Below, in pieces: positions 1 through 64,000 of a stretch of 64,000 nt of DNA. The stretch lies in contig NZ_LR746496.1 in assembly GCF_902729405.1 (NCBI RefSeq), positions 744,001-808,000 on the forward strand. Reading direction: 5' to 3'. The position numbers and the translations under genes are program-made. The notes beneath the pieces are model-generated. The model ran no database searches. It was not told the DNA's origin and worked only from the letters and a program-made list of their open reading frames with translations. Within the stretch, counting starts at the first letter, position 1. Each line of letters begins with the position of its first letter. This stretch comes from Acididesulfobacillus acetoxydans. Its GTDB lineage: Bacteria > Bacillota > Desulfitobacteriia > Desulfitobacteriales > Desulfitobacteriaceae.

Positions 1-579
1 AAGATCAAAATCGGCTGCGGCAACCTCTATGTCAGCGTCAATGCGGATGAGAAAGGCATCTGTGAGGTCTTTACCAACACCGGCCGGGCCGGGGGCTGCT
101 CTTCCCAGTCGGAGGCCACTGCCCGTCTGATTTCGATTGCCTTGCGTTCGGGCATTTCGGTTGACGCCATTACTGAGCAGATCCGGGGAATCCGTTGTCC
201 GGCTTGCATCAGGCGGGAAGGAGTGAATGTTACTTCCTGCCCGGATGCCATAGCCCGCGTGATCAAAAAATATATTGACAACGCGAATGGAAACGGTTTG
301 GCGGGAAACGGACTGCATGAAAGTGGATCTAAGGGGCAAGATCCCGCCGGAAACGCTTCCGGTGTCCCGGGGGTCGGCGGAGATGACCTGAACGGCGTTA
401 ACGACCCTTCTCTGAAAATGGTCAACGTCAAAGGCCTAACCAAGGCCGAACGGGCGGTGGTCAAGAAAGCCCGGGCCGGGGTGGCTGTTGACAATGCCTG
501 CCCGGAATGCGGCATGCCGATTAACCACGAAAGCGGCTGTGTGGTCTGTACACACTGCGGTTACAGTAAGTGCGGGTGA
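1..579 (+). CDS. nrdJ: Adenosylcobalamin-dependent ribonucleotide reductase, C-terminal part (partial at left edge)
   Basis: Open from the first base in frame 1, so the N-terminal catalytic barrel lies outside the window. The visible 192 residues hold a TSCPD-type domain (GCGNLYVSVN at the start, then GRAGGCSSQ and the VTSCPDAIARVI signature), a variable charged linker of about 70 residues, and a terminal zinc ribbon with two Cys pairs (CPECG and CTHCG, ending YSKCG). This layout matches the C-terminus of class II (B12-dependent, NrdJ/NrdZ) ribonucleotide reductases, which make deoxyribonucleotides in the cytoplasm with or without oxygen. The C-terminal Cys pairs probably shuttle reducing equivalents to the active site. 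The class assignment rests on the C-terminus only. Confidence 0.85.
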   Translation, partial: KIKIGCGNLYVSVNADEKGICEVFTNTGRAGGCSSQSEATARLISIALRSGISVDAITEQIRGIRCPACIRREGVNVTSCPDAIARVIKKYIDNANGNGLAGNGLHESGSKGQDPAGNASGVPGVGGDDLNGVNDPSLKMVNVKGLTKAERAVVKKARAGVAVDNACPECGMPINHESGCVVCTHCGYSKCG

Positions 580-669
580 GTCTCCCGGGGACGGAGGCAG
601 GATATTAGCGCGCAATACAGAAATACTATAAAAATACCCGGCAGAGGAAAAAAGAAGGGGGTTTTCGAG

Positions 670-1506
670 GTGGCTCTGAAAGTTACGGTTTTGGTGGAGA
701 ATACGGTGGGAGTGCCCTTGGGACTTTTAGGTGAGTGGGGTCTGGCGCTTTTTCTGGACTTTGGGGATGAGCGCGTCCTGCTTGACGTCGGGGAACAGGG
801 GAACTTAATCGGGAATGCCGACACCTTGGGCATTGATCTGAAAAGAATCGACAAGGTCGTGCTCAGTCACGGACATTACGATCACACGGGAGGCTTGCTC
901 AAACTGCTGCAGTACCGGGGCCGCGTACCGGTATACGCCCACCCGGACCTTTTTGCCGGGCATTACGGACGGGGTTTCAACGGTGAGGGGGACAAGTACC
1001 TGGGAGTGCCCTTTCGCCGGGAACAGCTGACGAGCGCCGGGGCCGAATTTCATTTCCACAAGGAGCCGCTTGAGTTGAGACCGGGATTATGGCTCAGCGG
1101 GGAAATCCCGCGCCGGACGGATTATGAACGGGTCGATGAGCGCATGATCCAAATCCGGGACGGACAGACCGTCGCGGACACGCTTCCCGATGATTACAGT
1201 TTGTTTTATACGAGTGAGAGCGGGTTGGTCATCTTCCTTGGCTGTGCTCATGCCGGACTGGTCAACATTGTGGAGTACGCCAAACAACTCACGGGGCAGG
1301 GCAAGGTTAGGGCCATTATCGGCGGCACGCATTTAGGACCGGCCAGCCCCGAGCAGCAACAGAAGACGATGGAATACTTAAGGACCCTCGACCTGGAAGT
1401 GCTCGCCCCTAATCACTGTACAGGTCCGGCCATGCTGGCCAAACTGGCCGGGGAGTTTCCGCGGCAATTTGCCTGGGCCGGAGCGGGCAGCACCCTCGAG
1501 TTTTAG
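670..1506 (+). CDS. Metallo-beta-lactamase-fold hydrolase (dihydropterin phosphate synthase-like family)
   Basis: A 278-residue protein with the metallo-beta-lactamase fold. The first metal-binding motif is SHGHYDHTGG (about residues 66-75). A second metal His is likely in GCAHAGLVNI, and others in GGTHLGPA and APNHCTG. The pattern resembles the archaeal/bacterial group annotated as 7,8-dihydropterin-6-yl-methyl-4-(beta-D-ribofuranosyl)aminobenzene 5-phosphate synthase, whose bacterial members have no settled substrate. The start is GTG at 670, with an AGAAGGGGG ribosome site just upstream. It is probably a stand-alone cytoplasmic gene. The fold is certain from the motifs, the substrate is not. 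Confidence 0.85.
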   Translation: MALKVTVLVENTVGVPLGLLGEWGLALFLDFGDERVLLDVGEQGNLIGNADTLGIDLKRIDKVVLSHGHYDHTGGLLKLLQYRGRVPVYAHPDLFAGHYGRGFNGEGDKYLGVPFRREQLTSAGAEFHFHKEPLELRPGLWLSGEIPRRTDYERVDERMIQIRDGQTVADTLPDDYSLFYTSESGLVIFLGCAHAGLVNIVEYAKQLTGQGKVRAIIGGTHLGPASPEQQQKTMEYLRTLDLEVLAPNHCTGPAMLAKLAGEFPRQFAWAGAGSTLEF

Positions 1507-1546
1507 CAGCGGGGACGTACCGCTGCCGGGTTATCCAACGCGTAAG

Positions 1547-1570
1547 ACTCCCACTTCTACAAGTGGGAGT
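1547..1570. repeat. Small hairpin repeat (10-bp arms), one of two copies in the window
   Basis: Inverted repeat ACTCCCACTT / AAGTGGGAGT with a CTAC loop, followed directly by a second small palindrome, GTGGGTGCCCAC (1569-1580). It lies between the convergent ends of the metallo-hydrolase and NUDIX genes. No T-run follows on either strand, so it is not a classical terminator. A related copy (20 of 24 positions equal) lies inside the hybrid kinase gene at 63329-63352, which suggests a dispersed element, perhaps related to the subterminal hairpins of IS200/IS605 elements. Confidence 0.6.
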
Positions 1571-1584
1571 GGGTGCCCACGAGT

Positions 1585-2181
1585 TCATTCCCGGCGGGGT
1601 GTGGCGGTCCGGAAAAGGAGGGGCCGCTCCCCCAGCATTTTTACCCCTTCAATCCGTTCGAAGCCCGTCAAACCGGGCAGCGTAGCTTCCAGCATATGCA
1701 GGGTGAGGGGGGCGATGGACAGACGGCGGGCTTCTTCAAGGGTGAAGAAACCGAGGGAACGGACCTCATCCTCGTCTCCCCGGGCGCTGCCGCTCAGGTA
1801 GCGGAGCAGAAAGATGAGATAAAGATCATGGGGCTGGGGCGGAGCTTCTTCGCCCGGACGGTCCCGGACGGCGATGAGAGTGGAAGCTTGGGTTTCGATT
1901 CCGGTTTCCTCCCGGACTTCGCGGGCCACGGCGTTCTCGATGTTTTCCTCCGCTTCGACATAACCGCCCGGGAGGGTCCAGATTCCCCGGCCGGGGTTAT
2001 GGGCACGCTGCACGAGTAAGGCTTTGCCCCCGTGCCAAAGGATTCCGCCCACACCGAGCGTGAAATCTCCCCAGTGGACGAAAGAGCAATCAGGGCAGAA
2101 AGAGCGCGTCCGTGCGCCGAATTCCTTGTTGCCGAGGGGTCTGCCGCATTGCGGGCAGAAATGGTATGTCACCGGATGCAT
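1585..2181 (-). CDS. NUDIX hydrolase with N-terminal zinc ribbon
   Basis: 198 residues starting at ATG 2181, chosen over a longer frame because GGGAGG lies 9 nt upstream. The N-terminus carries a four-Cys zinc ribbon (FCPQCGRPLG and SFCPDCSF). The NUDIX box follows: GGYVEAEE, then AREVREETGIE, with all catalytic Glu/Arg positions present. Zinc-ribbon NUDIX enzymes typically hydrolyse ADP-ribose, NADH or related nucleoside diphosphates in the cytoplasm. It follows the MFS gene on the same strand after 109 nt and may be co-transcribed with it. The exact substrate cannot be read from the sequence. Confidence 0.88.
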   Translation of the reverse strand: MHPVTYHFCPQCGRPLGNKEFGARTRSFCPDCSFVHWGDFTLGVGGILWHGGKALLVQRAHNPGRGIWTLPGGYVEAEENIENAVAREVREETGIETQASTLIAVRDRPGEEAPPQPHDLYLIFLLRYLSGSARGDEDEVRSLGFFTLEEARRLSIAPLTLHMLEATLPGLTGFERIEGVKMLGERPLLFRTATPRRE

Positions 2182-2290
2182 AAGTGTTTCCTCCCGTTCG
2201 TTCTTAGGTTGTCTGAGCAAGGGTTCAGGCTTAGGATGTCCCTTCCCACTCCACTTCACAAACCTGAAAGTTTCGTGGGTACTTTTTTGC

Positions 2291-3496
2291 CTAAATGTTT
2301 AGTGAGCTGTCACGCGTTCGCCGAAGGCGATTTTCCGAGAGACCGTAAAAGATGAAGGCCAAGAGGCCGGCGGAGACAAAGACGAGGGCCAAGAGCCAGA
2401 TTTGGGAGCCGTGGCTGCGGTCAAAAACGATGCCTCCCAGAACGGGTCCCAGGATCCGTCCGCCCGAACCCGCTCCGCCGACAATACCCTGATAAGTACC
2501 CGCCCAGCCTTGGGGTGCCAAAAAAGCGGCGGCTGCCGGTACGGCCGGCAGAATCAGCATTTCGCCCAAGGTCAGGCTGAGCATGCCGAGAAGATAAGCC
2601 GCATAGGGCAGGTTGCCCCGGAGGGCCAGGAATGAGCAGGCAATGAGAAGACAGGCCAGGTAAAATTGGCGGCGGAAGCTGCAGGCCCAAACCCGGATGA
2701 TCCAATTGGTCAGGGGCTGAAGAGTCACGATGAAAATCCCGTTCAGGGTCCAGAGAAAACTGTAAAGCGGGAGAGAGAAGCCCTGCCGAGTCATGATTAC
2801 GGGTACGATAGTCGTCCACTGGCTGTAGCCGCCCCAGACAAACAGGATTCCCATGCCTAAAGCCAGGAGGGCGGGAGAGCCGGGAGCGTGGAGGACGGCG
2901 GAGAGATCCTTGTGCTTCTCAGGCATTTTTTGAACCTTGACCGGTGCCCGGATGGCAAAGACTACGACGATAAAGTAGATGATGAAGGAGACGGAGTTGC
3001 CGAGGAAAACCCAACGAAAAGAGATCTGGGCTACCAGTCCGCCCAGGGCGGTACCCACCGCGTTGCCCGCGTTGTTGAAAACGTACAGGTAGTTAAAACC
3101 CCGGCGTCCTCCTTGGGGCCAGATGGTCTGAACGAGGGTGTTCAGAGGGACGAGCACGAAGCCGTTCATTAGCCCGAAAAGAATGATGCCGGGGGCGTAG
3201 ACCGGCCATATGGGGAAAAGACCAATGAGCGTCATAATGAGGGCGGACCCGGTCAAGCCCAGGAGCATCATCTTGCGGGCGCCCAGAAAGTCGGCCAGAA
3301 AGCCGCTGACAAACTGGCCCAGCAAATTCATCCCGGATTGTAAGGCGATGATAATCCCTGCTTCTGTCAGAGTCCGGCCCAGCACATTGTGCATAAACAA
3401 GCTGTTCAAGGGCCACATTAGCGCATTACCCAGAGAATTAATAAAGCCGCCGGCAACCAGAATCTTAATGGTACGCGGAATTTCGGATTTTCGCAA
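2291..3496 (-). CDS. Major facilitator superfamily transporter
   Basis: 401 residues with about twelve hydrophobic segments. The motif between helices 2 and 3 has the MFS form (FLADFLGARKMMLLG), and an MFS-type glycine-rich stretch is seen in helix 4/5 (NAGNAVGTALGG). The start is TTG at 3496, preceded by AGGAGAAGGCAGG. It is probably a proton-coupled exporter of drugs or metabolites in the cytoplasmic membrane. The best comparison is the multidrug-type DHA1 group, but the substrate is unknown. It is divergently arranged with the selenoprotein glutaredoxin gene. Confidence 0.85.
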   Translation of the reverse strand: MRKSEIPRTIKILVAGGFINSLGNALMWPLNSLFMHNVLGRTLTEAGIIIALQSGMNLLGQFVSGFLADFLGARKMMLLGLTGSALIMTLIGLFPIWPVYAPGIILFGLMNGFVLVPLNTLVQTIWPQGGRRGFNYLYVFNNAGNAVGTALGGLVAQISFRWVFLGNSVSFIIYFIVVVFAIRAPVKVQKMPEKHKDLSAVLHAPGSPALLALGMGILFVWGGYSQWTTIVPVIMTRQGFSLPLYSFLWTLNGIFIVTLQPLTNWIIRVWACSFRRQFYLACLLIACSFLALRGNLPYAAYLLGMLSLTLGEMLILPAVPAAAAFLAPQGWAGTYQGIVGGAGSGGRILGPVLGGIVFDRSHGSQIWLLALVFVSAGLLAFIFYGLSENRLRRTRDSSLNI

Positions 3497-3728
3497 AAGG
3501 GTCTACCTGCCTTCTCCTTGATATCCTGTTGTTGCAGCGCCGCTCGACGCCGGGAACCTCCCAGCCGAGGAAGCCTTCGGGTCCTGGGCAGTCTTCCGGA
3601 TGGAGGGAATTCCCGGGACGGAAAGAGTACTTGGGACGAAGGGAACTTCCGGCGGGGGGAATCCCCCGGATTGTTACTTCGACGTCCGGAGAAAGATACC
3701 TGCTGTCCGCTCCAATGATTTCAGCGCC

Positions 3729-3757
3729 TGGCACGGGAAAGGGATTTTGAGTATAAT
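3729..3757 (+). promoter_or_regulatory. Candidate sigma-A promoter upstream of the selenoprotein gene
   Basis: A perfect TATAAT at 3752-3757 lies 17 nt downstream of a weak -35 (TGGCAC). The spacing is right and the next plus-strand gene begins about 65 nt later. The rest of the 326-bp divergent gap (3497-3822) is GC-rich, with short GGGAA/CCGGA repeats and no coding signal I can support. Confidence 0.35.
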
Positions 3758-3822
3758 ACGGAGTATAGATCATCAACTTTGTCAAAGGACTGATGTTTGC
3801 CGGAAAGGTAGGGGATGAGGCT

Positions 3823-4161
3823 TTGAAAGACGTTACGATTTTTACCACCAAGACTTGACCGCACTGCAGAAGCGCGAAAGAGTTTCTTTCGCAGAACAGG
3901 ATTTATTTTGCCGAGAGGGATGTTCAGAAGGATCCGCAAGCGGCTTGGGAACTGCAAAGACGCAATATCAGCGGGGTGCCGACTTTTCTGATCGGCGAGG
4001 ACGTGATTGTGGGTTTCGATCGGCAAAGGATCCTGCAACTGGTCGATCATCGCCTGGCGGACTGTCCCCAGTGCGGACAGAAAATGCGGGTGCCGGTGGG
4101 AAAAGGTGCCCTTCAGGTCAAGTGCCCAAAATGTGCGCACCAATTTGTCATCAATACTTAG
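3823..4161 (+). CDS. Selenocysteine-containing glutaredoxin-like protein with C-terminal zinc ribbon (TGA read as Sec)
   Basis: Frame 1 reads KDVTIFTTKT, then TGA (3856-3858), then PHCRSAKEFL and on to a TAG at 4161. Read as selenocysteine, the TGA gives a U-P-H-C redox motif exactly where glutaredoxins have C-P-x-C. The fold continues with the cis-Pro/binding signature SGVPTFLIGEDVIVGFD, and the protein ends in a zinc ribbon (CPQCG and CPKCA). About 112 residues. The start is put at TTG 3823, with GGTAGGGG 8 nt upstream; ATG 3793 is an in-frame alternative. Sec glutaredoxins are known in some clostridia, but fusion to a zinc ribbon is less familiar to me. Likely role: thiol-disulfide or deglutathionylation chemistry in the cytoplasm. 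A standard gene caller would miss it or start it at 3976. Confidence 0.85.
3856..3892 (+). promoter_or_regulatory. Bacterial SECIS element directing selenocysteine at the TGA
   Basis: Fifteen nucleotides after the TGA there is a perfect 8-bp stem, GCGAAAGA (3874-3881) with TCTTTCGC (3885-3892), closed by the loop GTT. The loop begins with G and lies 24 nt after the TGA. Known bacterial SECIS rules ask for a small apical loop with a G at its start, about 16-37 nt after the codon, so this fits. The element would be bound by SelB. Confidence 0.8.
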
Positions 4162-4323
4162 AAATAGCCAGCGATATTCAGAAAAAAAGAAGCGGATAGG
4201 TAAGAACAACTGATCCCGGCCGAATTGACTTCCGCGGAAGCCTTGCGGCGGCCGGGGCGCTAAAATCGCGCCGGCACGGGCTTGGGGCTGGAGTTTTTGC
4301 CTCTCCTTTGGGGGGAAAAGGTC

Positions 4324-5559
4324 ATGAAAGTGCCGAGCTTTGAGTTACAGGTCAGGGTGGCCCGCTTACAGGACCATCTGCGCGCCCAAGGAATCGACGG
4401 GGCCCTGTTGGTGCAGCGGGCCGATACCCTGTACTACAGTGGGACAGCGCAAAATGTGCATCTCTACATTCCCCGGGCCGGACGCCCGCTCGTGCTGGCC
4501 TATCGGGATTTCGCCCGGGCGCAGTCTGAAAGCTCCTGGGGGGTCGTGCCGCTGACAGGGTTGTCGAAATTACCCGAATTTATTGAAGGGGCGGGAAACC
4601 CTCTGCCCAATGTTTTGGGTCTGGAATTCGATGTTCTTCCCGTGTCACAGTTCGAACGCTATCGCAGGCTTTGGCCGGAGGCTGTTTTCAGGGATATTTC
4701 CGCTGCCATTCGGCATCAAAGGGCGGTGAAATCCGACTGGGAACTGGAACGGCTCAAAGAGGCGGCGGAAATTTACCCTCAGCTCCTCGTCTACGCGCGG
4801 GAGATTTTGCGTCCCGGTATGACGGAACTCGAGTTGGAAGGGTTGCTGGAGGGGAAGGCGCGGGCCCTCGGGCATGGCGGCTTCGTCAGGACCAGGGGGT
4901 TTGGTTCGGAATTTCACTTCGGCGCGGTAACGGCAGGGGCGAGGGCGGCTGTCGCCGGGGCTTTTGACGGCCCGGTCGTGGGGGCGGGGCTTTCGCCCGA
5001 GCATCCGGGCGGCGCGTCGGTGGCGGGGATTGCCGAGGGCGAGCCGATTGTCGTTGACACGGTCAGTGTTGTGCGCGGGTATCAGATCGACCAAACGCGC
5101 ATGTTTGTCCTGGGCCGTCTGAGTCCGGAGTTGACCGAGGCCTACCGGGTTGCCTGTGAGATCGAGGAAAGGCTTCGCCGACTGCTCCTCCCGGGGCGGG
5201 TTGCGGGGCAAGTTTATGAAGAAGTGTTGACTTGGGTAAAGGATAACACACCTTATGCGGAAAATTTCATGGGCTTCGCACACAGCCGTGTGAGTTTTGT
5301 CGGCCACGGGGTCGGCTTGGAGCTGGATGAATTGCCTACCATCAGCCGGGGTGCGAAAGACATCCTGGTGCCGGGGATGGTTATCGCCATCGAGCCGAAA
5401 TTTGTTTTCCCGGGTGTCGGTGTGGTTGGAATAGAGGACACGGTCGTGGTTGAGGGGAGTACTGGGGCATCCTTTCTGTCGAAGGCTCCCCGTGAGTTGC
5501 AAATTGTCCGGGCGGAGGGAGACGCAGGTGGACAAAAGGCTGATGAAACGCTAAGATAG
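4324..5559 (+). CDS. M24 family Xaa-Pro peptidase
   Basis: 411 residues. The start is ATG 4324 rather than the upstream in-frame ATG, because GGGGGGAAAAGG precedes it directly. The N-terminal creatinase-like domain (to about residue 130) is followed by a pita-bread M24 domain. Metal ligands are visible in order: Asp in VVDTVSVV, Asp in QIDQTRMF, His in VGHGVGLELDE, Glu in IAIEPKF and Glu in GIEDTVVV. It should remove N-terminal residues next to proline, or cut Xaa-Pro dipeptides, using two metal ions in the cytoplasm. A 162-nt gap separates it from the selenoglutaredoxin. That gap holds only a GC-rich inverted repeat (CCCGGCCG / CGGCCGGG) without a T-run. Confidence 0.9.
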   Translation: MKVPSFELQVRVARLQDHLRAQGIDGALLVQRADTLYYSGTAQNVHLYIPRAGRPLVLAYRDFARAQSESSWGVVPLTGLSKLPEFIEGAGNPLPNVLGLEFDVLPVSQFERYRRLWPEAVFRDISAAIRHQRAVKSDWELERLKEAAEIYPQLLVYAREILRPGMTELELEGLLEGKARALGHGGFVRTRGFGSEFHFGAVTAGARAAVAGAFDGPVVGAGLSPEHPGGASVAGIAEGEPIVVDTVSVVRGYQIDQTRMFVLGRLSPELTEAYRVACEIEERLRRLLLPGRVAGQVYEEVLTWVKDNTPYAENFMGFAHSRVSFVGHGVGLELDELPTISRGAKDILVPGMVIAIEPKFVFPGVGVVGIEDTVVVEGSTGASFLSKAPRELQIVRAEGDAGGQKADETLR

Positions 5560-5611
5560 GAAACACCGACATAGGCAGAAGTGGGTTGGGAAAGAAGGGA
5601 AGGTGAAGACC

Positions 5612-6040
5612 ATGTTTAAAAAGATTCTGGTGCCGACCGACGCGTCCGAATTTTCGCGCCGGGCACTGATGACGGCGCTCGAAATCGCCCGCAAATACGA
5701 CTCGGAAATCGAGTTGATGCATGTTACTTACACCCCGCAAGCATACTGGGGATACAGTATTGCCTACGGCATATCGGTGAGTGAGGAGGAACTGAAGCGT
5801 AACGGGGAACTGGCACTGGAAGCCACTTTAACCGGAATCGAGACCGCGCCGGTTAAGGTGACGAAGCTATTGCGGTCCGGGCACCCGGTGACGGCTATTC
5901 TGGAGCAGATCGAGAGCGACCCGGTTGACCTGATTGTCATGGGAAGCCATGGGTATGGTCCGATTGCCGGGTCAGTGCTGGGAAGCGTCAGCCAAAGAAT
6001 CCTGCAGCGCGCCAAATGTCCGGTCATGATCGTGAAATAG
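5612..6040 (+). CDS. Universal stress protein, UspA family
   Basis: 142 residues. ATG 5612 fits the ribosome site GGAAGGTGA with 5-nt spacing better than the GTG at 5603. It has the single-domain Usp fold: N-terminal FKKILVPTDASEFS and a C-terminal ATP-binding signature, GSHGYGPIAGSVLGSVS (the GxxG-x9-GS pattern), so it is probably of the ATP-binding type. These proteins help survival under starvation, redox and other stress by mechanisms not fully known. A strong terminator follows, so this is the end of a transcript. Confidence 0.92.
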   Translation: MFKKILVPTDASEFSRRALMTALEIARKYDSEIELMHVTYTPQAYWGYSIAYGISVSEEELKRNGELALEATLTGIETAPVKVTKLLRSGHPVTAILEQIESDPVDLIVMGSHGYGPIAGSVLGSVSQRILQRAKCPVMIVK

Positions 6041-6091
6041 GTTCTCCGGCCTGGCGCACAATCCCTGTTGCGGCCGCGAATATGGTAAAAG

Positions 6092-6122
6092 TCCCTGCCG
6101 TGAAGGCAGGGATTTCCTTTTT
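6092..6122 (+). terminator. Rho-independent terminator after the uspA-like gene
   Basis: Stem TCCCTGCC / GGCAGGGA with the loop GTGAA, followed by TTTCCTTTTT. It is a textbook intrinsic terminator about 50 nt after the stop codon. The remaining sequence to 6327 shows no gene. Confidence 0.88.
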
Positions 6123-6327
6123 GCATCGCGAAATAAACTGATAATCGGCTGGGCGCGGCATCGAGTTTAACTTATCGGCATCGGGTTTGTGAAGGCGAAT
6201 TCCTCACTGCTGCTGATTCTGATTCTCACTATACCGTGAACCCGAGAGTAAAACGAGGATTGGCGGCGGTCCCCGGAATCTTGAGGATCTGGCGCATAAA
6301 GAAGAACCGATTCGCGGAGGTGGCGGC

Positions 6328-6681
6328 ATGGGCGGAGAGAAGGAAGTCTGGTTGGGGGAAGAGGAGATTGACAGCCTGCTGCGGGGAAAACTGTTGTGGT
6401 CAGATGTGGTTTCCCGTACGGAAGGAGCGAAGGATGCTCAAAGAATCCGCCGGCTGGGGGAGCCGCTCCGCAGGTTGCGCTCCGGAAGTGGTGCGGACGC
6501 GCAGGTACCGGTTTACGAACAGCAGGTACCGGTCCACGAACATGTTACCTGTTCGGCGGAGCGTTTTACGGAGGCCGGGTTCCGGGCGGGGGAACCTGCC
6601 GCCCGGAACGTGACCGTCATGCTGGCGGTGGTTGCGGTCTTGACCGTGGGATCCTGGTTGTATTTCGCCTTGCTAATCTGA
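6328..6681 (+). CDS. Small tail-anchored membrane protein, function unknown
   Basis: 117 residues starting at ATG 6328, which has the strong ribosome site GGAGGTGG 4 nt upstream. The first 90 residues are hydrophilic and charged. The last 20 form one hydrophobic helix (VMLAVVAVLTVGSWLYFALL) that reaches the C-terminus, so the protein is probably anchored in the membrane with its body in the cytoplasm. The middle contains a short repeated VPVYEQ/VPVHEH segment. I do not recognise a family. It sits alone just before the ctsR operon promoter. Confidence 0.55.
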   Translation: MGGEKEVWLGEEEIDSLLRGKLLWSDVVSRTEGAKDAQRIRRLGEPLRRLRSGSGADAQVPVYEQQVPVHEHVTCSAERFTEAGFRAGEPAARNVTVMLAVVAVLTVGSWLYFALLI

Positions 6682-6723
6682 ATTGCCTTTTTTCCGTCGG
6701 AGGGATATTCTTTTTGAAAAAGG

Positions 6724-6752
6724 TTGGCAAAATACGAGAAGTTGGGTATGAT
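6724..6752 (+). promoter_or_regulatory. Sigma-A promoter of the ctsR operon
   Basis: TTGGCA (6724-6729), a 17-nt spacer and TATGAT (6747-6752). Transcription would start about 6759, just at the CtsR box, which fits repression by blocking initiation. Confidence 0.75.
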
Positions 6753-6759
6753 ATACGTA

Positions 6760-6793
6760 AGGTCAGAGAAGGTCATAAGGTCAAAGAAGGTCA
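6760..6793 (+). promoter_or_regulatory. CtsR operator (two tandem heptad pairs)
   Basis: Two direct-repeat pairs, AGGTCAGAGAAGGTCA (6760-6775) and AGGTCAAAGAAGGTCA (6778-6793), match the CtsR box (repeated GGTCAAA separated by 3 nt). They lie between the -10 and the ctsR start codon, and the second pair also supplies the AAGAAGG ribosome site. The operon should therefore be repressed by its own first product and released on heat or protein stress. Confidence 0.88.
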
Positions 6794-6800
6794 TTAACTT

Positions 6801-7271
6801 ATGGGGAATTTGGCAGATAGGATTGAACAGTATATCAAAGAAGCCATGGCCCGGGCGGAAGAGGGATATGTCGTCCTGCAGCGCGGCATCCTGGCAGAGG
6901 CTTTCTCTTGTGCCCCCTCCCAAATTAACTATGTTTTGGATACACGCTTCACAGTCGAACGGGGTTATTTGGTTGAGAGCCGCCGCGGTGGGGGAGGGTA
7001 CCTGCGGATTGTTCGGTTGGAAGTCGCGGCGGACGGGCTTCTCCACGAAGTGATGGGCCAGCTGATAGGGGACTCTGTATCTCTGGAGCGAGCGAACGGT
7101 TTACTGGCACGCCTTTATGATGAGGAGATCCTCACAGCCCGGGAAGCGGCCATTATCAAGAGCATTTTGTCCCGGGAGGCTTTGGGGGGCCGGGGCCCTG
7201 AAGAAAACGCTCTGCGGGCCCGACTGATGAAAAGGATCATTACGACCCTCTGCCGTGAAGATCTTCAGTGA
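6801..7271 (+). CDS. ctsR: CtsR, repressor of class III heat-shock genes
   Basis: 156 residues, usual family length. The N-terminal winged helix is recognisable (LADRIEQYIKEAM, then SQINYVLDTRFTVERGY), as is the glycine-rich wing, ESRRGGGGYLRIVR, which CtsR uses both to read DNA and to sense heat. The C-terminal half forms the dimer and McsB-contact domain. It is the first gene of the ctsR-mcsA-mcsB-clpC operon and is preceded by two CtsR boxes, so it is autoregulated. Confidence 0.96.
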   Translation: MGNLADRIEQYIKEAMARAEEGYVVLQRGILAEAFSCAPSQINYVLDTRFTVERGYLVESRRGGGGYLRIVRLEVAADGLLHEVMGQLIGDSVSLERANGLLARLYDEEILTAREAAIIKSILSREALGGRGPEENALRARLMKRIITTLCREDLQ

Positions 7272-7324
7272 GGGCTGCGAGGGATGAAGAGATGAAGAAG
7301 AAAGGAAGAAAAGGGGGGACAGCC

Positions 7325-7825
7325 ATGCTTTGCCAAAACTGCCATGAGCGTGAAGCGAACGTGCATATTGCCAAAACCGTTAACGGGCAAACTCAGAACC
7401 TTTACCTTTGTGAACAGTGCGCAAAAAAAGTGCAGGGAGCGAATTTTATGTTTCAGCCGGGGCTCATCGTGCCGGATTTCCTCCAGGCCCTTTTTGGCTT
7501 CAGTCCGGAGTCGGCGCCCCAGCAGGAACAAGCTTGTCCGCGCTGCGGAATGACGTTTTCCCAAATAACGCGAGCGGGAAAGTTGGGCTGCAGTGTCTGT
7601 TATGAAGCTTTCGGACCGCAGATCGAGTCCCTTGTCCGGCGTATTCACGGCGGGGGACAACATGTGGGTAAGATTCCGGGGCGGAAAGGAGCGGCCCTCA
7701 AAGGCAAAGTCGAGCTGAAACGGTTAAAGGATGAGTTGCAAGCCTTGGTCAGGCAGGAAAAGTTTGAGGAAGCCGCCATTACACGCGATCGGATCCGTCA
7801 GTTGGAACAAGGTGCGGGGGGGTGA
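7325..7825 (+). CDS. mcsA: McsA, activator of the McsB arginine kinase
   Basis: 166 residues from ATG 7325 (GGGGGG ribosome site; upstream in-frame codons lack one). Zinc-binding Cys pairs are visible at the N-terminus (CQNCHE, CEQCA) and again as CPRCG and CSVC, followed by a C-terminal UVR-type coiled segment (LKDELQALVRQEKFEEAA). McsA binds McsB and adjusts CtsR release and ClpC delivery. Only 4 nt separate it from mcsB, and it starts 53 nt after ctsR. Confidence 0.94.
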   Translation: MLCQNCHEREANVHIAKTVNGQTQNLYLCEQCAKKVQGANFMFQPGLIVPDFLQALFGFSPESAPQQEQACPRCGMTFSQITRAGKLGCSVCYEAFGPQIESLVRRIHGGGQHVGKIPGRKGAALKGKVELKRLKDELQALVRQEKFEEAAITRDRIRQLEQGAGG

Positions 7826-7829
7826 GAAG

Positions 7830-8888
7830 ATGGAACGCAAGGATCTGCTTTTGCGGCGCAGTGCCTGGATGGAGGAAACTGATCGATCGACTGTTGTCCT
7901 GAGCAGCCGGATTCGTTTGGCCCGGAATCTTGAAGATATGCCATTTCCTCACGTCATGTCGGCTGAACTGGCCCAGAAGGTGGAAGAAAAGCTGGTCCGG
8001 ACCCTGGAAACAGTGACGGTAGAGGGAGAAAAGCTGACGTATCTGTCGCTTGGCGATTTAACACCGATCGAACGGCAGGTTCTGACGGAAAAGCATTTAA
8101 TCAGTCCGGCTTTGGTTAACAGCCCTGCCGGACGGGGAGCGGCGCTGGCTGCGGACCACCGGGTCGCCGTCATGGTCAACGAAGAGGACCACATACGGCT
8201 GCAGACCCTTCTCCCCGGAAACCAACTGGAAGAGACCTTCCGCTTAGCCGATGCCCTTGACGATGCTCTGGAAGAACACTTGGATTACGCTTATCGGGAG
8301 GCGCAAGGATATTTGACCGCCTGTCCGACCAATGTCGGAACCGGTTTACGGGCTTCCGTGATGGTGCATCTCCCGGCCCTGGCCATGACCAACCGAATTC
8401 AGCAAGTTCTCGGTGCTCTGGCGCCTTTGGGGCTGGCCGTACGGGGATTGTACGGCGAGGGTTCCCAGGCTTTCGGCCATATTTTTCAGCTTTCCAACCA
8501 AATCACCTTAGGCAAGAGTGAGGCGGACATTCTGGCTCATTTGGGTGCCGTCACCGGGCAAATCGTCGAGCACGAACTTCAGGCCAGAGCGGCTTTGCAG
8601 GAACATGCCCTGCTGGCTTTGGAGGATAAAGTCTGGCGGGCCAGGGGAACATTGGAAAAGGCGCGGCTTCTGACTTCAGAGGACGCCATGCATCTTCTCT
8701 CACATGACCGCTTGGGAGTGGATATGGGAATTCTCCCTAAACCGCAAAGAACATTTGCCTCCCTACTGGTCGAATCTCATCCGGGCTGTCTGCAGTATGT
8801 TCTGAACAAAGAGCTGGATGCGGGTCAGAGGGATGCCGAGCGGGCGAAATTCATCCGGGAGGCTTTTGTGCCTCAAGCCGATTCTTAA
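7830..8888 (+). CDS. mcsB: McsB, protein arginine kinase
   Basis: 352 residues, normal length, start ATG 7830 just after the mcsA stop. The phosphagen-kinase fold is clear: the nucleotide-binding motif [11 protein letters not shown] near residue 26, the NEEDHIRLQ segment near 118 and [14 protein letters not shown] near 170. McsB phosphorylates arginines on misfolded proteins and on CtsR. The mark sends proteins to the ClpC/ClpP protease and switches off CtsR. Confidence 0.96.
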
Positions 8889-8905
8889 CAGAAAGGAGCA
8901 TTATT

Positions 8906-11353
8906 ATGCAAGGCCATTTTACGGAAAAAGCACAGAAAGTCCTGGGCTTGGCCCAGGATGAAGCGAAACGCATGGGCCATCAAGTCGTGGGTACGGAACA
9001 CCTCCTGCTCGGACTTGTGCGTGAGGGGGACGGAATTGCCGCCAAAGCCCTGGTGGCCACAGGGGTGGACTATGAGAAGATCCGTGCGCAGATTGAGCAG
9101 CTGGTGGGTACGGGAGAGCCGCTGTCGGGACAGGTCGCTTTCACGCCGCGGGTGAAGCGGGTTCTGGAGCTTGCCAACGAGGCGGCCCAGCGCCAAGGGG
9201 TCAATTATGTAGGGACGGAACACCTGCTCTTCGGGCTCATTATGGAAGGCGAAGGAATTGCGGCTCGGGTCCTGGCCAATCTTGGCGTTAATCCGGACAG
9301 AATTTGGAAACAGGTCGTTAACCTTTTGGGGGGCGAGCCGGATGACAACATGATGCAGGGGGCGACGGCCCCGGCCGGACCTTCCGGCAAGAATTCGCCG
9401 TACGGGAACACGCCGACGCTGAACGACTTTGGGCGCGATTTAACGGTCCAAGCTAAAGAAGGACGTTTAGATCCGGTGGTCGGCCGGGAGAAAGAAATCG
9501 AACGTGTCATCCAGGTTTTGAGTCGCCGGACCAAGAACAATCCGGTCTTGATAGGAGATCCGGGAGTGGGGAAAACGGCGATTGCCGAGGGGCTGGCCCA
9601 GTTGATCGTCCGCAACAAGGTACCCGAGATTCTCAGCAACAAACGAGTGGTTACCCTTGACCTTTCGGCGGTAGTGGCGGGAAGTAAATACCGGGGAGAA
9701 TTTGAGGAGCGTCTGAAAAAGGTCATGGAAGAGATTCGGACCGACGGAAACATTATCCTCTTTATCGACGAACTCCATACTTTGATCGGCGCGGGCGCAG
9801 CCGAAGGGGCTATTGACGCCGCCAATATTCTTAAACCGGCCTTGGCCAGGGGCGAGCTTCAGTGCGTGGGAGCCACGACCATGGACGAGTACCGGAAATA
9901 TATCGAGAAGGATGCCGCGTTGGAAAGGCGCTTTCAGCCGATTCAAGTGGGAGAGCCGACGATTGAAGAAGGGATTGCTATCCTCAAGGGGTTGAGGGAT
10001 CGCTACGAGGCTCATCACCGGGTGGAGATTACGGACGAGGCCCTGGAAGCGGCGGTGCGCCTCTCCGACCGTTATATTTCCGACCGTTTTCTGCCGGACA
10101 AAGCCATCGATTTAGTGGATGAGGCGGCTTCCCGTGTTCGCCTTGCCGCTTATGTCGCACCTCCGGACTTAAAAAAGCTGGAAGAAGAGATCGAACGACT
10201 GAAAAAGGAAAAAGAGGCCGCCGTCCTGAGTCAGGAGTTCGAGAAAGCGGCCCAGATTCGGGACCAGGAGCACAAGCTGCGCGAACAGGTGAACGAACAG
10301 CGGGCGAATTGGGAAAGCAAACGGGACGTGGAGAAATCGATGGTTACGGCGGACGATATCGCCCAAATTGTTGCCAGCTGGACGGGTATCCCCGTGAAGA
10401 AGCTGGCCCAGGAAGAAGGCGAACGTCTTCTGCACCTGGAGGAGACATTGCACAAGAGGGTGATCGGGCAGGACGAAGCCGTCGCCGCGGTGGCGCGGGC
10501 CGTTCGCCGGGCCAGGGCAGGGTTAAAAGACCCCCGCCGGCCGATTGGTTCCTTTATTTTCCTGGGGCCCACCGGGGTGGGGAAAACAGAACTGGCGCGG
10601 ACTTTGGCCGAAGCGCTTTTTGGCGACGAGGATGCCATGGTGAGGATCGATATGTCCGAATACATGGAGAAACACACCGTATCGCGTTTGGTAGGGGCGC
10701 CTCCCGGTTACATCGGGCACGACGAGGGCGGTCAGCTGACGGACGCCGTGCGGCGTAAGCCTTACAGCGTCATCTTGCTGGATGAAATGGAAAAGGCTCA
10801 CCCCGAGGTTTTCAATATCCTGCTTCAGGTTCTTGAGGACGGCAGGTTAACGGATAGCAAGGGAAGGACGGTGGATTTTCGCAATTCCGTCGTCATCATG
10901 ACTTCCAACGTGGGCGCAGCTTTCCTGCGCAAAGAGGCCTTGGGTTTTGCCGCTCACCGGGACGAGGCGACCGAGTATAAGAACATGAGCGCGCGGGTTA
11001 TGGAAGAACTGAAGCGGACGTTTCGGCCGGAATTTCTCAACCGGGTGGACGAAATCGTGGTCTTTCATTCCCTGCCGGCGGAGGCCCTTCTGCAGGTTGC
11101 CGGCATACTCATGCGGGACGTAAACAAGCGGTTGAAGGAACAGGGGTTTGAGCTTAATGTGGAGCAGAGTGCTTTGGAGATCATTGCCAAGGAAGGCAAC
11201 GACCCAACTTTCGGTGCCCGGCCTTTGCGGCGGGCTATCCAGCGCCTGATCGAAGACGAACTGTCAGAGAAGATTTTGGAAGGCGCCTTTAAGGCCGGCG
11301 ACAAGATTGAGGCGAGGGGCGAAGACGGAAAGGTTCGCTTCGCCAAGGTATGA
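8906..11353 (+). CDS. clpC: ClpC AAA+ protease unfoldase
   Basis: 815 residues, start ATG 8906 after AAAGGAGC. In order: two Clp-N repeats (about 1-145), AAA domain D1 with Walker [14 protein letters not shown] near 212, a UVR-containing middle domain ([13 protein letters not shown]) near 420, D2 with Walker [12 protein letters not shown] near 555 and [10 protein letters not shown], and the small D2 domain. It unfolds substrates for ClpP and recognises phospho-arginine. The last 14 codons lie in a 43-bp tandem duplication that created the present stop codon, so its tail differs from the form before duplication. Confidence 0.96.
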
Positions 11354-11393
11354 GGCGAGGGGCGAAGACGGAAAGGTTCGCTTCGCCGAGGTA
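11308..11393 (+). repeat. 43-bp tandem duplication across the clpC stop codon
   Basis: Copy 1 at 11308-11350 and copy 2 at 11351-11393 differ at one base (CCAAGG versus CCGAGG). Each begins TGAGGCGAGG. In copy 1 this TGA is out of frame; in copy 2 it is the in-frame clpC stop. Since 43 is not a multiple of three, the duplication changed how the gene ends. Confidence 0.9.
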
Positions 11394-11433
11394 TGCGGCG
11401 GGGAGATCCGGCCGCCAGCCTCGTATAACGGAT

Positions 11434-11467
11434 GAAGGGGAGTTCTCAGCGCAAGAAGTCCCCTTTT
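11434..11467 (+). terminator. Rho-independent terminator of the ctsR-clpC operon
   Basis: Arms AAGGGGA and TCCCCTT, with an inner TTCT/AGAA pairing, followed by TTTTTGT. It lies about 80 nt after the clpC stop. The remaining gap to radA (11470-11727) is open in the radA frame but has no conserved start or domain, so I leave it as non-coding. Confidence 0.75.
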
Positions 11468-11727
11468 TGTCATCAGGCTTCCATGCCGATACGCGGCACC
11501 TGAAATGCCCGCGCCGGGATAGCGCCGACACGACAGTCTTCGGTGCGGACTGCCGGACGCAGGCACCGATTCAGGCACAGACGCGTAGTGCAGGCGGCAA
11601 AGGAGCGTTAAGAAGCGCCGGGGGCGATGCGCATGAAGCGATAAGGCTCCGGCGCTTTGGCTCTATAACAGCCCGGGCAGCGCCTGTCGGGTTTTGCGAG
11701 GGTGACTTTTCGGAAAGGTGTGTTAGT

Positions 11728-13086
11728 GTGAAGACAAAGGGCGTTTTTCGCTGTTCCCGCTGTGGACACGAAAGCCCAAAATGGGTGGGAAAGTGTCCGG
11801 GATGCGATGCCTGGAACACGCTGGTGCAGAGCGTCCCGCAAGAAAACAACAAGGAGGCCAAGAGCCCGAGAAGGCTGTCGGAGCTCAGCTCAGGCACGAA
11901 CGAGCGTATTGTTACACATATGGAAGAGTTCAACCGGGTTTTGGGTGGAGGCATTGTCCGGGATTCGGTGACGATACTCACGGCCAAGCCGGGAGCGGGA
12001 AAATCAACTTTGCTTCTGCAAGTGGCTGCCGACGCGGCGGCTCAAGGGTACAGGGTTCTCTACGCCTCGGCCGAGGAAAGCGACAGCCAAATCAAAGGCC
12101 GGGCGGACCGCATTCTCGGGAACAGGCAAGCCGGCAACATATGGGTTCTGGCTGATACCGCCATGGAAAATGTCCTTGATGTCGTCCGGAAGACAGACCC
12201 GGACTTGGTGGTCATAGACAGCATTCAGACTTTTGCGCTGGAAGCTTATAATTCCCGGCCCGGTTCACCGATCCAGACGATGGAATGCGCGAATGAACTG
12301 GTTCGGCTGGCCAAGGGCGGTGAGCGGCCCAGGGCCGTCATTATGGTGGGACAGATGACCAAGGAGGATGAGATCGCCGGACTCAGGGCCTTGGAACACC
12401 TGGTGGACACCGTGCTCATCCTGACGGGGGAAAGCGGGGAGGAATTGCGGGAAGCGTGGTGTTCCAAGAATAGATTTGGCAGCACGGGTGAAATGGGTTT
12501 CTTCTCCATGACGGAGGAAGGAATGCGCTCCCTTGACAACCCGTCGGAGTTCTTTATGACGGGACGTACGAGGGCAGGGGAGGTTTGCGGCAGCGCACTG
12601 ACGGTGATCAAAGAGGGGACCCGGCCGATCATTGTCGAGATCGAGAGCCTGGTTTCGAATTCTTTCACCCCCTACCCGGCTCGAATCGGGGAGTGTTTGC
12701 GCCGTGACCAATTGAACACCTTGGTTTCAATTCTCGAGCAAAGGGGCGGGATCGACCTCTATAACAAAAATGTCGTCATCAAGACGACAGGGGGGTTGCT
12801 GTTTAGAGAGCAGGCTGTTAATTTGGCCACCATCATGAGCATCGTTTCTTCTGTCAAAAATATCGCGATTCCCCCTGAGTGCGTGTTCATCGCCGATGTG
12901 GGCCTTACCGGCGAACTGAAAAAAGTCCCCGCTCTGGAAGGGAGGATCCGGGAACTGGATCGTATGGGTTTCGAACGGGTGTATGTTGCGCGGGACAGTA
13001 TCAAACCCTCTTTAAAATTCGATCGTGTCGAAGTGTTCCCACGGAATACCCTGCGGGAAGTCATAGCCGAAGTTTTCGGAGCCTGA
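11728..13086 (+). CDS. radA: RadA/Sms DNA repair and recombination ATPase
   Basis: 452 residues from GTG 11728, preceded by GGAAAGGTG. The frame is open to 11350, but family length and the N-terminal zinc finger fix the start. Domains: four-Cys zinc finger (FRCSRCG, CPGCDAWNT), a RecA-like ATPase with Walker A KPGAGKSTLLLQV near 92, the RadA-specific KNRFGS motif, and a C-terminal Lon-like domain (DVGLTGELKKVPALEGRI). RadA processes branched recombination intermediates in the cytoplasm. clpC-radA order is common in Firmicutes. Confidence 0.95.
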   Translation: MKTKGVFRCSRCGHESPKWVGKCPGCDAWNTLVQSVPQENNKEAKSPRRLSELSSGTNERIVTHMEEFNRVLGGGIVRDSVTILTAKPGAGKSTLLLQVAADAAAQGYRVLYASAEESDSQIKGRADRILGNRQAGNIWVLADTAMENVLDVVRKTDPDLVVIDSIQTFALEAYNSRPGSPIQTMECANELVRLAKGGERPRAVIMVGQMTKEDEIAGLRALEHLVDTVLILTGESGEELREAWCSKNRFGSTGEMGFFSMTEEGMRSLDNPSEFFMTGRTRAGEVCGSALTVIKEGTRPIIVEIESLVSNSFTPYPARIGECLRRDQLNTLVSILEQRGGIDLYNKNVVIKTTGGLLFREQAVNLATIMSIVSSVKNIAIPPECVFIADVGLTGELKKVPALEGRIRELDRMGFERVYVARDSIKPSLKFDRVEVFPRNTLREVIAEVFGA

Positions 13087-13123
13087 GCACGGGCAGACCG
13101 TCTGAATGTCCCCATGGCTAAAG

Positions 13124-13144
13124 CCTGGCTAAGCTAAAGCCAGG
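13124..13144. repeat. Hairpin after radA
   Basis: CCTGGCT / AGCCAGG with the loop AAGCTAA, inside a wider CCCCATGG...GGGGCATG inverted context. There is no T-run. It could be a weak terminator between the converging radA and minus-strand genes, or a dispersed hairpin element. Confidence 0.4.
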
Positions 13145-13254
13145 GGCATGCGGCTATGCCTCTTGGTCAAACCGGGTCCGGGTTCGGGTGATGTCGTGCG
13201 AGTTTACGTCATATGTCCCGTCAAAAAGGGGTCTTGTTCTTTGTTGGTTTTGGG

Positions 13255-13647
13255 TCACGTCATGTTAAAGATAGTGAGGGTTGAGAGTTTATTGATCTCT
13301 CCCTTGATGACGTCTTCCAGGGAAATGCCCAGAGTGTTGGCAAGGGCTGCGATATAAAAAAGCTGTTTTCCCAGTTCCGCCTGGATCGTATCGCGGCAGT
13401 TGGCGCAAAGCTCTCCTTGCAGGTTGCTGTCCAGAAGAAGTTTAAGATCGTAAACAGAAGCGTCTTCCGGAAACCGCTTTTTGTGGGCCTCCACGGCCAG
13501 GCAGCCGCAACTGGTGACGGACTTGACGACGGCTCGGTTGACCCGGGCGGACGCTTCCTGTCCTTTGGAGAGGATATCCAAAATACTTTGATGGCGGATG
13601 AGAAGGGACTTAACCGTTTCTTGAAATTGCTCTGTAAGTTGTTCCAT
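13255..13647 (-). CDS. Conserved clostridial protein of unknown function (MazG-like helical, possibly DUF1573-annotated)
   Basis: 130 residues, mostly helical, start ATG 13647 with AAAGGAGTGAGG upstream. Four Cys appear in two pairs (SCGCL and LCANCRD), which could bind a metal. The pattern of N-terminal RHQSILDILSKGQEASARVNRAVVK and C-terminal LFYIAALANTLGISLEDV is one I associate with a small protein found near radA in clostridia and often labelled DUF1573. The name is from memory and uncertain. It has its own consensus promoter and points towards radA. Confidence 0.7.
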   Translation of the reverse strand: MEQLTEQFQETVKSLLIRHQSILDILSKGQEASARVNRAVVKSVTSCGCLAVEAHKKRFPEDASVYDLKLLLDSNLQGELCANCRDTIQAELGKQLFYIAALANTLGISLEDVIKGEINKLSTLTIFNMT

Positions 13648-13700
13648 CGTGTTGAGTCCTCACTCCTTTATTTCCCCACACTGTGCTCGTTTCAGCTTTT

Positions 13701-13730
13701 ATTATAACGAGCGTCCCTTACTATTGTCAA
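13701..13730 (-). promoter_or_regulatory. Sigma-A promoter of the 13255-13647 gene
   Basis: On the minus strand, TTGACA (13725-13730), an 18-nt spacer and TATAAT (13701-13706), about 55 nt before the start codon. Both hexamers match the consensus. Confidence 0.8.
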
Positions 13731-13895
13731 TTTTGACCGCAAGGGGGGCGTGATTATTCAGGGTTTAGTTTACGCGGCCCGGCAACTATTTTCATGTTCT
13801 TGCGGTGACACTTTTGCGGCACCGGGATCCACGCCGCAATAGTCAGGCGGGCTGTGAAAGGTTGTGAAAGGTAAGGTAAAAAAGCGGCATACCCA

Positions 13896-13964
13896 TTGAC
13901 ACTGGCATAATATTTGTGATATAATCTAAAATTTTTTGCCTTGCACAGTTCAGTCTGTTATAAT
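13896..13964 (+). promoter_or_regulatory. Tandem sigma-A promoters of the carD-like gene
   Basis: P1: TTGACA (13896-13901), 18 nt, TATAAT (13920-13925), perfect hexamers. P2: TTGCCT (13936-13941), 17 nt, TATAAT (13959-13964). Both lie upstream of GTG 14009 and suggest strong, possibly dual, expression. Confidence 0.75.
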
Positions 13965-14008
13965 GATAAGGAAAAGGAACTAAATTAATTATACGAGGAG
14001 GTGGTAGA

Positions 14009-14485
14009 GTGTTTCAAGTTGGCGACAAGGTCGTTTATCCCATGCATGGGGCGGGAGTGATTGAAGCCATTGAAGAACGCGAAGTCCTGGGGGAAATCCG
14101 TCAATACTATGTCATGCATTTGCCGGTTGGAAATATGAAAGTTCTGGTTCCGCTGAACAATGTCGGCACCCTGGGATTGCGGGGGGTTATTTCCAAAGCC
14201 GAAGTCCAAGGAGTGTTACAGGTATTGAAGGATGAGGCGGTCGTCTCGACCCTAGCCTGGAATCGGCGCTATCGGGCGAATCTTGAAAAGATCCGCAGCG
14301 GCAACATTCTGGATGTCGCGGAGGTTGTCCGCAGCCTGGCCCAGCGGGAAAAGGACAAGGGACTCTCCACCGGGGAAAAGAAGATGTTTGAAAACGCCTG
14401 CCAGATCCTGGTGAGTGAACTGGTTTTAGCTGAAGAGAGTGAAGAAATTCAGGTGAGGCAGTGGTTAAGTAAAGTTTTGGCTTAA
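14009..14485 (+). CDS. CarD/CdnL-family transcription regulator
   Basis: 158 residues from GTG 14009, with GAGGAGGTGG just upstream. The N-terminal RNA-polymerase-interacting (TRCF-like) domain is clear: FQVGDKVVYPMHGAGVIEAIEE, then YYVMHLPVGNMKVLVPL. The C-terminal half is helical, as in CarD/CdnL. These proteins bind the RNA polymerase beta subunit and stabilise open complexes at rRNA and housekeeping promoters. It is followed by the yacL-ispDF-gltX group, the usual clostridial order. Confidence 0.93.
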   Translation: MFQVGDKVVYPMHGAGVIEAIEEREVLGEIRQYYVMHLPVGNMKVLVPLNNVGTLGLRGVISKAEVQGVLQVLKDEAVVSTLAWNRRYRANLEKIRSGNILDVAEVVRSLAQREKDKGLSTGEKKMFENACQILVSELVLAEESEEIQVRQWLSKVLA

Positions 14486-14499
14486 GGTTTTGGGGTCCC

Positions 14500-14529
14500 T
14501 TGAAAAATATGGCTGATCTGAAGTATAAT
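14500..14529 (+). promoter_or_regulatory. Sigma-A promoter before yacL
   Basis: TTGAAA (14500-14505), an 18-nt spacer and TATAAT (14524-14529), 45 nt ahead of the yacL start. Confidence 0.65.
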
Positions 14530-14573
14530 AGGAAGGACTTTTAGCCAAAATAGGGTAAAAGGAGGTGAAATTG

Positions 14574-15755
14574 ATGATTCGCAATCTCATACGCGTTATC
14601 ATCACCCTACTGTTTGGGGCTTTGGGTTTCTATCTTGACTACATGTTTTTACGCCTTAATGTGCTGAAGTCTTTAGGCTGGCAGTCGCCCTCGACTGCTC
14701 TTTGGACTTACGTCGCCATGATCCTGATCTTCGCTGTGGTGGGCTTCTTGCTGGCCCCCGGCAGCATTCGCGGGTTCCTGAGCCTGGTCAAATGGATGGA
14801 TTCCCGGCTTCAGAAGATCCCGACTCACGATTTAATGGGCGGAGTAATGGGGGTCATCATTGGACTTATTATTTCCAGCTTGTTCAGTACCTCGTTCATT
14901 AGTATTCATTTTTTCGGGCCGCTGCTGTCCATCATTTTGAGCCTCGTGCTGGCGTACCTGGGCTGGACGCTCGGCGCCCGCCGCAAAGAAGAAGTTCTCA
15001 GCTTTCTCAATGTGTTTCCCAAGTTCAGGGACAAGGATAAACACGGGGAAAAACACAAGGAGAATGCCAACAGCAAAATGTCCGGGTCGGTCGCGGACAC
15101 CGTTCCTAACTACAAAATATTGGACACGAGCGTTATTATCGATGGCCGGATAGCCGACATTGTTCAGACCGGCTTTGTGGAAGGAACGCTCCTCGTTCCC
15201 AGCTTTGTGCTTGAGGAACTTCGGCATATTGCCGATTCTTCGGACTTGCTCAAGCGCAACCGGGGCCGCAGGGGTCTGGATATCCTGAATCAGATCTCCA
15301 AAGAGACGGGCATCAAAGTACAAATCCACGAGCAGGATTTTGAGGATATTGCCGAGGTGGACAGTAAGCTGGTTCGCTTGGGACAGGTCCTCGGGTCGCC
15401 GGTGTTGACCAACGACTATAATTTGAATAAAGTGGCGGAATTGCAGGGTGTCAAAGTACTCAATATCAATGAATTGGCCAATGCCGTCAAACCGGTCGTC
15501 CTGCCGGGTGAAGAGATGCTGGTTCAGGTCATGAAAGAAGGCAAGGAGCCCGGCCAGGGTGTCGCTTATCTCGACGACGGGACCATGATTGTGGTGGACA
15601 TGGGGCGGCGTTTCATGGGACAGCACATTCCGGTCCTGGTGACGAGCGTTCTGCAAACGGCGGCCGGGCGGATGATTTTCGCCAAACCCAAGGGTTTTGG
15701 CGACAAGAAGGGAATGGGAATACCGCCTGCGGACGAGGTGAACGCGATTGGATAG
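14574..15755 (+). CDS. YacL-type membrane PIN/TRAM domain protein
   Basis: 393 residues from ATG 14574 (GGAGGTGA, 5-nt spacing). Four N-terminal membrane segments (to about residue 145) are followed by a short charged linker, a PIN domain (KILDTSVIIDGRIAD, with further acidic residues in FVLEELRHIAD and VLTNDYNLNK) and a C-terminal TRAM domain (KEGKEPGQGVAYLDDGTMIVV). PIN domains are metal-dependent RNases, and TRAM binds RNA. The in vivo target of YacL is not established. Its stop codon overlaps the start of ispDF by 8 nt, so translation is probably coupled. Confidence 0.9.
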   Translation: MIRNLIRVIITLLFGALGFYLDYMFLRLNVLKSLGWQSPSTALWTYVAMILIFAVVGFLLAPGSIRGFLSLVKWMDSRLQKIPTHDLMGGVMGVIIGLIISSLFSTSFISIHFFGPLLSIILSLVLAYLGWTLGARRKEEVLSFLNVFPKFRDKDKHGEKHKENANSKMSGSVADTVPNYKILDTSVIIDGRIADIVQTGFVEGTLLVPSFVLEELRHIADSSDLLKRNRGRRGLDILNQISKETGIKVQIHEQDFEDIAEVDSKLVRLGQVLGSPVLTNDYNLNKVAELQGVKVLNINELANAVKPVVLPGEEMLVQVMKEGKEPGQGVAYLDDGTMIVVDMGRRFMGQHIPVLVTSVLQTAAGRMIFAKPKGFGDKKGMGIPPADEVNAIG

Positions 15756-17181
15756 TGTGGGAGTGATTATTCCCGCGGCCGGTCAAGGGACCCGGATGGG
15801 TGTCGGGGTGCACAAGCAGTTTCTCCCGCTGGCCGGAATCCCGGTTCTTGCCCACACGCTTAAAGTTTTTCAGGAAGCGGAAGGCATCAAGGAGATTGTA
15901 GTGGTAGGGGCCGGAGAGGATATCGCGCAGATTTGGGAGCTCGTACGGAGATTCCGTTTCAGTAAAGTCAGCGGGATTCCTGTTGGGGGAAGACAACGTC
16001 AAGAATCAGTCCTAGCGGGGCTTAAGGCTCTCAGTGAGACCATCCGAACAGTGGTGGTCCATGATGGGGCCCGGCCCCTTTTAACGTTGACGGAACTGAA
16101 CCGTTTCCTGGGAAAAGCGGCAGGATCTGTCGCAGCCATTATGGCTGTGCGGGTCAAGGATACCATTAAGAGAGTAGATGGGGCGGGTTGGGTACTGGAA
16201 ACCCTGCCGCGCTCGGAACTTTGTTCGGTTCAGACTCCTCAAGTATTTGAGCGGCAGCTTCTGCGGGAGGCCCATCTTAAGGCCCGGGCGGCCGGCTTTG
16301 CGGCGACCGACGACGGGGCGCTGCTGGAATGGCTGGGGCAGCCGGTGAGGGTCCTGCCCGGTTCGTTTGAAAATATCAAGATCACGACGCCCGAGGATCT
16401 CTTCTTGGCCGAGAGGATTCTCGAGAGGCGCCGTGCGGAAACCGCGGCGGCGAGCGGCGCCGCTGCCGGCGAAGAGGAAGATCCTGGGGTACATAGGACC
16501 GCCGGCACCTCGCCAAGCGGGTATGGACAGGACCCGGCCGCAAGGGTGGGCCCCTGTGCCCAGCAGGTGGCTCCTGCCGAGGAGAAAAATCGGATGATCC
16601 GGCAGGAATCGGATTTTTTGACTGAACCGGCCGGCAAGAGATCCGAGAACTATGAAGCGCGAACTCCGCCTTTCCGGGTTGGGGTTGGTTACGATGTTCA
16701 TGCCTTGGCGGACGGCCGTTCTCTGGTGCTGGGGGGAGTGAAAGTTCCTTATGCCCGGGGATTGCTTGGACATTCGGATGCCGATGTCCTCGTGCACGCG
16801 ATCATGGATGCCTTGCTCGGCGCTTTGGCCCTGGGGGATCTCGGGGTTCACTTTCCGGATACGGAGGAAGAATACCGGGGAATCAGCAGCCTGGTTTTGT
16901 TGGAGCGTGTGACAGGTTTGATCAAAGAGCGGGGTTACAGGGTGGGCAACCTGGACAGTATTGTGGTTGCGCAAAAGCCCAAGCTCGCGCCCTATATCCC
17001 CGCGATGCGGGAAAACATTGCGCGCACGCTCGCTGTCGCCCAGGACCGCGTTTCGGTCAAAGCGACCACGACCGAATGCCTGGGCTTTGCCGGCCGGGAA
17101 GAAGGGATCGCCGCTCAGGCGGTGGTTACGCTGGTAACGGTGGCAGAAGGGAGAGAACCGAACTCCGGGGAGGAGTCTTGA
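15748..17181 (+). CDS. ispDF: Bifunctional IspD-IspF fusion of the MEP isoprenoid pathway
   Basis: 477 residues, TTG start overlapping yacL. Residues 1-230 are IspD (2-C-methyl-D-erythritol 4-phosphate cytidylyltransferase), with the nucleotide-binding AAGQGTRMG and HKQFLPL. Residues about 310-470 are IspF (2,4-cyclodiphosphate synthase), with metal ligands in GVGYDVHAL and LLGHSDADVLVHA. About 80 low-complexity, Ala/Gly/Glu-rich residues link them. IspD acts two steps before IspF, and IspE, which sits between, is not in this window. Fusions are best known in alpha- and epsilonproteobacteria; most Firmicutes keep the two genes separate. Confidence 0.93.
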   Translation: MDSVGVIIPAAGQGTRMGVGVHKQFLPLAGIPVLAHTLKVFQEAEGIKEIVVVGAGEDIAQIWELVRRFRFSKVSGIPVGGRQRQESVLAGLKALSETIRTVVVHDGARPLLTLTELNRFLGKAAGSVAAIMAVRVKDTIKRVDGAGWVLETLPRSELCSVQTPQVFERQLLREAHLKARAAGFAATDDGALLEWLGQPVRVLPGSFENIKITTPEDLFLAERILERRRAETAAASGAAAGEEEDPGVHRTAGTSPSGYGQDPAARVGPCAQQVAPAEEKNRMIRQESDFLTEPAGKRSENYEARTPPFRVGVGYDVHALADGRSLVLGGVKVPYARGLLGHSDADVLVHAIMDALLGALALGDLGVHFPDTEEEYRGISSLVLLERVTGLIKERGYRVGNLDSIVVAQKPKLAPYIPAMRENIARTLAVAQDRVSVKATTTECLGFAGREEGIAAQAVVTLVTVAEGREPNSGEES

Positions 17182-17235
17182 CGTGCCTGGCAGCGCCGAG
17201 AAACAAATCTACGAAAGTTTGGAGAGGATTAGTGT

Positions 17236-18708
17236 ATGGAAGTTCGCGTCAGATTTGCGCCGAGCCCCACGGGCCCGCTTCATATCGGGGGTGCCCGTTC
17301 CGCTCTTTTTAATTATCTTTTGGCCCGGAGATCCGGGGGGACTTTCATCGTACGCAGCGAGGATACGGATTTGGAACGTTCCAGCCGTGCTTCGGAGGAG
17401 AATATTCTGGCAGCCTTACGCTGGCTGGGTATCCAATGGAACGAAGGAATTGAGGTGGGGGGGGGATACGGACCCTACCGGCAAACAGAGCGCCTTGCCC
17501 TGTATAAAGAGCACACGGATAAGTTGCTGGCAAGCGGCCGGGCCTATCACTGTTATTGTAGCGAAGAAGAGTTGGAAGAGGAACGCCGGGAATTGAGCGC
17601 CCGCGGGGAGACGCCGCACTATCGGGGCAAATGCCGGCATTTGACAGCGCAAGAGCGGGCGCGCTATGAAGCGGAAGGGCGCCAACCGGTGGTCAGGTTC
17701 CGGGTCCCCGCCGGCAAAAAGATTGTTGTTCACGACTTGGTGCGGGGAGAGGTCGTGTTTGACAGCGACGGCATCGGGGATTTTATCATCGTCAAATCCG
17801 ATGGTATTCCTACCTACAATTTTGCCGTCGTGGTGGATGACACCACGATGAAAGTAACCCACGTGATCCGGGGGGAAGAGCACCTTTCCAATACCCCCAA
17901 CCAAGTTTTGCTCTACGAAGCCTTGGGCTTTCCTGTGCCGCAGTTTGCCCATATCTCCCTCATTCTCAATACAGAGGGCAGGAAAATGAGCAAGCGGGAC
18001 GGTGATACGGCGGTCATCGATTACCGGAAAAAAGGATACCTGCCCGAGGCGGTGATCAACTTCATCGCCTTGATGGGCTGGGCTCCGTCCGGCGAGGAGG
18101 AGTTTTATTCGATCGACCGGCTGGCCGAGGCCTTTTCTTTGGACCGGGTGTCCAAAAGCCCGGCGGTCTTTGATGTGAACAAGCTCAACTGGATCAATGC
18201 TCATTATATCAGGGAGGCGTCGGTGCAGCGCCTGTCGGAATTGGCTCTCCCTCATTTGCGGGAGGCCGGGCTTTTTCCGGAAGAGCCTTTGAGTCAGGAA
18301 CAATCCCGCTGGTTGGAAGGATTTGTGACGGCCGTTAGAGATCACCTGGATTATTTAGCTCAGGTGAAGGATTATATTCATTATTTTTCCGGAGCGGAGG
18401 TGCCGGCTCCAGATCCTGAGGCGGAGGAGATCCTGCGGGGAGAACAGGTACCCGCCGTTTTGGCTTTGTTCAGGGCCAAGATCCTAGAGGCGGCAGACCT
18501 CAGCGCCGAGAACTGCAAGGCCATTCTGAAGCAGATTACCAAGGAATTAAAGTTATCCGGCAAGCTCGTCTATATGCCGGTCCGCATCGCTCTCACCGGC
18601 CAAAAACACGGGCCCGAGATCGATCGCATCATCTCCCTGTTGGGACGGGAAAATGTCTTGGCCCGGTTGGCGAGCAGTGAGCTTGGACGTGTCCCCGGGG
18701 GAGTCTAA
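17236..18708 (+). CDS. gltX: Glutamyl-tRNA synthetase
   Basis: 490 residues, start ATG 17236 with GGAGAGGA upstream. Class I synthetase signatures: FAPSPTGPLHIGGAR (HIGH motif) and the KMSKS-type loop GRKMSKRDGD near 252. The length and C-terminal helical anticodon-binding domain are normal. It charges tRNA-Glu, and in most Firmicutes also tRNA-Gln for later amidation. It follows ispDF after 54 nt on the same strand. Confidence 0.96.
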   Translation: MEVRVRFAPSPTGPLHIGGARSALFNYLLARRSGGTFIVRSEDTDLERSSRASEENILAALRWLGIQWNEGIEVGGGYGPYRQTERLALYKEHTDKLLASGRAYHCYCSEEELEEERRELSARGETPHYRGKCRHLTAQERARYEAEGRQPVVRFRVPAGKKIVVHDLVRGEVVFDSDGIGDFIIVKSDGIPTYNFAVVVDDTTMKVTHVIRGEEHLSNTPNQVLLYEALGFPVPQFAHISLILNTEGRKMSKRDGDTAVIDYRKKGYLPEAVINFIALMGWAPSGEEEFYSIDRLAEAFSLDRVSKSPAVFDVNKLNWINAHYIREASVQRLSELALPHLREAGLFPEEPLSQEQSRWLEGFVTAVRDHLDYLAQVKDYIHYFSGAEVPAPDPEAEEILRGEQVPAVLALFRAKILEAADLSAENCKAILKQITKELKLSGKLVYMPVRIALTGQKHGPEIDRIISLLGRENVLARLASSELGRVPGGV

Positions 18709-18830
18709 AATGCATATTGTATTCAGGTATGAAGGTATGGTATACTACAAAGGTACGCAGCAGAGAGTCAGAAGTAATCCTGTGAAAGACTCATACGCCA
18801 GGCGTATCTGACTGAAAGGAGGCTTGACCC

Positions 18831-18956
18831 ATGACGGCGCTCATTGGCATTGAAGTGTTTTGCCGTAAGTTCGGCTTTGCTGGTTTTGGCGCAAGTTCAT
18901 ATGTCGGCCTTCGCAACAGGGAACCGAGAACCGATCTAAGAACCGATCTGATGTGA
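18831..18956 (+). CDS. Possible 41-residue leader peptide, unknown
   Basis: Starts at ATG 18831, 8 nt after a strong AAAGGAGG, and ends TGA at 18956. Begins MTALIGIEVFCRKFGF. No signal peptide or known family. The good ribosome site is the main support. It may be a leader peptide whose translation affects the downstream terminator, or a chance frame. Confidence 0.3.
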   Translation: MTALIGIEVFCRKFGFAGFGASSYVGLRNREPRTDLRTDLM

Positions 18957-18993
18957 TGTAGGGAATTGGGTCAAATGGCTCGCCGGTAACGTT

Positions 18994-19027
18994 AAGTCGC
19001 GGGGTCGCAAGATTCCGTGACTTTTTT
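18994..19027 (+). terminator. Rho-independent terminator upstream of the MFS gene
   Basis: Arms AAGTCGCGG / CCGTGACTT (one G-U pair) with a 12-nt loop, followed by a T-run. It lies about 180 nt before the MFS start codon. Confidence 0.75.
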
Positions 19028-19203
19028 GGTTTCGCGCTTCTGAGCACTATTATTTTGGTACTCCGGAGTCGGCCCCTGGTTTGTCTGCCTTCGAACGGCC
19101 AAAGAAAGTCATGGATCCCCTCTGAGCTCTTATGCCAGAGGCGGGCCATGACTTATTTTTTAGATATTTTATGTGGATAGGAAAAAGAGAGTGGAGGGGT
19201 AGC

Positions 19204-20475
19204 ATGTTTCGCGGCTTGCTTAAGCCCTATAAAGGGCTGCCGAAAGAAGTTTACATTATCTTTATCGCCAGGATTGTCAACGCTTTGGGCTGTTTCGTCA
19301 TGCCCCTGTTGACCTTGATCCTGACAGAAAAGGTTGGGTTGTCGAAAGAAGCGGCGGGACTGTACATAAGTGCGGCAGGGTTTCTGTATATGCCCGCATC
19401 GATGTTGGGGGGGAAGCTGGCAGACAGTTTCGGCCGCAAGAATCTGATCGTGATTTGCAGTTTCTTGGGGGCGGCCCTTTATATTGTCTGCGGTATGCTG
19501 GGGCCCTCAATGGTCATGGTGTCTGTTCTGATGTTGGCGGGGGCGTTCATGGCTATGGCCGATCCGGCCAATGTCTCGCTCCTGGCAGATCTGACAACCC
19601 CGGAAAACCGCAACGGAGCCTACTCTCTCATTTATATGGGATGGAATATCGGTTTTGCGGTCGGACCTGTTCTGGGGGGGATGCTTTTCCAAAATCACCT
19701 GTCCTTGGTCTTTATCGGCGACGCGGCGACAGCCTTGCTGGCTTTGAGCCTGGTGGTGTTCTTTGTCAAGGATACCCTGCACCGCACGCGGGAGGAGATC
19801 GGCGATGAGGGCCGGCGCTGGGAACGCCGGGAGGAGGGATCGATTTTCAGCGTGCTCTTCAAGCGGCCGATTCTCCTCTACTTTGCCTTCATCATTTTTG
19901 GCTATAATTTCACTTATGCCCAATGGGCTTTTCTCCTGCCCATGCAGGCCGTCCGGGATTTCGGAGCCGCCGGGGCCAGATATTTCGGGTTGGTGGCGGC
20001 TTTTAACGGCTTAATCGTGATGATTTTCACCCCCGTACTAACCAGGATGACGGTTCGGCTCAAAAATATACGCCGCATGGTTTTGAGCGGGATTTTTTAC
20101 GCTGTCGGCTTTGGTCTCTTGGGAGTCGTGGAATCCTTGCCCTTGATATTCGTCTGTGCTTTTATCTTTACCATCGGTGAAATTGTGCTTTCCATCAGTG
20201 CGATTCCTTTCTTAGTCAACCATACCCCTGCTTCGCACCGAGGACGGATGAATGCGCTGATTCCGACCATTATGGGGTTGGGCTATACCCTGGGGCCTTT
20301 GGGGATGGGACAGATGCTGAGATATGTCACGATGGCAACGGGCTGGCTTCTGGCCGCCGGCTTAACTTTGGTCTGCGTTTTGCTTATGTACGGGTTGGAA
20401 AAGTATGATGACCGTCACTCGGCGGAAGATTTTGTCCTCACGGCCGAGAAGCCGGCGGACCAAACGGCGCTTTAA
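19204..20475 (+). CDS. Major facilitator superfamily transporter
   Basis: 423 residues from ATG 19204, preceded by GGAGGGG. About twelve membrane helices. The MFS signature after helix 2 reads GGKLADSFGRKNLIV, and the central cytoplasmic loop (about 190-215) is charged. It resembles the multidrug/solute exporter families. The substrate is unknown and no neighbour points to one. Its 3' end overlaps the minus-strand yvlD-like gene by 4 nt. Confidence 0.87.
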   Translation: MFRGLLKPYKGLPKEVYIIFIARIVNALGCFVMPLLTLILTEKVGLSKEAAGLYISAAGFLYMPASMLGGKLADSFGRKNLIVICSFLGAALYIVCGMLGPSMVMVSVLMLAGAFMAMADPANVSLLADLTTPENRNGAYSLIYMGWNIGFAVGPVLGGMLFQNHLSLVFIGDAATALLALSLVVFFVKDTLHRTREEIGDEGRRWERREEGSIFSVLFKRPILLYFAFIIFGYNFTYAQWAFLLPMQAVRDFGAAGARYFGLVAAFNGLIVMIFTPVLTRMTVRLKNIRRMVLSGIFYAVGFGLLGVVESLPLIFVCAFIFTIGEIVLSISAIPFLVNHTPASHRGRMNALIPTIMGLGYTLGPLGMGQMLRYVTMATGWLLAAGLTLVCVLLMYGLEKYDDRHSAEDFVLTAEKPADQTAL

Positions 20476-20813
20476 CGGAGAAGCCTCAAGGTTTTGGCCA
20501 GCCAATTCACCAAGGAAATGAGAAGAGCGGCTAAAAAGGCGACGCCAAAGCCCGGAATAACCAGACCCGGCAGAAAGACAGCTGTGAGCATCAGCATCCA
20601 GGTATTGACCACTAAAGTAAAGAGTCCCACGGTGAGCAAGTTCAAAGGGAACGTTAATAGGATGAGCAGGGGGCGCAGGAAGAAGTTGACCAGAGTCAGA
20701 ACGAAACCGGCCCAGAGGTAAGTCCAGGGAGTGGCCGCATGTATGGGCAGAACCTGAGCGGCCAGATAGAAAGCCGTGGTATTGACGAGGAAAGTCCAGA
20801 GTTGGCGGCGCAT
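20472..20813 (-). CDS. YvlD-like four-helix membrane protein (phage holin family IV type)
   Basis: 113 residues with four hydrophobic helices and the motif WAGFVLTLVNFFLRPLL, typical of the YvlD/Mycobacterium 4-TM family. Start ATG 20813 with GGAGGGATTCG upstream. In Bacillus, yvlD lies with yvlA-B-C in an operon linked to cell-envelope stress, and the same kind of neighbour (a YvlB-like protein) is found here two genes upstream. The precise function is unknown. Last gene of the minus-strand operon starting near 22490. Confidence 0.85.
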   Translation of the reverse strand: MRRQLWTFLVNTTAFYLAAQVLPIHAATPWTYLWAGFVLTLVNFFLRPLLILLTFPLNLLTVGLFTLVVNTWMLMLTAVFLPGLVIPGFGVAFLAALLISLVNWLAKTLRLLR

Positions 20814-20870
20814 CGAATCCCTCCGTTACTGACGTTATCTCAATTCCTCCGAGGCGGCGGTTCCGCGAGC

Positions 20871-21164
20871 CTACTTGAGGGCGAGGTAAACTCTGACCCC
20901 CGACGCCTCCACGTCGACAAGCCTCAAGCCCTTGTGGCGGCGCAAGTCTTGCAGTATCTCGGTACTGACCCCGTGAAGGTTCTTGGGGAGTGGGATGCCG
21001 CGGTACGGATAAGCCCACTTCCGCCACACCCTTTCCCCGAGCCAGACAAAGCTGCCGAGGGCCCCCAGGAAATCTTCCAGAACGAATAAAGGCACGGGCA
21101 GAGAGATTCGCGGAAACCCGGGTGTTTTGAGGCCGATGATCAGGAAAGTGGCCTTATTCCACAC
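20871..21164 (-). CDS. Small hypothetical protein translationally coupled to the YvlB-like gene
   Basis: 97 residues from GTG 21164, overlapping the upstream gene by 11 nt. The N-terminal 40 residues contain a moderately hydrophobic segment (LVPLFVLEDFLGALGSF-like), followed by a basic region and a C-terminal VDVEASGVRVYLALK. I recognise no family. Coupling and position suggest a role in the same envelope process as YvlB/YvlD. Confidence 0.55.
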   Translation of the reverse strand: MWNKATFLIIGLKTPGFPRISLPVPLFVLEDFLGALGSFVWLGERVWRKWAYPYRGIPLPKNLHGVSTEILQDLRRHKGLRLVDVEASGVRVYLALK

Positions 21165-21642
21165 AGACTTCGACCTTGACCTTTCCTTGGTATTCATCTT
21201 CAGTCTCGATATCCACCAGTTTTCCGTCTGTTCCCTGCTCCAGCAGCCGGACCAGCTCCTCGATATTGATGTCGTAGGGGTCAAGCCCTTTTTTCTCCAT
21301 TTCTGCCCGGGCTTCGGCAGGAATGAAAGCCAAGGCATAGCGGGCGAGCTTGGAAGCGGACTTGATCAGACTGAACGGAATGTTGACATTGACTTTGTTG
21401 CTCTTGTCCCCGGTGACGCGAACCCTCAAAAAGTGTTCGGCGGCTGAGGAAGTGGCGCCGCCATGAGTCTCTTGGTCTTGGGCCTGATCCTTGGGGGCCG
21501 AGCCGGCTCTGCGTTGACCGAGATACGGTTCGCCATCTTGCCCCTCATCAAAGGCTTTAAGCAGCTCCATTCCTTCGGCGGCGCTAATTTTTCCTTCTTG
21601 AATCATCTCCAGAACCTTCAATTTCTCTTCGTTCATGATCAT
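21154..21642 (-). CDS. YvlB/SHOCT-like N-terminal domain protein
   Basis: 162 residues from ATG 21642 (AAAGGA site). The first 40 residues (EEKLKVLEMIQEGKISAAEGMELLKAF) match the short helical domain at the N-terminus of YvlB-type proteins (DUF4097 family N-terminus). A charged linker is followed by a short beta-rich region (LRVRVTGDKSNKVNVNIPF), and the large DUF4097 beta-helix is absent. It forms an operon with a DUF2089 regulator upstream and a YvlD-like protein downstream. Confidence 0.8.
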   Translation of the reverse strand: MIMNEEKLKVLEMIQEGKISAAEGMELLKAFDEGQDGEPYLGQRRAGSAPKDQAQDQETHGGATSSAAEHFLRVRVTGDKSNKVNVNIPFSLIKSASKLARYALAFIPAEARAEMEKKGLDPYDINIEELVRLLEQGTDGKLVDIETEDEYQGKVKVEVCVE

Positions 21643-21863
21643 CGTCAATCCTTTCGTTTTTCTCGCCGGGGCGCTTTAATGACCCGCCTCGTCTCAACTT
21701 TTGACGCCTTGCGCCCGGGCGGACTCTCCTTGGCCCCCAAAAGGTTCACTAAACACTTCCGACGTTCGCCCGTGGTCACGGTGTCGCCGAGATTTAACCG
21801 CAAGCCTCGCTGAGATAAGCGCCGGGTCAGCCGAGGTTTAGCCGCCGGTGATGCCCTTAGGAT

Positions 21864-22250
21864 CTAGCGTCTGCCTCTTAATTGCCTGGCCGCCTCTTGG
21901 GCGGAGAGCTCCCCGCGCTCCAAAGCGATCAGGATCTCTTGCCTGCGCTCACTCTCTTCCGGAGTGTGGATCCCGGCCTTGTCGGGACCGTAACCCAAAG
22001 CCTCGATCACGCTGTCCAGGCGGCTGCGCACCGTGGGATAGGAGATTCCCAAGACTTTTTCTACTTCTTTAATGTTGCCCCGGCACCTAATGAAAGCCTC
22101 CACGAATTCCAATTGTTCGGTGGGCAGCCGGCAAAACTTGCACGACGAAAACTCTCCTTCAACCTTGGTCGGACAGTGGGTGCAGGCGAGCTTAGTGATG
22201 ATCAGTTCGTGGCTGCACACCGGACAACGATGGGGTATGCGATAGGACAT
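21864..22250 (-). CDS. DUF2089 family DNA-binding regulator
   Basis: 128 residues from ATG 22250 (GAGGTGA, 5-nt spacing). An N-terminal zinc ribbon (CPVCSHEL, CTHCP, CKFCR) precedes a sigma-4-like helix-turn-helix (IRCRGNIKEVEKVLGISYPTVRSRLDSVIEALG), and the C-terminus has the short EILIALERGELSAQEAARQL helix shared with YvlB-like proteins. This is the DUF2089 architecture. It probably regulates its own operon. The long leader upstream carries eight tandem 17-bp repeats. The 221 bp between this gene and the next (21643-21863) hold nothing I recognise. Confidence 0.85.
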   Translation of the reverse strand: MSYRIPHRCPVCSHELIITKLACTHCPTKVEGEFSSCKFCRLPTEQLEFVEAFIRCRGNIKEVEKVLGISYPTVRSRLDSVIEALGYGPDKAGIHTPEESERRQEILIALERGELSAQEAARQLRGRR

Positions 22251-22287
22251 GGAATCACCTCTCAAGAACTTTCCAAAGGCATTTGTT

Positions 22288-22423
22288 TGACACAGGCAGT
22301 CGTCTGACACAGGCAGTCGTCTGACAAAGGTATTCGTCTGACAAAGGTATTCGTCTGACAAAGGTATTCGTCTGACACAGGCAGTCGTCTGACAAAAGTA
22401 TTCGTCTGACAAAGGTATTTGCC
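22288..22423 (-). repeat. Eight tandem 17-bp repeats in the leader of the DUF2089 operon
   Basis: Head-to-tail 17-bp units in two variants: A = TGACACAGGCAGTCGTC and B = TGACAAAGGTATTCGTC (plus-strand sense). Order A A B B B A B B, the last two B units with small changes. The array lies downstream of the promoter at 22493-22521 and 37 bp upstream of the start codon, so it is transcribed as part of the 5' leader. Identical B units show recent copying. Confidence 0.92.
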
Positions 22424-22492
22424 CGGTATTCGATCGATACCAGCCCTTATATACCAACAACCCTTGTCGGAGCGGCCGCCTTTTCTGCTCTA

Positions 22493-22521
22493 AGAATAAC
22501 AGAGCCACTTAATTATGTCAA
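22493..22521 (-). promoter_or_regulatory. Sigma-A promoter of the DUF2089-yvlB-yvlD operon
   Basis: Minus strand TTGACA (22516-22521), 17-nt spacer, TATTCT (22493-22498). A 30-bp palindrome lies 10 bp upstream of the -35, a good position for an activator or repressor site. Confidence 0.7.
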
Positions 22522-22531
22522 TAGTTTAGTT

Positions 22532-22561
22532 AACAATATTAATAGATATATTAATATTGTT
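22532..22561. promoter_or_regulatory. Palindromic operator candidate, 12-bp arms
   Basis: AACAATATTAAT and ATTAATATTGTT separated by AGATAT, perfect pairing, very AT-rich in a GC-richer context. It sits just upstream of the -35 of the minus-strand operon. The symmetry and 18-bp centre-to-centre half-site distance fit a dimeric helix-turn-helix protein. The owner is unknown. Confidence 0.65.
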
Positions 22562-22804
22562 CATCAGTTGCTCATCACCTTCAGAGTCTTAGGCCATGGC
22601 CTCAATCATCAGCCAGGTGGTAAATTGGGCGAAACGATCCTCAGGAGCGAGCGGCAAGACCAGGGAATTCGAATATCTCTGCCGATGCCAGTGTACAGAA
22701 GCGGCCGCGGGAGGAATTTACGCAAAAGATCGCGAATAGTAGAAAATGCGACCCCCAAAGCGGTCGCAAATTGAATGCCCTGACACGGCTGAGGGAGGAA
22801 GAGC

Positions 22805-23158
22805 ATGGCGACAGTATATGAAGTATGCGCCATCGTGATGACCGTTTTCCTGGGAGTTTTGGCTTTTGAAGCGGCTTTAGCGGTGTATTCCCTGCGCAAG
22901 CTGACGGAGGAAGCGAGACATACTCTGCAAAATGCCAACGTTCAGCTGCCGGCGCTTCTTGAGAATGTTCTGGCAGTCGCCCGGAAGGTTCGGGTAACCA
23001 GCGAATTAGTGGAGGATGGCGTCAGCCGGGCGGCCGCCGGTATGGCCAAGGTCAAAGGGGAGCCGCTGCTTTTTCTCGTGAATAGTTTAGCCGCGGTCAA
23101 GGAAGGCTTAAGCCTGTGGGAGAAGATTCGCGCCCGCCAAAGCCAGCCGGACAAGTAG
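22805..23158 (+). CDS. DUF948 family membrane-associated protein
   Basis: 117 residues from ATG 22805, ribosome site GAGGGAGGAAGAG. One N-terminal membrane helix (YEVCAIVMTVFLGVLAFEAALAVY), then a long amphipathic/coiled region. This is the general form of DUF948 proteins (YtxG-like), which Firmicutes often encode next to a YtxH-domain gene, as here, in general stress loci. The convergent YtxH gene ends 14 bp away. Exact role unknown. Confidence 0.8.
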   Translation: MATVYEVCAIVMTVFLGVLAFEAALAVYSLRKLTEEARHTLQNANVQLPALLENVLAVARKVRVTSELVEDGVSRAAAGMAKVKGEPLLFLVNSLAAVKEGLSLWEKIRARQSQPDK

Positions 23159-23172
23159 GACGCGGGGTTTTT

Positions 23173-23472
23173 TCACTCCGGCCCGTGGTTTTCGGCTTGC
23201 GGCTCCCGATCTCTGATTGGAATGGTGACGTACCCGGGTTTGGCGCTGCCGGTCGCTTCCTGCAGGAAAGACTGCAAATCTTCGGTCAAGCGCTTGGCTT
23301 TGGCTAGCCATTGCGGATCTCCGACCCGTTCGGTCAGAGCCTGCGCCAGGTCGCTGCGCAAGTCACGGCCGCTTTTGGGGGCGATAAGGAGCCCGGTTAT
23401 GGCTCCGGCCAGTCCGCCGACCAAAGCGGCGGCAGCGATTGTTCCCAGGTTGCAGCGGCGGGGATTTTCCAT
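23173..23472 (-). CDS. YtxH domain protein
   Basis: 99 residues from ATG 23472. The YtxH signature is clear: a small glycine-rich membrane helix followed by a basic motif (LVGGLAGAITGLLIAPKSGRDLR). The C-terminal half is charged and helical. YtxH proteins are stress-linked membrane proteins of unknown mechanism. Paired convergently with the DUF948 gene. Confidence 0.85.
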   Translation of the reverse strand: MENPRRCNLGTIAAAALVGGLAGAITGLLIAPKSGRDLRSDLAQALTERVGDPQWLAKAKRLTEDLQSFLQEATGSAKPGYVTIPIRDREPQAENHGPE

Positions 23473-23693
23473 AAACAAATCATTCCTTTCTCGGATCAAT
23501 GATCAATGCCGGTTCCCGCATCAGTACCGGCTATGAGCCGGAGCCAGTCTGGGGGCCGGCCGCTGATATGGGCCCGGGGGTCTCCCCCGGTGAGATTCCT
23601 TAGCTTTATCCTAACACAAGGTGCCTGTAACCGGGAGTATTTTTTCGAGGCGACCTTGAGGCCCCAGCAAAGTGGCGTGAGCAGAGTGAACTC

Positions 23694-23711
23694 GTTCAAC
23701 TAAAGTTGAAC
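23694..23711. promoter_or_regulatory. 18-bp palindrome upstream of the corrinoid operon
   Basis: GTTCAACT-AA-AGTTGAAC, perfect. It lies 125 bp before the start of the corrinoid protein gene, in a 360-bp gap (23473-23835) without any other recognisable gene. Candidate regulator-binding site for the corrinoid/sensor operon. Confidence 0.45.
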
Positions 23712-23835
23712 ATAGTCCCGCCGCACCCGGAATGAGGTGGCCGGCGCCGGGTTGGATAGAATAGTCGCCAAGGGCAGCATTTTGTTGATGAGTATTTTTC
23801 TCCTAAGTGACGCGAAGCAAAGGGGTGAGGACGGT

Positions 23836-24489
23836 GTGAATGATTTTGAGCCGTTGATTGCCGCCGTCATGGCCGGAAAGCGGGAAGAAGCTGTTAATGA
23901 GTCCGCGAAGCTTCTTGAGACGGGAGCCACCCCGGAGCAGATCGTTCGGGACGGCCTTACCGTAGCTCTGGCTTTGCTGGGTCCTCGCTGCACGGCCGAG
24001 GATTTTAACCTTTTGGAAATATTGCTTGCCGGCCGCGCGATGATGTACGTGATCGATAAAGTCGTCCAACCGCGCCTGCAAGCGGGGACAAGCATGTTCG
24101 CCGCTCAACCGGGGATTGTTGTGGGAACGATCAAGGGTGATATCCACGATTTAGGCCGGCAGGTCCTCTCGGTCATTTTGAGGTCGGCAACGTACAGGGT
24201 GATTGATTTGGGCAAAGATGTCGAACCGGAAGCATTTGCGGAATGCTGTGCCAAGGAAAAGGCACAGGCCATAGGCATCTCTAGCCTCATTACGGTCACT
24301 TCGCCTACGATCCGCCGAGTGAAGGAGATCTGCCGGGCCCGAGGTCTCGGCCATATTCCGGTTGTGGCCGGGGGAGCGGCGGTGCGTCAGGCTTCGGCGG
24401 AATATCTGAATGTTGATTATGTGGCGCGTGACGTCTTTGACGGCTTGAATTATTTTTTACGGGAGGTGCCGCCCGATGGAAGCCTTTGA
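23836..24489 (+). CDS. Corrinoid protein (methyltransferase-associated, MtaC/MtbC-like)
   Basis: 217 residues from GTG 23836 (GGGGTGAGG site); in-frame upstream codons lack a ribosome site. The N-terminal helical cap is of the B12-binding-2 type (about 1-85: LIAAVMAGKREEAVNESAKLLE). The B12-binding domain has the base-off/His-on motif GDIHDLGRQVLSVILR near 130, where His replaces the lower ligand, followed by ISSLITVTSP and VVAGGAAV. These proteins carry methyl groups between two methyltransferases. The next gene overlaps by 14 nt and encodes an MtaA-like partner, and a sensor kinase and NtrC activator follow, so a sensing role is possible as well as methyl transfer. Confidence 0.9.
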   Translation: MNDFEPLIAAVMAGKREEAVNESAKLLETGATPEQIVRDGLTVALALLGPRCTAEDFNLLEILLAGRAMMYVIDKVVQPRLQAGTSMFAAQPGIVVGTIKGDIHDLGRQVLSVILRSATYRVIDLGKDVEPEAFAECCAKEKAQAIGISSLITVTSPTIRRVKEICRARGLGHIPVVAGGAAVRQASAEYLNVDYVARDVFDGLNYFLREVPPDGSL

Positions 24490-25486
24490 ACGGCTGCTGG
24501 CAACTTTGCGGGGGGAAAAGCCGGACAGGACTCCTTGGCTTCCCTTGATCTTTGGCGCGGCTTACGCTCACACGGGTCACTCCTTGTCCGAATACCTGCA
24601 CCACCCGGAAATTATGGCGGCGGGCCAAGTCAAGGCCAGGCAGTATTTAAACGCGGATGCTCTGTTCGTCTTCGGGGACAATGCCATGGAGGCGGAAGCT
24701 CTGGGGTGCCGCCTCGATTACAGCCGGCCGTTCTACCCGTATGTGACTCAGATCCTGCTGGACGACTGGGACAAAGATAATATATTGCCACCCTGGCAAA
24801 ATGGCGGGAATCGGATTCCCGTCCTGCTGGAAGTCTGCCGGCGCTTGAAACAGAGCGGCGGAGGCTTTCCCATCATCGCCCACGTGCTGGGTCCGGTGAC
24901 CTTGGCGGCTCAATTATTCGGGATGGAGGAGTTTCTGTATTTTGCCGCGGATTTCCCGGAAAAGGTGCCTTCGTTGCTGGGGGAAACCCGGCGGGTGGGC
25001 TTGGAAATTGCGAGAGCGTATAGAGAGGCCGGAGCAGATGCCATCCTTGTGGGTGACCCTTGCGCTTCGCCGTCTTTTTTCCCGGCGGAGTACTACCGGC
25101 GCTGGATGCTGAAGGAGCATCAGGCCTTGATGCGGGGCTTGGCGGAGGAAGGTGTGCCGATACGCTGGTTAATGGTCACAGGCAATGTTACGGAGATTCT
25201 ATCTGACTTGGCCCGCACAGGGGCGGACGTTCTGACCGTAGATTATATGGTATCTCTCGACGCGGCTTTAGCGGTGCCTGCCGCCATTATAGCCGGCGGC
25301 CTAAAACCCCATTTGTTTGCCTTGCCGGACAGCGACGAGCTCTATCGTGAGATCTCTGGGCTTGTGGAAAGATATCGGAGGCGCCCTGATTATTGGCTGA
25401 GTACGGGGTGCGAATTACCCTTGGAGGCCGATTGGAACATGCTCAAGCGGTTTGCTTCGAGGGCAGGGATTTCGAAAAAGGACTGA
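24476..25486 (+). CDS. MtaA/CmuA-like (uroporphyrinogen decarboxylase fold) protein lacking the HxC zinc ligands
   Basis: 336 residues with the UroD/MtaA barrel: FERLLATLRGEKPDRTPWLPL at the N-terminus, VLGPVTLAAQLFGMEEFL in the middle, and LSTGCELPLEADWNMLKRF at the end. MtaA-type methylcobamide:CoM or THF methyltransferases bind zinc through an HxC pair on the strand that normally reads like LHICGN, plus a late Cys. Here that strand reads LMVTGNVTEIL, so the HxC pair is gone, while the late Cys (STGCELP) remains. Catalysis by the standard zinc-thiolate route is doubtful. It may have become a corrinoid-binding partner of the preceding protein, or use another substrate. Ten nt separate it from the kinase gene. 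Confidence 0.85.
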   Translation: MEAFERLLATLRGEKPDRTPWLPLIFGAAYAHTGHSLSEYLHHPEIMAAGQVKARQYLNADALFVFGDNAMEAEALGCRLDYSRPFYPYVTQILLDDWDKDNILPPWQNGGNRIPVLLEVCRRLKQSGGGFPIIAHVLGPVTLAAQLFGMEEFLYFAADFPEKVPSLLGETRRVGLEIARAYREAGADAILVGDPCASPSFFPAEYYRRWMLKEHQALMRGLAEEGVPIRWLMVTGNVTEILSDLARTGADVLTVDYMVSLDAALAVPAAIIAGGLKPHLFALPDSDELYREISGLVERYRRRPDYWLSTGCELPLEADWNMLKRFASRAGISKKD

Positions 25487-25496
25487 GCGGTGTGAC

Positions 25497-26756
25497 ATGA
25501 CAAACACGCAAACGGCTTTGGGTTCTTTGACGAAAGTCGTCAATCTCTTGAGTTTTGTGCCCTTAAACTTGCCGGAAAACCTTGAGTTTATTTTGGCGGA
25601 GGTTGACCGCCTTTTCCAGCCCGAACAATTGGCGGTAAGCTTAGTCCGGTCACAAACCCGGGCGGTTTTTTCTTACCGCAGCCACAAGATTGTCCATTCG
25701 GGGGCGGAAGCGGGGCTGTGTCATTGCGGGAACTGCTCGCACGATTGTCCGGTTTTAAAGGACGCTCTGCCGGTTCTAAAGTTGACGCAAGACGAGACAG
25801 AGGGCTGTGCGCTTACGAAGGCGGAAAGAAGCCCTGCCCATGCCTGTTTACCCATTGTCGGCGGTAAGGAGGTATTGGGGATCTTGAGTTTAACGATGCC
25901 GGAGAGCGGAAATATTAAGATTGACGACTTGGAGATTCTCCTTGTTTTGACGAACCTTGTGGGGATCACGGTACAAAGAGACCAATTGTTGCAAAGTGTT
26001 GAGGAAGAAAAACGGGCTTTGCTGGAGGCTAATCTGCATTTGGGTGAACTGGCCGGCAATCTTCTTCGGGCCGAAAAACTGGCCACCGCGGGCAGGATGG
26101 CGGCGGATATTGCCCATGAGATCAATAATCCCCTGGGTATTATTTCCGCGCGGGCGGAGTGCATCTTGTTGGAGCAGGGGGAGCATCTGCCGGAGGAGAT
26201 CCGGGAAGATTTACGGGTGATTATCAAGCAGGCAAGACGGGTGGGTCAGATTTCCCGTACCGTTCTGAATATGGCTCGCACGCCTGCCGCGGCGGAGAAG
26301 GAGAAGTTTGATGTGCATGCCGCCATAGCGGAAGTCCTGTCCCTCGTGAAGACAACCCTGAGTAAAAGAGGTATCGCTCTGCACTATGAGGGACCGGCCG
26401 CCGGCCCCTTGTGGACAGCAGGAAACACTAACCACTTGCAGCAGGTTTTCCTGAACTTAGTCTGGAATGCTTTGGACGCCATGCTGGGGGAGGGTGAACT
26501 CTTGATAAGACTGGGGCGGAATGCCGGCAAGATCATACTTCAGGTTCAGGACAGCGGCCCCGGGATTCCGCCGGCTTCCCGAGCCCTGATTTTCGAGCCT
26601 TTTTTTACCACGAAAGATGCCGGACGGGGTACAGGCCTGGGCTTGGCTATCAGCCGCAAGCTGACGGAGGAGATGGGGGGAAGCTTGACCCTTGAGAATT
26701 CATCGAGGGGCGCCTGTTTTCAGATTGAGCTTGCCGAAATCGGACAGGGTGGGTAA
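25497..26756 (+). CDS. Histidine kinase with Cys-rich GAF-like sensor domain
   Basis: 419 residues, start ATG 25497. The N-terminal 165 residues look like a GAF domain and carry a Cys cluster: C75, C77, C80, C84, then C104 and C117 (LCHCGNCSHDC, EGCAL, HACLP). After a coiled linker comes the HisKA box with phospho-acceptor H207 (IAHEINNPLG), then N (NALDAM) and G boxes (GPGIPP, GRGTGLGLA). There are no membrane segments, so it is a cytoplasmic sensor. The Cys set could hold an Fe-S cluster, zinc or a redox disulfide. It lies 3 nt before the NtrC-type gene, its obvious partner. Confidence 0.9.
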   Translation: MTNTQTALGSLTKVVNLLSFVPLNLPENLEFILAEVDRLFQPEQLAVSLVRSQTRAVFSYRSHKIVHSGAEAGLCHCGNCSHDCPVLKDALPVLKLTQDETEGCALTKAERSPAHACLPIVGGKEVLGILSLTMPESGNIKIDDLEILLVLTNLVGITVQRDQLLQSVEEEKRALLEANLHLGELAGNLLRAEKLATAGRMAADIAHEINNPLGIISARAECILLEQGEHLPEEIREDLRVIIKQARRVGQISRTVLNMARTPAAAEKEKFDVHAAIAEVLSLVKTTLSKRGIALHYEGPAAGPLWTAGNTNHLQQVFLNLVWNALDAMLGEGELLIRLGRNAGKIILQVQDSGPGIPPASRALIFEPFFTTKDAGRGTGLGLAISRKLTEEMGGSLTLENSSRGACFQIELAEIGQGG

Positions 26757-26759
26757 AGC

Positions 26760-28229
26760 ATGCCGAAAGTTCTAATCATTGACGACGAATTGGAAATGGC
26801 CCAGACCTGTGCCCGTTTGCTGCGTCCCCTGCACCTGGAGTGCTTAATTGAGACGAATGGGCCGGATGCGCGGGAGCGGGTGAAAAGAGAATCATTTGAT
26901 ATCATCTTGACGGATCTGAAGATGCCCGGGTGTTCGGGGATGGAGATCGTGAGAGCGGCCACGGCCGGAACGAAGAGAGCCCTCGTGATCGTGGTTACCG
27001 GCTTTGGCAGTATCGATGTCGCTGTTGAAGCGATCAAAAGCGGGGCCTTTGATTTCCTGACCAAACCGTTTTCCGCCGAACAGCTGCGGGTCTGTGTGGA
27101 AAAGGCCCTGCGCGAGATTAAACTGACGAATGAAAATGAGGATTTAAAAGCCCAATTGCGGGCGGCTTACCCAATAGATGGTCTTACGGGCCGAAGCCCG
27201 AGCATTCAAGCGGCTTTTGCTCTCATCCGCAAGGTGGCGGCCACGGACGTCAGTGTTTTGATTCTGGGAGAAAGCGGCACCGGGAAGGAACTTTTCGCCC
27301 GCTCTATCCACACGAACAGCCGCCGGATCGCCAAGCCATTTGTACCGATCGATTGTGCTTCTTTGCCGGAGAACCTACTGGAAAGCGAATTGTTCGGCTA
27401 TGAAAAAGGGGCCTTTACCGGGGCCAATCAGACCAGGAGCGGGCTGATTGAATTAGCCCATGGCGGCACTTTGTTTCTCGATGAGTTAGGAGAACTAGGG
27501 CTTGGTTTGCAGTCTAAGCTGCTGAGGGTTCTTCAGGAGCGCACCCTTCGGCATTTGGGCGGGAAAGAATGGTTAGATGTTGACATACGCGTCATTGCCG
27601 CGACCAACCTTGACCTTGAGCAAGCGATAAAGGAGAAAAAGTTTAGGGAGGACCTCTATTACCGGCTCAATGTCGTCAGGTTACAGTTGCCCCCTTTAAG
27701 GGAGAGGATCGAAGACATCCCTATGTTAGCCAGGGAGTTTTTGCGTGAGGCTAATGTGCGCTTAGGCAAGGACGTAGGGGGAATAGCGGAGGAGGCCCTG
27801 AGTCTTCTTGTTTCCTACCCTTGGCCGGGGAATATCCGGCAACTAAAAAATGCCATCGAGCGGGCCGTGGTTCTCTGTGAGACCACCGAGCTTGAGGCCG
27901 GGGATTTTGCGCCCGATATTCAGCCTCGGGATGCGGCCCGCGGCAGTGGGGTATACAACTTTGGCCGCGAAGATCCGGAAAGGGATGGGCGACAAGAAGC
28001 GGTAAGCGGCTTTGGGGCTTTGAACCCGGTGACGGTGTCCCCTGCCGATTTGCCCTCTCTGGAAGGATCCTATCGTGAAGCAAAAGAACGCTGGCTCAAC
28101 TGTTTTCAGGAGAAATACTTAAAACAATTGCTTGAGCAGTCCCAAGGTAATATTTCCCGGGCGGCTCAATTGGCCCGGATTGATCGCAGAACCATTCACC
28201 GTTGGCTCACGGGGGGCCCGCCCAAGTGA
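26760..28229 (+). CDS. NtrC-type sigma-54-dependent response regulator
   Basis: 489 residues. Receiver domain 1-118 with acidic pocket IIDDE and phospho-acceptor D52 (ILTDLKMPG). AAA+ sigma-54 activator domain about 140-380, with Walker A LGESGTGKELFAR, the sigma-54 contact loop GAFTGA (YEKGAFTGANQ) and Walker B LFLDELGEL. C-terminal Fis-type helix-turn-helix (SQGNISRAAQLARIDRRTIHRWL). It should be phosphorylated by the preceding kinase and then open sigma-54 promoters. The only sigma-54 promoter I found is 225 bp downstream, ahead of nosZ, so the nos operon is its most likely target. Confidence 0.94.
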   Translation: MPKVLIIDDELEMAQTCARLLRPLHLECLIETNGPDARERVKRESFDIILTDLKMPGCSGMEIVRAATAGTKRALVIVVTGFGSIDVAVEAIKSGAFDFLTKPFSAEQLRVCVEKALREIKLTNENEDLKAQLRAAYPIDGLTGRSPSIQAAFALIRKVAATDVSVLILGESGTGKELFARSIHTNSRRIAKPFVPIDCASLPENLLESELFGYEKGAFTGANQTRSGLIELAHGGTLFLDELGELGLGLQSKLLRVLQERTLRHLGGKEWLDVDIRVIAATNLDLEQAIKEKKFREDLYYRLNVVRLQLPPLRERIEDIPMLAREFLREANVRLGKDVGGIAEEALSLLVSYPWPGNIRQLKNAIERAVVLCETTELEAGDFAPDIQPRDAARGSGVYNFGREDPERDGRQEAVSGFGALNPVTVSPADLPSLEGSYREAKERWLNCFQEKYLKQLLEQSQGNISRAAQLARIDRRTIHRWLTGGPPK

Positions 28230-28340
28230 GATCTCCATGTCCCACCTTGCTGAGACAGATGGATCGCATGTGGGACCTGGAGATCCCAGTCGTACAGAAA
28301 TTATGAAGAAAGGATGTTGGAAATTCGACCTTTTTGTTAG

Positions 28341-28466
28341 TAAAGTGTGAACTTCGTTAAAAATATAAAGTCCGCAAGTGCAAAGGTTTTTGGAGCCGAA
28401 TTTTTGTTCGGTTGCCGAGTACTTTGCACTTTTTTGCTTTGCGGATAAAAAGTTTGGCACACTTTA
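28341..28466. promoter_or_regulatory. Nested inverted repeats upstream of the nosZ promoter (enhancer or terminator)
   Basis: Four levels of symmetry share one centre: TAAAGTGTG (28341-28349) with CACACTTTA (28458-28466); TCCGCAA (28371-28377) with TTGCGGA (28439-28445); AAGTGCAAAG (28376-28385) with CTTTGCACTT (28422-28431); and an inner CCGAA/TTCGG. The third hairpin plus the following T-run could terminate the regulator transcript. The outer right arm overlaps the -24 element of the sigma-54 promoter. The position also suits upstream activator sites for the NtrC-type protein. Confidence 0.65.
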
Positions 28467-28469
28467 TGC
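28455..28469 (+). promoter_or_regulatory. Sigma-54 (-24/-12) promoter of the nos operon
   Basis: TGGCAC-ACTTT-ATGC: the invariant GG and GC pairs are present at exactly the right distance, with one mismatch to the consensus TGGCAC-N5-TTGC. Transcription would begin near 28481, leaving a leader of about 175 nt before the nosZ ATG. The gene directly upstream encodes a GAFTGA-type sigma-54 activator. Confidence 0.8.
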
Positions 28470-28655
28470 TACGCAAACTAAGTGACGACATCCACCAAGG
28501 AATGTGGTGGGGTTCACAAGAGAATGTGACGAGATCCTCAAAGGTATCAGCGGTCAATGAGGGAAGGGGTGGTATCCGATAGCTCAGCGCAAGGCGGTCT
28601 CAGGAAACCCAAGACAAAGGTAAGTCTGACAGAACACAAAAGAGGGGTTGGAACA

Positions 28656-30539
28656 ATGTTTGAAAGGCAGTGGAAAAACTACAAAGGGCTGGCCATTATG
28701 CTTATTATAGGCTTGATCGTAGGTGTAGCCGGGGGAAAGCTTACGTTTGACAGTGCTTCTCAGGTCCAAACAAACAGCGTGGTCAGCAGCAATGAGGGAT
28801 GGGTTCCCCCAGGGCAGTTGGACCAGGCTTATATGTTTGCTTCCGGTGGTCAGTCTGGTAACATGGTGGTTTTTGGGATTCCTTCGATGCGCATTTTGAA
28901 GACCATTCCGGTTTTCGATCCTTTTCCTGACACGGGATATGGCTTCACGCCCGCGACGAAAAAAATGCTCGGCAAGTATACTTGGGGAGATGCGCATCAT
29001 CCGGTGATGAGTCAGACCAAAGGGACATATGACGGGCAATTCGTCTGGGTCAACGATAAAGCGAACGACCGGATCGGGCAGGTGGATCTGCGAACCTTCA
29101 CAACGACTCAGATCTTAAATGTTCCCAATCTTATGGGGTTGCATTCCTTATCAACGGATCCGGAGAGCAAGTATTTGTTTACAGCGTCCGAGTTCAGTGC
29201 CCCGGTCGCTAACGGCAAACCCAACTACGCGCCCTTAAACACATGGGGACACCAGTATTATGGGGTTGCCGCTTGTGTGAACACCAATCGGGAAGGTCTG
29301 AAGGCTGGGCAACCGGGTAAAATGGGCCTAGATTATGAGATGTTGCTGCCTCCTTACGATTATGATTTGGCTTCGGTGGGCAAAGCTGACTCGGCAGGCT
29401 ATGTTTTCTACACTTCCTATAACAGTGAGGAAGCCACCACTGATCTGGAAAAGAACTCGACAAAGTTCGACCGGGACCTGACTTTGTTCATGGATTATAA
29501 GGCCGCCCAAAAACTTATCGACGCGGGGAAATACGACGCGATCATCAACGGGGTAAAAGTTATCGATCCCCGCAAGCACCCGGGAATCGCCTGGTTGCTG
29601 CCGATTCCTAAGAATCCGCACGGTGTAGATGTCAGCCCCGACGGCAAATGGATTTGCTATTCCTCTAAGCTTGACCCCGTGGTGACCGTAATCAGCATGG
29701 ACAAACTGAAGCAAGCGATTGCCCATAAGGACTATGAAAAAACGACGTGGGGATTACCGGTGATCAAATGGCAGGATGTCCAGGAGGCCCAGATACCCGT
29801 CGGCGTCGGTCCGCTGCATACGCAATTTGACAATCAAGGGTATGCCTATACCAGCCTCTTCGTGGAGAGCGCGGTGACCAAATGGCAACTGGGTACCTGG
29901 AAAGTGATCGACAAACAACCGGTCAATTATAATGTGGGGCACGTGGCCGTGGCCGGCGGAGACAGCGAGCATCCCTTTGGCCATTGGCTGGTCGCTCTGG
30001 ACAAAATGTCTCTGAACCGCTTTCTCCCGGTAGGCCCCGGTTATCCGGTGACAGAGCAGCTATTTGATATCAGCAAAGGGCCGAAAATGCAGTTAGTCAA
30101 CGAGGCCCCGAGCGACCGGGAACCGCACTATGCAACCATTATTCCGGCCAACTTGATTCATCCGCTGAATGTTTATCCCAAAGACACAGCGCGGCCAAAT
30201 TCTACCTGGAACGAGGCCCAGGCCAAAGTGGTCCGCAACGGTAAAGAGGTCAAAGTCTATATGACCGCTGTGCGCAGCCATTTTGTCCCCGACAACATTG
30301 AGGTCAATCAGGGGGATCACGTGGACCTCTATTTAACCAATATTGAGCAGCAGCCTAACATCACGCACGGCCTGGCGATTTCTAAGTACAATATCAACCT
30401 GGCGGCCGACCCGGGGGAAACGGTCCGTGCCTCATTTACGGCCGATAAGGCCGGGACCTTTCCCTTCTATTGCACGGATTTCTGCTCCGCGCTGCATGAG
30501 GAAATGATGGGCTATCTTCTGGTTAAACCACATTCTTAA
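28656..30539 (+). CDS. nosZ: Nitrous oxide reductase, Sec-type (clade II) NosZ
   Basis: 627 residues, start ATG 28656 (GAGGGG site). A single N-terminal hydrophobic helix (LAIMLIIGLIVGVAGG) without a twin-arginine motif marks the Sec-exported clade II form, and the protein may stay membrane-anchored outside the cell membrane. The beta-propeller shows the CuZ His set (DAHHPVMSQ, LMGLHSLS, NPHGVDVSPDGK, GPLHTQFDN, NVGHVAVAG, EHPFGHW). The C-terminal cupredoxin has the CuA ligands ITHGLAIS and YCTDFCSALHEEMMGYL. It reduces N2O to N2 with electrons from cytochrome c. First gene of the nos operon. Confidence 0.97.
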   Translation: MFERQWKNYKGLAIMLIIGLIVGVAGGKLTFDSASQVQTNSVVSSNEGWVPPGQLDQAYMFASGGQSGNMVVFGIPSMRILKTIPVFDPFPDTGYGFTPATKKMLGKYTWGDAHHPVMSQTKGTYDGQFVWVNDKANDRIGQVDLRTFTTTQILNVPNLMGLHSLSTDPESKYLFTASEFSAPVANGKPNYAPLNTWGHQYYGVAACVNTNREGLKAGQPGKMGLDYEMLLPPYDYDLASVGKADSAGYVFYTSYNSEEATTDLEKNSTKFDRDLTLFMDYKAAQKLIDAGKYDAIINGVKVIDPRKHPGIAWLLPIPKNPHGVDVSPDGKWICYSSKLDPVVTVISMDKLKQAIAHKDYEKTTWGLPVIKWQDVQEAQIPVGVGPLHTQFDNQGYAYTSLFVESAVTKWQLGTWKVIDKQPVNYNVGHVAVAGGDSEHPFGHWLVALDKMSLNRFLPVGPGYPVTEQLFDISKGPKMQLVNEAPSDREPHYATIIPANLIHPLNVYPKDTARPNSTWNEAQAKVVRNGKEVKVYMTAVRSHFVPDNIEVNQGDHVDLYLTNIEQQPNITHGLAISKYNINLAADPGETVRASFTADKAGTFPFYCTDFCSALHEEMMGYLLVKPHS

Positions 30540-30682
30540 GCCGAGCGGATGCTTAAGCAAACAGGCGGAGGTTGAGTGCAAGCGAAAGTTTAATCGGTAC
30601 TGTAGCCAAAGCAAAAAATCTGTCGGCATCGTGACGCGCTGCCTTGCTCCGCCGGGAAGCTTCAACCCGCAGGGCGCCAAAA

Positions 30683-30709
30683 GGCCGGGGCCGGTTCCCG
30701 GCCCCGGCC
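30683..30709 (+). repeat. Very stable GC hairpin just before the nosB-like ribosome site
   Basis: GGCCGGGGCCGG and CCGGCCCCGGCC with the loop TTC, 12 bp without mismatch, ending 18 nt before the nosB-like ATG. There is no T-run. It could mark a processing or stability site between nosZ and the following genes, or a partial terminator that lowers expression of the downstream genes relative to nosZ. The 190-nt gap around it has no gene. Confidence 0.75.
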
Positions 30710-30727
30710 GGAAGGGAAGGATAAGGA

Positions 30728-31375
30728 ATGAATACGTTTTGGCAGCCGAAGAGGCTGTTAGCGCTGGGGGCTGCCTTAGCCTTTGCGCTTTCCATGACTT
30801 TGAAACTGTGGGGAATGACCCTGACCTCCACGTTCTACTACAACGGACTCCATTTGAACATTTTTGCCACCAAGGTTACGGGGGATCTGCACGAGCTGAA
30901 TATCCTCAACCACTATATCGGCATGATGAACATTGACAATTCCCTGCCGGAATTTCACTGGATACCTATCGTATTCGCCGCGGTAATCATGATCAGTCTC
31001 ATCCCGGCCATTTGGCCCAAACGGGGGATCCTGATCGGCGCAACAATCCTGAATTTGCTTGGGCTGGGCATTATGGGCGGAGATTTTTATTACCGGCTTT
31101 ACGAATACGGGCATGACTTTGCCCCGGATGCCGCGATTCAGGTGCCTGGCTTCACTCCTAAAATCATGGGAAATTATATGCTGGCCAATTTTCATGTTCA
31201 GACCGGGTTCGGTTTTGGCGGTCTGACCATCGTCATCGGGGTAGTTTTGCTCTGCGCGGCGATTTTCTCCAAGGACGGCAATCCGGTGAAAAAGGATAGC
31301 GGTAACAGCATCGTTAAAAAAGACCACGATAGGGTTGCAAACGTTGAGAAGCATGAGGACGCTAAACCGGTTTGA
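30728..31375 (+). CDS. NosB-like integral membrane protein of the nos cluster
   Basis: 215 residues, start ATG 30728 (GGAAGGGAAGGATAAGGA). About four to five membrane helices, an extracytoplasmic HYIGMMNIDN segment, and a basic, Lys-rich C-terminal tail. Clade II nos clusters usually encode a membrane protein directly after nosZ (NosB), and this one fits by place, size and topology. Its function is not known, though assembly or electron transfer to NosZ is assumed. The name rests mainly on synteny. Confidence 0.7.
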   Translation: MNTFWQPKRLLALGAALAFALSMTLKLWGMTLTSTFYYNGLHLNIFATKVTGDLHELNILNHYIGMMNIDNSLPEFHWIPIVFAAVIMISLIPAIWPKRGILIGATILNLLGLGIMGGDFYYRLYEYGHDFAPDAAIQVPGFTPKIMGNYMLANFHVQTGFGFGGLTIVIGVVLLCAAIFSKDGNPVKKDSGNSIVKKDHDRVANVEKHEDAKPV

Positions 31376-31408
31376 GGCCCGGCCTCAGCGGAGAAGGGAG
31401 GCTTTGAG

Positions 31409-32842
31409 ATGAGCAGGCTGAGGCAGCTTGTCATCTGCGAAACATTGGCGCTGGTTTTGCTGGTAGGTTTGTTCCAGCCTGCGCCGGCCCAGGCGGCCGG
31501 AATGCCCCGCCTGACGGTTGGCCCCGGCGAAAGCTTTAAAACCATCAACAGTGCGATCAAAGCGGCGCAGCCCGGTCAAACGATTGACATCAAAGGCGGA
31601 ACCTATCCGGAGCATGTTGTCATTGACAAGCCCGTTGCTCTGGTGGGGCAAGGAGACGTGAGAGTGGATGGCGGAAACCGGGGCAATGTGATCTTGGTGG
31701 CGAAAACGCACGGCGTAAGTATAACAAATGTGACTTTGCTTAACAGTGGCGGACCGGGAATTTTGCCCTACGCGGGCATCAAAATCGATGATTCACGGTG
31801 TGTATCTGTGGATCATGTGGTGATGAGAAATATCGAGCATGGTGTCTATCTGCAACAGAGCAATGATTGTCTGATCCGGGATACGGATATTGCCGGAAAG
31901 GTTCAGTTACTGCCGGAAGATCGCGGCGACGGCATCGGTTTTTGGCGCTCGGCGCATAACCGGGTGGAGAATTGCCACGTATGGGATGTCCGCGACGGCT
32001 GCAAGTTTGAGTTTTCCCCAGATAATCGCATTACCGGCACGACCTTTGATCATCTGCGCTATGGGATTCATTATATGTATTCCGATGACAACGCCTTCGA
32101 CCATAACACCTTTTCCCAGGATGTTGCGGGGGCTACGCCCATGTATTCCAAGCACATCTCTTTTACCAACAATATCTTTTTCGATTTTCCCGGGCAGAGA
32201 GCTTTTGCCATTCTGCTCATGAATGCCGACGACTGTCTGATCAAAGATAATCTGGTTATGGAAAGCAATGTGGGTTTTCAACTCGACCATTCGACAAACA
32301 ACCGGATAGAAGGAAACGCCGTGATCAACTGCGGGGTGGCCTTCCGAGTATTTGGCACCTCCGGTGGTAATCTATTTACCGGCAATTCCGCCCGGGATAA
32401 TGTCATCCAGGTGGGCTCGGACTATGGAGCCCTGCCCAATCGGTGGTCGGCTGAGGGGCGGGGGAATTATTGGAGCGACTATGCCGGTTATGATTTCACC
32501 GGTTCGGATCTGGGTTCCATCCCCTACCACTCAGTGAGTTATCTTGCCCAGGCGGTTTACGATCAGCCCATGTTGGAATTGTTCGCAGGCAGCCCGGGGC
32601 TGCAAGCGGTGGCTCAGGGAATGCAGTTATTTCCGTTATGGAAGCTGCCCGGCATTCAGGATGATCATCCTTTGATGCGTCAGCCCGAACTGAAACGGGA
32701 ATGGCTTTCTTGGCTGAGGGACCCGGAGCCCTTGAAGACGCGTCTTTTCTTTGCACTATTATCGTTCGCCAGTACGCTGATCGGGTTAGGGTTTTTTCTC
32801 GCGGGAAGACGGAGGAGGCCTTTGAATGTTGCAAATCGTTGA
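31409..32842 (+). CDS. nosD: NosD, copper-site maturation beta-helix protein
   Basis: 477 residues, start ATG 31409 (GGGAGG). Sec signal peptide ending near PAQAA, then right-handed beta-helix repeats of the carbohydrate-binding/CASH type (about 60-360: HGVSITNVTLLNSGG, DCLIRDTDIAG, NRVENCHVWD), and a single membrane helix near the C-terminus (LFFALLSFASTLIGLGFFLAG). NosD works with NosF and NosY to deliver sulfur and copper for the CuZ centre of NosZ outside the membrane. Overlaps nosF by 17 nt. Confidence 0.95.
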   Translation: MSRLRQLVICETLALVLLVGLFQPAPAQAAGMPRLTVGPGESFKTINSAIKAAQPGQTIDIKGGTYPEHVVIDKPVALVGQGDVRVDGGNRGNVILVAKTHGVSITNVTLLNSGGPGILPYAGIKIDDSRCVSVDHVVMRNIEHGVYLQQSNDCLIRDTDIAGKVQLLPEDRGDGIGFWRSAHNRVENCHVWDVRDGCKFEFSPDNRITGTTFDHLRYGIHYMYSDDNAFDHNTFSQDVAGATPMYSKHISFTNNIFFDFPGQRAFAILLMNADDCLIKDNLVMESNVGFQLDHSTNNRIEGNAVINCGVAFRVFGTSGGNLFTGNSARDNVIQVGSDYGALPNRWSAEGRGNYWSDYAGYDFTGSDLGSIPYHSVSYLAQAVYDQPMLELFAGSPGLQAVAQGMQLFPLWKLPGIQDDHPLMRQPELKREWLSWLRDPEPLKTRLFFALLSFASTLIGLGFFLAGRRRRPLNVANR

Positions 32843-33455
32843 GGTCCGGAAATCGTACGGTTCGCTGGTGGCGGTTAGGGATGTTTCCCTGGAGATCCCG
32901 TCCGGTGAAGTTTGGGCTTTATGCGGGCCCAATGGGGCCGGAAAGACGACTTTGCTTAAGATGATGGCCGGACTGATTCCGCCGGACGAGGGAAGTCTGA
33001 ATTGGGGAGCGTACGGGCCGAGGGGGGATGTCGGAGTCTTTAAGAAGTCGGTGCACTATGTACCGCAGAAGGTGGCCTTGTATCCCAATTTGACAGTCGG
33101 GGAGACCTTGCGTTTCTTCGCCAAGCTGCGCGACGCGGATAACCTGCAAGGCGTTCTGGAGCGTTTTGCCCTGCTTGATCTGCAAAATCGTCTCTTGCGG
33201 ACCCTGTCCGGGGGGCAAAAGCAGAGAGTGGCAGTGGCTCAAGCTTTCCTGGGCGGCGGGGAATACCTCTTGCTGGATGAACCAACCGTCAATTTGGACC
33301 GGGAGCAGGCCGATGGTCTGAAAGAAGCCTTGCGGGGTTTTGCTGACAAAGGCGGAACCGTAATCATTTCTACGCATATCGCCGATGATTTAGTTTCCGG
33401 ATTTGTTAATCATAGAGTGCTCATGGAGCGGGGAAGTGTAGCGTCTGTGAGCTGA
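32826..33455 (+). CDS. nosF: NosF, ABC transporter ATPase
   Basis: 209 residues, start ATG 32826 within the nosD end, site GGAGGAGG. Walker A CGPNGAGKTTLL near 35, Q-loop (YVPQKVALYP), signature LSGGQKQRVAVAQ, Walker B YLLLDEPTVNLD and the H-loop ISTHIAD. With NosY and NosD it forms the ABC system needed for CuZ assembly. Slightly shorter than many ABC ATPases, as usual for NosF. Confidence 0.94.
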   Translation: MLQIVEVRKSYGSLVAVRDVSLEIPSGEVWALCGPNGAGKTTLLKMMAGLIPPDEGSLNWGAYGPRGDVGVFKKSVHYVPQKVALYPNLTVGETLRFFAKLRDADNLQGVLERFALLDLQNRLLRTLSGGQKQRVAVAQAFLGGGEYLLLDEPTVNLDREQADGLKEALRGFADKGGTVIISTHIADDLVSGFVNHRVLMERGSVASVS

Positions 33456-33471
33456 GGGAGCGGGTGACAAT

Positions 33472-34374
33472 ATGAGGCGGAGGAATCTTTTAATCCTAGT
33501 GGAAAAAGAATTGATCGAAGCGTCCCGCAACCGCTTAATCTTGGGCTTCGGCAGCGTGTTTTTTCTTCTGGCCGCTGCCATGTCTCTATTAGGTTTCTTG
33601 TCTCCGGGCGCCACGGACGTGCAGCTAAGCCGAGTCGGCGTGAGCCTGCTGAATCTCGCCATTTTATTGGTTCCCCTGATCGGTTTAGTCATCGGTTCTC
33701 AGGGGTTCGCGGGTGAGTTCGAGGATGGTACGATGGAGCTCTTGTTGACCCAGCCGGTGGAGCTAAGAGACATTTGCCTTGGACGGGTTCTGGGACAATG
33801 GGTGGCGGTGGCGGCCGCGCTGCTGGCCGGCTTTGGCGCTTCCGGTCTGATCTTGGTTTTAGTTTCGGCCGACCAACAGCTTCTTCCCTTTCTGGTCAAT
33901 CTAGTAATTTCCCTCATCTTGGCTTTTGTTTTTCTGACACTGGGCTCAGTCATATCCCTCAAGGCCAAAAATCGCATGATGGCCCTGTTGGGGGCCTTGG
34001 GGGTTTGGTTTCTGGCCGTCATTCTCTACGATGCCACAGTGACTCAGCTCCTCATGGCCCTGAGCGGTTTTCCGATCATGCTGGTGTTGTATGGCTTTTT
34101 AGCGCTTAACCCGGCCGATCTGCTGCGCGTGCTGGCGATTCGCCTGAGTGGGGTGAACTTGCTCTTCGGTCCCGCTACCGAAGCGATGGCTGCTCTGCCC
34201 GGCTTTAAGGGACCGCTTCTGTCACTCCTGACGATTGTCCTGTGGAGTTTCGGCGGCTATGTGGCTATGCTTCGCGGGCTGCGGCACCGTATTTTTCCCC
34301 CCGCCCGACGACGGGTGAAAGATGCTGGGGGTAAATCTTTTCAAACGATTCCGGATGAGCGGAGTGTGAACTGA
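33472..34374 (+). CDS. nosY: NosY, ABC transporter permease
   Basis: 300 residues, start ATG 33472, 16 nt after nosF. Six membrane helices in the ABC-2 pattern. The conserved region GSQGFAGEFEDGTMELLLTQPVELRDI is the typical NosY/ABC-2 coupling segment, and the basic C-terminus (RRRVKDAGG) faces the cytoplasm. Membrane partner of NosF, delivering an as yet debated sulfur compound to NosD. Confidence 0.93.
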   Translation: MRRRNLLILVEKELIEASRNRLILGFGSVFFLLAAAMSLLGFLSPGATDVQLSRVGVSLLNLAILLVPLIGLVIGSQGFAGEFEDGTMELLLTQPVELRDICLGRVLGQWVAVAAALLAGFGASGLILVLVSADQQLLPFLVNLVISLILAFVFLTLGSVISLKAKNRMMALLGALGVWFLAVILYDATVTQLLMALSGFPIMLVLYGFLALNPADLLRVLAIRLSGVNLLFGPATEAMAALPGFKGPLLSLLTIVLWSFGGYVAMLRGLRHRIFPPARRRVKDAGGKSFQTIPDERSVN

Positions 34375-34395
34375 AGCGGAAGGGAGGTGAATGTC

Positions 34396-34854
34396 GTGGC
34401 AGGAATGAAGAAATCAGGAGCGGTTACGGAGAACAGAAGGCGGATTGCGTTATTAAAACCGTTGACAATGGGATTTTGCGCGGTTTTGCTCGTATTTAGT
34501 TTGGCCGGGTGCGGCAGCCGGCACTATGAATTTAGCCAAAGCAAGAACGGGATTACCGTGGAGATGGCCATTACGCCATATCCTCAGCAAAGCCTGGTGC
34601 CGAATACCTATGATCTTAAAATAACCCGCAACGGTCAAGCCCTGAACACTCCGGTTAAGATGGATTTTAAAATGACGAATATGGACATGGGGAATAACCT
34701 GGTTCAGGCGACCGCTAAAGGTAAGGGGACTTACGAAGTACGGAAGATGTTGAGCATGTCCGGTAAATGGCAGATATTTGTCGAAACCCAGGGGCAAAAG
34801 TTTGTCTTTGATACCACTGCCGCGGGGCAGAAAGTAAAGAATGCGAAAGAGTAA
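34396..34854 (+). CDS. FixH/YtkA-like lipoprotein in the nos operon
   Basis: 152 residues from GTG 34396, 5 nt after AGGGAGGTGA. Lipoprotein signal with lipobox LAGC (VFSLAGCGS), then a small immunoglobulin-like beta domain (ITVEMAITPYPQQSLVPNTYDLKITRNGQ, KMDFKMTNMDMGNN, SGKWQIFV) of the FixH/YtkA kind, which often binds copper through Met/His in MDMG-like stretches. In other nos clusters this position is often taken by the copper chaperone NosL, and no NosL is seen here. A copper-handling role outside the membrane is my inference. Confidence 0.75.
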   Translation: MAGMKKSGAVTENRRRIALLKPLTMGFCAVLLVFSLAGCGSRHYEFSQSKNGITVEMAITPYPQQSLVPNTYDLKITRNGQALNTPVKMDFKMTNMDMGNNLVQATAKGKGTYEVRKMLSMSGKWQIFVETQGQKFVFDTTAAGQKVKNAKE

Positions 34855-34896
34855 TAGCCCAATAATTCATTGGCGAAAGGTATGGAGGAGAGGAAA

Positions 34897-35322
34897 ATGG
34901 TCAAACGAAATATGAGGATCGCCGGAACTCTGTTGGCGGTTATGCTTATCACGGCGGGGTGTGGAGCGGCTGCCGGGAACGGCGGCAAGGCGTCTTCCCC
35001 AGGTGCTGCTTCTGGCTCGTCGCCGGCACCCACGACCCAAACCGCGGCGCAGACACCCCCGGCTACGGCTGCCGGGAACGCCGGGCAGGGGAAGCAGCTT
35101 TTTGCCAGCAACTGCGCCAGTTGCCACTCGGTGGGGACGGATAAAGTAGTGGGGCCTGGTTTAAAAGGGATTTTCCACAAAGATAAACTTCCGAACGGCC
35201 AAACGCTCACAGATGCGAATGTAGGCCAATGGATAAAAACCGGAGACGCCTCGATGCCCGGCAATCCGGCGCTCAATTCGAGCGATTTGGCGAACCTTGT
35301 GGCTTATTTGAAGACTCTGTAA
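34897..35322 (+). CDS. Lipoprotein cytochrome c (monoheme)
   Basis: 141 residues from ATG 34897 (GGAGAGG). A lipoprotein signal peptide (LITAGCGAAAG) is followed by a Ser/Ala/Pro/Thr-rich tether of about 45 residues and a class I cytochrome c domain with heme site NCASCHSVG and axial Met in GDASMPGNP. The tether lets the heme domain reach NosZ from the outer face of the membrane. Likely the direct donor between the Rieske/cytochrome b-c complex and NosZ, equivalent to NosC-type cytochromes. Confidence 0.92.
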   Translation: MVKRNMRIAGTLLAVMLITAGCGAAAGNGGKASSPGAASGSSPAPTTQTAAQTPPATAAGNAGQGKQLFASNCASCHSVGTDKVVGPGLKGIFHKDKLPNGQTLTDANVGQWIKTGDASMPGNPALNSSDLANLVAYLKTL

Positions 35323-35476
35323 GCCTGGTCATCCGACCGTCTGGGAAAGGGGTTCGGGTGGGGAGAAGCGATGGACCGACTCTCGGTTTTCCGGTTTGGA
35401 GGTTAGAGCGCAAGTATAAGATTTTAAGGGCAGAAGTGAGGGTCTTGAGGTAAAACGGACAGGCATGAGAAATGAT

Positions 35477-35564
35477 CTAACATCGGGAGAGGTCCGGTGT
35501 TAGGCAAGGGAGTTCTGATTTTAGTTTGAAATTGCGGTCCGGATACCTCGGTGTCCGGACCGCA
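35477..35564 (+). repeat. Two intercistronic hairpins upstream of the Rieske gene
   Basis: Hairpin 1: CTAACATCGG (35477-35486) with CCGGTGTTAG (35494-35503). Hairpin 2: TGCGGTCCGGA (35533-35543) with TCCGGACCGCA (35554-35564), 11 perfect bp, ending 17 nt before the Rieske ATG and next to its AGGAGG. There is no T-run after either. As before nosB, a stable hairpin abuts the ribosome site. The rest of 35323-35581 has no gene. Confidence 0.7.
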
Positions 35565-35581
35565 GTGGTAGGAGGAAAGAG

Positions 35582-36055
35582 ATGGAAGAGATTAAAAGAC
35601 CGGCCGGGGTGGGGAAGGTTTTTTCCAGAAGACGTTTCTTGCAGGTTGGTGTCAGTGGGGCGGGAACCGTACTGGGTCTTAGCTATATCGGGCTGGGGTT
35701 GGATTTCCTCCAGCCGCCGCCGCTGGGCGCGGAGCCTCTGCAAACAGTGGGGAAAACCGCGGATTTTCCGGAAAACATGCCGAAGCCGGTGACATATTCC
35801 GGTCAGGGGGTTAAAGAGGGTGTCTATGTTGTTAACTTAGGCCAGGGAAACTGGTTGGCTTTGGATTTTCACTGCACCCATTTGCAATGCGCCGTTAACT
35901 GGGTTGCGGCAGTAGGCAAGTTTATGTGCCCCTGTCATGGCGGGGTTTACGATATCCGCGGTCAGGTTCTTTCCGGACCGCCCCCAAAAGCTTTGCCCCG
36001 GCGGGTGATAAAGATCATCGGGGATTCTGTTCAGGTGGGGGGGATTCTGGCGTGA
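35582..36055 (+). CDS. Rieske iron-sulfur protein of a quinol:cytochrome c reductase
   Basis: 157 residues from ATG 35582 (GGTAGGAGG). N-terminal twin-arginine-like SRRRFLQVG and one membrane helix, then the Rieske domain with [2Fe-2S] ligands in CTHLQC and CPCHGGVYD. It moves electrons from menaquinol at the cytochrome b site to cytochrome c. Its stop overlaps the GTG start of the cytochrome b gene (TGA within GTGA), so the two are co-translated. Confidence 0.94.
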   Translation: MEEIKRPAGVGKVFSRRRFLQVGVSGAGTVLGLSYIGLGLDFLQPPPLGAEPLQTVGKTADFPENMPKPVTYSGQGVKEGVYVVNLGQGNWLALDFHCTHLQCAVNWVAAVGKFMCPCHGGVYDIRGQVLSGPPPKALPRRVIKIIGDSVQVGGILA

Positions 36056-37404
36056 TTAATTGGTTGGATGAACGGCTGCATGTCCGCGAACTGACAGCCT
36101 CTCTCTTTGAACATCCGGTGTCCAAACGGAGCAATGTTCTGGACTATCTGGGGTTCGCGACTTTCTATGTCTTTTGCAGCCAAGCTGTGACGGGGATTTT
36201 GCTGGCCACAGTGTACAGGCCCACGGCTTCCGGTGCTTATGACAGTATCAAACAATTGCAGGGAGAGCCGGTGGGGGCCTTTGTCCGTTCCTTACATTCT
36301 TGGGGTGCTAACTTCATGGTAGTTTTGCTTGTTCTGCACCTTTTGCGCGTTTTCTACGAAGGTGCTTACAAGAAGCCGCGTGAATTGACCTGGCTTTTGG
36401 GCAGTGTTCTTCTCATAGCTACCTTGGGTCTGGCCTTTACAGGTTATTTGCTGCCTTGGGATCAAGAAGGCTACTGGGCGACCACGGTGGGTACGGCGAT
36501 GCCCTCCCATATTCCGTGGATCGGGGATTATCTGGTCCGGCTGCTGCGGGACGGGACCCAAGTGACGGGGGCCACCTTGACCCGGTTTTACTCCGTACAC
36601 ATGTTGATCTTGCCGGCCTTACTCTTGTTGGCTTTTCTGCCGCACTTTTTCTTCGTGCTGCGTCAGGGTATGGCTTCCGGGGACGAATTGGCCAAAGCGC
36701 AAAAACGGGGGAAATGCGTTGATGGGGATTCTCTGCCGTTTTGGCCCGATGTAGCGGTGAGGATGATCCTGTTCGTGTTGTTAATCGGGGCGGCTTTGTG
36801 GCTTCTGGCTGCACTCTATCCAAAATCGCTGGGGGCGCCGGCGGATCCGTTGAATAAGAGTCAATATGTACCCGAGCCGGCCTGGTACTTCTTTGGCGTC
36901 TATCAGCTTCTCAAGTATTTTCCGGGTAAACTGGACGTGTTGGCCATGGTCGTCCTTCCTTTCGCGGGAGGCATTCTGTTGTTTGCTTTGCCGTGGCTTG
37001 ATCGCAATCCGGCCCGCTCCGTGCGGAAACGGCCTTTGGCTTTGAGTTTGGCGGGCGTTTTAGTGGCCGGGATGGTTTTTCTGACCTATCAGGGGATGAA
37101 TTCCGTGCCCAAAGCCCTGGCCTCCGCGGGTGTCGTGGTTCACCCCGGCTTTAAAGAGAACGTCGAGCCGATTTTTCAAAGTAAGTGCATCACCTGCCAC
37201 GGAACAAGCGGGGGGTATGGGCTCGACAATTATACCGCCGTTATGAAGAAAAACGTCGTTCCGGGTAACCCTGATCAGTCGAAATTGATCCGGAAGCTGG
37301 AAGGAAGCGATAAACCCCAGATGCCGATAGGACAGCCGCCTTTAACCTCAGACCAAATTCAGACTATCCGGAACTGGATTAAAGACGGAGCAAAAAATAA
37401 TTGA
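36052..37404 (+). CDS. Cytochrome b6/subunit IV/cytochrome c triple fusion
   Basis: 450 residues from GTG 36052. Residues 1-210 are a cytochrome b6-like four-helix unit with paired heme His (RSLHSWGANFM, LLVLHLLRV; later FYSVHMLILPALLL and LAFLPHFFF). About 215-365 resemble subunit IV, with the quinol-site PEPAW-like YVPEPAWYFFGVYQ. After three more helices the C-terminal 90 residues form a cytochrome c with heme site KCITCHGTSG. In Bacillus, QcrB and QcrC (IV plus c) are separate, while here all three parts are one chain. It should accept menaquinol and pass electrons to the lipoprotein cytochrome c and NosZ. Confidence 0.92.
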   Translation: MINWLDERLHVRELTASLFEHPVSKRSNVLDYLGFATFYVFCSQAVTGILLATVYRPTASGAYDSIKQLQGEPVGAFVRSLHSWGANFMVVLLVLHLLRVFYEGAYKKPRELTWLLGSVLLIATLGLAFTGYLLPWDQEGYWATTVGTAMPSHIPWIGDYLVRLLRDGTQVTGATLTRFYSVHMLILPALLLLAFLPHFFFVLRQGMASGDELAKAQKRGKCVDGDSLPFWPDVAVRMILFVLLIGAALWLLAALYPKSLGAPADPLNKSQYVPEPAWYFFGVYQLLKYFPGKLDVLAMVVLPFAGGILLFALPWLDRNPARSVRKRPLALSLAGVLVAGMVFLTYQGMNSVPKALASAGVVVHPGFKENVEPIFQSKCITCHGTSGGYGLDNYTAVMKKNVVPGNPDQSKLIRKLEGSDKPQMPIGQPPLTSDQIQTIRNWIKDGAKNN

Positions 37405-37464
37405 GGCCGCCTCCATGTTTCCCCCGGGCCTCCGTCATTCCCGGCGGAATATCTTTACAATGTT

Positions 37465-37488
37465 TCCCGGATGTCCGGGAGCGGTTTT
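37465..37488 (+). terminator. Candidate terminator at the end of the nos operon
   Basis: TCCCGGA-TG-TCCGGGA followed by GCGGTTTTC about 60 nt after the cytochrome gene. The T-run is short, so it may be weak. Nothing else recognisable lies between 37405 and the promoter at 37597. Confidence 0.35.
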
Positions 37489-37596
37489 CTCCAAAGTTTT
37501 GACCAGAATATAGGGCCAATGGCCATACAAGTACAGAGAATGAGATCTTCCCAGGATATTCTTATAAAGAGCAAATTTACCACAGTAAAAGCCAAG

Positions 37597-37626
37597 TTGA
37601 CAGCCGGGGTTTCATTCCCTTATAAT
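37597..37626 (+). promoter_or_regulatory. Sigma-A promoter of the T-box-cysE-cysS operon
   Basis: TTGACA (37597-37602), 18-nt spacer, TATAAT (37621-37626): consensus hexamers. Transcription would start near 37634, giving a leader of about 470 nt. Confidence 0.82.
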
Positions 37627-37633
37627 AGTGGCA

Positions 37634-37945
37634 AGTAGCCTCAGCGTCCGGGGCCGGCAAGCGCAGCGGGCAGGCGGCCAAGCCCCGCGAAGCAGGATTA
37701 TATCTGAATGTGATGATGGGGAAAAGTACGGCAGGGGATTCACGCAGCGAGGGCGGAAAGGGTGGGAGCCGCCTGGAAGAGACTTTCGGAAGTGCACCCC
37801 GGAACGGTTGGACGAAGAAGAGTAGTTTAACCCGCAGAGGCTGCGTTAAAGCCCGGAGTGGAACGGCACACCATGGGCGGTGTGCTGTTCAAGCAGAGTG
37901 GAACCACGGAATCCCCGTCTCTGGACGAGGGTTCCTTTTCTGTTT
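37634..37945 (+). ncRNA. T-box riboswitch leader, cysteine-specific
   Basis: The antiterminator motif AGAGTGGAACCACGG (37895-37909) matches the T-box consensus (AGGGTGGNACCGCG). It overlaps a terminator hairpin in which GGAACC (37900-37905) pairs with GGTTCC (37930-37935), followed by TTTTC. In the upstream stem I region, the probable specifier loop holds TGC (37793-37795) followed by A, a cysteine codon. Uncharged tRNA-Cys would stabilise the antiterminator and allow cysE-cysS transcription. The downstream genes agree fully. Confidence 0.88.
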
Positions 37946-38103
37946 TCCTGAATCCGACGTTTTCCGCCGAGGTCGGTAACCACAAACCAAGCCAATGTGC
38001 ATGTAATTAGGGGGATGCGCTCTCATCCCCGGAATCGAATTCCGAGGTTTTCCCGCGCATGTTCTATAAGGGTAAGGTTGAAATCGGTTGGGGGTGAGGG
38101 CTG

Positions 38104-38856
38104 ATGTTCCGGCAGTTGCGTGACGATATACGGGTGATTTTCGAACGGGACCCGGCGGCAAAAAGTATTATTGAGGTCATCGTCTGTTACCCGGGGTTCC
38201 ATGCCCTCCTGTTTCATAGGATGGCGCATTGGCTCTATAAACGTCACTTGGTGCTCTTGCCCCGAATGATTTCTCAATTGGCCCGGTTCTTGACTGGGAT
38301 CGAGATCCATCCGGGCGCTAAAATAGGCCAAGGATTCTTTATCGATCACGGCACAGGGGTGGTCATTGGCGAGACGGCGGAAATTGGGGATAATGTGACG
38401 CTCTACCAGGGGGTCACCCTGGGGGGGACCGGGAAGGAGAAGGGGAAGAGGCACCCGACGATTGGCAACAATGTCGTGATTGGCACAGGGGCCAAGATTC
38501 TCGGCTCGTTCAAGATCGGGGACAATGTCAAAATCGGCGCGGGTTCAGTGGTGAATAAACCGGTGCCCGCGGATACCACGGTGGTTGGGGTACCGGGGCG
38601 GGTGGTTGTGCACAAAGGAGTTCCGGTCAAGAGTCCCGACCTGCGGCATGACGAGCTGCCCGACCCGGTGGCCGAAACACTTCAGTGTTTGATGGAGCGG
38701 GTGGAAGCGTTGGAAAGGCGCCTGCGGGAAAAAGAAGAGGGGGAACGCTTGAATGTCTTTGAGCTTATACAACACCATGACCCGGACAAAGGAAAGGTTC
38801 CAAGCGAGGGAAACGGGGAAAGTGGCGATGTATGCCTGCGGCCCGACGACGTATAA
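38104..38856 (+). CDS. cysE: Serine O-acetyltransferase
   Basis: 250 residues from ATG 38104 (GGGGGTGAGGG). Helical N-terminal domain, then left-handed beta-helix hexapeptide repeats ([28 protein letters not shown] in the centre) carrying the catalytic Asp/His region DHGTG, and the [18 protein letters not shown] loop typical of CysE. It makes O-acetylserine for cysteine synthesis. Its last 35 codons overlap the start of cysS in another frame, an unusually long overlap of 104 nt. Confidence 0.95.
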
Positions 38857-40339
38857 TTTCATTCACATGGGCAATGCCCGCATGCTCGTCGTTTTCGATA
38901 TGGTCCGCCGCTATTTGATGTACAAGGGCTATGAGGTCCGTTATGTGCAGAACTTTACGGATGTGGACGACAAGATCATTCAGAGGGCCCGGGAAGAAGG
39001 AATTCCGCCCGCGACGCTGGCGGAAAAGTATATCAGGGAGTACTTTTGCGATGCGGAGGCTCTGGGCATCCTTCCGGCGACGATTCACCCGAGAGCGACG
39101 GAGCATATTCCCGAGATGATCCAAATGATTCAGGGTTTGGCAGCGCAGGGGCTGGCTTATGACGTGGGGGGAGACGTTTACTTTGCGGTCGGTCGTTTTC
39201 CTGCTTACGGAAAGCTCTCCGGACGCAGTTTGGAGGATATGCTGGCCGGAGCTAGGGTGGAGGTTGACGAGCGTAAACATCACCCTATGGATTTCGCCCT
39301 CTGGAAAAAGGCCAAAGCCGGGGAGCCGGCCTGGGAAAGCCCGTGGGGGTTGGGGCGGCCGGGGTGGCATATAGAGTGTTCTGCGATGTCCTTAAAATAT
39401 CTCGGCGCGGGCTTCGATATTCACGGCGGGGGCGGGGACCTGGTCTTTCCCCATCACGAGAATGAAATTGCCCAGTCTGAAGGGTATTTACAGGGAAAAA
39501 CCTTTGCCAGGTATTGGATGCACAATGCCTTTATCACGGTGAATAAGGCCAAAATGTCCAAATCCCTCGGCAACTTTTTTACGGTCCGAGAAGTATTGGA
39601 ACATTTCCCGGGAGAAGTCCTGCGCTTTTATCTTCTGGACACGCACTACCGCAGTCCCCTTGATTTTGACGATGAAAAGCTGGCCCTGGCGCAGAAGGGG
39701 CTGGAGCGTCTTCGTACCAGCGTGCGCTTGGCCGGGGAGGCCCTGGAGGCGGGGAACGGTTCGCCGGGGCCTCAATCAGGGGTTGTGACGCGTGCGGAAG
39801 CTCAGACCCGGCCGGAAGAAGGGGCTCAAGCGCGAGTAAAAGCTACGGCTCGGCCGGAAGAAAGAGCTCAGGCACGATCCGGGACTGCTGGCGCGAGCGG
39901 CGGGGAAGCGGAGATTGAGGGCCGGGCGGCGGCGGAGGTCCTGCAGGTTGCGCTCGAAGAAGCCCGGGAGGCTTTTGTCAGCGCTATGGACGATGACTTT
40001 AATTCTGCCTTAGGGCTGGCGGCCTTGTTTGACTTGGCAAAGGCGGTTAATTCCTATGTGCGGGTGTATCCCAGCCGTTCGGCAGAGTTGGCGGCCGCCC
40101 GCTCCACTCTCTTGGAGCTGGCCGGGGTGTTGGGTTTTGATCTGGCCGGTCCGGTCGAGAAGGTTGAGGAAAGCGACAGGCTGTCCGGGGTGATGGAGGT
40201 CCTCTTGCAAGTGAGGGCCCGGGCCAAGGCGCGCAAAGATTGGGAGACGGCAGATTTCATTCGTACAGAACTGAAAAACGTCGGTATAATATTGGAGGAC
40301 ACCCCTCAAGGAGCCAGGTGGCAAGTAAATAGGCCGTAG
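38753..40339 (+). CDS. cysS: Cysteinyl-tRNA synthetase with an internal low-complexity insertion
   Basis: 528 residues from ATG 38753 (AGAGGGGGA). HIGH-type motif [12 protein letters not shown], zinc ligands in [17 protein letters not shown] and FPHHENE, and KMSKSLGNF near 267. Relative to the usual 460-480 residues there is an insertion of about 50 residues after position 335, including a 14-residue tandem repeat (RPEEGAQAR / RPEERAQAR). Charges tRNA-Cys. Controlled, with cysE, by the upstream T-box. Confidence 0.95.
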
Positions 40340-40378
40340 CGGTCTAGAAAGGGGAAGGGCCCAGTCGGACCCCAAAAA

Positions 40379-40792
40379 ATGAGAAACTGGCGGGAGTTTA
40401 ACGCGTTGGCCCTGGCTTATCTGGGAGATGCGGTCTATGAGTTATGGGTGAGGGAGCATCTTTTGGAACTCGGGTTTGTAAAGGTCAAGGAGTTGCACCG
40501 GAAAGCTGTGGAACGGGTGCGGGCTTCGACTCAGGCTCGGGTGTTGGCCAAGCTCCTGGACGCACTTGAGCCGGAGGAACAAGAAGTGGTCCTCTGGGCG
40601 AGAAATGCCAAAGGCGGCTATCCCAGAAATGTGGATGTCCTGACTTATCGGCACGCCACGGCCTTCGAGGCTTTAGTAGGGTATTGGTACTTGCAAGGCC
40701 TGAACGAGCGCATGGAGTGGGCTTTTGCTCAGGTGGAAGCGGTTTTGCCGGGGAAAGGGAAATCGGCCGCTGAGGCGGAAGGAAAGAATTAG
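40379..40792 (+). CDS. mrnC: Mini-ribonuclease III
   Basis: 137 residues. It is an RNase III catalytic domain without an RNA-binding domain: LALAYLGDAVYELWVRE near the N-terminus (acidic site), and RHATAFEALVGYWYLQG. MrnC trims the ends of 23S rRNA precursor in Firmicutes. It follows cysS in the usual Firmicute order (cysS-mrnC-thyX-rlmB). Start ATG 40379; the purine-rich site AAAGGGGAAGGG is about 18 nt away and a small hairpin between them may bring it closer. Confidence 0.93.
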   Translation: MRNWREFNALALAYLGDAVYELWVREHLLELGFVKVKELHRKAVERVRASTQARVLAKLLDALEPEEQEVVLWARNAKGGYPRNVDVLTYRHATAFEALVGYWYLQGLNERMEWAFAQVEAVLPGKGKSAAEAEGKN

Positions 40793-40860
40793 GCAAAGTG
40801 CGCACGCTGAGAAGAAGCGCACCGGGGAGACCGAACGGAGGAGAGAAAGGAGATTCCGGT

Positions 40861-41493
40861 ATGGAAGTCAAGCTCATCACAATGACGCCTAATTATCTGC
40901 GGCTGATTTGGCTGGCAGCCAGGACCTGTTACAGCCCGCTGTCTCCGATTGGGCTGTCTGAACAGGAGCCGCCGGTTGACGAGACGTTCCGCCTTGTGGA
41001 TCAACTGCTGAAAAAGAAACACCTCAGTGTCCTTGAACACTGTACGATGACGTTCGCCGTGGAAAATGTGTCGCGGACTTTGTTGGCGCAATACTCCCGT
41101 CATCGTATCGGAGTGAGTTTATCTGTCCAAAGCCAGCGTTACGTTTCCGAACGGCATGAGAACGAAATCTTTGATTTTGTGCTGCCGGACGAGATCGAAC
41201 GGACAGATGAGGCGAAAAAGGCCTTTCTTCGGGCGATGGACCAAGCTCAGCAAGCTTACAACGAACTTTTGGCCCTGGGCGTGAAGAGAGAAGATGCACG
41301 TTTTGTCCTGCCGGGCGGGGCGGGAACAAATTTCGTAACGTCCTTAAACCTGAGGTCATTTCTTGATGTGTACCGAAAGAGGGTTCTCACGCCGGGAGCC
41401 CAGTGGGAAATCAAGGAGATGCTGCAGCGGATGGCAGGGCTTCTGCTGGAAAGGGAACCTTGGCTGGATCCCTATTTGCGCCCCGAATCTTAG
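40861..41493 (+). CDS. thyX: Flavin-dependent thymidylate synthase
   Basis: 210 residues from ATG 40861 (AGAAAGGAG). The ThyX motif appears as YSRHRIGVSLSVQSQRY, with substrate-binding VLEHCTMTFAVE before it and GAGTNFVTSLNLRSFLD after it. It methylates dUMP to dTMP with FAD and CH2-tetrahydrofolate. Same-strand neighbour of mrnC and rlmB. Confidence 0.95.
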   Translation: MEVKLITMTPNYLRLIWLAARTCYSPLSPIGLSEQEPPVDETFRLVDQLLKKKHLSVLEHCTMTFAVENVSRTLLAQYSRHRIGVSLSVQSQRYVSERHENEIFDFVLPDEIERTDEAKKAFLRAMDQAQQAYNELLALGVKREDARFVLPGGAGTNFVTSLNLRSFLDVYRKRVLTPGAQWEIKEMLQRMAGLLLEREPWLDPYLRPES

Positions 41494-41655
41494 ATGAGAA
41501 AGAACGGGTTTCTGCAAAAGGTCGCGGAAAACAAACATACTTGGAGAAGTGTGCCTTAAGGCCTTCTTTCGGCCTTCTTTCCACGTTTCTCAAGAGGTCC
41601 GAAAAGCGAGCTTAGCAAGATTGGTGGGAATTTGCCGGAGAGGGGAAGTGTCGCT

Positions 41656-42396
41656 GTGCCGGATGATATCATTTACGGGCGCAATCCGGTCTGGGAAATC
41701 CTTAAGGACGGTAAACCGTTGAACAAGGTGCTTTTTCAGAATGGCCTTAAGGGAGAGCAGGTGCAGAAGATACTGGACGTCGTGCGGGAGAGGGGCATCC
41801 CGTTTCAATTTGCGGAGCGTTCGGTCCTGGACAGAATAAGCGGGGGCGGGCGTCACCAGGGCCTGCTCGTTTATACCGCTCCCCGCGCGTATGCGGAAGT
41901 TGGGGACATTCTGGCCCTGGCACAGACGAAAGGGGAAGATCCGTTTATTCTGGTTCTGGATGGGGTTGAGGATCCGCATAATTTGGGGGCCCTCTTGCGT
42001 ACGGCGGAAGCGGTGGGGGTTCACGGGGTGATCATTCCCAAACGGCGCAGTGTTCCCTTGACCGGCGTCGTGGCCAAGACCTCAGCCGGAGCGGTAGAGC
42101 ATATTCCGGTAGCCCGTGTTACCAATCTGGTCCGGGTCCTGCAAGAGATGCAAAGGGCCGGATGTTGGATTTGCGGCGCGGATGCCTCGGGCACTGATGT
42201 TTTCGCAACCGACTTGACCGGACCTCGGGTGTTGGTGATCGGCGGAGAGGGCAAGGGCTTGGGGCGTCTCGTCCGGGAGAGCTGTGACCAGGTGGTGGCT
42301 CTGCCCATGTTAGGGGCAATGACCTCCCTGAACGCCAGTGTCGCCGGAGCGGTTCTTCTCTATGAGACTCTGCGGCAAAGACTTGCCAAAGGCTGA
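41656..42396 (+). CDS. rlmB: 23S rRNA 2'-O-methyltransferase, RlmB/TrmH family
   Basis: 246 residues from GTG 41656 (AGGGGAAG site); a TTG at 41632 is a less likely start. N-terminal substrate-binding domain (IYGRNPVWEILKDG), then a SPOUT knot domain with motif 1 LDGVEDPHNLGALLRTAEA, motif 2 VLVIGGEGKGLG and motif 3 LPMLGAMTSLNASVAGAVLLYE. It methylates a guanosine in 23S rRNA (G2251 in E. coli numbering). Short GGCC hairpins between thyX and this gene may be a weak terminator. Confidence 0.92.
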   Translation: MPDDIIYGRNPVWEILKDGKPLNKVLFQNGLKGEQVQKILDVVRERGIPFQFAERSVLDRISGGGRHQGLLVYTAPRAYAEVGDILALAQTKGEDPFILVLDGVEDPHNLGALLRTAEAVGVHGVIIPKRRSVPLTGVVAKTSAGAVEHIPVARVTNLVRVLQEMQRAGCWICGADASGTDVFATDLTGPRVLVIGGEGKGLGRLVRESCDQVVALPMLGAMTSLNASVAGAVLLYETLRQRLAKG

Positions 42397-42537
42397 GAGA
42401 ATCGGGTCGTCTTTTCGGGGACAGGCGGGGTGCTGAGAGGGCTTTGTACGACAGAACCCAGTACAAAACCGCAAGAATACTGACCATCGCGCAAGTTCCG
42501 GGGCGGGTCTCGGCGACAGAACATCTGAAAGTTCGCC

Positions 42538-42567
42538 TTGACGCTGTTCTCGCGCGTCGAGTATAAT
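42538..42567 (+). promoter_or_regulatory. Sigma-A promoter of sigH
   Basis: TTGACG (42538-42543), 18-nt spacer, TATAAT (42562-42567), about 97 nt before the sigH start. Confidence 0.7.
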
Positions 42568-42663
42568 TATCTTATTCTTTGGGTGGACAAAGTAAGGTCC
42601 TTTGCGAAAAAAGGAATAAATCGTATATACCGTCTTCATCACAATGATACGGGGGGATTTATT

Positions 42664-43317
42664 TTGATACTAAACGCCCAACCAGAGGTGCCGGAAGGGT
42701 GCGACAGCAGTGAAGTCATTGCGGATGAGGGGGTCGTCGAACTAGCCAAAGACGGTGACGCCACGGCTCTTGAATATTTGATAGGCAAGTATCGGAATTT
42801 TGTCAGAGCTAAAGCCAGATCCTACTTTCTCATCGGTGCCGACCGGGAGGATATCATTCAGGAAGGCATGATTGGTCTCTATAAGGCGATTCGCGATTTT
42901 CGCGGGGACAAGTTATCATCTTTCCGGGCTTTTGCCGAGTTATGTATTACCCGGCAGATTATAACGGCGATTAAAACGGCCACCAGACAAAAGCACATAC
43001 CACTCAATTCGTATGTCTCTTTAAATAAACCGATATACGATGAGGATTCGGACCGGACCTTGCTCGACGTGATTTCCGGGACAAGGATCACGGATCCCGA
43101 AGAACTTATTATAAGCCGGGAAGAGTTCGATGACATTGAAGAAAAGATGGGCGAAATTCTCAGTTCACTGGAGTGGAAAGTTCTCATGTCCTACCTGGAA
43201 GGAAAATCTTATCAGGAAATCGCGGTCGATTTGAGGCGGCATGTAAAATCAATCGATAATGCCCTTCAGAGAGTCAAGCGAAAGCTGGAACGCTACCTGG
43301 AACGCAGGGATTCATGA
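42664..43317 (+). CDS. sigH: RNA polymerase sigma factor SigH (sporulation/stationary phase)
   Basis: 217 residues from TTG 42664 after GGGGGG; the longer frame has no support and SigH is normally about 215 residues. Region 2 is almost identical to other SigH proteins (IGADREDIIQEGMIGLYKAI, SSFRAFAELCITRQII), and region 4 ends with the helix-turn-helix KSYQEIAVDLRRHVKSIDNAL. It directs early sporulation genes. Its presence means the host is or descends from a spore former. Order rlmB-sigH-tRNA-Thr is typical of Firmicutes. Confidence 0.95.
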   Translation: MILNAQPEVPEGCDSSEVIADEGVVELAKDGDATALEYLIGKYRNFVRAKARSYFLIGADREDIIQEGMIGLYKAIRDFRGDKLSSFRAFAELCITRQIITAIKTATRQKHIPLNSYVSLNKPIYDEDSDRTLLDVISGTRITDPEELIISREEFDDIEEKMGEILSSLEWKVLMSYLEGKSYQEIAVDLRRHVKSIDNALQRVKRKLERYLERRDS

Positions 43318-43336
43318 ACCCCTTCATATCACAAGG

Positions 43337-43720
43337 TGCTTGCATCCGTCAGGCTTGCATCGGTTAGGACAGATAGTTGGTGAGAGTACATACATTTCCG
43401 GTCAACGGTTCCGCAAACGATGAGAAGCAGTTTAAGGAACTCTTTCGGCAGGGCGGAAGGCAACGGTCTGAGGAGCGGAAACGAGGGAGTTTCCGGGGGA
43501 GTCCCGTGTCACTAAGGTGGTACCATCAGCCGAAAAAACGGCTATGCGGTCGACACAAGGCCGATGGTCCGGAAAGCAGGGGTATTTTCCGCTTACTATG
43601 CAGGCGTAGCTCCTCTTACCGCAACTGTGCCACTGAAGGAGCACAAAAATGGCCGCCAGGTTGCGCGGTGGCACCGGGACCCGCTATTTCCAAAAACTTT
43701 TTAACGGCAAATAGTCACTT
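43337..43720 (+). other. Structured, gene-free block between sigH and tRNA-Thr (candidate RNA)
   Basis: No convincing gene. Hairpins seen: GTTCC/GGAAC around 43407-43443; GGAAAC-GAGGGA-GTTTCC; GTGTC/GACAC enclosing AGCCG-AAAAAA-CGGCT; CGGAAA/TTTCCG; GCTCCT/AGGAGC; GCCGCC/GGTGGC. The T-box-like motif GGTGGNACC occurs twice (AGGTGGTACC near 43515 and CGGTGGCACCG near 43665). A 9-nt direct repeat GCTTGCATC lies at its left end. Possibly decayed T-box leaders or another structured RNA; no terminator or specifier could be assigned. Confidence 0.4.
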
Positions 43721-43839
43721 TTCCGAGGCGGGGAGTCTGTTTAACACGGAACTTGATCTTGCGTGATGTTTCGGTATGTGGTAAACTATACAAGTGTCGC
43801 GGGTCGATGCAGAAAACCCGAATTTGCGGTTCATAGCAA

Positions 43840-43915
43840 GCCGATGTAGCTCAATTGGTAGAGCAGCTGATTTGTAATCAGCAGGTTGCGGGTTCGAGTC
43901 CCATCGTCGGCTCCA
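43840..43915 (+). tRNA. tRNA-Thr (UGU anticodon)
   Basis: 76 nt with encoded CCA. The acceptor stem GCCGATG pairs with CGTCGGC. The D-arm is AGCTCAATTGGTAGAGC, and the anticodon stem CTGAT/ATCAG holds loop anticodon TGT. The T-arm GGTTCGAGTCC is present, with a C-A mismatch in the T stem. The discriminator base is T rather than the usual A, so the 3' end may have been altered, for example by recombination. An integrase remnant lies just downstream, and tRNA-Thr here is a likely attachment site. Confidence 0.93.
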
Positions 43916-43927
43916 TAAAAAACTCAG

Positions 43928-43956
43928 ACACTGCAAGGGTTTGCGGTGTTTTTTTG
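43928..43956 (+). terminator. Terminator after tRNA-Thr
   Basis: ACACTGCAA / TTGCGGTGT with a short loop, followed by seven T. It is the intrinsic terminator of the tRNA transcript. Confidence 0.75.
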
Positions 43957-44032
43957 TTTGACCGATTGGGCTTAAAAAGAGTGATTTACTGCAACCGTAC
44001 TGCAACCCGGAAAAGAATCTGCCAAAAGAGGT

Positions 44033-44460
44033 TCAGGACTTACCTGGTTTACGCAGGTGTATATCCATTTTAGCTGCCGCCTGCTGCTTAGTTTTTTTCG
44101 TGACGTGTGTATATATGTTGGTTGTGCGGATGTCAGTATGTCCCAGAAGTTCCTGTATGACCCTGATGTCTTCTCCATCTTCGAGGAGCCTGGTCGCAAA
44201 CGTATGGCGCAACGAATAGAGCTTCACCGGGGGAATGCCACATTTCTTGAGACAAGCTTGGAAGGACCTGTAAAAGTTTCGATATTCGACACACCCGCCG
44301 GTTGCGGTAGCAAAAACATAATCATTATCTGTGTACTGATCCCCAGCCAAGGACTTCTCCTTGGCTTGTTTCACTCGGTGAAGTCTGAGTGCCACGGGAA
44401 GCCGTTTGGCTAAAGCTAAAGTTCGCTTGCTCTTTGGGGTTAAAGGCAACTCCTTTCTGC
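44033..44460 (-). pseudogene. Tyrosine recombinase (phage-type integrase), C-terminal fragment
   Basis: The last ~140 residues form an integrase catalytic half: [20 protein letters not shown], then [15 protein letters not shown] (HxxR), [14 protein letters not shown] with the catalytic Tyr. Upstream of about 44460 the frame no longer resembles an integrase, and the arm-binding, core-binding and first catalytic Arg regions are missing. The enzyme is therefore probably dead. It points towards tRNA-Thr, the normal arrangement for an element integrated there. The break coincides with the truncated start of the gene on the other strand, which suggests one deletion removed both ends. Confidence 0.85.
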
Positions 44461-44461
44461 C

Positions 44462-44869
44462 ATGCTCGATTCCGGCGTACAGCAGGGCTGGCTTGCGTCG
44501 CAGGTGGGAAACTGCATGGCGCAGATCCGGGAGCTGGTTAAAGTCTGCCGGGCCTTCCCCGATGAGGGTACGCGCATATCCTCGCTGAGTTGGTATCATC
44601 ACCGGACCGCGGCCAACTCTTCCGATCCGGCAAAGTACATCCAGGAGGCGGCCGATCAGGAACTGAGCACCCGGCAGATGCGTAAGATTATCCTGGAAGA
44701 CGAGGGCAGACAGGAAATCGTGCAGGAGGAGGACTCTGCTGAACGCAAGCAGGCAGAGAAAATACTCAAGACCGTAGAGGCGTTCTTGGCGAGGGGAGGT
44801 GAGGCCGCCGCATATCTTAAGCAGCAGCCCGCGGTCCTGATCCAATGCCAAGAAAGCGGAGGGAGGTGA
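44462..44869 (+). pseudogene. Probably 5'-truncated mobile-element protein with a helix-turn-helix-like start
   Basis: A 135-codon frame running from the integrase break to just before the YdjM-like gene. It begins with a partial helix-turn-helix-like segment ([20 protein letters not shown]) and continues [23 protein letters not shown] and [14 protein letters not shown], followed by a charged coiled region. The composition looks like real protein, and the style recalls DNA-binding proteins of clostridial mobile elements, but I cannot name the family. No ribosome site precedes the ATG at 44462, consistent with loss of the true 5' end. Confidence 0.5.
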
Positions 44870-44876
44870 TTTAATC

Positions 44877-45596
44877 GTGATGGGGAAAACACATGCCGCT
44901 GGAGCCTTGGCCGCCTGGTCCCTGCTCCACCCGGCGATAACCAGACAAGCGTTTGCAACAGCGCAGAATTTTGAGGTACTGGCCGTCAGCCTGGGGGCTG
45001 CGGTCCTGGGAGGACTCCTGCCGGATATCGACCGGCCGGGAAGTACGATTGACAGGGATCTCTTGGGGCGGCTTGGCAGCTCACGGGCAGGAGCTATGCT
45101 GAGTGGCTTGTTACTCCTGGCAGTCAGTGCCTTTTTGCGTATACCGACGCTGGTGCGGACTGTTTTTAGCGCACAGGTAATGCGAATTATGGTTCTGCGC
45201 TACGCCGGCGTCCTGAGCCTTGCCACAGGTCTGCTCGGGGCCGTGCTGGTCATTGTCTCCTCTCTCAAGCATCGGGGAATCACGCATACCTTGCTCGGCA
45301 TGGGCCTTTTCCTCTGGGGTGCAGACACACTCCTTGGGTTTTCTCATTTCCTGATTCCATGGCGCGTTCCGTTGCTCATGGTGTTTGGAGCCGGGTATTT
45401 GAGCCATTTACTTCTTGATCTCATTGCGGATGGAGTGCCGCTGTTGTATCCGGTTTGGAAAAAGCGGATTCGCTTGCCGGTGTCGGTTAAGACCGGCAGT
45501 TTCTGGGATGTCGTGGTGGTCCGGCTGGGCCTAGTGGCCTGGCTGGTATATGCCGAAGGACTGCCGCTAATACACACGTTGGGAATTTCACTTTAG
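44877..45596 (+). CDS. YdjM-like membrane-bound metal-dependent hydrolase (DUF457)
   Basis: 239 residues from GTG 44877 (ATG 44880 also possible), with GGAGGTGAT upstream. YdjM/DUF457 features: N-terminal [12 protein letters not shown], the metal-binding [24 protein letters not shown] and [17 protein letters not shown], set among about five membrane helices. These proteins are predicted membrane hydrolases; the E. coli member is SOS-induced. Its substrate is unknown. It belongs to the region after tRNA-Thr, so it may have arrived with the element. Confidence 0.88.
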
Positions 45597-46057
45597 CAAA
45601 GTCTCATAGGTTCAGCTTCTCAATATTTCTTCTGTTAAGGATAAGGAAACGAAGATCCTCCAATTTAATAGTGTCGAATTGCACTATTTCCACATTGTGA
45701 TCCATAGCCCAGTATGATCTCGCGTTATTTTAAATTCTAAAAATATGCTAAAGTTCTTTTTCCATAAACATATACGGTACTTAGGATTACGATAACGATT
45801 CGTGCAAAAAGTGCAATAACAATAAACTTCTTATTCGAAACCCCCTTATAAGTGAAGCGAAACAGAGTACAGAAGGGCTCGGTTTGCTCGGGGATATGGA
45901 CATGCTCGGTATCGCCGGTGACGGTACTCCTGTCATCACCGCAGTCTTGTCATTGGGGTCCCGCTAACATTTTAACCAAAATACGCGAAGACATATTCTG
46001 GAGGCAAAAAGCCGGTTTCCTTTACTCTAAGGAGAAATCGGCTTTCGATTACTTATA
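45597..46057. other. AT-rich intergenic region, no gene recognised
   Basis: 460 bp, clearly richer in A/T than its surroundings, between the YdjM-like gene and the convergent surface-protein operon. I see no conserved frame, RNA gene or strong promoter. The composition change fits acquired DNA. Confidence 0.5.
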
Positions 46058-46099
46058 TGGGGTATTACCAGCGAAGTGCACTTCGCTGGTAATACCCCA
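46058..46099. repeat. Perfect 42-bp palindrome without spacer
   Basis: The arm TGGGGTATTACCAGCGAAGTG is followed directly by its exact complement, centre between 46078 and 46079. It begins 12 bp after the stop codon of the 908-residue surface protein. There is no T-run on its transcript side. It could serve as a terminator or mRNA 3' stabiliser, form a cruciform, or be the trace of an inverted duplication. Confidence 0.9.
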
Positions 46100-46110
46100 A
46101 TCTATACTTT

Positions 46111-48837
46111 TTACTGCCCTATCAACTGTTGCAGTTGCTGCTCAATATCTTTGCTAACTACAGCCTCTCCACCGAATATAGTCGCTCCAGTTAGGTTTTT
46201 GCCCTTCAAATAATTCATGACCTGATCGGACAAGCTGTCGTCCGCCAGAATAATCGGGGCATTGTGATTGGCCGCATAGACACTTCCGGCCAGGGCGTCC
46301 GGGAAGTTATCGCCGGTGGCCACACAAACATTTTGGCCGCTTAAGTTGAAGTATTGAGCCACCGCCAGAGAAGTGGCATACCGGTCAGCTCCTCCGATCC
46401 TCATGATATTCCCTTGGTCTAAACCGGTGAGCTGGGCAACCTGACTTTCTACTGTTGCGCTGATGGCGCCTTCTCCTCCGATGATATAGACTTTGGATGG
46501 CTTGATGGAGGCAATTTCCTGGCTGACGCTGTCGCTGATTCCATCTTTTTGGACTAGGAGGATAGGAAGCTGCATTTGCGCCGCAATACTGCTGATAGAT
46601 AAGGCATCCGGATAGTTTTCACCATTGACCAGCACAATGGGTGTTCCGCTCCCGACTCCCAATTGGCCGGCTATTTTGACAGAAGTTTCATATCTGTCGG
46701 CTCCGCCTAATCTGGTTATTTTCGGGAAACCGTCCGCTGTTACTTTTGCTTCCATGGCACTGCTGACTACTCCCGTACCTCCCAATATATAGACTGTTCC
46801 TGACGGATTCATATTGTCCTTCATATAGGCCAATACCTTTTCCTGATCCGCATCTGAGCTTCCAACCAGCAGTATCGGCGCCTGAAGCTGATAGGCCAGG
46901 ACACTTCCTGTTAAGGCATCGGGATAGTTGCCGGCCGTAGCCAGGATGACGTTGGCAATCTTACCGGTGTATTCCGCTTGGGCGATAGCCAACGCTGTAT
47001 CGACTCGGCTCTGACCCGCCAGTCTGGTGACTCCGGAGATGGTTGGACTCATCTTGAAATCCCAGTGGACGATTTCCTGTTCCACAGAAATTGTCGGACT
47101 GGTATATTGCTCATAACCAACCTTGGTGGCTACTATATAGTAATCTGAATTGGGAAATGCCAGGAAGCTATAGGCTCCTGCCGTATCACTGACCTGAGGA
47201 TTCTGATTATTGTCAGGCTTAAATCCAGTGATGATTGGAAGTGCTGCGACCGTGTCCGGAGTTTTCCCTGCTGCCCTATTCCTTTCCGTATCGGCATAAT
47301 ACAAGGTGATATTCGCTCCGGCGACAGGCTTGCCGGTAGCTTCATCGGTAACTAAACCGTATGGGTCAATTAAGGTTGTCGTGAGAGTCGCATTGCCGCT
47401 GCTGTCAATTTTAACCTCCATCGTTCCAAGGGTGATCTTTTGGCTGTTGCCTAAGTCATAAGTAATATCAAACTTATTGTCTGTTCCTTTCGCCAGGCCC
47501 GCCACTTGGATTGTCCCGTCAGCGGAAACTATCACAGGCGTTCCTGCGGCACCGGCAATGGCCACTTGAGAAAGATCGCTTAAGGGACTCGGATTGCCGC
47601 CAGATTGTTTCACCAATAAAGCTTTTGCCGCATTCATGGAGATCGTATCACTACCATGACTATCAGCAGTAACAGTGGCCGGTATATTGGAGATCTTGGC
47701 ACCGGTCGTGCTGTCAATGACACTGCCGGTAACTGTTGCAGATATAGGTGATGGGGCATAACCGCCGCCTCCGCCACCGGAGGGTGGAGGCGGGCTCGCC
47801 GCAAAGCCGGCCACCAAAGTCCTGTCAGCCGTACCCATGGGGAAGGTATATGTGGCACTGGTGCTGGCCTGTATCCCGCCCTCTGTCCAGTTGATGAAGG
47901 TGTAACCGCTGTTGGGCGTGGCCGTCACTGTCACCGAAGCGCCTTCAGCATACGTGCCCCCGCCGGAAACCATTCCGCCTGCCTGTGGATTGGCCGAGAC
48001 GCTGACAGTGTAGGTGACAGGCGGATTCGCCGTCCACTGGGCGTACAGCGTGACATTGGCGACTCCCATCGTCAGGGTTGCCCCGGCCGCGTAGCTCGTT
48101 CCGCTTCCGTCCGCCGCGGTGTTCCACCCGGTGAAGGTATAGCCGTTCTTGGTAAGAGACAGGTTCCCAATATTGCCCAATACGATTGCCGTTGCGCCTT
48201 GGGCATAACTATTGCTGTCGATCGGCACACTTCCTCCGGTCGAGCCGTTGCCGTCATAAGTCACGTTATAGGTCGGAATTGCCGCAAAGTTGGCTACCAG
48301 AGTTCTGTCAACCTCACCCATGGGGAAGGTGAATGCCGCACTGGTGCTGATCTGTGCAGCGTTTTCGGTCCAGTTGATAAAATTGTAGCCGCTGTAAACG
48401 GAAGCTGTCACCGTTACCGTCGCACCCAAGGGATAAGTACCGCCGCCGGAAACCGTTCCGCCCGCCGGCGGATTGGCCGAGACGCTGACAGTGTAGGCAA
48501 CCGTCCACTGGGCGTACAGGGTGACATTGGCAGCTCCCATCGTTAGGGGTGCCCCGGCCGCATAGCTCGTTCCGCTTCCGTTCGCCGCGGTGTTCCACCC
48601 GGCAAAGGTATACCCTGTCTGGGTCAGGTTGCCGGTATTGCCCAATACGGTTGCCGTTGCGCCTAGGGCATAGGTATTGCTGTCGATCGGCACGCTTCCT
48701 CCGGTCGAGCCGTTGCCGTCATAGATGACATCCCCTGAACTGCCCACTTTTGCCGCTGCCGGTATAGCGTTAAAAATAGAACCAAGTATCAAGACAAGGG
48801 CAAGAATGACATGGAATATCCTGTTTTTGTCACTCAT
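46111..48837 (-). CDS. Cell-wall-binding surface protein with InlB-type repeats
   Basis: 908 residues. Signal peptide (VILALVLILGSIFNAIPAAA), then alternating InlB/Listeria-Bacteroides repeats (YTFAGWNTAANGSGTSYAAGA, LYAQW) and divergent InlB-type repeats (NPPAGGTVSGGGTYPLGATVTV), a Gly/Pro hinge, a beta-sandwich module with a carboxypeptidase-regulatory-like segment (LVTDEATGKPVAGANITLYY), and three C-terminal cell-wall-binding repeats of the CWB2 type (RLAGQSRVDTALAIAQ, RLGGADRYETSVKIAG, RIGGADRYATSLAVAQ). CWB2 repeats hold S-layer proteins on a wall polymer. Its ATG overlaps the stop of the giant gene upstream (ATGA), so the two are translated together. Paralogue of the giant protein's C-terminus. 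Confidence 0.92.
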   Translation of the reverse strand: MSDKNRIFHVILALVLILGSIFNAIPAAAKVGSSGDVIYDGNGSTGGSVPIDSNTYALGATATVLGNTGNLTQTGYTFAGWNTAANGSGTSYAAGAPLTMGAANVTLYAQWTVAYTVSVSANPPAGGTVSGGGTYPLGATVTVTASVYSGYNFINWTENAAQISTSAAFTFPMGEVDRTLVANFAAIPTYNVTYDGNGSTGGSVPIDSNSYAQGATAIVLGNIGNLSLTKNGYTFTGWNTAADGSGTSYAAGATLTMGVANVTLYAQWTANPPVTYTVSVSANPQAGGMVSGGGTYAEGASVTVTATPNSGYTFINWTEGGIQASTSATYTFPMGTADRTLVAGFAASPPPPSGGGGGGYAPSPISATVTGSVIDSTTGAKISNIPATVTADSHGSDTISMNAAKALLVKQSGGNPSPLSDLSQVAIAGAAGTPVIVSADGTIQVAGLAKGTDNKFDITYDLGNSQKITLGTMEVKIDSSGNATLTTTLIDPYGLVTDEATGKPVAGANITLYYADTERNRAAGKTPDTVAALPIITGFKPDNNQNPQVSDTAGAYSFLAFPNSDYYIVATKVGYEQYTSPTISVEQEIVHWDFKMSPTISGVTRLAGQSRVDTALAIAQAEYTGKIANVILATAGNYPDALTGSVLAYQLQAPILLVGSSDADQEKVLAYMKDNMNPSGTVYILGGTGVVSSAMEAKVTADGFPKITRLGGADRYETSVKIAGQLGVGSGTPIVLVNGENYPDALSISSIAAQMQLPILLVQKDGISDSVSQEIASIKPSKVYIIGGEGAISATVESQVAQLTGLDQGNIMRIGGADRYATSLAVAQYFNLSGQNVCVATGDNFPDALAGSVYAANHNAPIILADDSLSDQVMNYLKGKNLTGATIFGGEAVVSKDIEQQLQQLIGQ

Positions 48838-51800
48838 TTAGGGTTCCCACCTTTCTTTATCAACTGTTGCAGTTGCTGCTCAATATCTTTGCTAACTACA
48901 GCCTCCCCGCCAAATATAGCCGCTCCGGTCAGTTTTCTCGTCTTTAGATAGGTAATTGCCTGATCCGTCAAACTGCTGCCGACTAAAATAATCGGGGCAT
49001 TGTGATTGGCCGCATAGACGCTTCCGGCCAGGGCGTCCGGGAAGTTGCCGCCGGTGGCGATGCAGACATTTTGGCCGGTTAAGTTGAAGTATTGGGCCAC
49101 AGCGAGGGAAGTGGCATAGCGATCGGTTCCCCCGATCCGTACGATGTTCGTCTGCGCCAAGCCGGTGAGTTGAGCCACTTGGTTTTCCACAGCTGCGCTG
49201 ATAACCCCTTCTCCTCCGATGATGTAGACTTTGCCAGGTTTGATGGCGCTGATTTCCTGCCTGACACTGTTACTGATTCTGTCCCTTTGGACCAGCAGGA
49301 TGGGAAGCTGCATTTGGGCCGCCACACTGCTGACAGACAGAGCGTCGGGATAGTTTTCACCGCTGACCAGCACCAGCGGGGTTCCGGCCTTGACCGCCAA
49401 TTGATCCGCTATTTCGGCCGAAGTTTGATAGCGGTCCGCTCCGGCAATTCTAATGATATGGCTAAAACCGCTCGCGGCCACTTGGCTTTCCATGGCGCTG
49501 CCGACCGCAGCCGTGCCTCCCATGATATAAACGGTTCCCGCCGGGTCCAGGCTGGACTTCAGGTAGCCCAAGACCTTTGCCTGGTCGGCAGCCGAACTTC
49601 CAACCAGCAGAATGGGTGCATTCACTTTGTAAGCAAGGACACTTCCGGTCAAGGCATCCGGATAATTGTCGGCTGTAGCCAGGACGGCATTGGCGATCTT
49701 GCCCGGGTATTCCGCTTGGGCAATGGCCAAGGCGGTATCGACTCGGCTCCGGCCCGCCAGTCTGGTGACTCCGGAGAGGGTCGGACTCATTTTAAAGTCC
49801 CAATGGACAATTTCCTGTTCCACGGAAATAGTCGGACTTGTGTATTGAGCATACCCGTCCTTGGTGGCGATGATGTAGTAATCCGTGGTCGGGAAGACCA
49901 TGAAGCCATAGGCTCCGCTGCTGTCACTGGTCTGGGGATCCTGGTTATTGTTAGGCTTAAAGCCGGCGATGCCGGGCAGTGCGACGACGGTATCCGCAGT
50001 TTTTCCTGCAGCCTTATTTCTCCCGGTATCGGCATAGTACAAGGTGACATTGACTCCCGCCAAAGCCTTGCCGGTCCTGGCATCCGTGATGATGCCATAG
50101 GGGTCAATTAACACAACAGATAAGGTGACATTTCCGCTGCTGTCAATTTTAATCTGCATGGTGGCAATCGTAATCTTTTGCCCATGGCCCAAATCACAAG
50201 TGATATTAAAGTTATTGTCGGTTCCCTTGGCCAGGTCCGCCATTTGGATTGTCCCGTCAGAGAAAATTGGGACAGGCGTTCCTGTGGCGCAGGTTATAGC
50301 CACATGAGAGAGATCGCTTAACGGACTTATGGTTCCGTCCGGCTGTTTAAGCACCGCGAGTTGTCCGGCACTCATGGAAACTGTATCATTGTCGTTGCTG
50401 CCGGTCGTTACGGTAGCGGTTACACTGGAAACCTTCGCGCCTGTCGTACCGTCTGTGACGTTGCCGGTCACTGTTGTCGGTGTGGGGGATGGGGTATTCG
50501 CGCTACCTCCGCCGCCTCCCGAAAATCTCGGGGCCATGACGGTAAATCCAAGCGGATTGCTCGCGACACCATAGACAGTGGCCGTAACCGTGCCGGAACC
50601 GGCGGCCAGCGGAGTCAATAAACTGCCTGTCAAGCCGGCATAAGCATTTCCTGAAGCCAGATTCCATTGTACGGTCTGACCGCTCAGACTAAAAGGAGCA
50701 CCGTATTGGTCAGTTCCGTTCAGACTAAGATTATTGAGATCATAGACTGCTTGCCCGACTGTGAGGTCAGGAATGCTGCCACTTAAGGTAAGAACGGTGA
50801 GAGTGGGAGCAGGCGGTATGGCTTCAAACTGGGCCGAGACCGTGACGTTGGCCGCCGGCATGGTGAAGCTCGTGCCGCTGATCAGGTGATCCGTTGTCCC
50901 GTCGTTATACTGCAAAGTTCCGGCTTTTAGCTGCATCCCGGCATCCGGGGTTATCGTCAGGTTGATGGCTGTCCCTTCCGCTGCCGTGCTCGGGCTGGCT
51001 GTGATGCTCCCGTCCGTCAGGCTGGCGATGCTTACCGTATATATGGTGGGCGGGATAACACTCAGGGTAAGGTTCACGCCCGAGGTTGTCGTATTGGCTG
51101 TTACGTTTACATTAGTTGCGTTGGCACCGGTGTAGCCTGTCAGATTGGCAGTCACAGTGTAGCCTGTTCCCGCAGGTACGTTGAGGATAGCGTAGCTTCC
51201 ATCGCCGGCCGTTGTGGCTGAATAGACACTGCCGCTCACCGTCAGGCTCACCGTCGCTCCGGCCAGCGGATTCGTTCCGTCGCTTACCGTCCCGCTGATG
51301 GTTCCTGTGGTGATGACAGGCGGGATAGCCGCAAAGTTCGCCGCCAAGGTCCGGTCTGCCGTGCCCAGGGTAAAGGTATAGGCTGCAATGGTACTCACTG
51401 CACTGCCGTTTTCCGTCCAGTTGACGAAGTTATAACCGCTGTTGGGCGTGGCCATCACCGTCACCGAAGCGCCTTCGGCATACGTACCCCCGCCGGAAAC
51501 CGTTCCGCCTGCCGGCGGATTGGATGAGACGCTGACGGTGTGGGTAAGAGGCGGATTCGCCGTCCACTGGGCGTACATCGTGACATTGGCACTCCCCATC
51601 GTTAGGGTTGCTCCCGCTGCGTAGCTCGTTCCGATTCCGTCTGCTGCGGTGTTCCATCCCGCGAAGGTGCTGCCTGTCTTGACTAGGCTGCCAGTGTTAC
51701 CAAGGACGGTAATCGCTGCACCTGTTGTGTAATTATTACTGTCGGTGGGTACACTTCCTCCGCTACTGCCGTTGCCGCTATAAGTTACGGTGTACGTCGG

Positions 51801-54800
51801 AATTGCCGCAAAGTTGGCCACCAGAGTTCTGTCAGCCGTACCCATGGTGAAGACGAATGCTGCACTGGTGCTCACTTGGCTGCCGCCCTCCGTCCAGTTG
51901 ACGAAGGTATAGCCGCTGTACACGGAGGCCGTCACTGTCACAGACGCTCCTTCGGCATAGGTGCCCCCGCCGCTGACTGTGCCATCCACCGCAGGATTGG
52001 CCGATACCGCTACGGTGTGGGTGACCGTATCGATCAGGCAGGTAACCGACCAATTCTGGGACGAGTTGTCCGGGGCTGTTACCGTATAGATCACCGGATT
52101 GCTGAAATCCTCCGCCGTTCCGGACGTTGGAGACACGGCAGCATTGGCTGAGACGGTTATACTCGGATTCAACGCGCTCACGTCGGTTCCATAGGGCATG
52201 TGGAAGATTACGGCATGGTTAATTAAATCTATGGTTGATGATCCCACCTGGCCCGCTACGCTAAAGGCGGTGATGTCTTTGGCAGTGCTTAAATACGTGA
52301 ATTGGTCACCCGGACCGGCGGCACTCGTTCCTCCCGGAGCTGTCACGGTCACGTCCACCGTGCCGCTTCCCGCCGGTGCAGTAGCAGTTATTGAGGTATC
52401 GCTGTTGACAGCAAAGCTCGCTGCGGCCACGCTGCCAAAGTCTACCCCTGTCGCCCCTGTAAAATCGCTGCCGGTAATATTCACGACCGAACCTCCATTT
52501 ACTGACCCGGTGGCCGGGCTGACCCCGGTCACAACAGGATAAACTGCTGCCAACTGCTCGATCTGAGCTGAAGACAGAGCCGTTGCGTAGAGACGGACGT
52601 CATCAATCAAGCCTGGAAAATACGTTGCTGTAGAAGTAGCATTGGTAGCATATCCGATGAGCATCTTGTCACTGGATGCCGGGGCTTTGGGAATACCACT
52701 AACCGTGGCAACCGGATTTGCGTTCAAATAAACGGTCCAGTTTTCCGTCCCGCTGGCAGGCACACCCACAAGCCCTACTTGTTGCCAGGTGTTGGGGGTC
52801 AGGTGTACAGTCGTATCAAGCCAGGCTATACCTCCTAAGAGAACCTCAAGATTGCCGTTGCTGTCTACAAAGAGACCATAACCATCGGCGCCGGGGTTGC
52901 CGTTATAAACAATAGGTTGATAGTTACTGGCAGTTTTCCCGTTCCACTTCACCCAGGCCGAGATGCTGACGTTGGCCGTAGCAGCGGTGGGAATAGGCGC
53001 TGTAAACGAACTGTTGCCACCGCTGAAATCCAGAGAAGCGCCAATCTGGTCGACTGAAGATGGACAGTCAGTACTCCATACTGAATTAGTCAGCGTACCA
53101 TTGTAGCCGTAGCCGGACGAATCGGCTGCCGTGGTCCCCGAACCCTCGCCGAGCTTCCACCAGCCAACCAGCTCGTTGGTGGAATAGGTGAACCGGTCAG
53201 CGGAGACGGCGGCGCTTGTCCCGCCCGGCGTGGTCACGGTCACGTCCACCGTACCGTCCGCGTGCGCCGGTGAGACGGCCGTGATCGAGGCGTCGCTGTT
53301 GACGGTGAAGCTCGCGGCCGCCGTGCCGCCGAAGCTGACGCCGGTTGTCCCGGTAAAGCTGCTGCCGGTGATTGTCACCACCGTGCCGCCGGCTGCCGGC
53401 CCGACGGACGGGCTGACGCCGGTTATCGAGGGGACCTGGACATAGATAAAGCGGTCGGCAGCGACTGCGGCGCTGGTTCCGCCCAGTGCGGTGGTTACCG
53501 TCACGTCCACCGTCCCGGTTGCATGAGCCGGAGAGATAGCCGTGATCGAGGTGTCGCTGTTGACGGTGAAGCTGGTGGCCGCCGTGCCGCCGAAGCTGAC
53601 GCCGGTCGCTCCGGTGAAGCCGCTGCCGGTGATGGTCATCGTTGTTCCGCCGACTGTGGAGCCGCTGGTTGGGCTGACGCCGGTCACCACCGGGAAGGTC
53701 GCCGCCAGTTGCTGCACCTGTGCCGCGGTCAGAGCAGTGGTGTAGATGCGGACGTTGTCGATCCGGCCTGGGAATTTCCACATGGTATTCTGAACGGTTA
53801 AGTATCCGATGTACATATAGCCGGTGGGCGTGGCAGGAGTGGTGTTCACCTGCCCCACCTGAGTGCCGTTCAGGTAAACGGTCCATTTCCCCGAGCCATC
53901 CTCTACCGCCGCCACATGCTGCCAAGTATTGGGGGTGAGTTTTGTTGCTGTGGCCAACCAGGCACCTCCGCTGATAACTTCCAGATAGCCTAGGTTGGTC
54001 AAAGCAAGGCCATAACCGTTTCCTGCATCGAGGGTGCCGTTATAGGCGATGGGCTGATGTATACTCCCATCGCCCCAGGTAGTCCCATCCCACTTGACCC
54101 AGGCCGAGATGCTGACGTCGCCGGTGTTAGTGGTGGGGATGGGCGCCGTAAATGAACTGTCACCGCCGCTGAAATCCACGCAGCCACCGACCCGGTCGAT
54201 TGAATTCGGATAATCATTATCAACCCACCACGGTGGGCTGCCGACATCTAACGGACTGGTTACCGTGCCATGGTGGCCGTAGCCGGACCAATCGACTGCC
54301 GTCGTCCCTGAACCCTCGCCGAGCTTCCACCAGCCAGCCAGCTCATTGGTGGAATAGGTAAATATAGTGCCTAAGCCCCCGGTGCTCGTCCCGTATGCGT
54401 TGGTCACCGTCACTTCCGCCGTACCGGTCGCATGCGCCGGGGCAGTAGCCGTAATCGAGGTGTCGCTGTTGACGGTGAAGCTGGTTGCCGACGTACCGCC
54501 GAAGCTGACCCCGGTTGCCCCGGTGAAGTTGTATCCGGTGATGGTCACCGTTGTGCCGCCGCTCACTTTTCCGCTGGCGGGCGTGATACCGGTCACCACC
54601 GGCACCGGGACGTAGGTGAACCTGTCACCGGGGCCGGTGACGCTCGTCCCGTTCTGGGTGGTCACGGTCACGTCCACCGCGCCGCTCCCCGCCGGCGAGA
54701 CAGCCGTAATCGAGGTGTCGCTGTTGACGGTGAAGCTGGCTGCCGGTGTGCCCCCGAAGCTGACCCCGGTTGCCCCGGTGAAGTTGTATCCGGTGATGGT

Positions 54801-57800
54801 CACCGCCGTGTCTCCATTCACAGATCCGCCGGCCGGGCCTATGCCGGTCACGACGGTTCCCGCCAACTGTTGCACCTGCGCTGGCGTCAGGGCGGTGGTG
54901 TAGATGCGGACATCGTCGAGCAGGCCGGGAAAATGCGGTGCAGTAGAAGTGGCGTTGCTGGTAAATCCAATTAGCATATTGTCACCCGGTACCGACGCAA
55001 CCGGATTGCCGCTTACCTGGTTCACCTGAATTCCGTTCAGATAAATTGTCCAGTTTTCCGTCCCACCCCTGGGAACGCCGACAAGCGCCACCTGCTGCCA
55101 GGTATTGGCCGTAAGCGCTGCCGTTGTGGGCAGCCACGCTACGCCTCCCAGGAGAACTTCCAGTTTGCCGCTGCTGTCCAGAAAAAGGCCATAACCGTTT
55201 TTGCCAGGGTTGCCGACATAGGCGATGGGTTGATAATCGGAGACACCGGTCGCCCCGTTCCACTTGACCCAGGCCGAGATGCTGACGTTGCCGGTGGCGG
55301 TGGTGGGAAGGGGCGCCGTGAATGAACTGCCGCCGCCGCTGAAATCCAGGGAGGCGTTGACCTGATCGGTGATGTCAGGCGTATGGTCGGTGCTCCAGAC
55401 GGGGTTCGTCAGCGTACCGTTGTCGCCGTAGCCGGAGGAATCCGCCGCCGCGGTCCCAGAGCCCTCGCCGAGCTTCCACCAACCAACCAGTTCATTGGTG
55501 GAATAGGTGAACTTGTCGGCAAGGGCGGTGGCGCTCGTCCCGCTCAGGGTGGTCACGGTCACGTCCACCGTCCCGGCCGCCTGCGCCGGTGAGATAGCCG
55601 TGATCGAAGTGTCGCTGTTGACGGTGAAGCTGGCTGCCGCCACGCTGCCGAAGCTGACGCCGGTCGCCCCGATGAAGCCATGGCCGGTGACGGTCACCGC
55701 CGTGCCCCCGCTCACAGGCCCGCTGATTGGGCTGACGCCGGTCACCACCGGCACCGGGCCGTAGGTGAACCTGTCACCGGGGCCGTTGACGCTCGTCCCG
55801 TTCTGGGTGGTCACGGTCACGTCCACCGCGCCGCTCCCCGCCGGCGAGACAGCCGTAATCGAGGTGTCGCTGTTGACGGTGAAGCTGGCTGCCGGTGTGC
55901 CCCCGAAGCTGACCCCGGTTGCCCCGGTGAAGTTGTATCCGGTGATGGTCACCGCCGTGCCTCCATTCACAGGTCCGCCGGCCGGGCCTATGCCGGTCAC
56001 GACGGTTCCCGCCAACTGTTGCACCTGCGCTGGCGTCAGGGCAGTGGTGTAGATGCGGACATCGTCGAGCAGGCCGGGAAAATGCGGTGCAGTAGAAGTG
56101 GCGTTGCTGGTAAATCCAATTAGCATATTGTCACCCGGTACCGACGCAACCGGATTGCCGCTTACCTGGCTCACCTGAATTCCGTTCAGATAAATTGTCC
56201 AGTTTTCCGTCCCACCACTGGGAACGCCGACAAGCGCCACCTGCTGCCAGGTATTGGCCGTAAGCGCTGCCGTTGTGGGCAGCCACGCTACGCCTCCCAG
56301 GAGAACTTCCAGTTTGCCGCTGCTGTCCAGAAAAAGGCCATAACCGTTTTTGCCAGGGTTGCCGACATAGGCGATGGGTTGATAATCGGAGACACCGGTC
56401 GCCCCGTTCCACTTGACCCAGGCCGAGATGCTGACGTTGCCGGTGGCGGTGGTGGGAAGGGGCGCCGTGAATGAACTGCCGCCGCCGCTGAAATCCAGGG
56501 AGGCGTTGACCTGATCGGTGATGTCAGGCGTATGGTCGGTGCTCCAGACGGGGTTCGTCAGCGTACCGTTGTCGCCGTAGCCGGAGGAATCCGCCGCCGC
56601 GGTCCCAGAGCCCTCGCCGAGCTTCCACCAACCAACCAGTTCATTGGTGGAATAGGTGAACTTGTCGGCAAGGGCGGTGGCGCTCGTCCCGCCCAGGGTG
56701 GTCACGGTCACGTCCACCGTCCCGGCCGCCTGCGCCGGTGAGATAGCCGTGATCGAAGTGTCGCTGTTGACGGTGAAGCTGGCTGCCGCCACGCTGCCGA
56801 AGCTGACGCCGGTCGCCCCGATGAAGCCATGGCCGGTGACGGTCACCGCCGTGCCCCCGCTCACAGGCCCGCTGGTTGGGCTGATGCCGGTCACAGTAAG
56901 CACGTTGATGTCAACCGTCCCGGTAATGCTCCCCGTCGTCGTATCCGTCGCCGTCACTGTCTGCGGGCCGACGGTGTTCAACGTGACGCCGTCCGTGAAG
57001 ACGTGGGTGCCGTTATCTTTACCGCTGCCGCAGCCTGTAAATGTGTAATCCTGCGGCAGTACCGGGCTGTTGGTATCGCTGCTGGTAAAATGCACCGTTC
57101 CAGTGTAACTTTGGACCGTACGCCCGTTGGAATCTATGGCCGTCACAGTCATCGTTACGGGTGCCCCCACCGCGGAGTTGCCAGTGGATGTCACTCTCAG
57201 GCTGCTGGCTGTGATCAGTTGTGTGGTAACACTGCCGCCGGATATCAAGACATCAGGATTCAGATATAAAGCGGGACGAACGGCGTAGCCATTACCCATA
57301 CTGCTGTATAACAGTGAGCCTGAGGTATATACATTCCAATGAACAAAACTTCCTGGAATGGGAGTGATTGTCCAGAATATTGAAGACGGATTGCTGAGAA
57401 AGCCTGATGACGGATTGCAGCACTGTGAATAACTCTCCCATTCTCTGTAACTGAGCAGGCCAATACGGGCATTCACTGTGGATGATGATTCGCTGCCATT
57501 GCCATTTTGATCGATACCTCCGACATTCCAGCTATGTTCTTGGACTAATGGGATATATTCGGGATAATTGTTTGATAAATACTGATAAAACCCGGTGCCG
57601 ATGAATTGGCCAGGGCCAGGCTGATTAAGATAATACGCAATATTGTATGTATTGTTAGGATCAAAGATATTCGGGGTAATAATGCCGGACAAATCGGACA
57701 TATCGGTAAACGGCTGGTTATTACCGTAAAAACCCTGCATCAGTAGGTAACCCGTACCAGGATCCAGCACTATCCAGTTATACCCGGCAAAATTCACCAC

Positions 57801-57935
57801 CGTGCCGGGCGCCAGGGATGACAACGGCACGGGCGGGTTTGCCGCCGCTGCCGTCCTTGGGAACCCCAGCATGGCGGTTATCAGAAAAACCATGGCAAGC
57901 AATAGCTGCGCAAAGCGCCTGGCCTTTTTATTCAT
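48834..57935 (-). CDS. Giant modular surface protein (TIG, LamG, InlB repeats, CWB2 anchor)
   Basis: About 3033 residues from ATG 57935 (GGGGAGA). In order: signal peptide; a 220-residue globular head ending NGYAVRPALYLNPDV (DUF6273-like); an Ig-like domain; eight IPT/TIG domains (VTGISPTSGPVSGGTAVTV type) interleaved with four LamG/concanavalin-type domains (GWWKLGEGSGT, NVSISAWVKWNG, DDVRIYTTAL); a beta domain; InlB-type repeats; a carboxypeptidase-like segment; a Big-type domain; and three CWB2 wall-binding repeats. It should stand on the cell surface, and LamG domains often bind carbohydrate or protein, so adhesion is likely. Two TIG-LamG-TIG blocks are almost identical, reflecting a 1149-bp duplication. 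Confidence 0.92.
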   Translation of the reverse strand: MNKKARRFAQLLLAMVFLITAMLGFPRTAAAANPPVPLSSLAPGTVVNFAGYNWIVLDPGTGYLLMQGFYGNNQPFTDMSDLSGIITPNIFDPNNTYNIAYYLNQPGPGQFIGTGFYQYLSNNYPEYIPLVQEHSWNVGGIDQNGNGSESSSTVNARIGLLSYREWESYSQCCNPSSGFLSNPSSIFWTITPIPGSFVHWNVYTSGSLLYSSMGNGYAVRPALYLNPDVLISGGSVTTQLITASSLRVTSTGNSAVGAPVTMTVTAIDSNGRTVQSYTGTVHFTSSDTNSPVLPQDYTFTGCGSGKDNGTHVFTDGVTLNTVGPQTVTATDTTTGSITGTVDINVLTVTGISPTSGPVSGGTAVTVTGHGFIGATGVSFGSVAAASFTVNSDTSITAISPAQAAGTVDVTVTTLGGTSATALADKFTYSTNELVGWWKLGEGSGTAAADSSGYGDNGTLTNPVWSTDHTPDITDQVNASLDFSGGGSSFTAPLPTTATGNVSISAWVKWNGATGVSDYQPIAYVGNPGKNGYGLFLDSSGKLEVLLGGVAWLPTTAALTANTWQQVALVGVPSGGTENWTIYLNGIQVSQVSGNPVASVPGDNMLIGFTSNATSTAPHFPGLLDDVRIYTTALTPAQVQQLAGTVVTGIGPAGGPVNGGTAVTITGYNFTGATGVSFGGTPAASFTVNSDTSITAVSPAGSGAVDVTVTTQNGTSVNGPGDRFTYGPVPVVTGVSPISGPVSGGTAVTVTGHGFIGATGVSFGSVAAASFTVNSDTSITAISPAQAAGTVDVTVTTLSGTSATALADKFTYSTNELVGWWKLGEGSGTAAADSSGYGDNGTLTNPVWSTDHTPDITDQVNASLDFSGGGSSFTAPLPTTATGNVSISAWVKWNGATGVSDYQPIAYVGNPGKNGYGLFLDSSGKLEVLLGGVAWLPTTAALTANTWQQVALVGVPRGGTENWTIYLNGIQVNQVSGNPVASVPGDNMLIGFTSNATSTAPHFPGLLDDVRIYTTALTPAQVQQLAGTVVTGIGPAGGSVNGDTAVTITGYNFTGATGVSFGGTPAASFTVNSDTSITAVSPAGSGAVDVTVTTQNGTSVTGPGDRFTYVPVPVVTGITPASGKVSGGTTVTITGYNFTGATGVSFGGTSATSFTVNSDTSITATAPAHATGTAEVTVTNAYGTSTGGLGTIFTYSTNELAGWWKLGEGSGTTAVDWSGYGHHGTVTSPLDVGSPPWWVDNDYPNSIDRVGGCVDFSGGDSSFTAPIPTTNTGDVSISAWVKWDGTTWGDGSIHQPIAYNGTLDAGNGYGLALTNLGYLEVISGGAWLATATKLTPNTWQHVAAVEDGSGKWTVYLNGTQVGQVNTTPATPTGYMYIGYLTVQNTMWKFPGRIDNVRIYTTALTAAQVQQLAATFPVVTGVSPTSGSTVGGTTMTITGSGFTGATGVSFGGTAATSFTVNSDTSITAISPAHATGTVDVTVTTALGGTSAAVAADRFIYVQVPSITGVSPSVGPAAGGTVVTITGSSFTGTTGVSFGGTAAASFTVNSDASITAVSPAHADGTVDVTVTTPGGTSAAVSADRFTYSTNELVGWWKLGEGSGTTAADSSGYGYNGTLTNSVWSTDCPSSVDQIGASLDFSGGNSSFTAPIPTAATANVSISAWVKWNGKTASNYQPIVYNGNPGADGYGLFVDSNGNLEVLLGGIAWLDTTVHLTPNTWQQVGLVGVPASGTENWTVYLNANPVATVSGIPKAPASSDKMLIGYATNATSTATYFPGLIDDVRLYATALSSAQIEQLAAVYPVVTGVSPATGSVNGGSVVNITGSDFTGATGVDFGSVAAASFAVNSDTSITATAPAGSGTVDVTVTAPGGTSAAGPGDQFTYLSTAKDITAFSVAGQVGSSTIDLINHAVIFHMPYGTDVSALNPSITVSANAAVSPTSGTAEDFSNPVIYTVTAPDNSSQNWSVTCLIDTVTHTVAVSANPAVDGTVSGGGTYAEGASVTVTASVYSGYTFVNWTEGGSQVSTSAAFVFTMGTADRTLVANFAAIPTYTVTYSGNGSSGGSVPTDSNNYTTGAAITVLGNTGSLVKTGSTFAGWNTAADGIGTSYAAGATLTMGSANVTMYAQWTANPPLTHTVSVSSNPPAGGTVSGGGTYAEGASVTVMATPNSGYNFVNWTENGSAVSTIAAYTFTLGTADRTLAANFAAIPPVITTGTISGTVSDGTNPLAGATVSLTVSGSVYSATTAGDGSYAILNVPAGTGYTVTANLTGYTGANATNVNVTANTTTSGVNLTLSVIPPTIYTVSIASLTDGSITASPSTAAEGTAINLTITPDAGMQLKAGTLQYNDGTTDHLISGTSFTMPAANVTVSAQFEAIPPAPTLTVLTLSGSIPDLTVGQAVYDLNNLSLNGTDQYGAPFSLSGQTVQWNLASGNAYAGLTGSLLTPLAAGSGTVTATVYGVASNPLGFTVMAPRFSGGGGGSANTPSPTPTTVTGNVTDGTTGAKVSSVTATVTTGSNDNDTVSMSAGQLAVLKQPDGTISPLSDLSHVAITCATGTPVPIFSDGTIQMADLAKGTDNNFNITCDLGHGQKITIATMQIKIDSSGNVTLSVVLIDPYGIITDARTGKALAGVNVTLYYADTGRNKAAGKTADTVVALPGIAGFKPNNNQDPQTSDSSGAYGFMVFPTTDYYIIATKDGYAQYTSPTISVEQEIVHWDFKMSPTLSGVTRLAGRSRVDTALAIAQAEYPGKIANAVLATADNYPDALTGSVLAYKVNAPILLVGSSAADQAKVLGYLKSSLDPAGTVYIMGGTAAVGSAMESQVAASGFSHIIRIAGADRYQTSAEIADQLAVKAGTPLVLVSGENYPDALSVSSVAAQMQLPILLVQRDRISNSVRQEISAIKPGKVYIIGGEGVISAAVENQVAQLTGLAQTNIVRIGGTDRYATSLAVAQYFNLTGQNVCIATGGNFPDALAGSVYAANHNAPIILVGSSLTDQAITYLKTRKLTGAAIFGGEAVVSKDIEQQLQQLIKKGGNPK
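54592..56889 (-). repeat. 1149-bp near-identical tandem duplication inside the giant surface gene
   Basis: About 54592-55740 and 55741-56889 can be superimposed with a constant offset of 1149 bp (383 codons, in frame) and only a handful of base changes (for example GTAGGTG preceded by GGGAC versus GGGCC). Each copy encodes one LamG domain with flanking TIG domains. The other LamG repeats of the gene are far more diverged, so this copy is recent. Confidence 0.9.
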
Positions 57936-58038
57936 TTTGATTTCTCCCCTTTCAATGTTTTGCCTAATTTCTTTCTGTCTGAAGTTTAAGGATTGCAACA
58001 TCCTAATTTAAGACTATCATTGTTACGGGCGTTCATTC

Positions 58039-58097
58039 TTGTGTTACCAATATGTAAACTGATATAATCAATTGCGTAAACTGATATACTCAATCGG
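58039..58097 (+). promoter_or_regulatory. Promoter and 22-bp direct repeats upstream of the response regulator
   Basis: TTGTGT (58039-58044), 18 nt, TATAAT (58063-58068). The segment GTAAACTGATATAATCAATT (58054 on) is followed at exactly 22 bp by GTAAACTGATATACTCAATC (58076 on). Direct repeats spaced by two helical turns are typical binding sites for OmpR-type regulators, so autoregulation is likely. The divergent giant surface gene starts 120 bp away and may share the site. Confidence 0.6.
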
Positions 58098-58156
58098 GGA
58101 TTCATCTATCGGGGAACCTTCTCCGGAGAACCTTGAGCAGTTTGGGAGGACAAATT

Positions 58157-58855
58157 GTGAAAAAGAGAACGGTGCTGCTGGTTGACGATGATCCATTAAT
58201 TTGCAAGCTGCTCAGGGCGGCTTTGGAGAAGAACGGCTATGCCGCGATCCTCTGCGCTTCAGGCGAAGAAGCCCTGGCAAGCCTCCGGGAATATGCCGCC
58301 GATGCCGTCATCCTGGATGTGGTCCTACCCAATATGGACGGTTTGGATGTACTAAAATGGATCAGGAACCAGCCAGCCTACCGGCAATTGCCTGTCATCA
58401 TGCTGACCTGCAAAGACAGCGAGATCGAAACAGTCCTCGGTCTGGAGATGGGGGCCGACGATTACTTGAGTAAGCCCGTAAGATATCATGAACTGCTGGC
58501 CAGACTGAAAACCGTCTTCCGCAGGATAGACGCCCTCGGGCAAAACACTGCCAAAATTCTGACTGTCCCTGGAATTGAATTAAATCTGGAACAACGCACC
58601 GCGTGGATCAACCAAATGCCGGCAACACTCACCTACAGGGAATTTGAACTGTTGGCCCTGCTCGTTTGCAATCCCGGCAAAGTGTTTACCCGGGACTACC
58701 TGCTCGATCGGTTATGGCAGGATGAACAGTTTCTGGAGACGCGCACCGTGGATGTCCATATCCGACGCCTCCGGCGAAAATTCGAAGAACATGGACTTAA
58801 TCCCGAGATCATCGAAACGGTCAGGAGTGTCGGCTACCGTTTGTCCGCCGATTGA
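58157..58855 (+). CDS. OmpR/PhoB-family response regulator
   Basis: 232 residues from GTG 58157 (GGGAGG, 6-nt spacing). The receiver domain has VDDD at the N-terminus, phospho-acceptor Asp near residue 53 (VILDVVLPNMDG), Thr in VIMLTCKDS and Lys in LSKPVRYHE. The C-terminal winged helix is complete (LTYREFELLALL, TRTVDVHIRRLRRKF, VRSVGYRL). It lies between the surface-protein operon and a giant hybrid kinase whose 3' end overlaps it by 22 bp. It is the natural candidate regulator of the surface proteins. Confidence 0.93.
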   Translation: MKKRTVLLVDDDPLICKLLRAALEKNGYAAILCASGEEALASLREYAADAVILDVVLPNMDGLDVLKWIRNQPAYRQLPVIMLTCKDSEIETVLGLEMGADDYLSKPVRYHELLARLKTVFRRIDALGQNTAKILTVPGIELNLEQRTAWINQMPATLTYREFELLALLVCNPGKVFTRDYLLDRLWQDEQFLETRTVDVHIRRLRRKFEEHGLNPEIIETVRSVGYRLSAD

Positions 58856-61800
58856 TTTTGCAGAGCGGTTATCATTTTCTCCAGTTCCTCCAGTTCCTCC
58901 CGCAATACGGCCAGATTGTCTTTGAGCGCCGGCATCCAGCGGGTAAGGCCCGCCAGATCCCGCGCACTTGATTTTTCCTCCATGTCCCTGACGAGAGCCA
59001 CAAGACCGTCACAGTGAAATAACGACAAGGTACCGGCCAAACGGTGGATTTCCTTCTGTGATTGGGTAAAGTCGGCTTTCCTGATATTTTCCTCAATACT
59101 TTCTAATACGTCCGGATAACGCGCCAAAAACTCGGCGATGATTTCCAGTGTCACTTCCTCGCCATACAGCGAGGCTTCGGCCAAAAACACCGGCCGGTCA
59201 ATCAAGTTTGCCGCGGCGCTATTGACGTTCTCCGGCTCCTGTTTTCCGGAAACCCTGCTTTTTACTCCTTTCAGAATCTCCGCCAGTTCCGTCTCAATAA
59301 TCGGTTTGGATAGAAAAAAATCCATCCCCGCGGTCAGCAGTTTCTCCCGGTCGCCCACCAGAGCCGAGGCCGTCAGGGCGATGATCGGAATATGCCGGCC
59401 CGTGCCCTCCTCTTTCTGCCGGATCAGCCGCGTGGTCTCGATGCCGTCCAGTTCAGGCATATTTTTGTCCATGATAATGCAGTCATAGAAACCGGCTCTT
59501 AATTTCTCCAATACCTCCCGTCCGTTGCCGGCCAGAGTCACGTCGCAGTTCAAATATTTGAGCAAGGCTTTAATATATTTGCGGCTGATCGAATCGTCTT
59601 CCGCCACAAGGATGCGCAGAGCCTCCAGCTCAGGCCTGGCGGCGCTCCGGCCGGCCTTAGGCCTCCGGCCTTGACCGCTCTCGGCCAGTCCTAATCTGAG
59701 CGCACATTGGAAAAGACTGCCGCGCCCCAAGGCGCTGTCCACCGTTATGCTGCCGTTCATTAACTCCACCAGTTTTTTGCTAATGGAAAGTCCCAGCCCG
59801 GTGCCCCCGAATTTGCGGGCAATGCTGCTATCCACCTGCGTAAAGTCTTCAAAAATGTAAGCCAGCTTATCCGCGGGAATGCCGATACCGCTGTCGGCCA
59901 CCGTTATTCTCAGCAGAGCCTGCCGGTTGCCGTCCCGGACAGCCGACGCGTCCAGCCGCACTTCCCCCTTGGCCGTAAATTTGACGGCATTGCTGAGCAG
60001 GTTGGTGATAATTTGTTTAATCCGCAGAGGATCTCCCCGCAAACCCATCCCAGGTTCCTGCCGGACCTTCCAAACCAGCTTAATGCCCTTTTCCTGGGCT
60101 TTGAGTCTAAAGGAAGGCAGGATTTCCCGGACCAAGCGGTTTAAATCAAAATCCCTTTCCTCCAATTCCAGCTTGTCGGCTTCAAGTTTGGACATATCCA
60201 GGATTTCATTGATGATTTCCAACAGGGAACGGGCCGAGGACAGGATGGCGGCGACATTCTCCGCTTGCTCCGACGGCAGATCGCTCTTTTCCATGAGCCC
60301 GGCCATGCCAATGATCCCGTGCAGGGGAGTGCGCATTTCGTGACTGATGTTGGCCAGAAACACGGTTCTGGCCTGATTGGCGTGGGTGAGCCGGAGGTTG
60401 GTCAATTGCAGGTCATGGTTCTTCGTGTTCAACTCTTCCGTTCTTGCCTCGACCATCTGCTCCATGTTCCGGTAGAGTCTGGCATTTTCCAGGGATATGG
60501 CCAATTGGGAAGCGAGGATATGGAGGACCGGTAGGTGCTGCCCGCTAAAAGCGCCGTCCATTAAATCGTTTTCCAGGTAGAGGAGGCCGACCAGATTGCG
60601 TTTCGAGGCCACGGGAAGACACAGCAGCGATTTGGCCTGCGGCCCCGGCCCGTCTTGGCGGTCCCAAAAACGTTCCAGCTCGTCTGCACTGTTCAAAATA
60701 ACGCTTTCCCCGGTGTTGACCACATAGTTAAGCAGCTTCCGGGAAGGGCCGGCCAGAGCCAGCGCAGACATGCCTTCGGCCACCTCCACGCCGGCCGGGT
60801 CGCCGCTCCCGGCCGCGACAACGGGGAATTCTCCGTCTTGCTCGATCATGAACAGGGCCTTGCGGGCTCCGGCATGCTGCAAAACAATCCGGATCATCTT
60901 CCTCAGCAGTTCCTCAAGCACAATTTCTCCGGAAATGGCCTGGCTGGCCCGGACAATGGCATACACATCCAGGGAGAGAGGAGCCGTCAACTCAACAGCG
61001 GTTGTCTCTTGCCTGGTCCGGTTCAGCCTCCTGTCCCGGTTTAATCCTTGATACTGCGCCTCCAGCTCCCTGGCTTTCGCCGCACAACCCCACTGCTGAT
61101 AGCAGGAAATGGCCTCGTTGGCATATCCCTCCGCCACCCGGCTCCGGCCCGCGGCCTGGTAATACCTGGCTGCCAGCTCGTTAGCCAGGGCCTCTTCCGG
61201 CAAAAAGCCAGATTGCTTGGCCCACTGAATGGATTGATCATAATAAGTCATAGCCAGTCGGTGGTTGCCGGCAATCCGGGCCTTCTCCGCCAGAATGAGG
61301 GAGTATTTGTTGGTGATGTTTTCCGGAGCATCCTGCAAGAAGCTTTGCAGGGACCGAAGACAGGAGCGGATTTTCCGCCGGTGCGCGGCTCTCTCCCGGC
61401 GGGTGCCGGAACCCGGCAGGGCCAGCCGGATCAGGATAGCGTAGAAGTTGTAAACCGGGACGCAGAATGTACCGATAACTCCATCGGCATATTCCTCCAG
61501 GGTCTTCAGGTTCCCGTAGGCCAGGTCAATACGGCCAAACAGGTAGGAGATCACCATTTTGTTGAAATATGAATTGGCAATAATGGTCCGGTCATTGGCT
61601 GATTGATAATGGGGCAGGGCCTCCTCTTCATTAAAATACCCTCCGGTCAGGCGCCAGGGTTCAGCGGCTGAGTCGAGCAAGTTGGCAACTCCCTGCCGAT
61701 ACATCATGCACACCATGATCGAGGTTTGGTTGCCTGTCCGGATCAGGTCAATTTGGTACAGGTCCATCTCGTTCCGGATCCGGAGAAGTTCCCGGCCGGA

Positions 61801-64000
61801 CAGGTAGGAATAGACAAAATGCTGCATCATCACATGGCCCGCCGAAGCCAAATCGCCGGCATTGAGGCCTTGCTGATGGTTGTGGGGAAATCCCTGCAGC
61901 GTGTTCCCGATCTGTTCTTTCTGATGCCGGACCAGAATTTCAAACAGCAGGTTGGTTTTGCAGGCAAAGGTTTTTGACTTCGAGCCGGCCTGCAGTTCCA
62001 CCGCCAGCCGGCCGAACCGGTATCCCAATTCGCGCTTTTTCATGAAAGTGCAGAGAATATGGCCATATCCGGCATAAGCTACCGGCGTAGCGGGAGCAAG
62101 CCCCTGCCGAAGTGAAATCAGGACGGCATTAAGGGTGAGCATCACCATAATAGGATTGGAATAGGAATATGCCGCAATCCCGGCGCTGCTGAGAATGCGC
62201 ATAGCGGTGCGAAATTTTGGCTCCGTCATTTCCGGCATGTTTTTAAGATCAGCAAAATTGCGGCCCACCAGAGCCAGCCGGATCCGGAGATAGGCAGCCA
62301 TGACATTCAGGCGGGAAGGCTTGCGCGGAATATTTACTCCTAACTGCTTCAGAAAATCCCTGGCCGTGCCGATCGCGTCCCCGAGCCTGTTTTGCACCGT
62401 CAGAAACTCAATTCTCGTTTCGTAGACCACGGCCTTGTCCAGCAGGGCTTTCCCTTGCTGCAAAACCTCGTCTCCATATTGGTCCATCAGCCGGTACTCT
62501 CCGCATAAATAGGCCGTCTCGACAGCTCCGTTATACAGGTCCAAAGCCGTCTCATAGTGGCTGCCCCAGGCGTCGTCCCCTAACAGGCGGATCCCCCGGC
62601 GCATATAATCCAGAGCGCTTTCGTAGGCGGCGCACTGCTTCGATTTTTGGCCGGCCGCCAAATTGAGCCGGGCCAGGAGCAGGCTTTCATCCCCTGCCCG
62701 GACAAGATTCCCGGCTAAGTTCAGATGGTCGGTCATCTCCAGCAGGTTTTCGGCCTGGGAAAACTCCGGACATTTCTGCCACAGCCAATGCCCCAAACGG
62801 TAATGAATATCCTGTTTCTGGCCTTCATCCAGCAAGATATAGGCTGCCTGCTGCACCCGGTCATGGGCAAACCGGTAGCGGGCGGGCCCTGAATTACCAC
62901 CGGCGGGCGCTGTGCCTGCCCGCTCCAGGGCCAGGATCAGCCCTTGGCCGGCGAGTTCCAGCACGGCGTCATTTACGGCTTCCGGGGGCATCCGCTGCAG
63001 ATAGGCCAGAGTTTCCGGATCAAACGTGTTATTGAGGCAAGCCGCCGCTTGGAGAATCCCGCCGGCAGGACCGGACAGGCGGGAAATCTTGCGCACCAGC
63101 AGATCCACGACATTGGACGTTACACCGCTCCGAAGAATCCGCTCCCCATCGACTTCCCAGTGCCGGGCGGCATGGTTGAAGCTGAGCAAGCCCTCCTCTT
63201 TCAGGGACCGGATAAAATGGTAAAGAAAAAAGGGATTCCCGTCCGTTTTCTCATAACAAAGCCGGGCCAGCCTCTCCATGGGGTTATCGCTCTCCTGCCT
63301 TAGTTTCGGTTGTTCATCGCCGTCTGAGACCCCCAATTCTATAAGTGGGGGTTCTACTTCGTTTTCTTTCTCCCCACTCTTCTGCAGCAGTTCCAGGACC
63401 AGCCTGCGAACCTGTGCAAACTCCAAGGGTTTAAGGGTGATCGTCTCCCCGGCGGCGGAACCTGTTCCCAGTTTTTCGATGACTGCGGACAAGGGGTGGG
63501 CAGGGCTGATTTCATCATCCCTGTAGGCTCCGATACACAGAATATGGACTTCTTCCGCTCCCGCGCCTATGAGTTCCAGCAGCTTAAGGCTGTTGATATC
63601 CGCCCACTGCAGGTCGTCCAGAAAAACTGCCAGCGGGCGGTCCGGGGAAGCTATGACCCGGAGGAAACGGACCATAGCCTGCTTAAACCTGTGTTGAGCT
63701 TCTAATGCCGGAAGATCCTCCGGTGGCTCTTGCACTCCGGTAATTTTGGCCAATCCGGGAAAAATGTCGGTAATAATCTTGCCGTTTTCCCCCAGCGCCT
63801 CCCTGATCTTCCCCTGCCACCCAGCGATACCGGAGGGGCCGAGGCTTAAGATTTCCTGGAACAGCCGCTCAAAAGCTTCGTTAAAAGCGGCATACGGGGT
63901 ATTCTTCTTATACTGATCGAACTTGCCCTGAAGGAACAGCCCTCCGCCTTGCTTGACCGGAGCGGCTAATTCATTGACGAACGTGGTCTTGCCCACACCC
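58834..64000 (-). CDS. Giant hybrid sensor kinase: AAA ATPase-TPR-GAF-HisKA-HATPase-REC-HPt (5' end outside window)
   Basis: At least 1721 residues; the start is cut off, with the frame entering at a Walker A (GVGKTTFVNEL). In order: AAA-16-type ATPase with AVFLDDLQWADINSLK, a long helical TPR-like region, a GAF domain (about 1040-1200), HisKA with LANISHEMRTPLHG, HATPase (GTGLGLSISKKL), a receiver with MDKNMPELDGIE, and an HPt domain with EIHRLAGTLSLFHC. In such proteins a Ser/Thr kinase domain often precedes the ATPase, which may lie to the right. A dispersed hairpin repeat lies in frame at 63329-63352. The gene converges with the response regulator and overlaps it by 22 bp. Confidence 0.92.
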   Translation of the reverse strand, partial: GVGKTTFVNELAAPVKQGGGLFLQGKFDQYKKNTPYAAFNEAFERLFQEILSLGPSGIAGWQGKIREALGENGKIITDIFPGLAKITGVQEPPEDLPALEAQHRFKQAMVRFLRVIASPDRPLAVFLDDLQWADINSLKLLELIGAGAEEVHILCIGAYRDDEISPAHPLSAVIEKLGTGSAAGETITLKPLEFAQVRRLVLELLQKSGEKENEVEPPLIELGVSDGDEQPKLRQESDNPMERLARLCYEKTDGNPFFLYHFIRSLKEEGLLSFNHAARHWEVDGERILRSGVTSNVVDLLVRKISRLSGPAGGILQAAACLNNTFDPETLAYLQRMPPEAVNDAVLELAGQGLILALERAGTAPAGGNSGPARYRFAHDRVQQAAYILLDEGQKQDIHYRLGHWLWQKCPEFSQAENLLEMTDHLNLAGNLVRAGDESLLLARLNLAAGQKSKQCAAYESALDYMRRGIRLLGDDAWGSHYETALDLYNGAVETAYLCGEYRLMDQYGDEVLQQGKALLDKAVVYETRIEFLTVQNRLGDAIGTARDFLKQLGVNIPRKPSRLNVMAAYLRIRLALVGRNFADLKNMPEMTEPKFRTAMRILSSAGIAAYSYSNPIMVMLTLNAVLISLRQGLAPATPVAYAGYGHILCTFMKKRELGYRFGRLAVELQAGSKSKTFACKTNLLFEILVRHQKEQIGNTLQGFPHNHQQGLNAGDLASAGHVMMQHFVYSYLSGRELLRIRNEMDLYQIDLIRTGNQTSIMVCMMYRQGVANLLDSAAEPWRLTGGYFNEEEALPHYQSANDRTIIANSYFNKMVISYLFGRIDLAYGNLKTLEEYADGVIGTFCVPVYNFYAILIRLALPGSGTRRERAAHRRKIRSCLRSLQSFLQDAPENITNKYSLILAEKARIAGNHRLAMTYYDQSIQWAKQSGFLPEEALANELAARYYQAAGRSRVAEGYANEAISCYQQWGCAAKARELEAQYQGLNRDRRLNRTRQETTAVELTAPLSLDVYAIVRASQAISGEIVLEELLRKMIRIVLQHAGARKALFMIEQDGEFPVVAAGSGDPAGVEVAEGMSALALAGPSRKLLNYVVNTGESVILNSADELERFWDRQDGPGPQAKSLLCLPVASKRNLVGLLYLENDLMDGAFSGQHLPVLHILASQLAISLENARLYRNMEQMVEARTEELNTKNHDLQLTNLRLTHANQARTVFLANISHEMRTPLHGIIGMAGLMEKSDLPSEQAENVAAILSSARSLLEIINEILDMSKLEADKLELEERDFDLNRLVREILPSFRLKAQEKGIKLVWKVRQEPGMGLRGDPLRIKQIITNLLSNAVKFTAKGEVRLDASAVRDGNRQALLRITVADSGIGIPADKLAYIFEDFTQVDSSIARKFGGTGLGLSISKKLVELMNGSITVDSALGRGSLFQCALRLGLAESGQGRRPKAGRSAARPELEALRILVAEDDSISRKYIKALLKYLNCDVTLAGNGREVLEKLRAGFYDCIIMDKNMPELDGIETTRLIRQKEEGTGRHIPIIALTASALVGDREKLLTAGMDFFLSKPIIETELAEILKGVKSRVSGKQEPENVNSAAANLIDRPVFLAEASLYGEEVTLEIIAEFLARYPDVLESIEENIRKADFTQSQKEIHRLAGTLSLFHCDGLVALVRDMEEKSSARDLAGLTRWMPALKDNLAVLREELEELEKMITALQNQSADKR
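63329..63352. repeat. Dispersed hairpin repeat inside the hybrid kinase gene
   Basis: ACCCCCAATT, loop CTAT, then AAGTGGGGGT: the same length and loop place as the hairpin at 1547-1570, with 20 of 24 positions equal. It is translated in frame as part of VEPPLIELGVSD in a loop between ATPase segments, so the insertion was tolerated. Confidence 0.65.

Follow-up and report, generated by a model that had tools for sequence, protein, structure and literature searches.

The window, a stretch of 64,000 nucleotides of Acididesulfobacillus acetoxydans DNA, contains a short gene for a glutaredoxin-like protein with a C-terminal zinc ribbon, interrupted by a TGA at the first position of its redox motif (Table 1). 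This TGA was the only in-frame stop within the coding sequence. Translation through it gave LKDVTIFTTKTUPHCRSAKEFL...CPQC...CPKC...INT followed by the terminal stop, with the U-P-H-C motif at residues 12-15. The initial annotation had described a glutaredoxin frame intact on both sides of a TGA at the first redox Cys, and read-through did yield one continuous protein. The TTG start is used in the genus of the window, and the orthologues start with ATG, GTG or TTG at the matching place. The promoter-like sequence upstream represents one match observed against 0.4 expected by chance.

Table 1. Features of the glutaredoxin-zinc ribbon locus, in window coordinates
Feature	Position	Strand	Remarks
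Sigma-70-like promoter match, CTGGCA-18-TATAAT	3728..3757	+	10/12 consensus positions; weak
Sec-glutaredoxin-zinc ribbon CDS	3823..4161	+	112 aa, TTG start, TAG stop; translated with TGA = U
Glutaredoxin domain	3832..4008	+	Residues 4-62 by Pfam PF00462; fold reaches about residue 74
TGA predicted to be read as selenocysteine, residue 12 of U-P-H-C	3856..3858	+	TGA in 29/29 full-length Sec homologues, Cys in four
Resolving cysteine C15	3865..3867	+	Invariant in alignments A1 and A5
Bacterial SECIS hairpin	3874..3892	+	Stem 3874-3881 / 3885-3892, loop GTT 3882-3884
C4 zinc ribbon	4063..4134	+	C81 4063-4065, C84 4072-4074, C101 4123-4125, C104 4132-4134

Two further features of the window were recorded. 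The C-terminus of a vitamin B12-dependent ribonucleotide reductase, ending CPECG...CVVCTHCGYSKCG, is encoded at positions 1-579 on the same strand, approximately 3.2 kb upstream of the gene, and a T-box leader is present at positions 37704-37925 of the plus strand (104.6 bits).

The glutaredoxin domain was matched by PF00462 at 53.6 bits (gathering cut-off 22.9), and the same Pfam model matched 23 of 23 family members. The AF2 model of the protein had a mean pLDDT of 90 (range 70 to 90 over all five models), and its top Foldseek match was the glutaredoxin cGrx1 (7c10), with a target TM of 0.93 and 46% identity over 73 residues. The earlier assignment of a glutaredoxin domain was right. The best-scoring NCBIfam models were TIGR02196 and NF041212. 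As the protein scored below the cut-off of every NCBIfam model, it has probably been truncated or missed in annotation, and the selenoprotein is probably unannotated.

The hairpin downstream of the TGA

The two stem arms of the hairpin, GCGAAAGA and TCTTTCGC, form eight pairs around a loop with G first, and the stem begins 15 nt after the TGA. The criteria given for bacterial SECIS elements in a recent review are a loop of 3-9 nt with a G in the first two positions, an upper stem of 4-16 bp, a UGA-to-loop distance of 16-37 nt and a minimum free energy (MFE) of at most -7.5 kcal/mol (PMC13188914). The window element lies inside all of these limits, with a loop of 3 nt, a stem of 8 bp, a G at the first loop position, a distance of 23 nt and, for the 27-nt element, a folding energy of -10.1 kcal/mol. 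When single sequences of 45-76 nt were folded, the hairpin was not the MFE structure and the z-score was about -0.8, so that one sequence alone is no proof. The case for a SECIS comes from the comparison across relatives, which is strong.

Codon use was analysed in 36 Sec genes, with positions elsewhere in the same genes as the baseline. The codon for Ala18 was GCG in 33 of 34 Sec genes (19% elsewhere), that for Ser23 was TCG in 33 of 35 (9% elsewhere), and that for Phe21 was TTT in all 36 (78% elsewhere). The two genes with Gly18 (GGG) had TCC at Ser23, which is a compensating pair. The mean fold energy of the element was -7.7, compared with -2.2 for synonymous shuffles, and the lowest shuffled set was never below -3.3; for individual relatives the shuffle p-values were modest (0.002-0.04). 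With distant members included, changes on both sides were observed at four of the eight stem pairs, which was equalled in 6 of 500 shuffles. Nine covariation cells were counted, and none of 500 shuffles equalled this figure, although relatedness inflates such counts. The hairpin was lost in the Cys forms (0 to -1.3 kcal/mol). These comparisons indicate that the SECIS is conserved by selection on RNA structure. An 8-bp, G-first hairpin at the right distance had been proposed in the initial annotation, and this is accurate for the window gene; the "perfect 8 bp" did not hold as a conserved trait, as some relatives have a mismatch or a bulge in the upper stem. A nearly identical hairpin sequence (GCGAAAGAGTTCTTTCGC) was also seen in the gene for a UPWC glutaredoxin in a Thermomicrobiales MAG (L051 3001-3222).

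Homologues and decoding of the TGA

Full-length glutaredoxin-ribbon proteins with exactly one TGA, always at the same site, were found in 20 genomes of the class sample. The phylum sample added nine Sec forms from five families (f18, f50, f63, f126 and f132), giving 29 full-length Sec homologues over seven bacterial families (f1, f2 and these five). The sole close orthologue returned by the contig search was from Peptococcaceae bacterium CEB3 (93% identity). Four homologues in the class sample were free of the stop and had TGT or TGC at residue 12, which aligns the TGA with a catalytic Cys, and each of these Cys homologues is one unbroken protein of 114 residues. In alignment A1, residue 12 (Sec or Cys), C15 and the four ribbon cysteines were all invariant. 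Two genomes, G032 and G062, carry Sec and Cys paralogues together. At three loci (L054, L064 and L076) the Cys paralogue is near a CsoR-like repressor; at L054 it is followed by DUF134-like, NifX-like and Mrp-like ATPase genes, and L076 has relatives of all three (names in both cases from sequence reading).

At least 17 Sec relatives without the ribbon, of about 75 residues, were also found, and these are common in one genus (g6). In a tree of the glutaredoxin domain, the four Cys forms made up one clade (support 98/99), and eight of the nine sampled ribbon-less Sec forms fell into one clade (starred) inside the ribbon-bearing forms, although the tree was poorly resolved. The direction of change was likely from Sec to Cys, on a tree whose root is not fixed. 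A second Sec-glutaredoxin without a ribbon (LPL-UPHC) is encoded in the same genome as the window gene (G000:C1:1510321-1510527; L062 from 1501), and in genome G007 a relative of it lies about 900 bases upstream of the glutaredoxin-ribbon gene.

The host genome is a single contig of 4,520,225 bases. All four genes of the selenocysteine machinery, which had been named as a check on the selenoprotein reading, were present: selA (547.7 bits), selB (370.8 bits as the sum of two pieces, cut-off 242), selD (406.4 bits) and selC, a tRNA-Sec with a UCA anticodon. The selD gene carries an in-frame TGA of its own; it lies together with selA, and some 3.4 Mb of sequence separates this pair from selC and selB (G000:C1:3921896-3925274 and 477829-490833). 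A Sec-containing formate dehydrogenase has been reported in A. acetoxydans INE (PMC8982180).

Two other explanations of the TGA were weighed. If it were a true stop, the glutaredoxin would be a pseudogene, with the sequence downstream encoding a small ribbon protein of its own. TGA is ordinarily a stop codon, and a table-11 reading of the locus does give an open reading frame of 61 residues from the GTG at 3976 to 4161. Both halves and the same TGA are nevertheless kept in 29 full-length homologues, the Cys homologues encode one continuous protein, and the hairpin is under selection. In addition, the 11 residues at the N-terminus are conserved, and none of the homologues combines a true stop with a start of its own further downstream. 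We consider a true stop very improbable. Recoding of the TGA as Trp or Cys by another route is even harder to entertain: read-through by itself would likewise keep the frame open, but TGA serves as the terminator in ordinary relatives (it closes several short homologues), the Sec machinery is complete in the genome, the gene has a SECIS, and the non-TGA forms have Cys at the site. Judged on its sequence, the window gene is a real selenoprotein gene, with strong sequence evidence for Sec incorporation. The overall reading, of a selenoprotein glutaredoxin (UPHC) with a C-terminal C4 zinc ribbon and the decoding, redox and ribbon mechanism proposed here, is given a probability of roughly 0.88.

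Proposed mechanism and role of the ribbon

Decoding would begin with the hairpin, which is predicted to recruit SelB with Sec-tRNA so that the ribosome reads the UGA as selenocysteine, a step for which the comparative sequence evidence is strong. By the mechanism of cGrx1, the Sec12 selenolate would then attack a disulfide of the client, and Cys15 would resolve the mixed selenenyl-sulfide. The oxidised Sec12-Cys15 pair would be re-reduced, most likely by thioredoxin reductase. The ribbon is expected to bind Zn2+ through C81, C84, C101 and C104, and may either position the client or, as in thioredoxin 2, serve as a modulator that responds to redox state or zinc.

A search of the genome for the GshA-type glutathione ligase, limited to PF04262 (Glu_cys_ligase), gave no match, and a thioredoxin reductase was present (374 bits). 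MsrA was considered as a client by analogy with cGrx1 and was rejected, as MsrA is missing from the genome, whereas it is present in 12 of 14 control genomes. Because no GshA-type ligase was found, MsrA was absent and thioredoxin reductase was present, the latter is probably the reductant. Comparison of gene neighbourhoods did not point to a client, as the downstream genes for a peptidase and a universal stress protein were common only to close relatives. Ribonucleotide reductase tails of the CPECG type need a redoxin, which makes the upstream B12-dependent ribonucleotide reductase a candidate client of the Sec-glutaredoxin.

The ribbon consists of CPQC and CPKC in a CxxC-16x-CxxC arrangement at the C-terminus. 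The four cysteines of these two knuckles were invariant in 23 of 23 aligned ribbons, 20 of which matched PF13717 (Zn_ribbon_4) at E<=0.001; the window ribbon itself scored 25.8 bits, below the gathering score of 30.3. The earlier zinc ribbon assignment was reasonable. When modelled alone, the ribbon was four-stranded (pLDDT 82). Its top structure matches were the ZitP zinc finger, LysW and IBR domains, with thioredoxin 2 a weak match; in this ribbon-alone Foldseek search no match was below E 0.001 (best E 0.58), and the VIA Z was at most 4.1. The position of the ribbon-less clade suggests that the ribbon was lost there. As this clade is nested inside the ribbon-bearing forms and has kept Sec, the ribbon is probably dispensable for catalysis.

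Thioredoxin 2 (TrxC) likewise combines a redoxin with a zinc ribbon. Two roles for the ribbon of the window protein were compared. Docking to a client, as first suggested for this protein, is a guess, and by analogy with the zinc-binding thioredoxin 2 a redox or zinc switch is equally plausible. In a switch of the kind proposed for thioredoxin 2, oxidation would free the zinc and alter the activity at the Sec site. The retention of all four cysteines in every aligned ribbon-bearing form is consistent with this, and thioredoxin-2 structures (3p2a, 2ppt and 7d6l) were among the Foldseek matches of the ribbon alone, but these matches were weak (E above 3), and many Desulfosporosinus-like relatives have lost the ribbon and retained the Sec site, which argues that catalysis does not need it. 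A switch can be proposed only tentatively. The same reserve applies to docking, whether of a specific client, of nucleic acid or of a membrane partner. Ribbons of the PF13717 type frequently serve as interaction modules, and in related genomes the same ribbon (CPHC...CPCC) ends a small predicted membrane protein (L063 1486-1905, minus strand); against this, no neighbouring gene is conserved beyond close relatives and no client was identified. It is also conceivable, but rather unlikely, that these proteins form a distinct selenoprotein family in which a Sec redoxin, gated by a ribbon that senses the redox or metal state, operates independently of glutathione in bacteria that are anaerobic, exposed to metals and in part acidophilic.

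Comparison with known redoxins

Sec-glutaredoxins are a known kind of protein (PMC1794560 and PMC13188914), and the window protein has in common with the generic form, as described in the latter, the domain family PF00462 and the UxxC position of Sec. The C-terminal ribbon architecture was not found in the searched literature or curated families. The fusion was absent from the examined passages on Sec-glutaredoxins in both papers, the word "ribbon" did not occur in the available text of the prokaryotic selenoproteome review (PMC13188914), and within the open-licence literature no description of the fusion was found and no paper joined glutaredoxin, zinc ribbon and selenocysteine. The present analysis contributes a clade of no fewer than 29 selenoproteins, with an architecture absent from the text of that 2026 review. 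The two genomes with both paralogues offer a clean natural comparison of Sec and Cys in one fold, and the ribbon makes it possible to test whether Sec redoxins are tuned by zinc modules.

Among curated families, the YruB-family glutaredoxin model TIGR02196 gave 69.3 bits for the window protein, below its cut-off of 88.55, and the Uxx-star model NF041212 gave 49.9 bits, below its cut-off of 66; both models are without a ribbon. The nearest structures are those of cGrx1 from Clostridium (Alkaliphilus) oremlandii (PDB 7c10, 7c12 and 7c13). In this native selenoprotein the first residue of the U(C)PXC site makes the attack, and resolution falls to the second Cys (PMC7642778). The window protein is like it in the glutaredoxin fold and in Sec within U-P-x-C. 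The solved chain of cGrx1, at 84 residues, stops at the glutaredoxin fold and has no ribbon, whereas the window protein has one. The proposed client of cGrx1, MsrA, is absent from the genome of the window. The reductant described for cGrx1 is glutathione; a GshA-type ligase for its synthesis was not found in the present genome.

Thioredoxin 2 and the window protein both combine a thioredoxin-fold redoxin with a CxxC...CxxC zinc ribbon. The former is a thioredoxin with Cys and an N-terminal ribbon, whereas the latter is a glutaredoxin with Sec and a C-terminal ribbon, and the structural similarity between the two ribbons is weak. Thioredoxin 2 is the closest working analogue of the ribbon-bearing Sec-glutaredoxin.

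Follow-up and report, generated by a model that had tools for sequence, protein, structure and literature searches.

A conserved ladder of TTAA-N5-TTAA dyads at the promoter of a DUF2089 operon, a candidate autoregulatory operator, and a probable lineage-specific minisatellite in the operon leader

Introduction

Which sequence in front of a DUF2089 regulator gene is likely to control it, when the region holds both a striking tandem array of 17-bp units and a palindrome at the promoter? The question is posed by a locus in the window (by which we mean the whole 64,000-nucleotide stretch of Acididesulfobacillus acetoxydans DNA that was analysed). A sequence-only reading had drawn attention to the array, offering it as a multi-site operator for the regulator, a structured RNA or a phase-variable control region, and had placed a palindromic operator upstream of it. 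The palindrome proves to be the stronger of the two features. We consider it quite likely that it forms part of an operator through which DUF2089 would repress its own operon and, taken together with this, that the array is a neutral minisatellite.

Results

The DUF2089 regulator and its presumed operon

The regulator gene (21864–22250, minus strand) encodes 128 amino acids, comprising a zinc ribbon, an HTH and a predicted C-terminal helix pair, and a conserved AGAGGTGAT-type Shine-Dalgarno sequence lies just upstream of it. Its earlier assignment to DUF2089 is confirmed by Pfam, where the HTH matches PF09862 at 89.5 bits (cut-off 33.4, E 1.1e-25) and the zinc ribbon matches PF22747 at 54.1 bits (cut-off 27.6, E 1.7e-14). 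The zinc-ribbon residues C9, C12, C23 and C26 are at least 90% conserved in 28 sequences. Helices are predicted in the C-terminal region at residues 97–111 and 117–125 and are conserved in the alignment; at E 0.001 the protein gave no PF22746 match. An AlphaFold model of the protein (m3c1818e7b136, 28 sequences) has a mean pLDDT of 84.5. When this model was compared with the PDB using Foldseek there was no match at E ≤0.001 (best 0.067), and the top ranks were occupied by LuxR-type and sigma-region-4 (−35-binding) domains with a probability near 1 and E values of at least 0.067. According to a 2009 paper, DUF2089 finds response-regulator effector domains (PMC2686095).

Among 299 genomes sampled across the phylum, 101 were found to have DUF2089 regulators. 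In the window, the presumed second gene of the operon encodes a SHOCT-like-domain protein (21154–21648, minus strand, start position provisional; PF22746, E 7.5e-10) and the presumed third gene a Phage_holin_4_2 membrane protein (20472–20813, minus strand; PF04020, E 3.2e-26), which we take to be YvlD-like, presumably resembling YvlD of the yvlABCD operon. Of the 20 closest named loci (L039–L058), 18 share the order DUF2089, SHOCT-like, holin-like. About 340 bases without a clear gene (20814–21153) separate the SHOCT-like and holin-like genes, and relatives retain a gap of comparable length.

A 17-bp tandem array in the leader

Nine 17-bp units (22274–22426, minus strand) occupy the leader between the promoter and the DUF2089 gene. 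TRF describes positions 22274–22419 as 8.6 copies of period 17 with 88% matches and a score of 194, and a unit-by-unit script resolves seven good copies with one degenerate unit at each end. Read from left to right, the order is degenerate, A, A, B, B, B, A, B′, degenerate, in which variant A is CACAGGCAGTCGTCTGA, variant B is CAAAGGTATTCGTCTGA and B′ is B with one change. The array that the sequence-only reading had seen between the promoter and the gene is therefore real, and its placement inside a presumed transcribed leader is supported. The order given there, A A B B B A B B, stands for the units at 22291–22426 provided that the degenerate final unit is counted as B, but the array starts at 22274 and not at 22288, the first degenerate unit having been omitted. 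The units abut at a 17-bp pitch and so lack the unique spacers of a CRISPR; head-to-tail, near-identical and within 10–60 bp, they are those of a minisatellite. An open frame of 214 amino acids runs through the array into DUF2089, but a coding extension was rejected because relatives that have no array conserve both the Shine-Dalgarno sequence and the start.

The array is restricted to a single lineage. Among 73 genomes searched within the order, a pair of units from the array (≤1 mismatch) was found in that of the window and in no other. Peptococcaceae bacterium CEB3, a strain of the same genus and the nearest relative according to the species description of Acididesulfobacillus acetoxydans (PMC8982180), has the promoter and the DUF2089 gene and lacks the array, as does every other relative whose DUF2089 upstream sequence was read (66 DUF2089 loci). 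The distance from TTGACA to the start codon is 271 nt in the window, 75 nt in CEB3 and 51–86 nt in the other 36 of the anchored loci defined below, and the excess of ~196 nt over CEB3 corresponds to the array and about 40 further bases. A mobile or shared element was rejected, since the array matched nothing in phage and plasmid collections and, within its own genome (4,520,225 bases, one contig), only the locus itself and two 16-base stretches (E 0.94). At genome position 720209 a sequence nearly matching the unit stands alone, without tandem copies, and looks coding.

Tandem arrays of this general kind abound in the window's genome. In a survey of 20 stretches of 20 kb (400 kb) per genome, for which the comparison was one Desulfosporosinus genome, 60 distinct arrays were found against 15 in Desulfosporosinus; the corresponding numbers are 31 and 4 for arrays of period 8–60 with at least three copies, and 7 and 0 for those of period 10–30 with at least five. 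Three other arrayed regions were compared with CEB3: both flanks of the first were found with the array stretch unaligned, a single flank of the second aligned, and the third matched a dispersed repeat family. Parts of this last region (14904–15669, locus L156 of the window's own genome) match 54 places in CEB3, and the repeat is like a REP-type or MITE-type element.

Neither of the molecular functions first suggested for the array withstood comparison. As a multi-site DUF2089 operator it was rejected, the best match to the operator dyad (described below) inside the array being 4/8, and the array is missing from CEB3 and other relatives in which the upstream dyads are conserved. As a structured, riboswitch-like RNA it fared no better. 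The leader RNA gives a z of −3.91 against plain shuffles, which mostly reflects repetition: permuting the columns within the tandem array, a control that we judge fairer, removes most of this signal, and the fold energy was matched by 14/200 such permuted arrays for the leader and by 69/200 for the array alone. Variation between A and B disrupts hairpin pairs without compensation (units read by eye), and all three Rfam matches fall below the gathering score and outside the array. Because it occurs in 1/73 genomes, is absent from CEB3, sits in a genome rich in such arrays, holds no copy of the presumed DUF2089 site and has a fold unremarkable for a tandem array, we read the array as probably an ordinary minisatellite confined to one lineage, where it would have arisen by slippage in the leader. 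Nothing points to a regulatory role for it and it may well be neutral, with a modest effect on translation still conceivable.

The array resembles bacterial minisatellites or VNTRs in its short-period head-to-tail organisation, mixed near-identical variants, degenerate ends and strain-specific presence, but those elements vary in copy number whereas this array is known from one carrier genome. The same difference weighs on the idea that it is a contingency (VNTR) element, in which changes in copy number would adjust translation of the DUF2089 operon through the length or structure of the leader. The mixed order of near-identical units does suggest recent slippage or unequal exchange, presence of the array differs between two strains of the same genus, and in one predicted ensemble the Shine-Dalgarno GAGG is unpaired 2–4% with the array as opposed to 46–65% without it. 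Removing the array in silico, however, leaves other bases of the start region more paired, no copy-number variation has been seen in the one array-bearing genome at hand, many similar arrays exist elsewhere in that genome and, because the array is outside the gene, it is not a reading-frame switch; we regard a contingency function as improbable. Far less credible still is the idea that the units form a set of operator sites for another regulator, such as a GntR protein of the FadR type. The sequence of five B-type units, TTGTCAGACGA, is close to what we take to be the FadR-subfamily motif TNGTCNGACNA, and there are five exact TTGTCNGACRA matches inside the array, but the A-type units lose one half-site and the five fully symmetric sites (TTGTCNGACAA) that the genome has outside the array display no promoter pattern, so that FadR-type sites were rejected. 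Of these five, two belong to duplicate copies of a single transposon-type gene region, a third falls within a recombinase-like gene, and the last two are coding-looking by eye. The two copies (genome positions 1361937 and 1543991) are near-identical (99.3%) and carry an ExeA/TnsC-like ATPase beside transposase-like proteins, gene names assigned by reading; the region is probably a recently copied transposon.

Three phased dyads at the promoter

The consensus promoter reported upstream of the array is present as TTGACA-17-TATTCT on the minus strand (22521–22493), a predicted promoter matching 10/12 of the consensus, in which the −10 hexamer TATTCT (22493–22498) follows the −35 hexamer (22521–22516) after a 17-bp spacer; its register is the same in relatives. 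The 30-bp palindrome also exists as described, with 13-nt arms (22532–22544 and 22549–22561) that are 100% complementary around a 4-nt loop, but it is not a single site. Instead it spans most of the first two of three 13-bp dyads of the form TTAA-N5-TTAA, which are arranged as a ladder with a 21-bp pitch over 22509–22563 of the minus strand. Dyad 1 (TGAACAATATTAA, 22551–22563) matches 7/8 consensus positions, dyad 2 (TTAATATTGTTAA, 22530–22542) matches 8/8, and dyad 3 (TTGACATAATTAA, 22509–22521) is fused to the −35 hexamer, containing TTGACA within it. Scored over three dyads of 8 positions each (maximum 24), the ladder reaches 22/24, a value attained by 0/200 dinucleotide shuffles. A dyad on the −10 is not preserved in the window. 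Elsewhere in this genome the ladder does not recur at ≤3 mismatches; the DUF2089 promoter is its only place.

Conservation and location of the ladder

The ladder recurs in front of DUF2089 genes at the same pitch, and AT-rich dyads in register were apparent when the sequences upstream of 66 DUF2089 loci were read. With the threshold set at 20/24, it was reached at pitch 21 by 39/53 distinct DUF2089 loci, and by 0–5 loci at each other pitch from 14 to 35; this first set was drawn from 66 loci by dropping 13 that duplicated another locus over the final 120 bases upstream of the gene, with truncated or masked loci kept. A second set was taken from 299 genomes over the phylum, in which 103 DUF2089 matches became 96 once 7 already in the first set had been omitted. 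Here 30/96 reach 20/24 at pitch 21 (other pitches 0–4, shuffle expectation 0.0) and 62/96 beat all 100 of their own shuffles, while 26/96 have neither a triple nor a pair signal, among them loci in GC-rich genomes and cases of DUF2089 within a longer open frame; as ladder loci share ancestry, none of these counts represents independent events.

To describe the geometry, 38 loci were anchored on TTGA in the ladder register, one of the 39 high scorers having been left out for want of TTGA. The mean dyad match, out of 8, at −63, −42, −21, 0, +21 and +42 from TTGACA is 3.1, 7.4, 7.8, 6.8, 4.6 and 2.3, respectively, and the −35 dyad matches at least 6/8 in 37/38, although anchoring on TTGA itself favours a −35-like third dyad. 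The +21 dyad, on the −10, is weaker, reaching 6/8 or better in 17/38, and at several loci of the phylum dyads lie on the −35 and −10 themselves (e.g. L142, L128, L122). Because 21 bp is two helical turns, all of the dyads fall on the same face of the DNA.

A search of 61 genomes for the ladder pattern (≤3 mismatches, rows linked to DUF2089 by eye) placed it near DUF2089 in 28 of the 34 genomes that contain the family. At ≤1 mismatch it is present in 23/61 genomes, invariably upstream of a DUF2089 operon and nowhere else, and the other places, about 11 across the 61 genomes, all carry 2–3 mismatches and are mostly coding-looking by eye. Two genomes (G004, G012) have a short DUF2089 and no ladder, and in another two (G043, G058) the ladder precedes a 113–114 aa gene that itself precedes DUF2089. 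At the level of sequence, then, the ladder is well established in its pitch, its −35 register, its conservation and its near-exclusive location at DUF2089 operons.

Discussion

The ladder is a conserved site at the promoter of the regulator's own operon, and on the strength of this co-location it is probably a conserved autoregulatory operator of DUF2089, which lends support to the palindromic operator first proposed for the window. This candidate operator is the main finding and is new as far as our literature search reaches: the publications on DUF2089 that it covered, most subscription papers lying outside it, contain no DUF2089 operator, binding site or target. We suggest that the most likely protein to bind the ladder is the DUF2089 protein encoded just downstream, which would do so as cooperative dimers, via its sigma-region-4/LuxR-like HTH, along one face of the DNA. 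Once bound it would cover the −35 and repress its own operon (DUF2089, the SHOCT-like protein and the holin-like membrane protein), and an envelope signal would release this repression. Binding, repression and signal are all inferred from sequence. A near-consensus promoter whose −35 lies under a dyad is the reason for favouring repression over activation, and an envelope signal is suggested by the SHOCT-like parts and the membrane partner.

The ladder might instead be bound by some other factor, or DUF2089 might be an activator that recruits RNA polymerase via the ladder. Because two genomes have a 113–114 aa gene between ladder and DUF2089, the ladder is tied to the promoter of the operon and not strictly to the DUF2089 gene, and the upstream dyads are at positions where activators often bind, both of which speak for such a reading. 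The arrangement at the promoter nevertheless fits blocking better, since in almost every anchored locus the −35, a consensus TTGACA spaced 17 bp from the −10, falls within a dyad and 17/38 of these loci have a dyad (≥6/8) on the −10 as well, while the proximity of ladder and DUF2089 in 28/34 genomes argues against an unrelated factor. We therefore consider another factor or an activating role rather unlikely, and favour autorepression by DUF2089.

The ladder resembles helically phased multi-dyad repressor operators, in which dyads recur at intervals of whole turns and one of them occupies the −35. It is set apart by its TTAA-N5-TTAA dyads, its 21-bp pitch and an uncharacterised regulator family and, unlike that class, its dyads may double as −35 and −10. 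Among systems that involve DUF2089 itself, the nearest are the Toastrack/PSP-like contexts for which a link from membrane stress to transcription has been proposed, and in which a zinc ribbon and HTH regulator likewise adjoins a SHOCT-like partner; the accessible part of that account describes no operator, promoter architecture or autoregulation for DUF2089 (PMC11237479). In the partner encoded in the window no Toastrack domain (DUF4097/2154/2807) was found at E 0.001, the sole match at that level being SHOCT-like_DUF2089-C. The yvlABCD operon of Bacillus subtilis is comparable as an envelope-stress operon with small membrane proteins, but DUF2089 is not mentioned in the accessible part of its description (PMC9239133). 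With a precise candidate operator that has a fixed geometry and is all but confined to the regulator's own operon, the DUF2089 family becomes testable, and the more eye-catching 17-bp array can be discounted, as it looks like ordinary repeat turnover.

A broader proposal, which we make tentatively and with more doubt than conviction, is that DUF2089 proteins form a widespread group of autorepressors that settle, by means of a sigma-region-4-like HTH, on a 21-bp ladder whose repeating dyad would be both promoter and operator, across Bacillota and at the single MAG loci labelled Spirochaetes and Cloacimonadota (L063, L074) where matching ladders also occur. In such a ladder TTGACA would lie within the −35 dyad, and the rung that follows 21 bp later would carry TATAAT-like bases two positions in, leaving a spacer of exactly 17 bp. 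If this is true, operator and promoter would be one repeated sequence, with repression built into promoter recognition.

In one genome of the Desulfosporosinus group, a second ladder-like site (G027:C1:5123601–5123655) lies away from DUF2089, with 2 mismatches on both strands, and is a possible second target.
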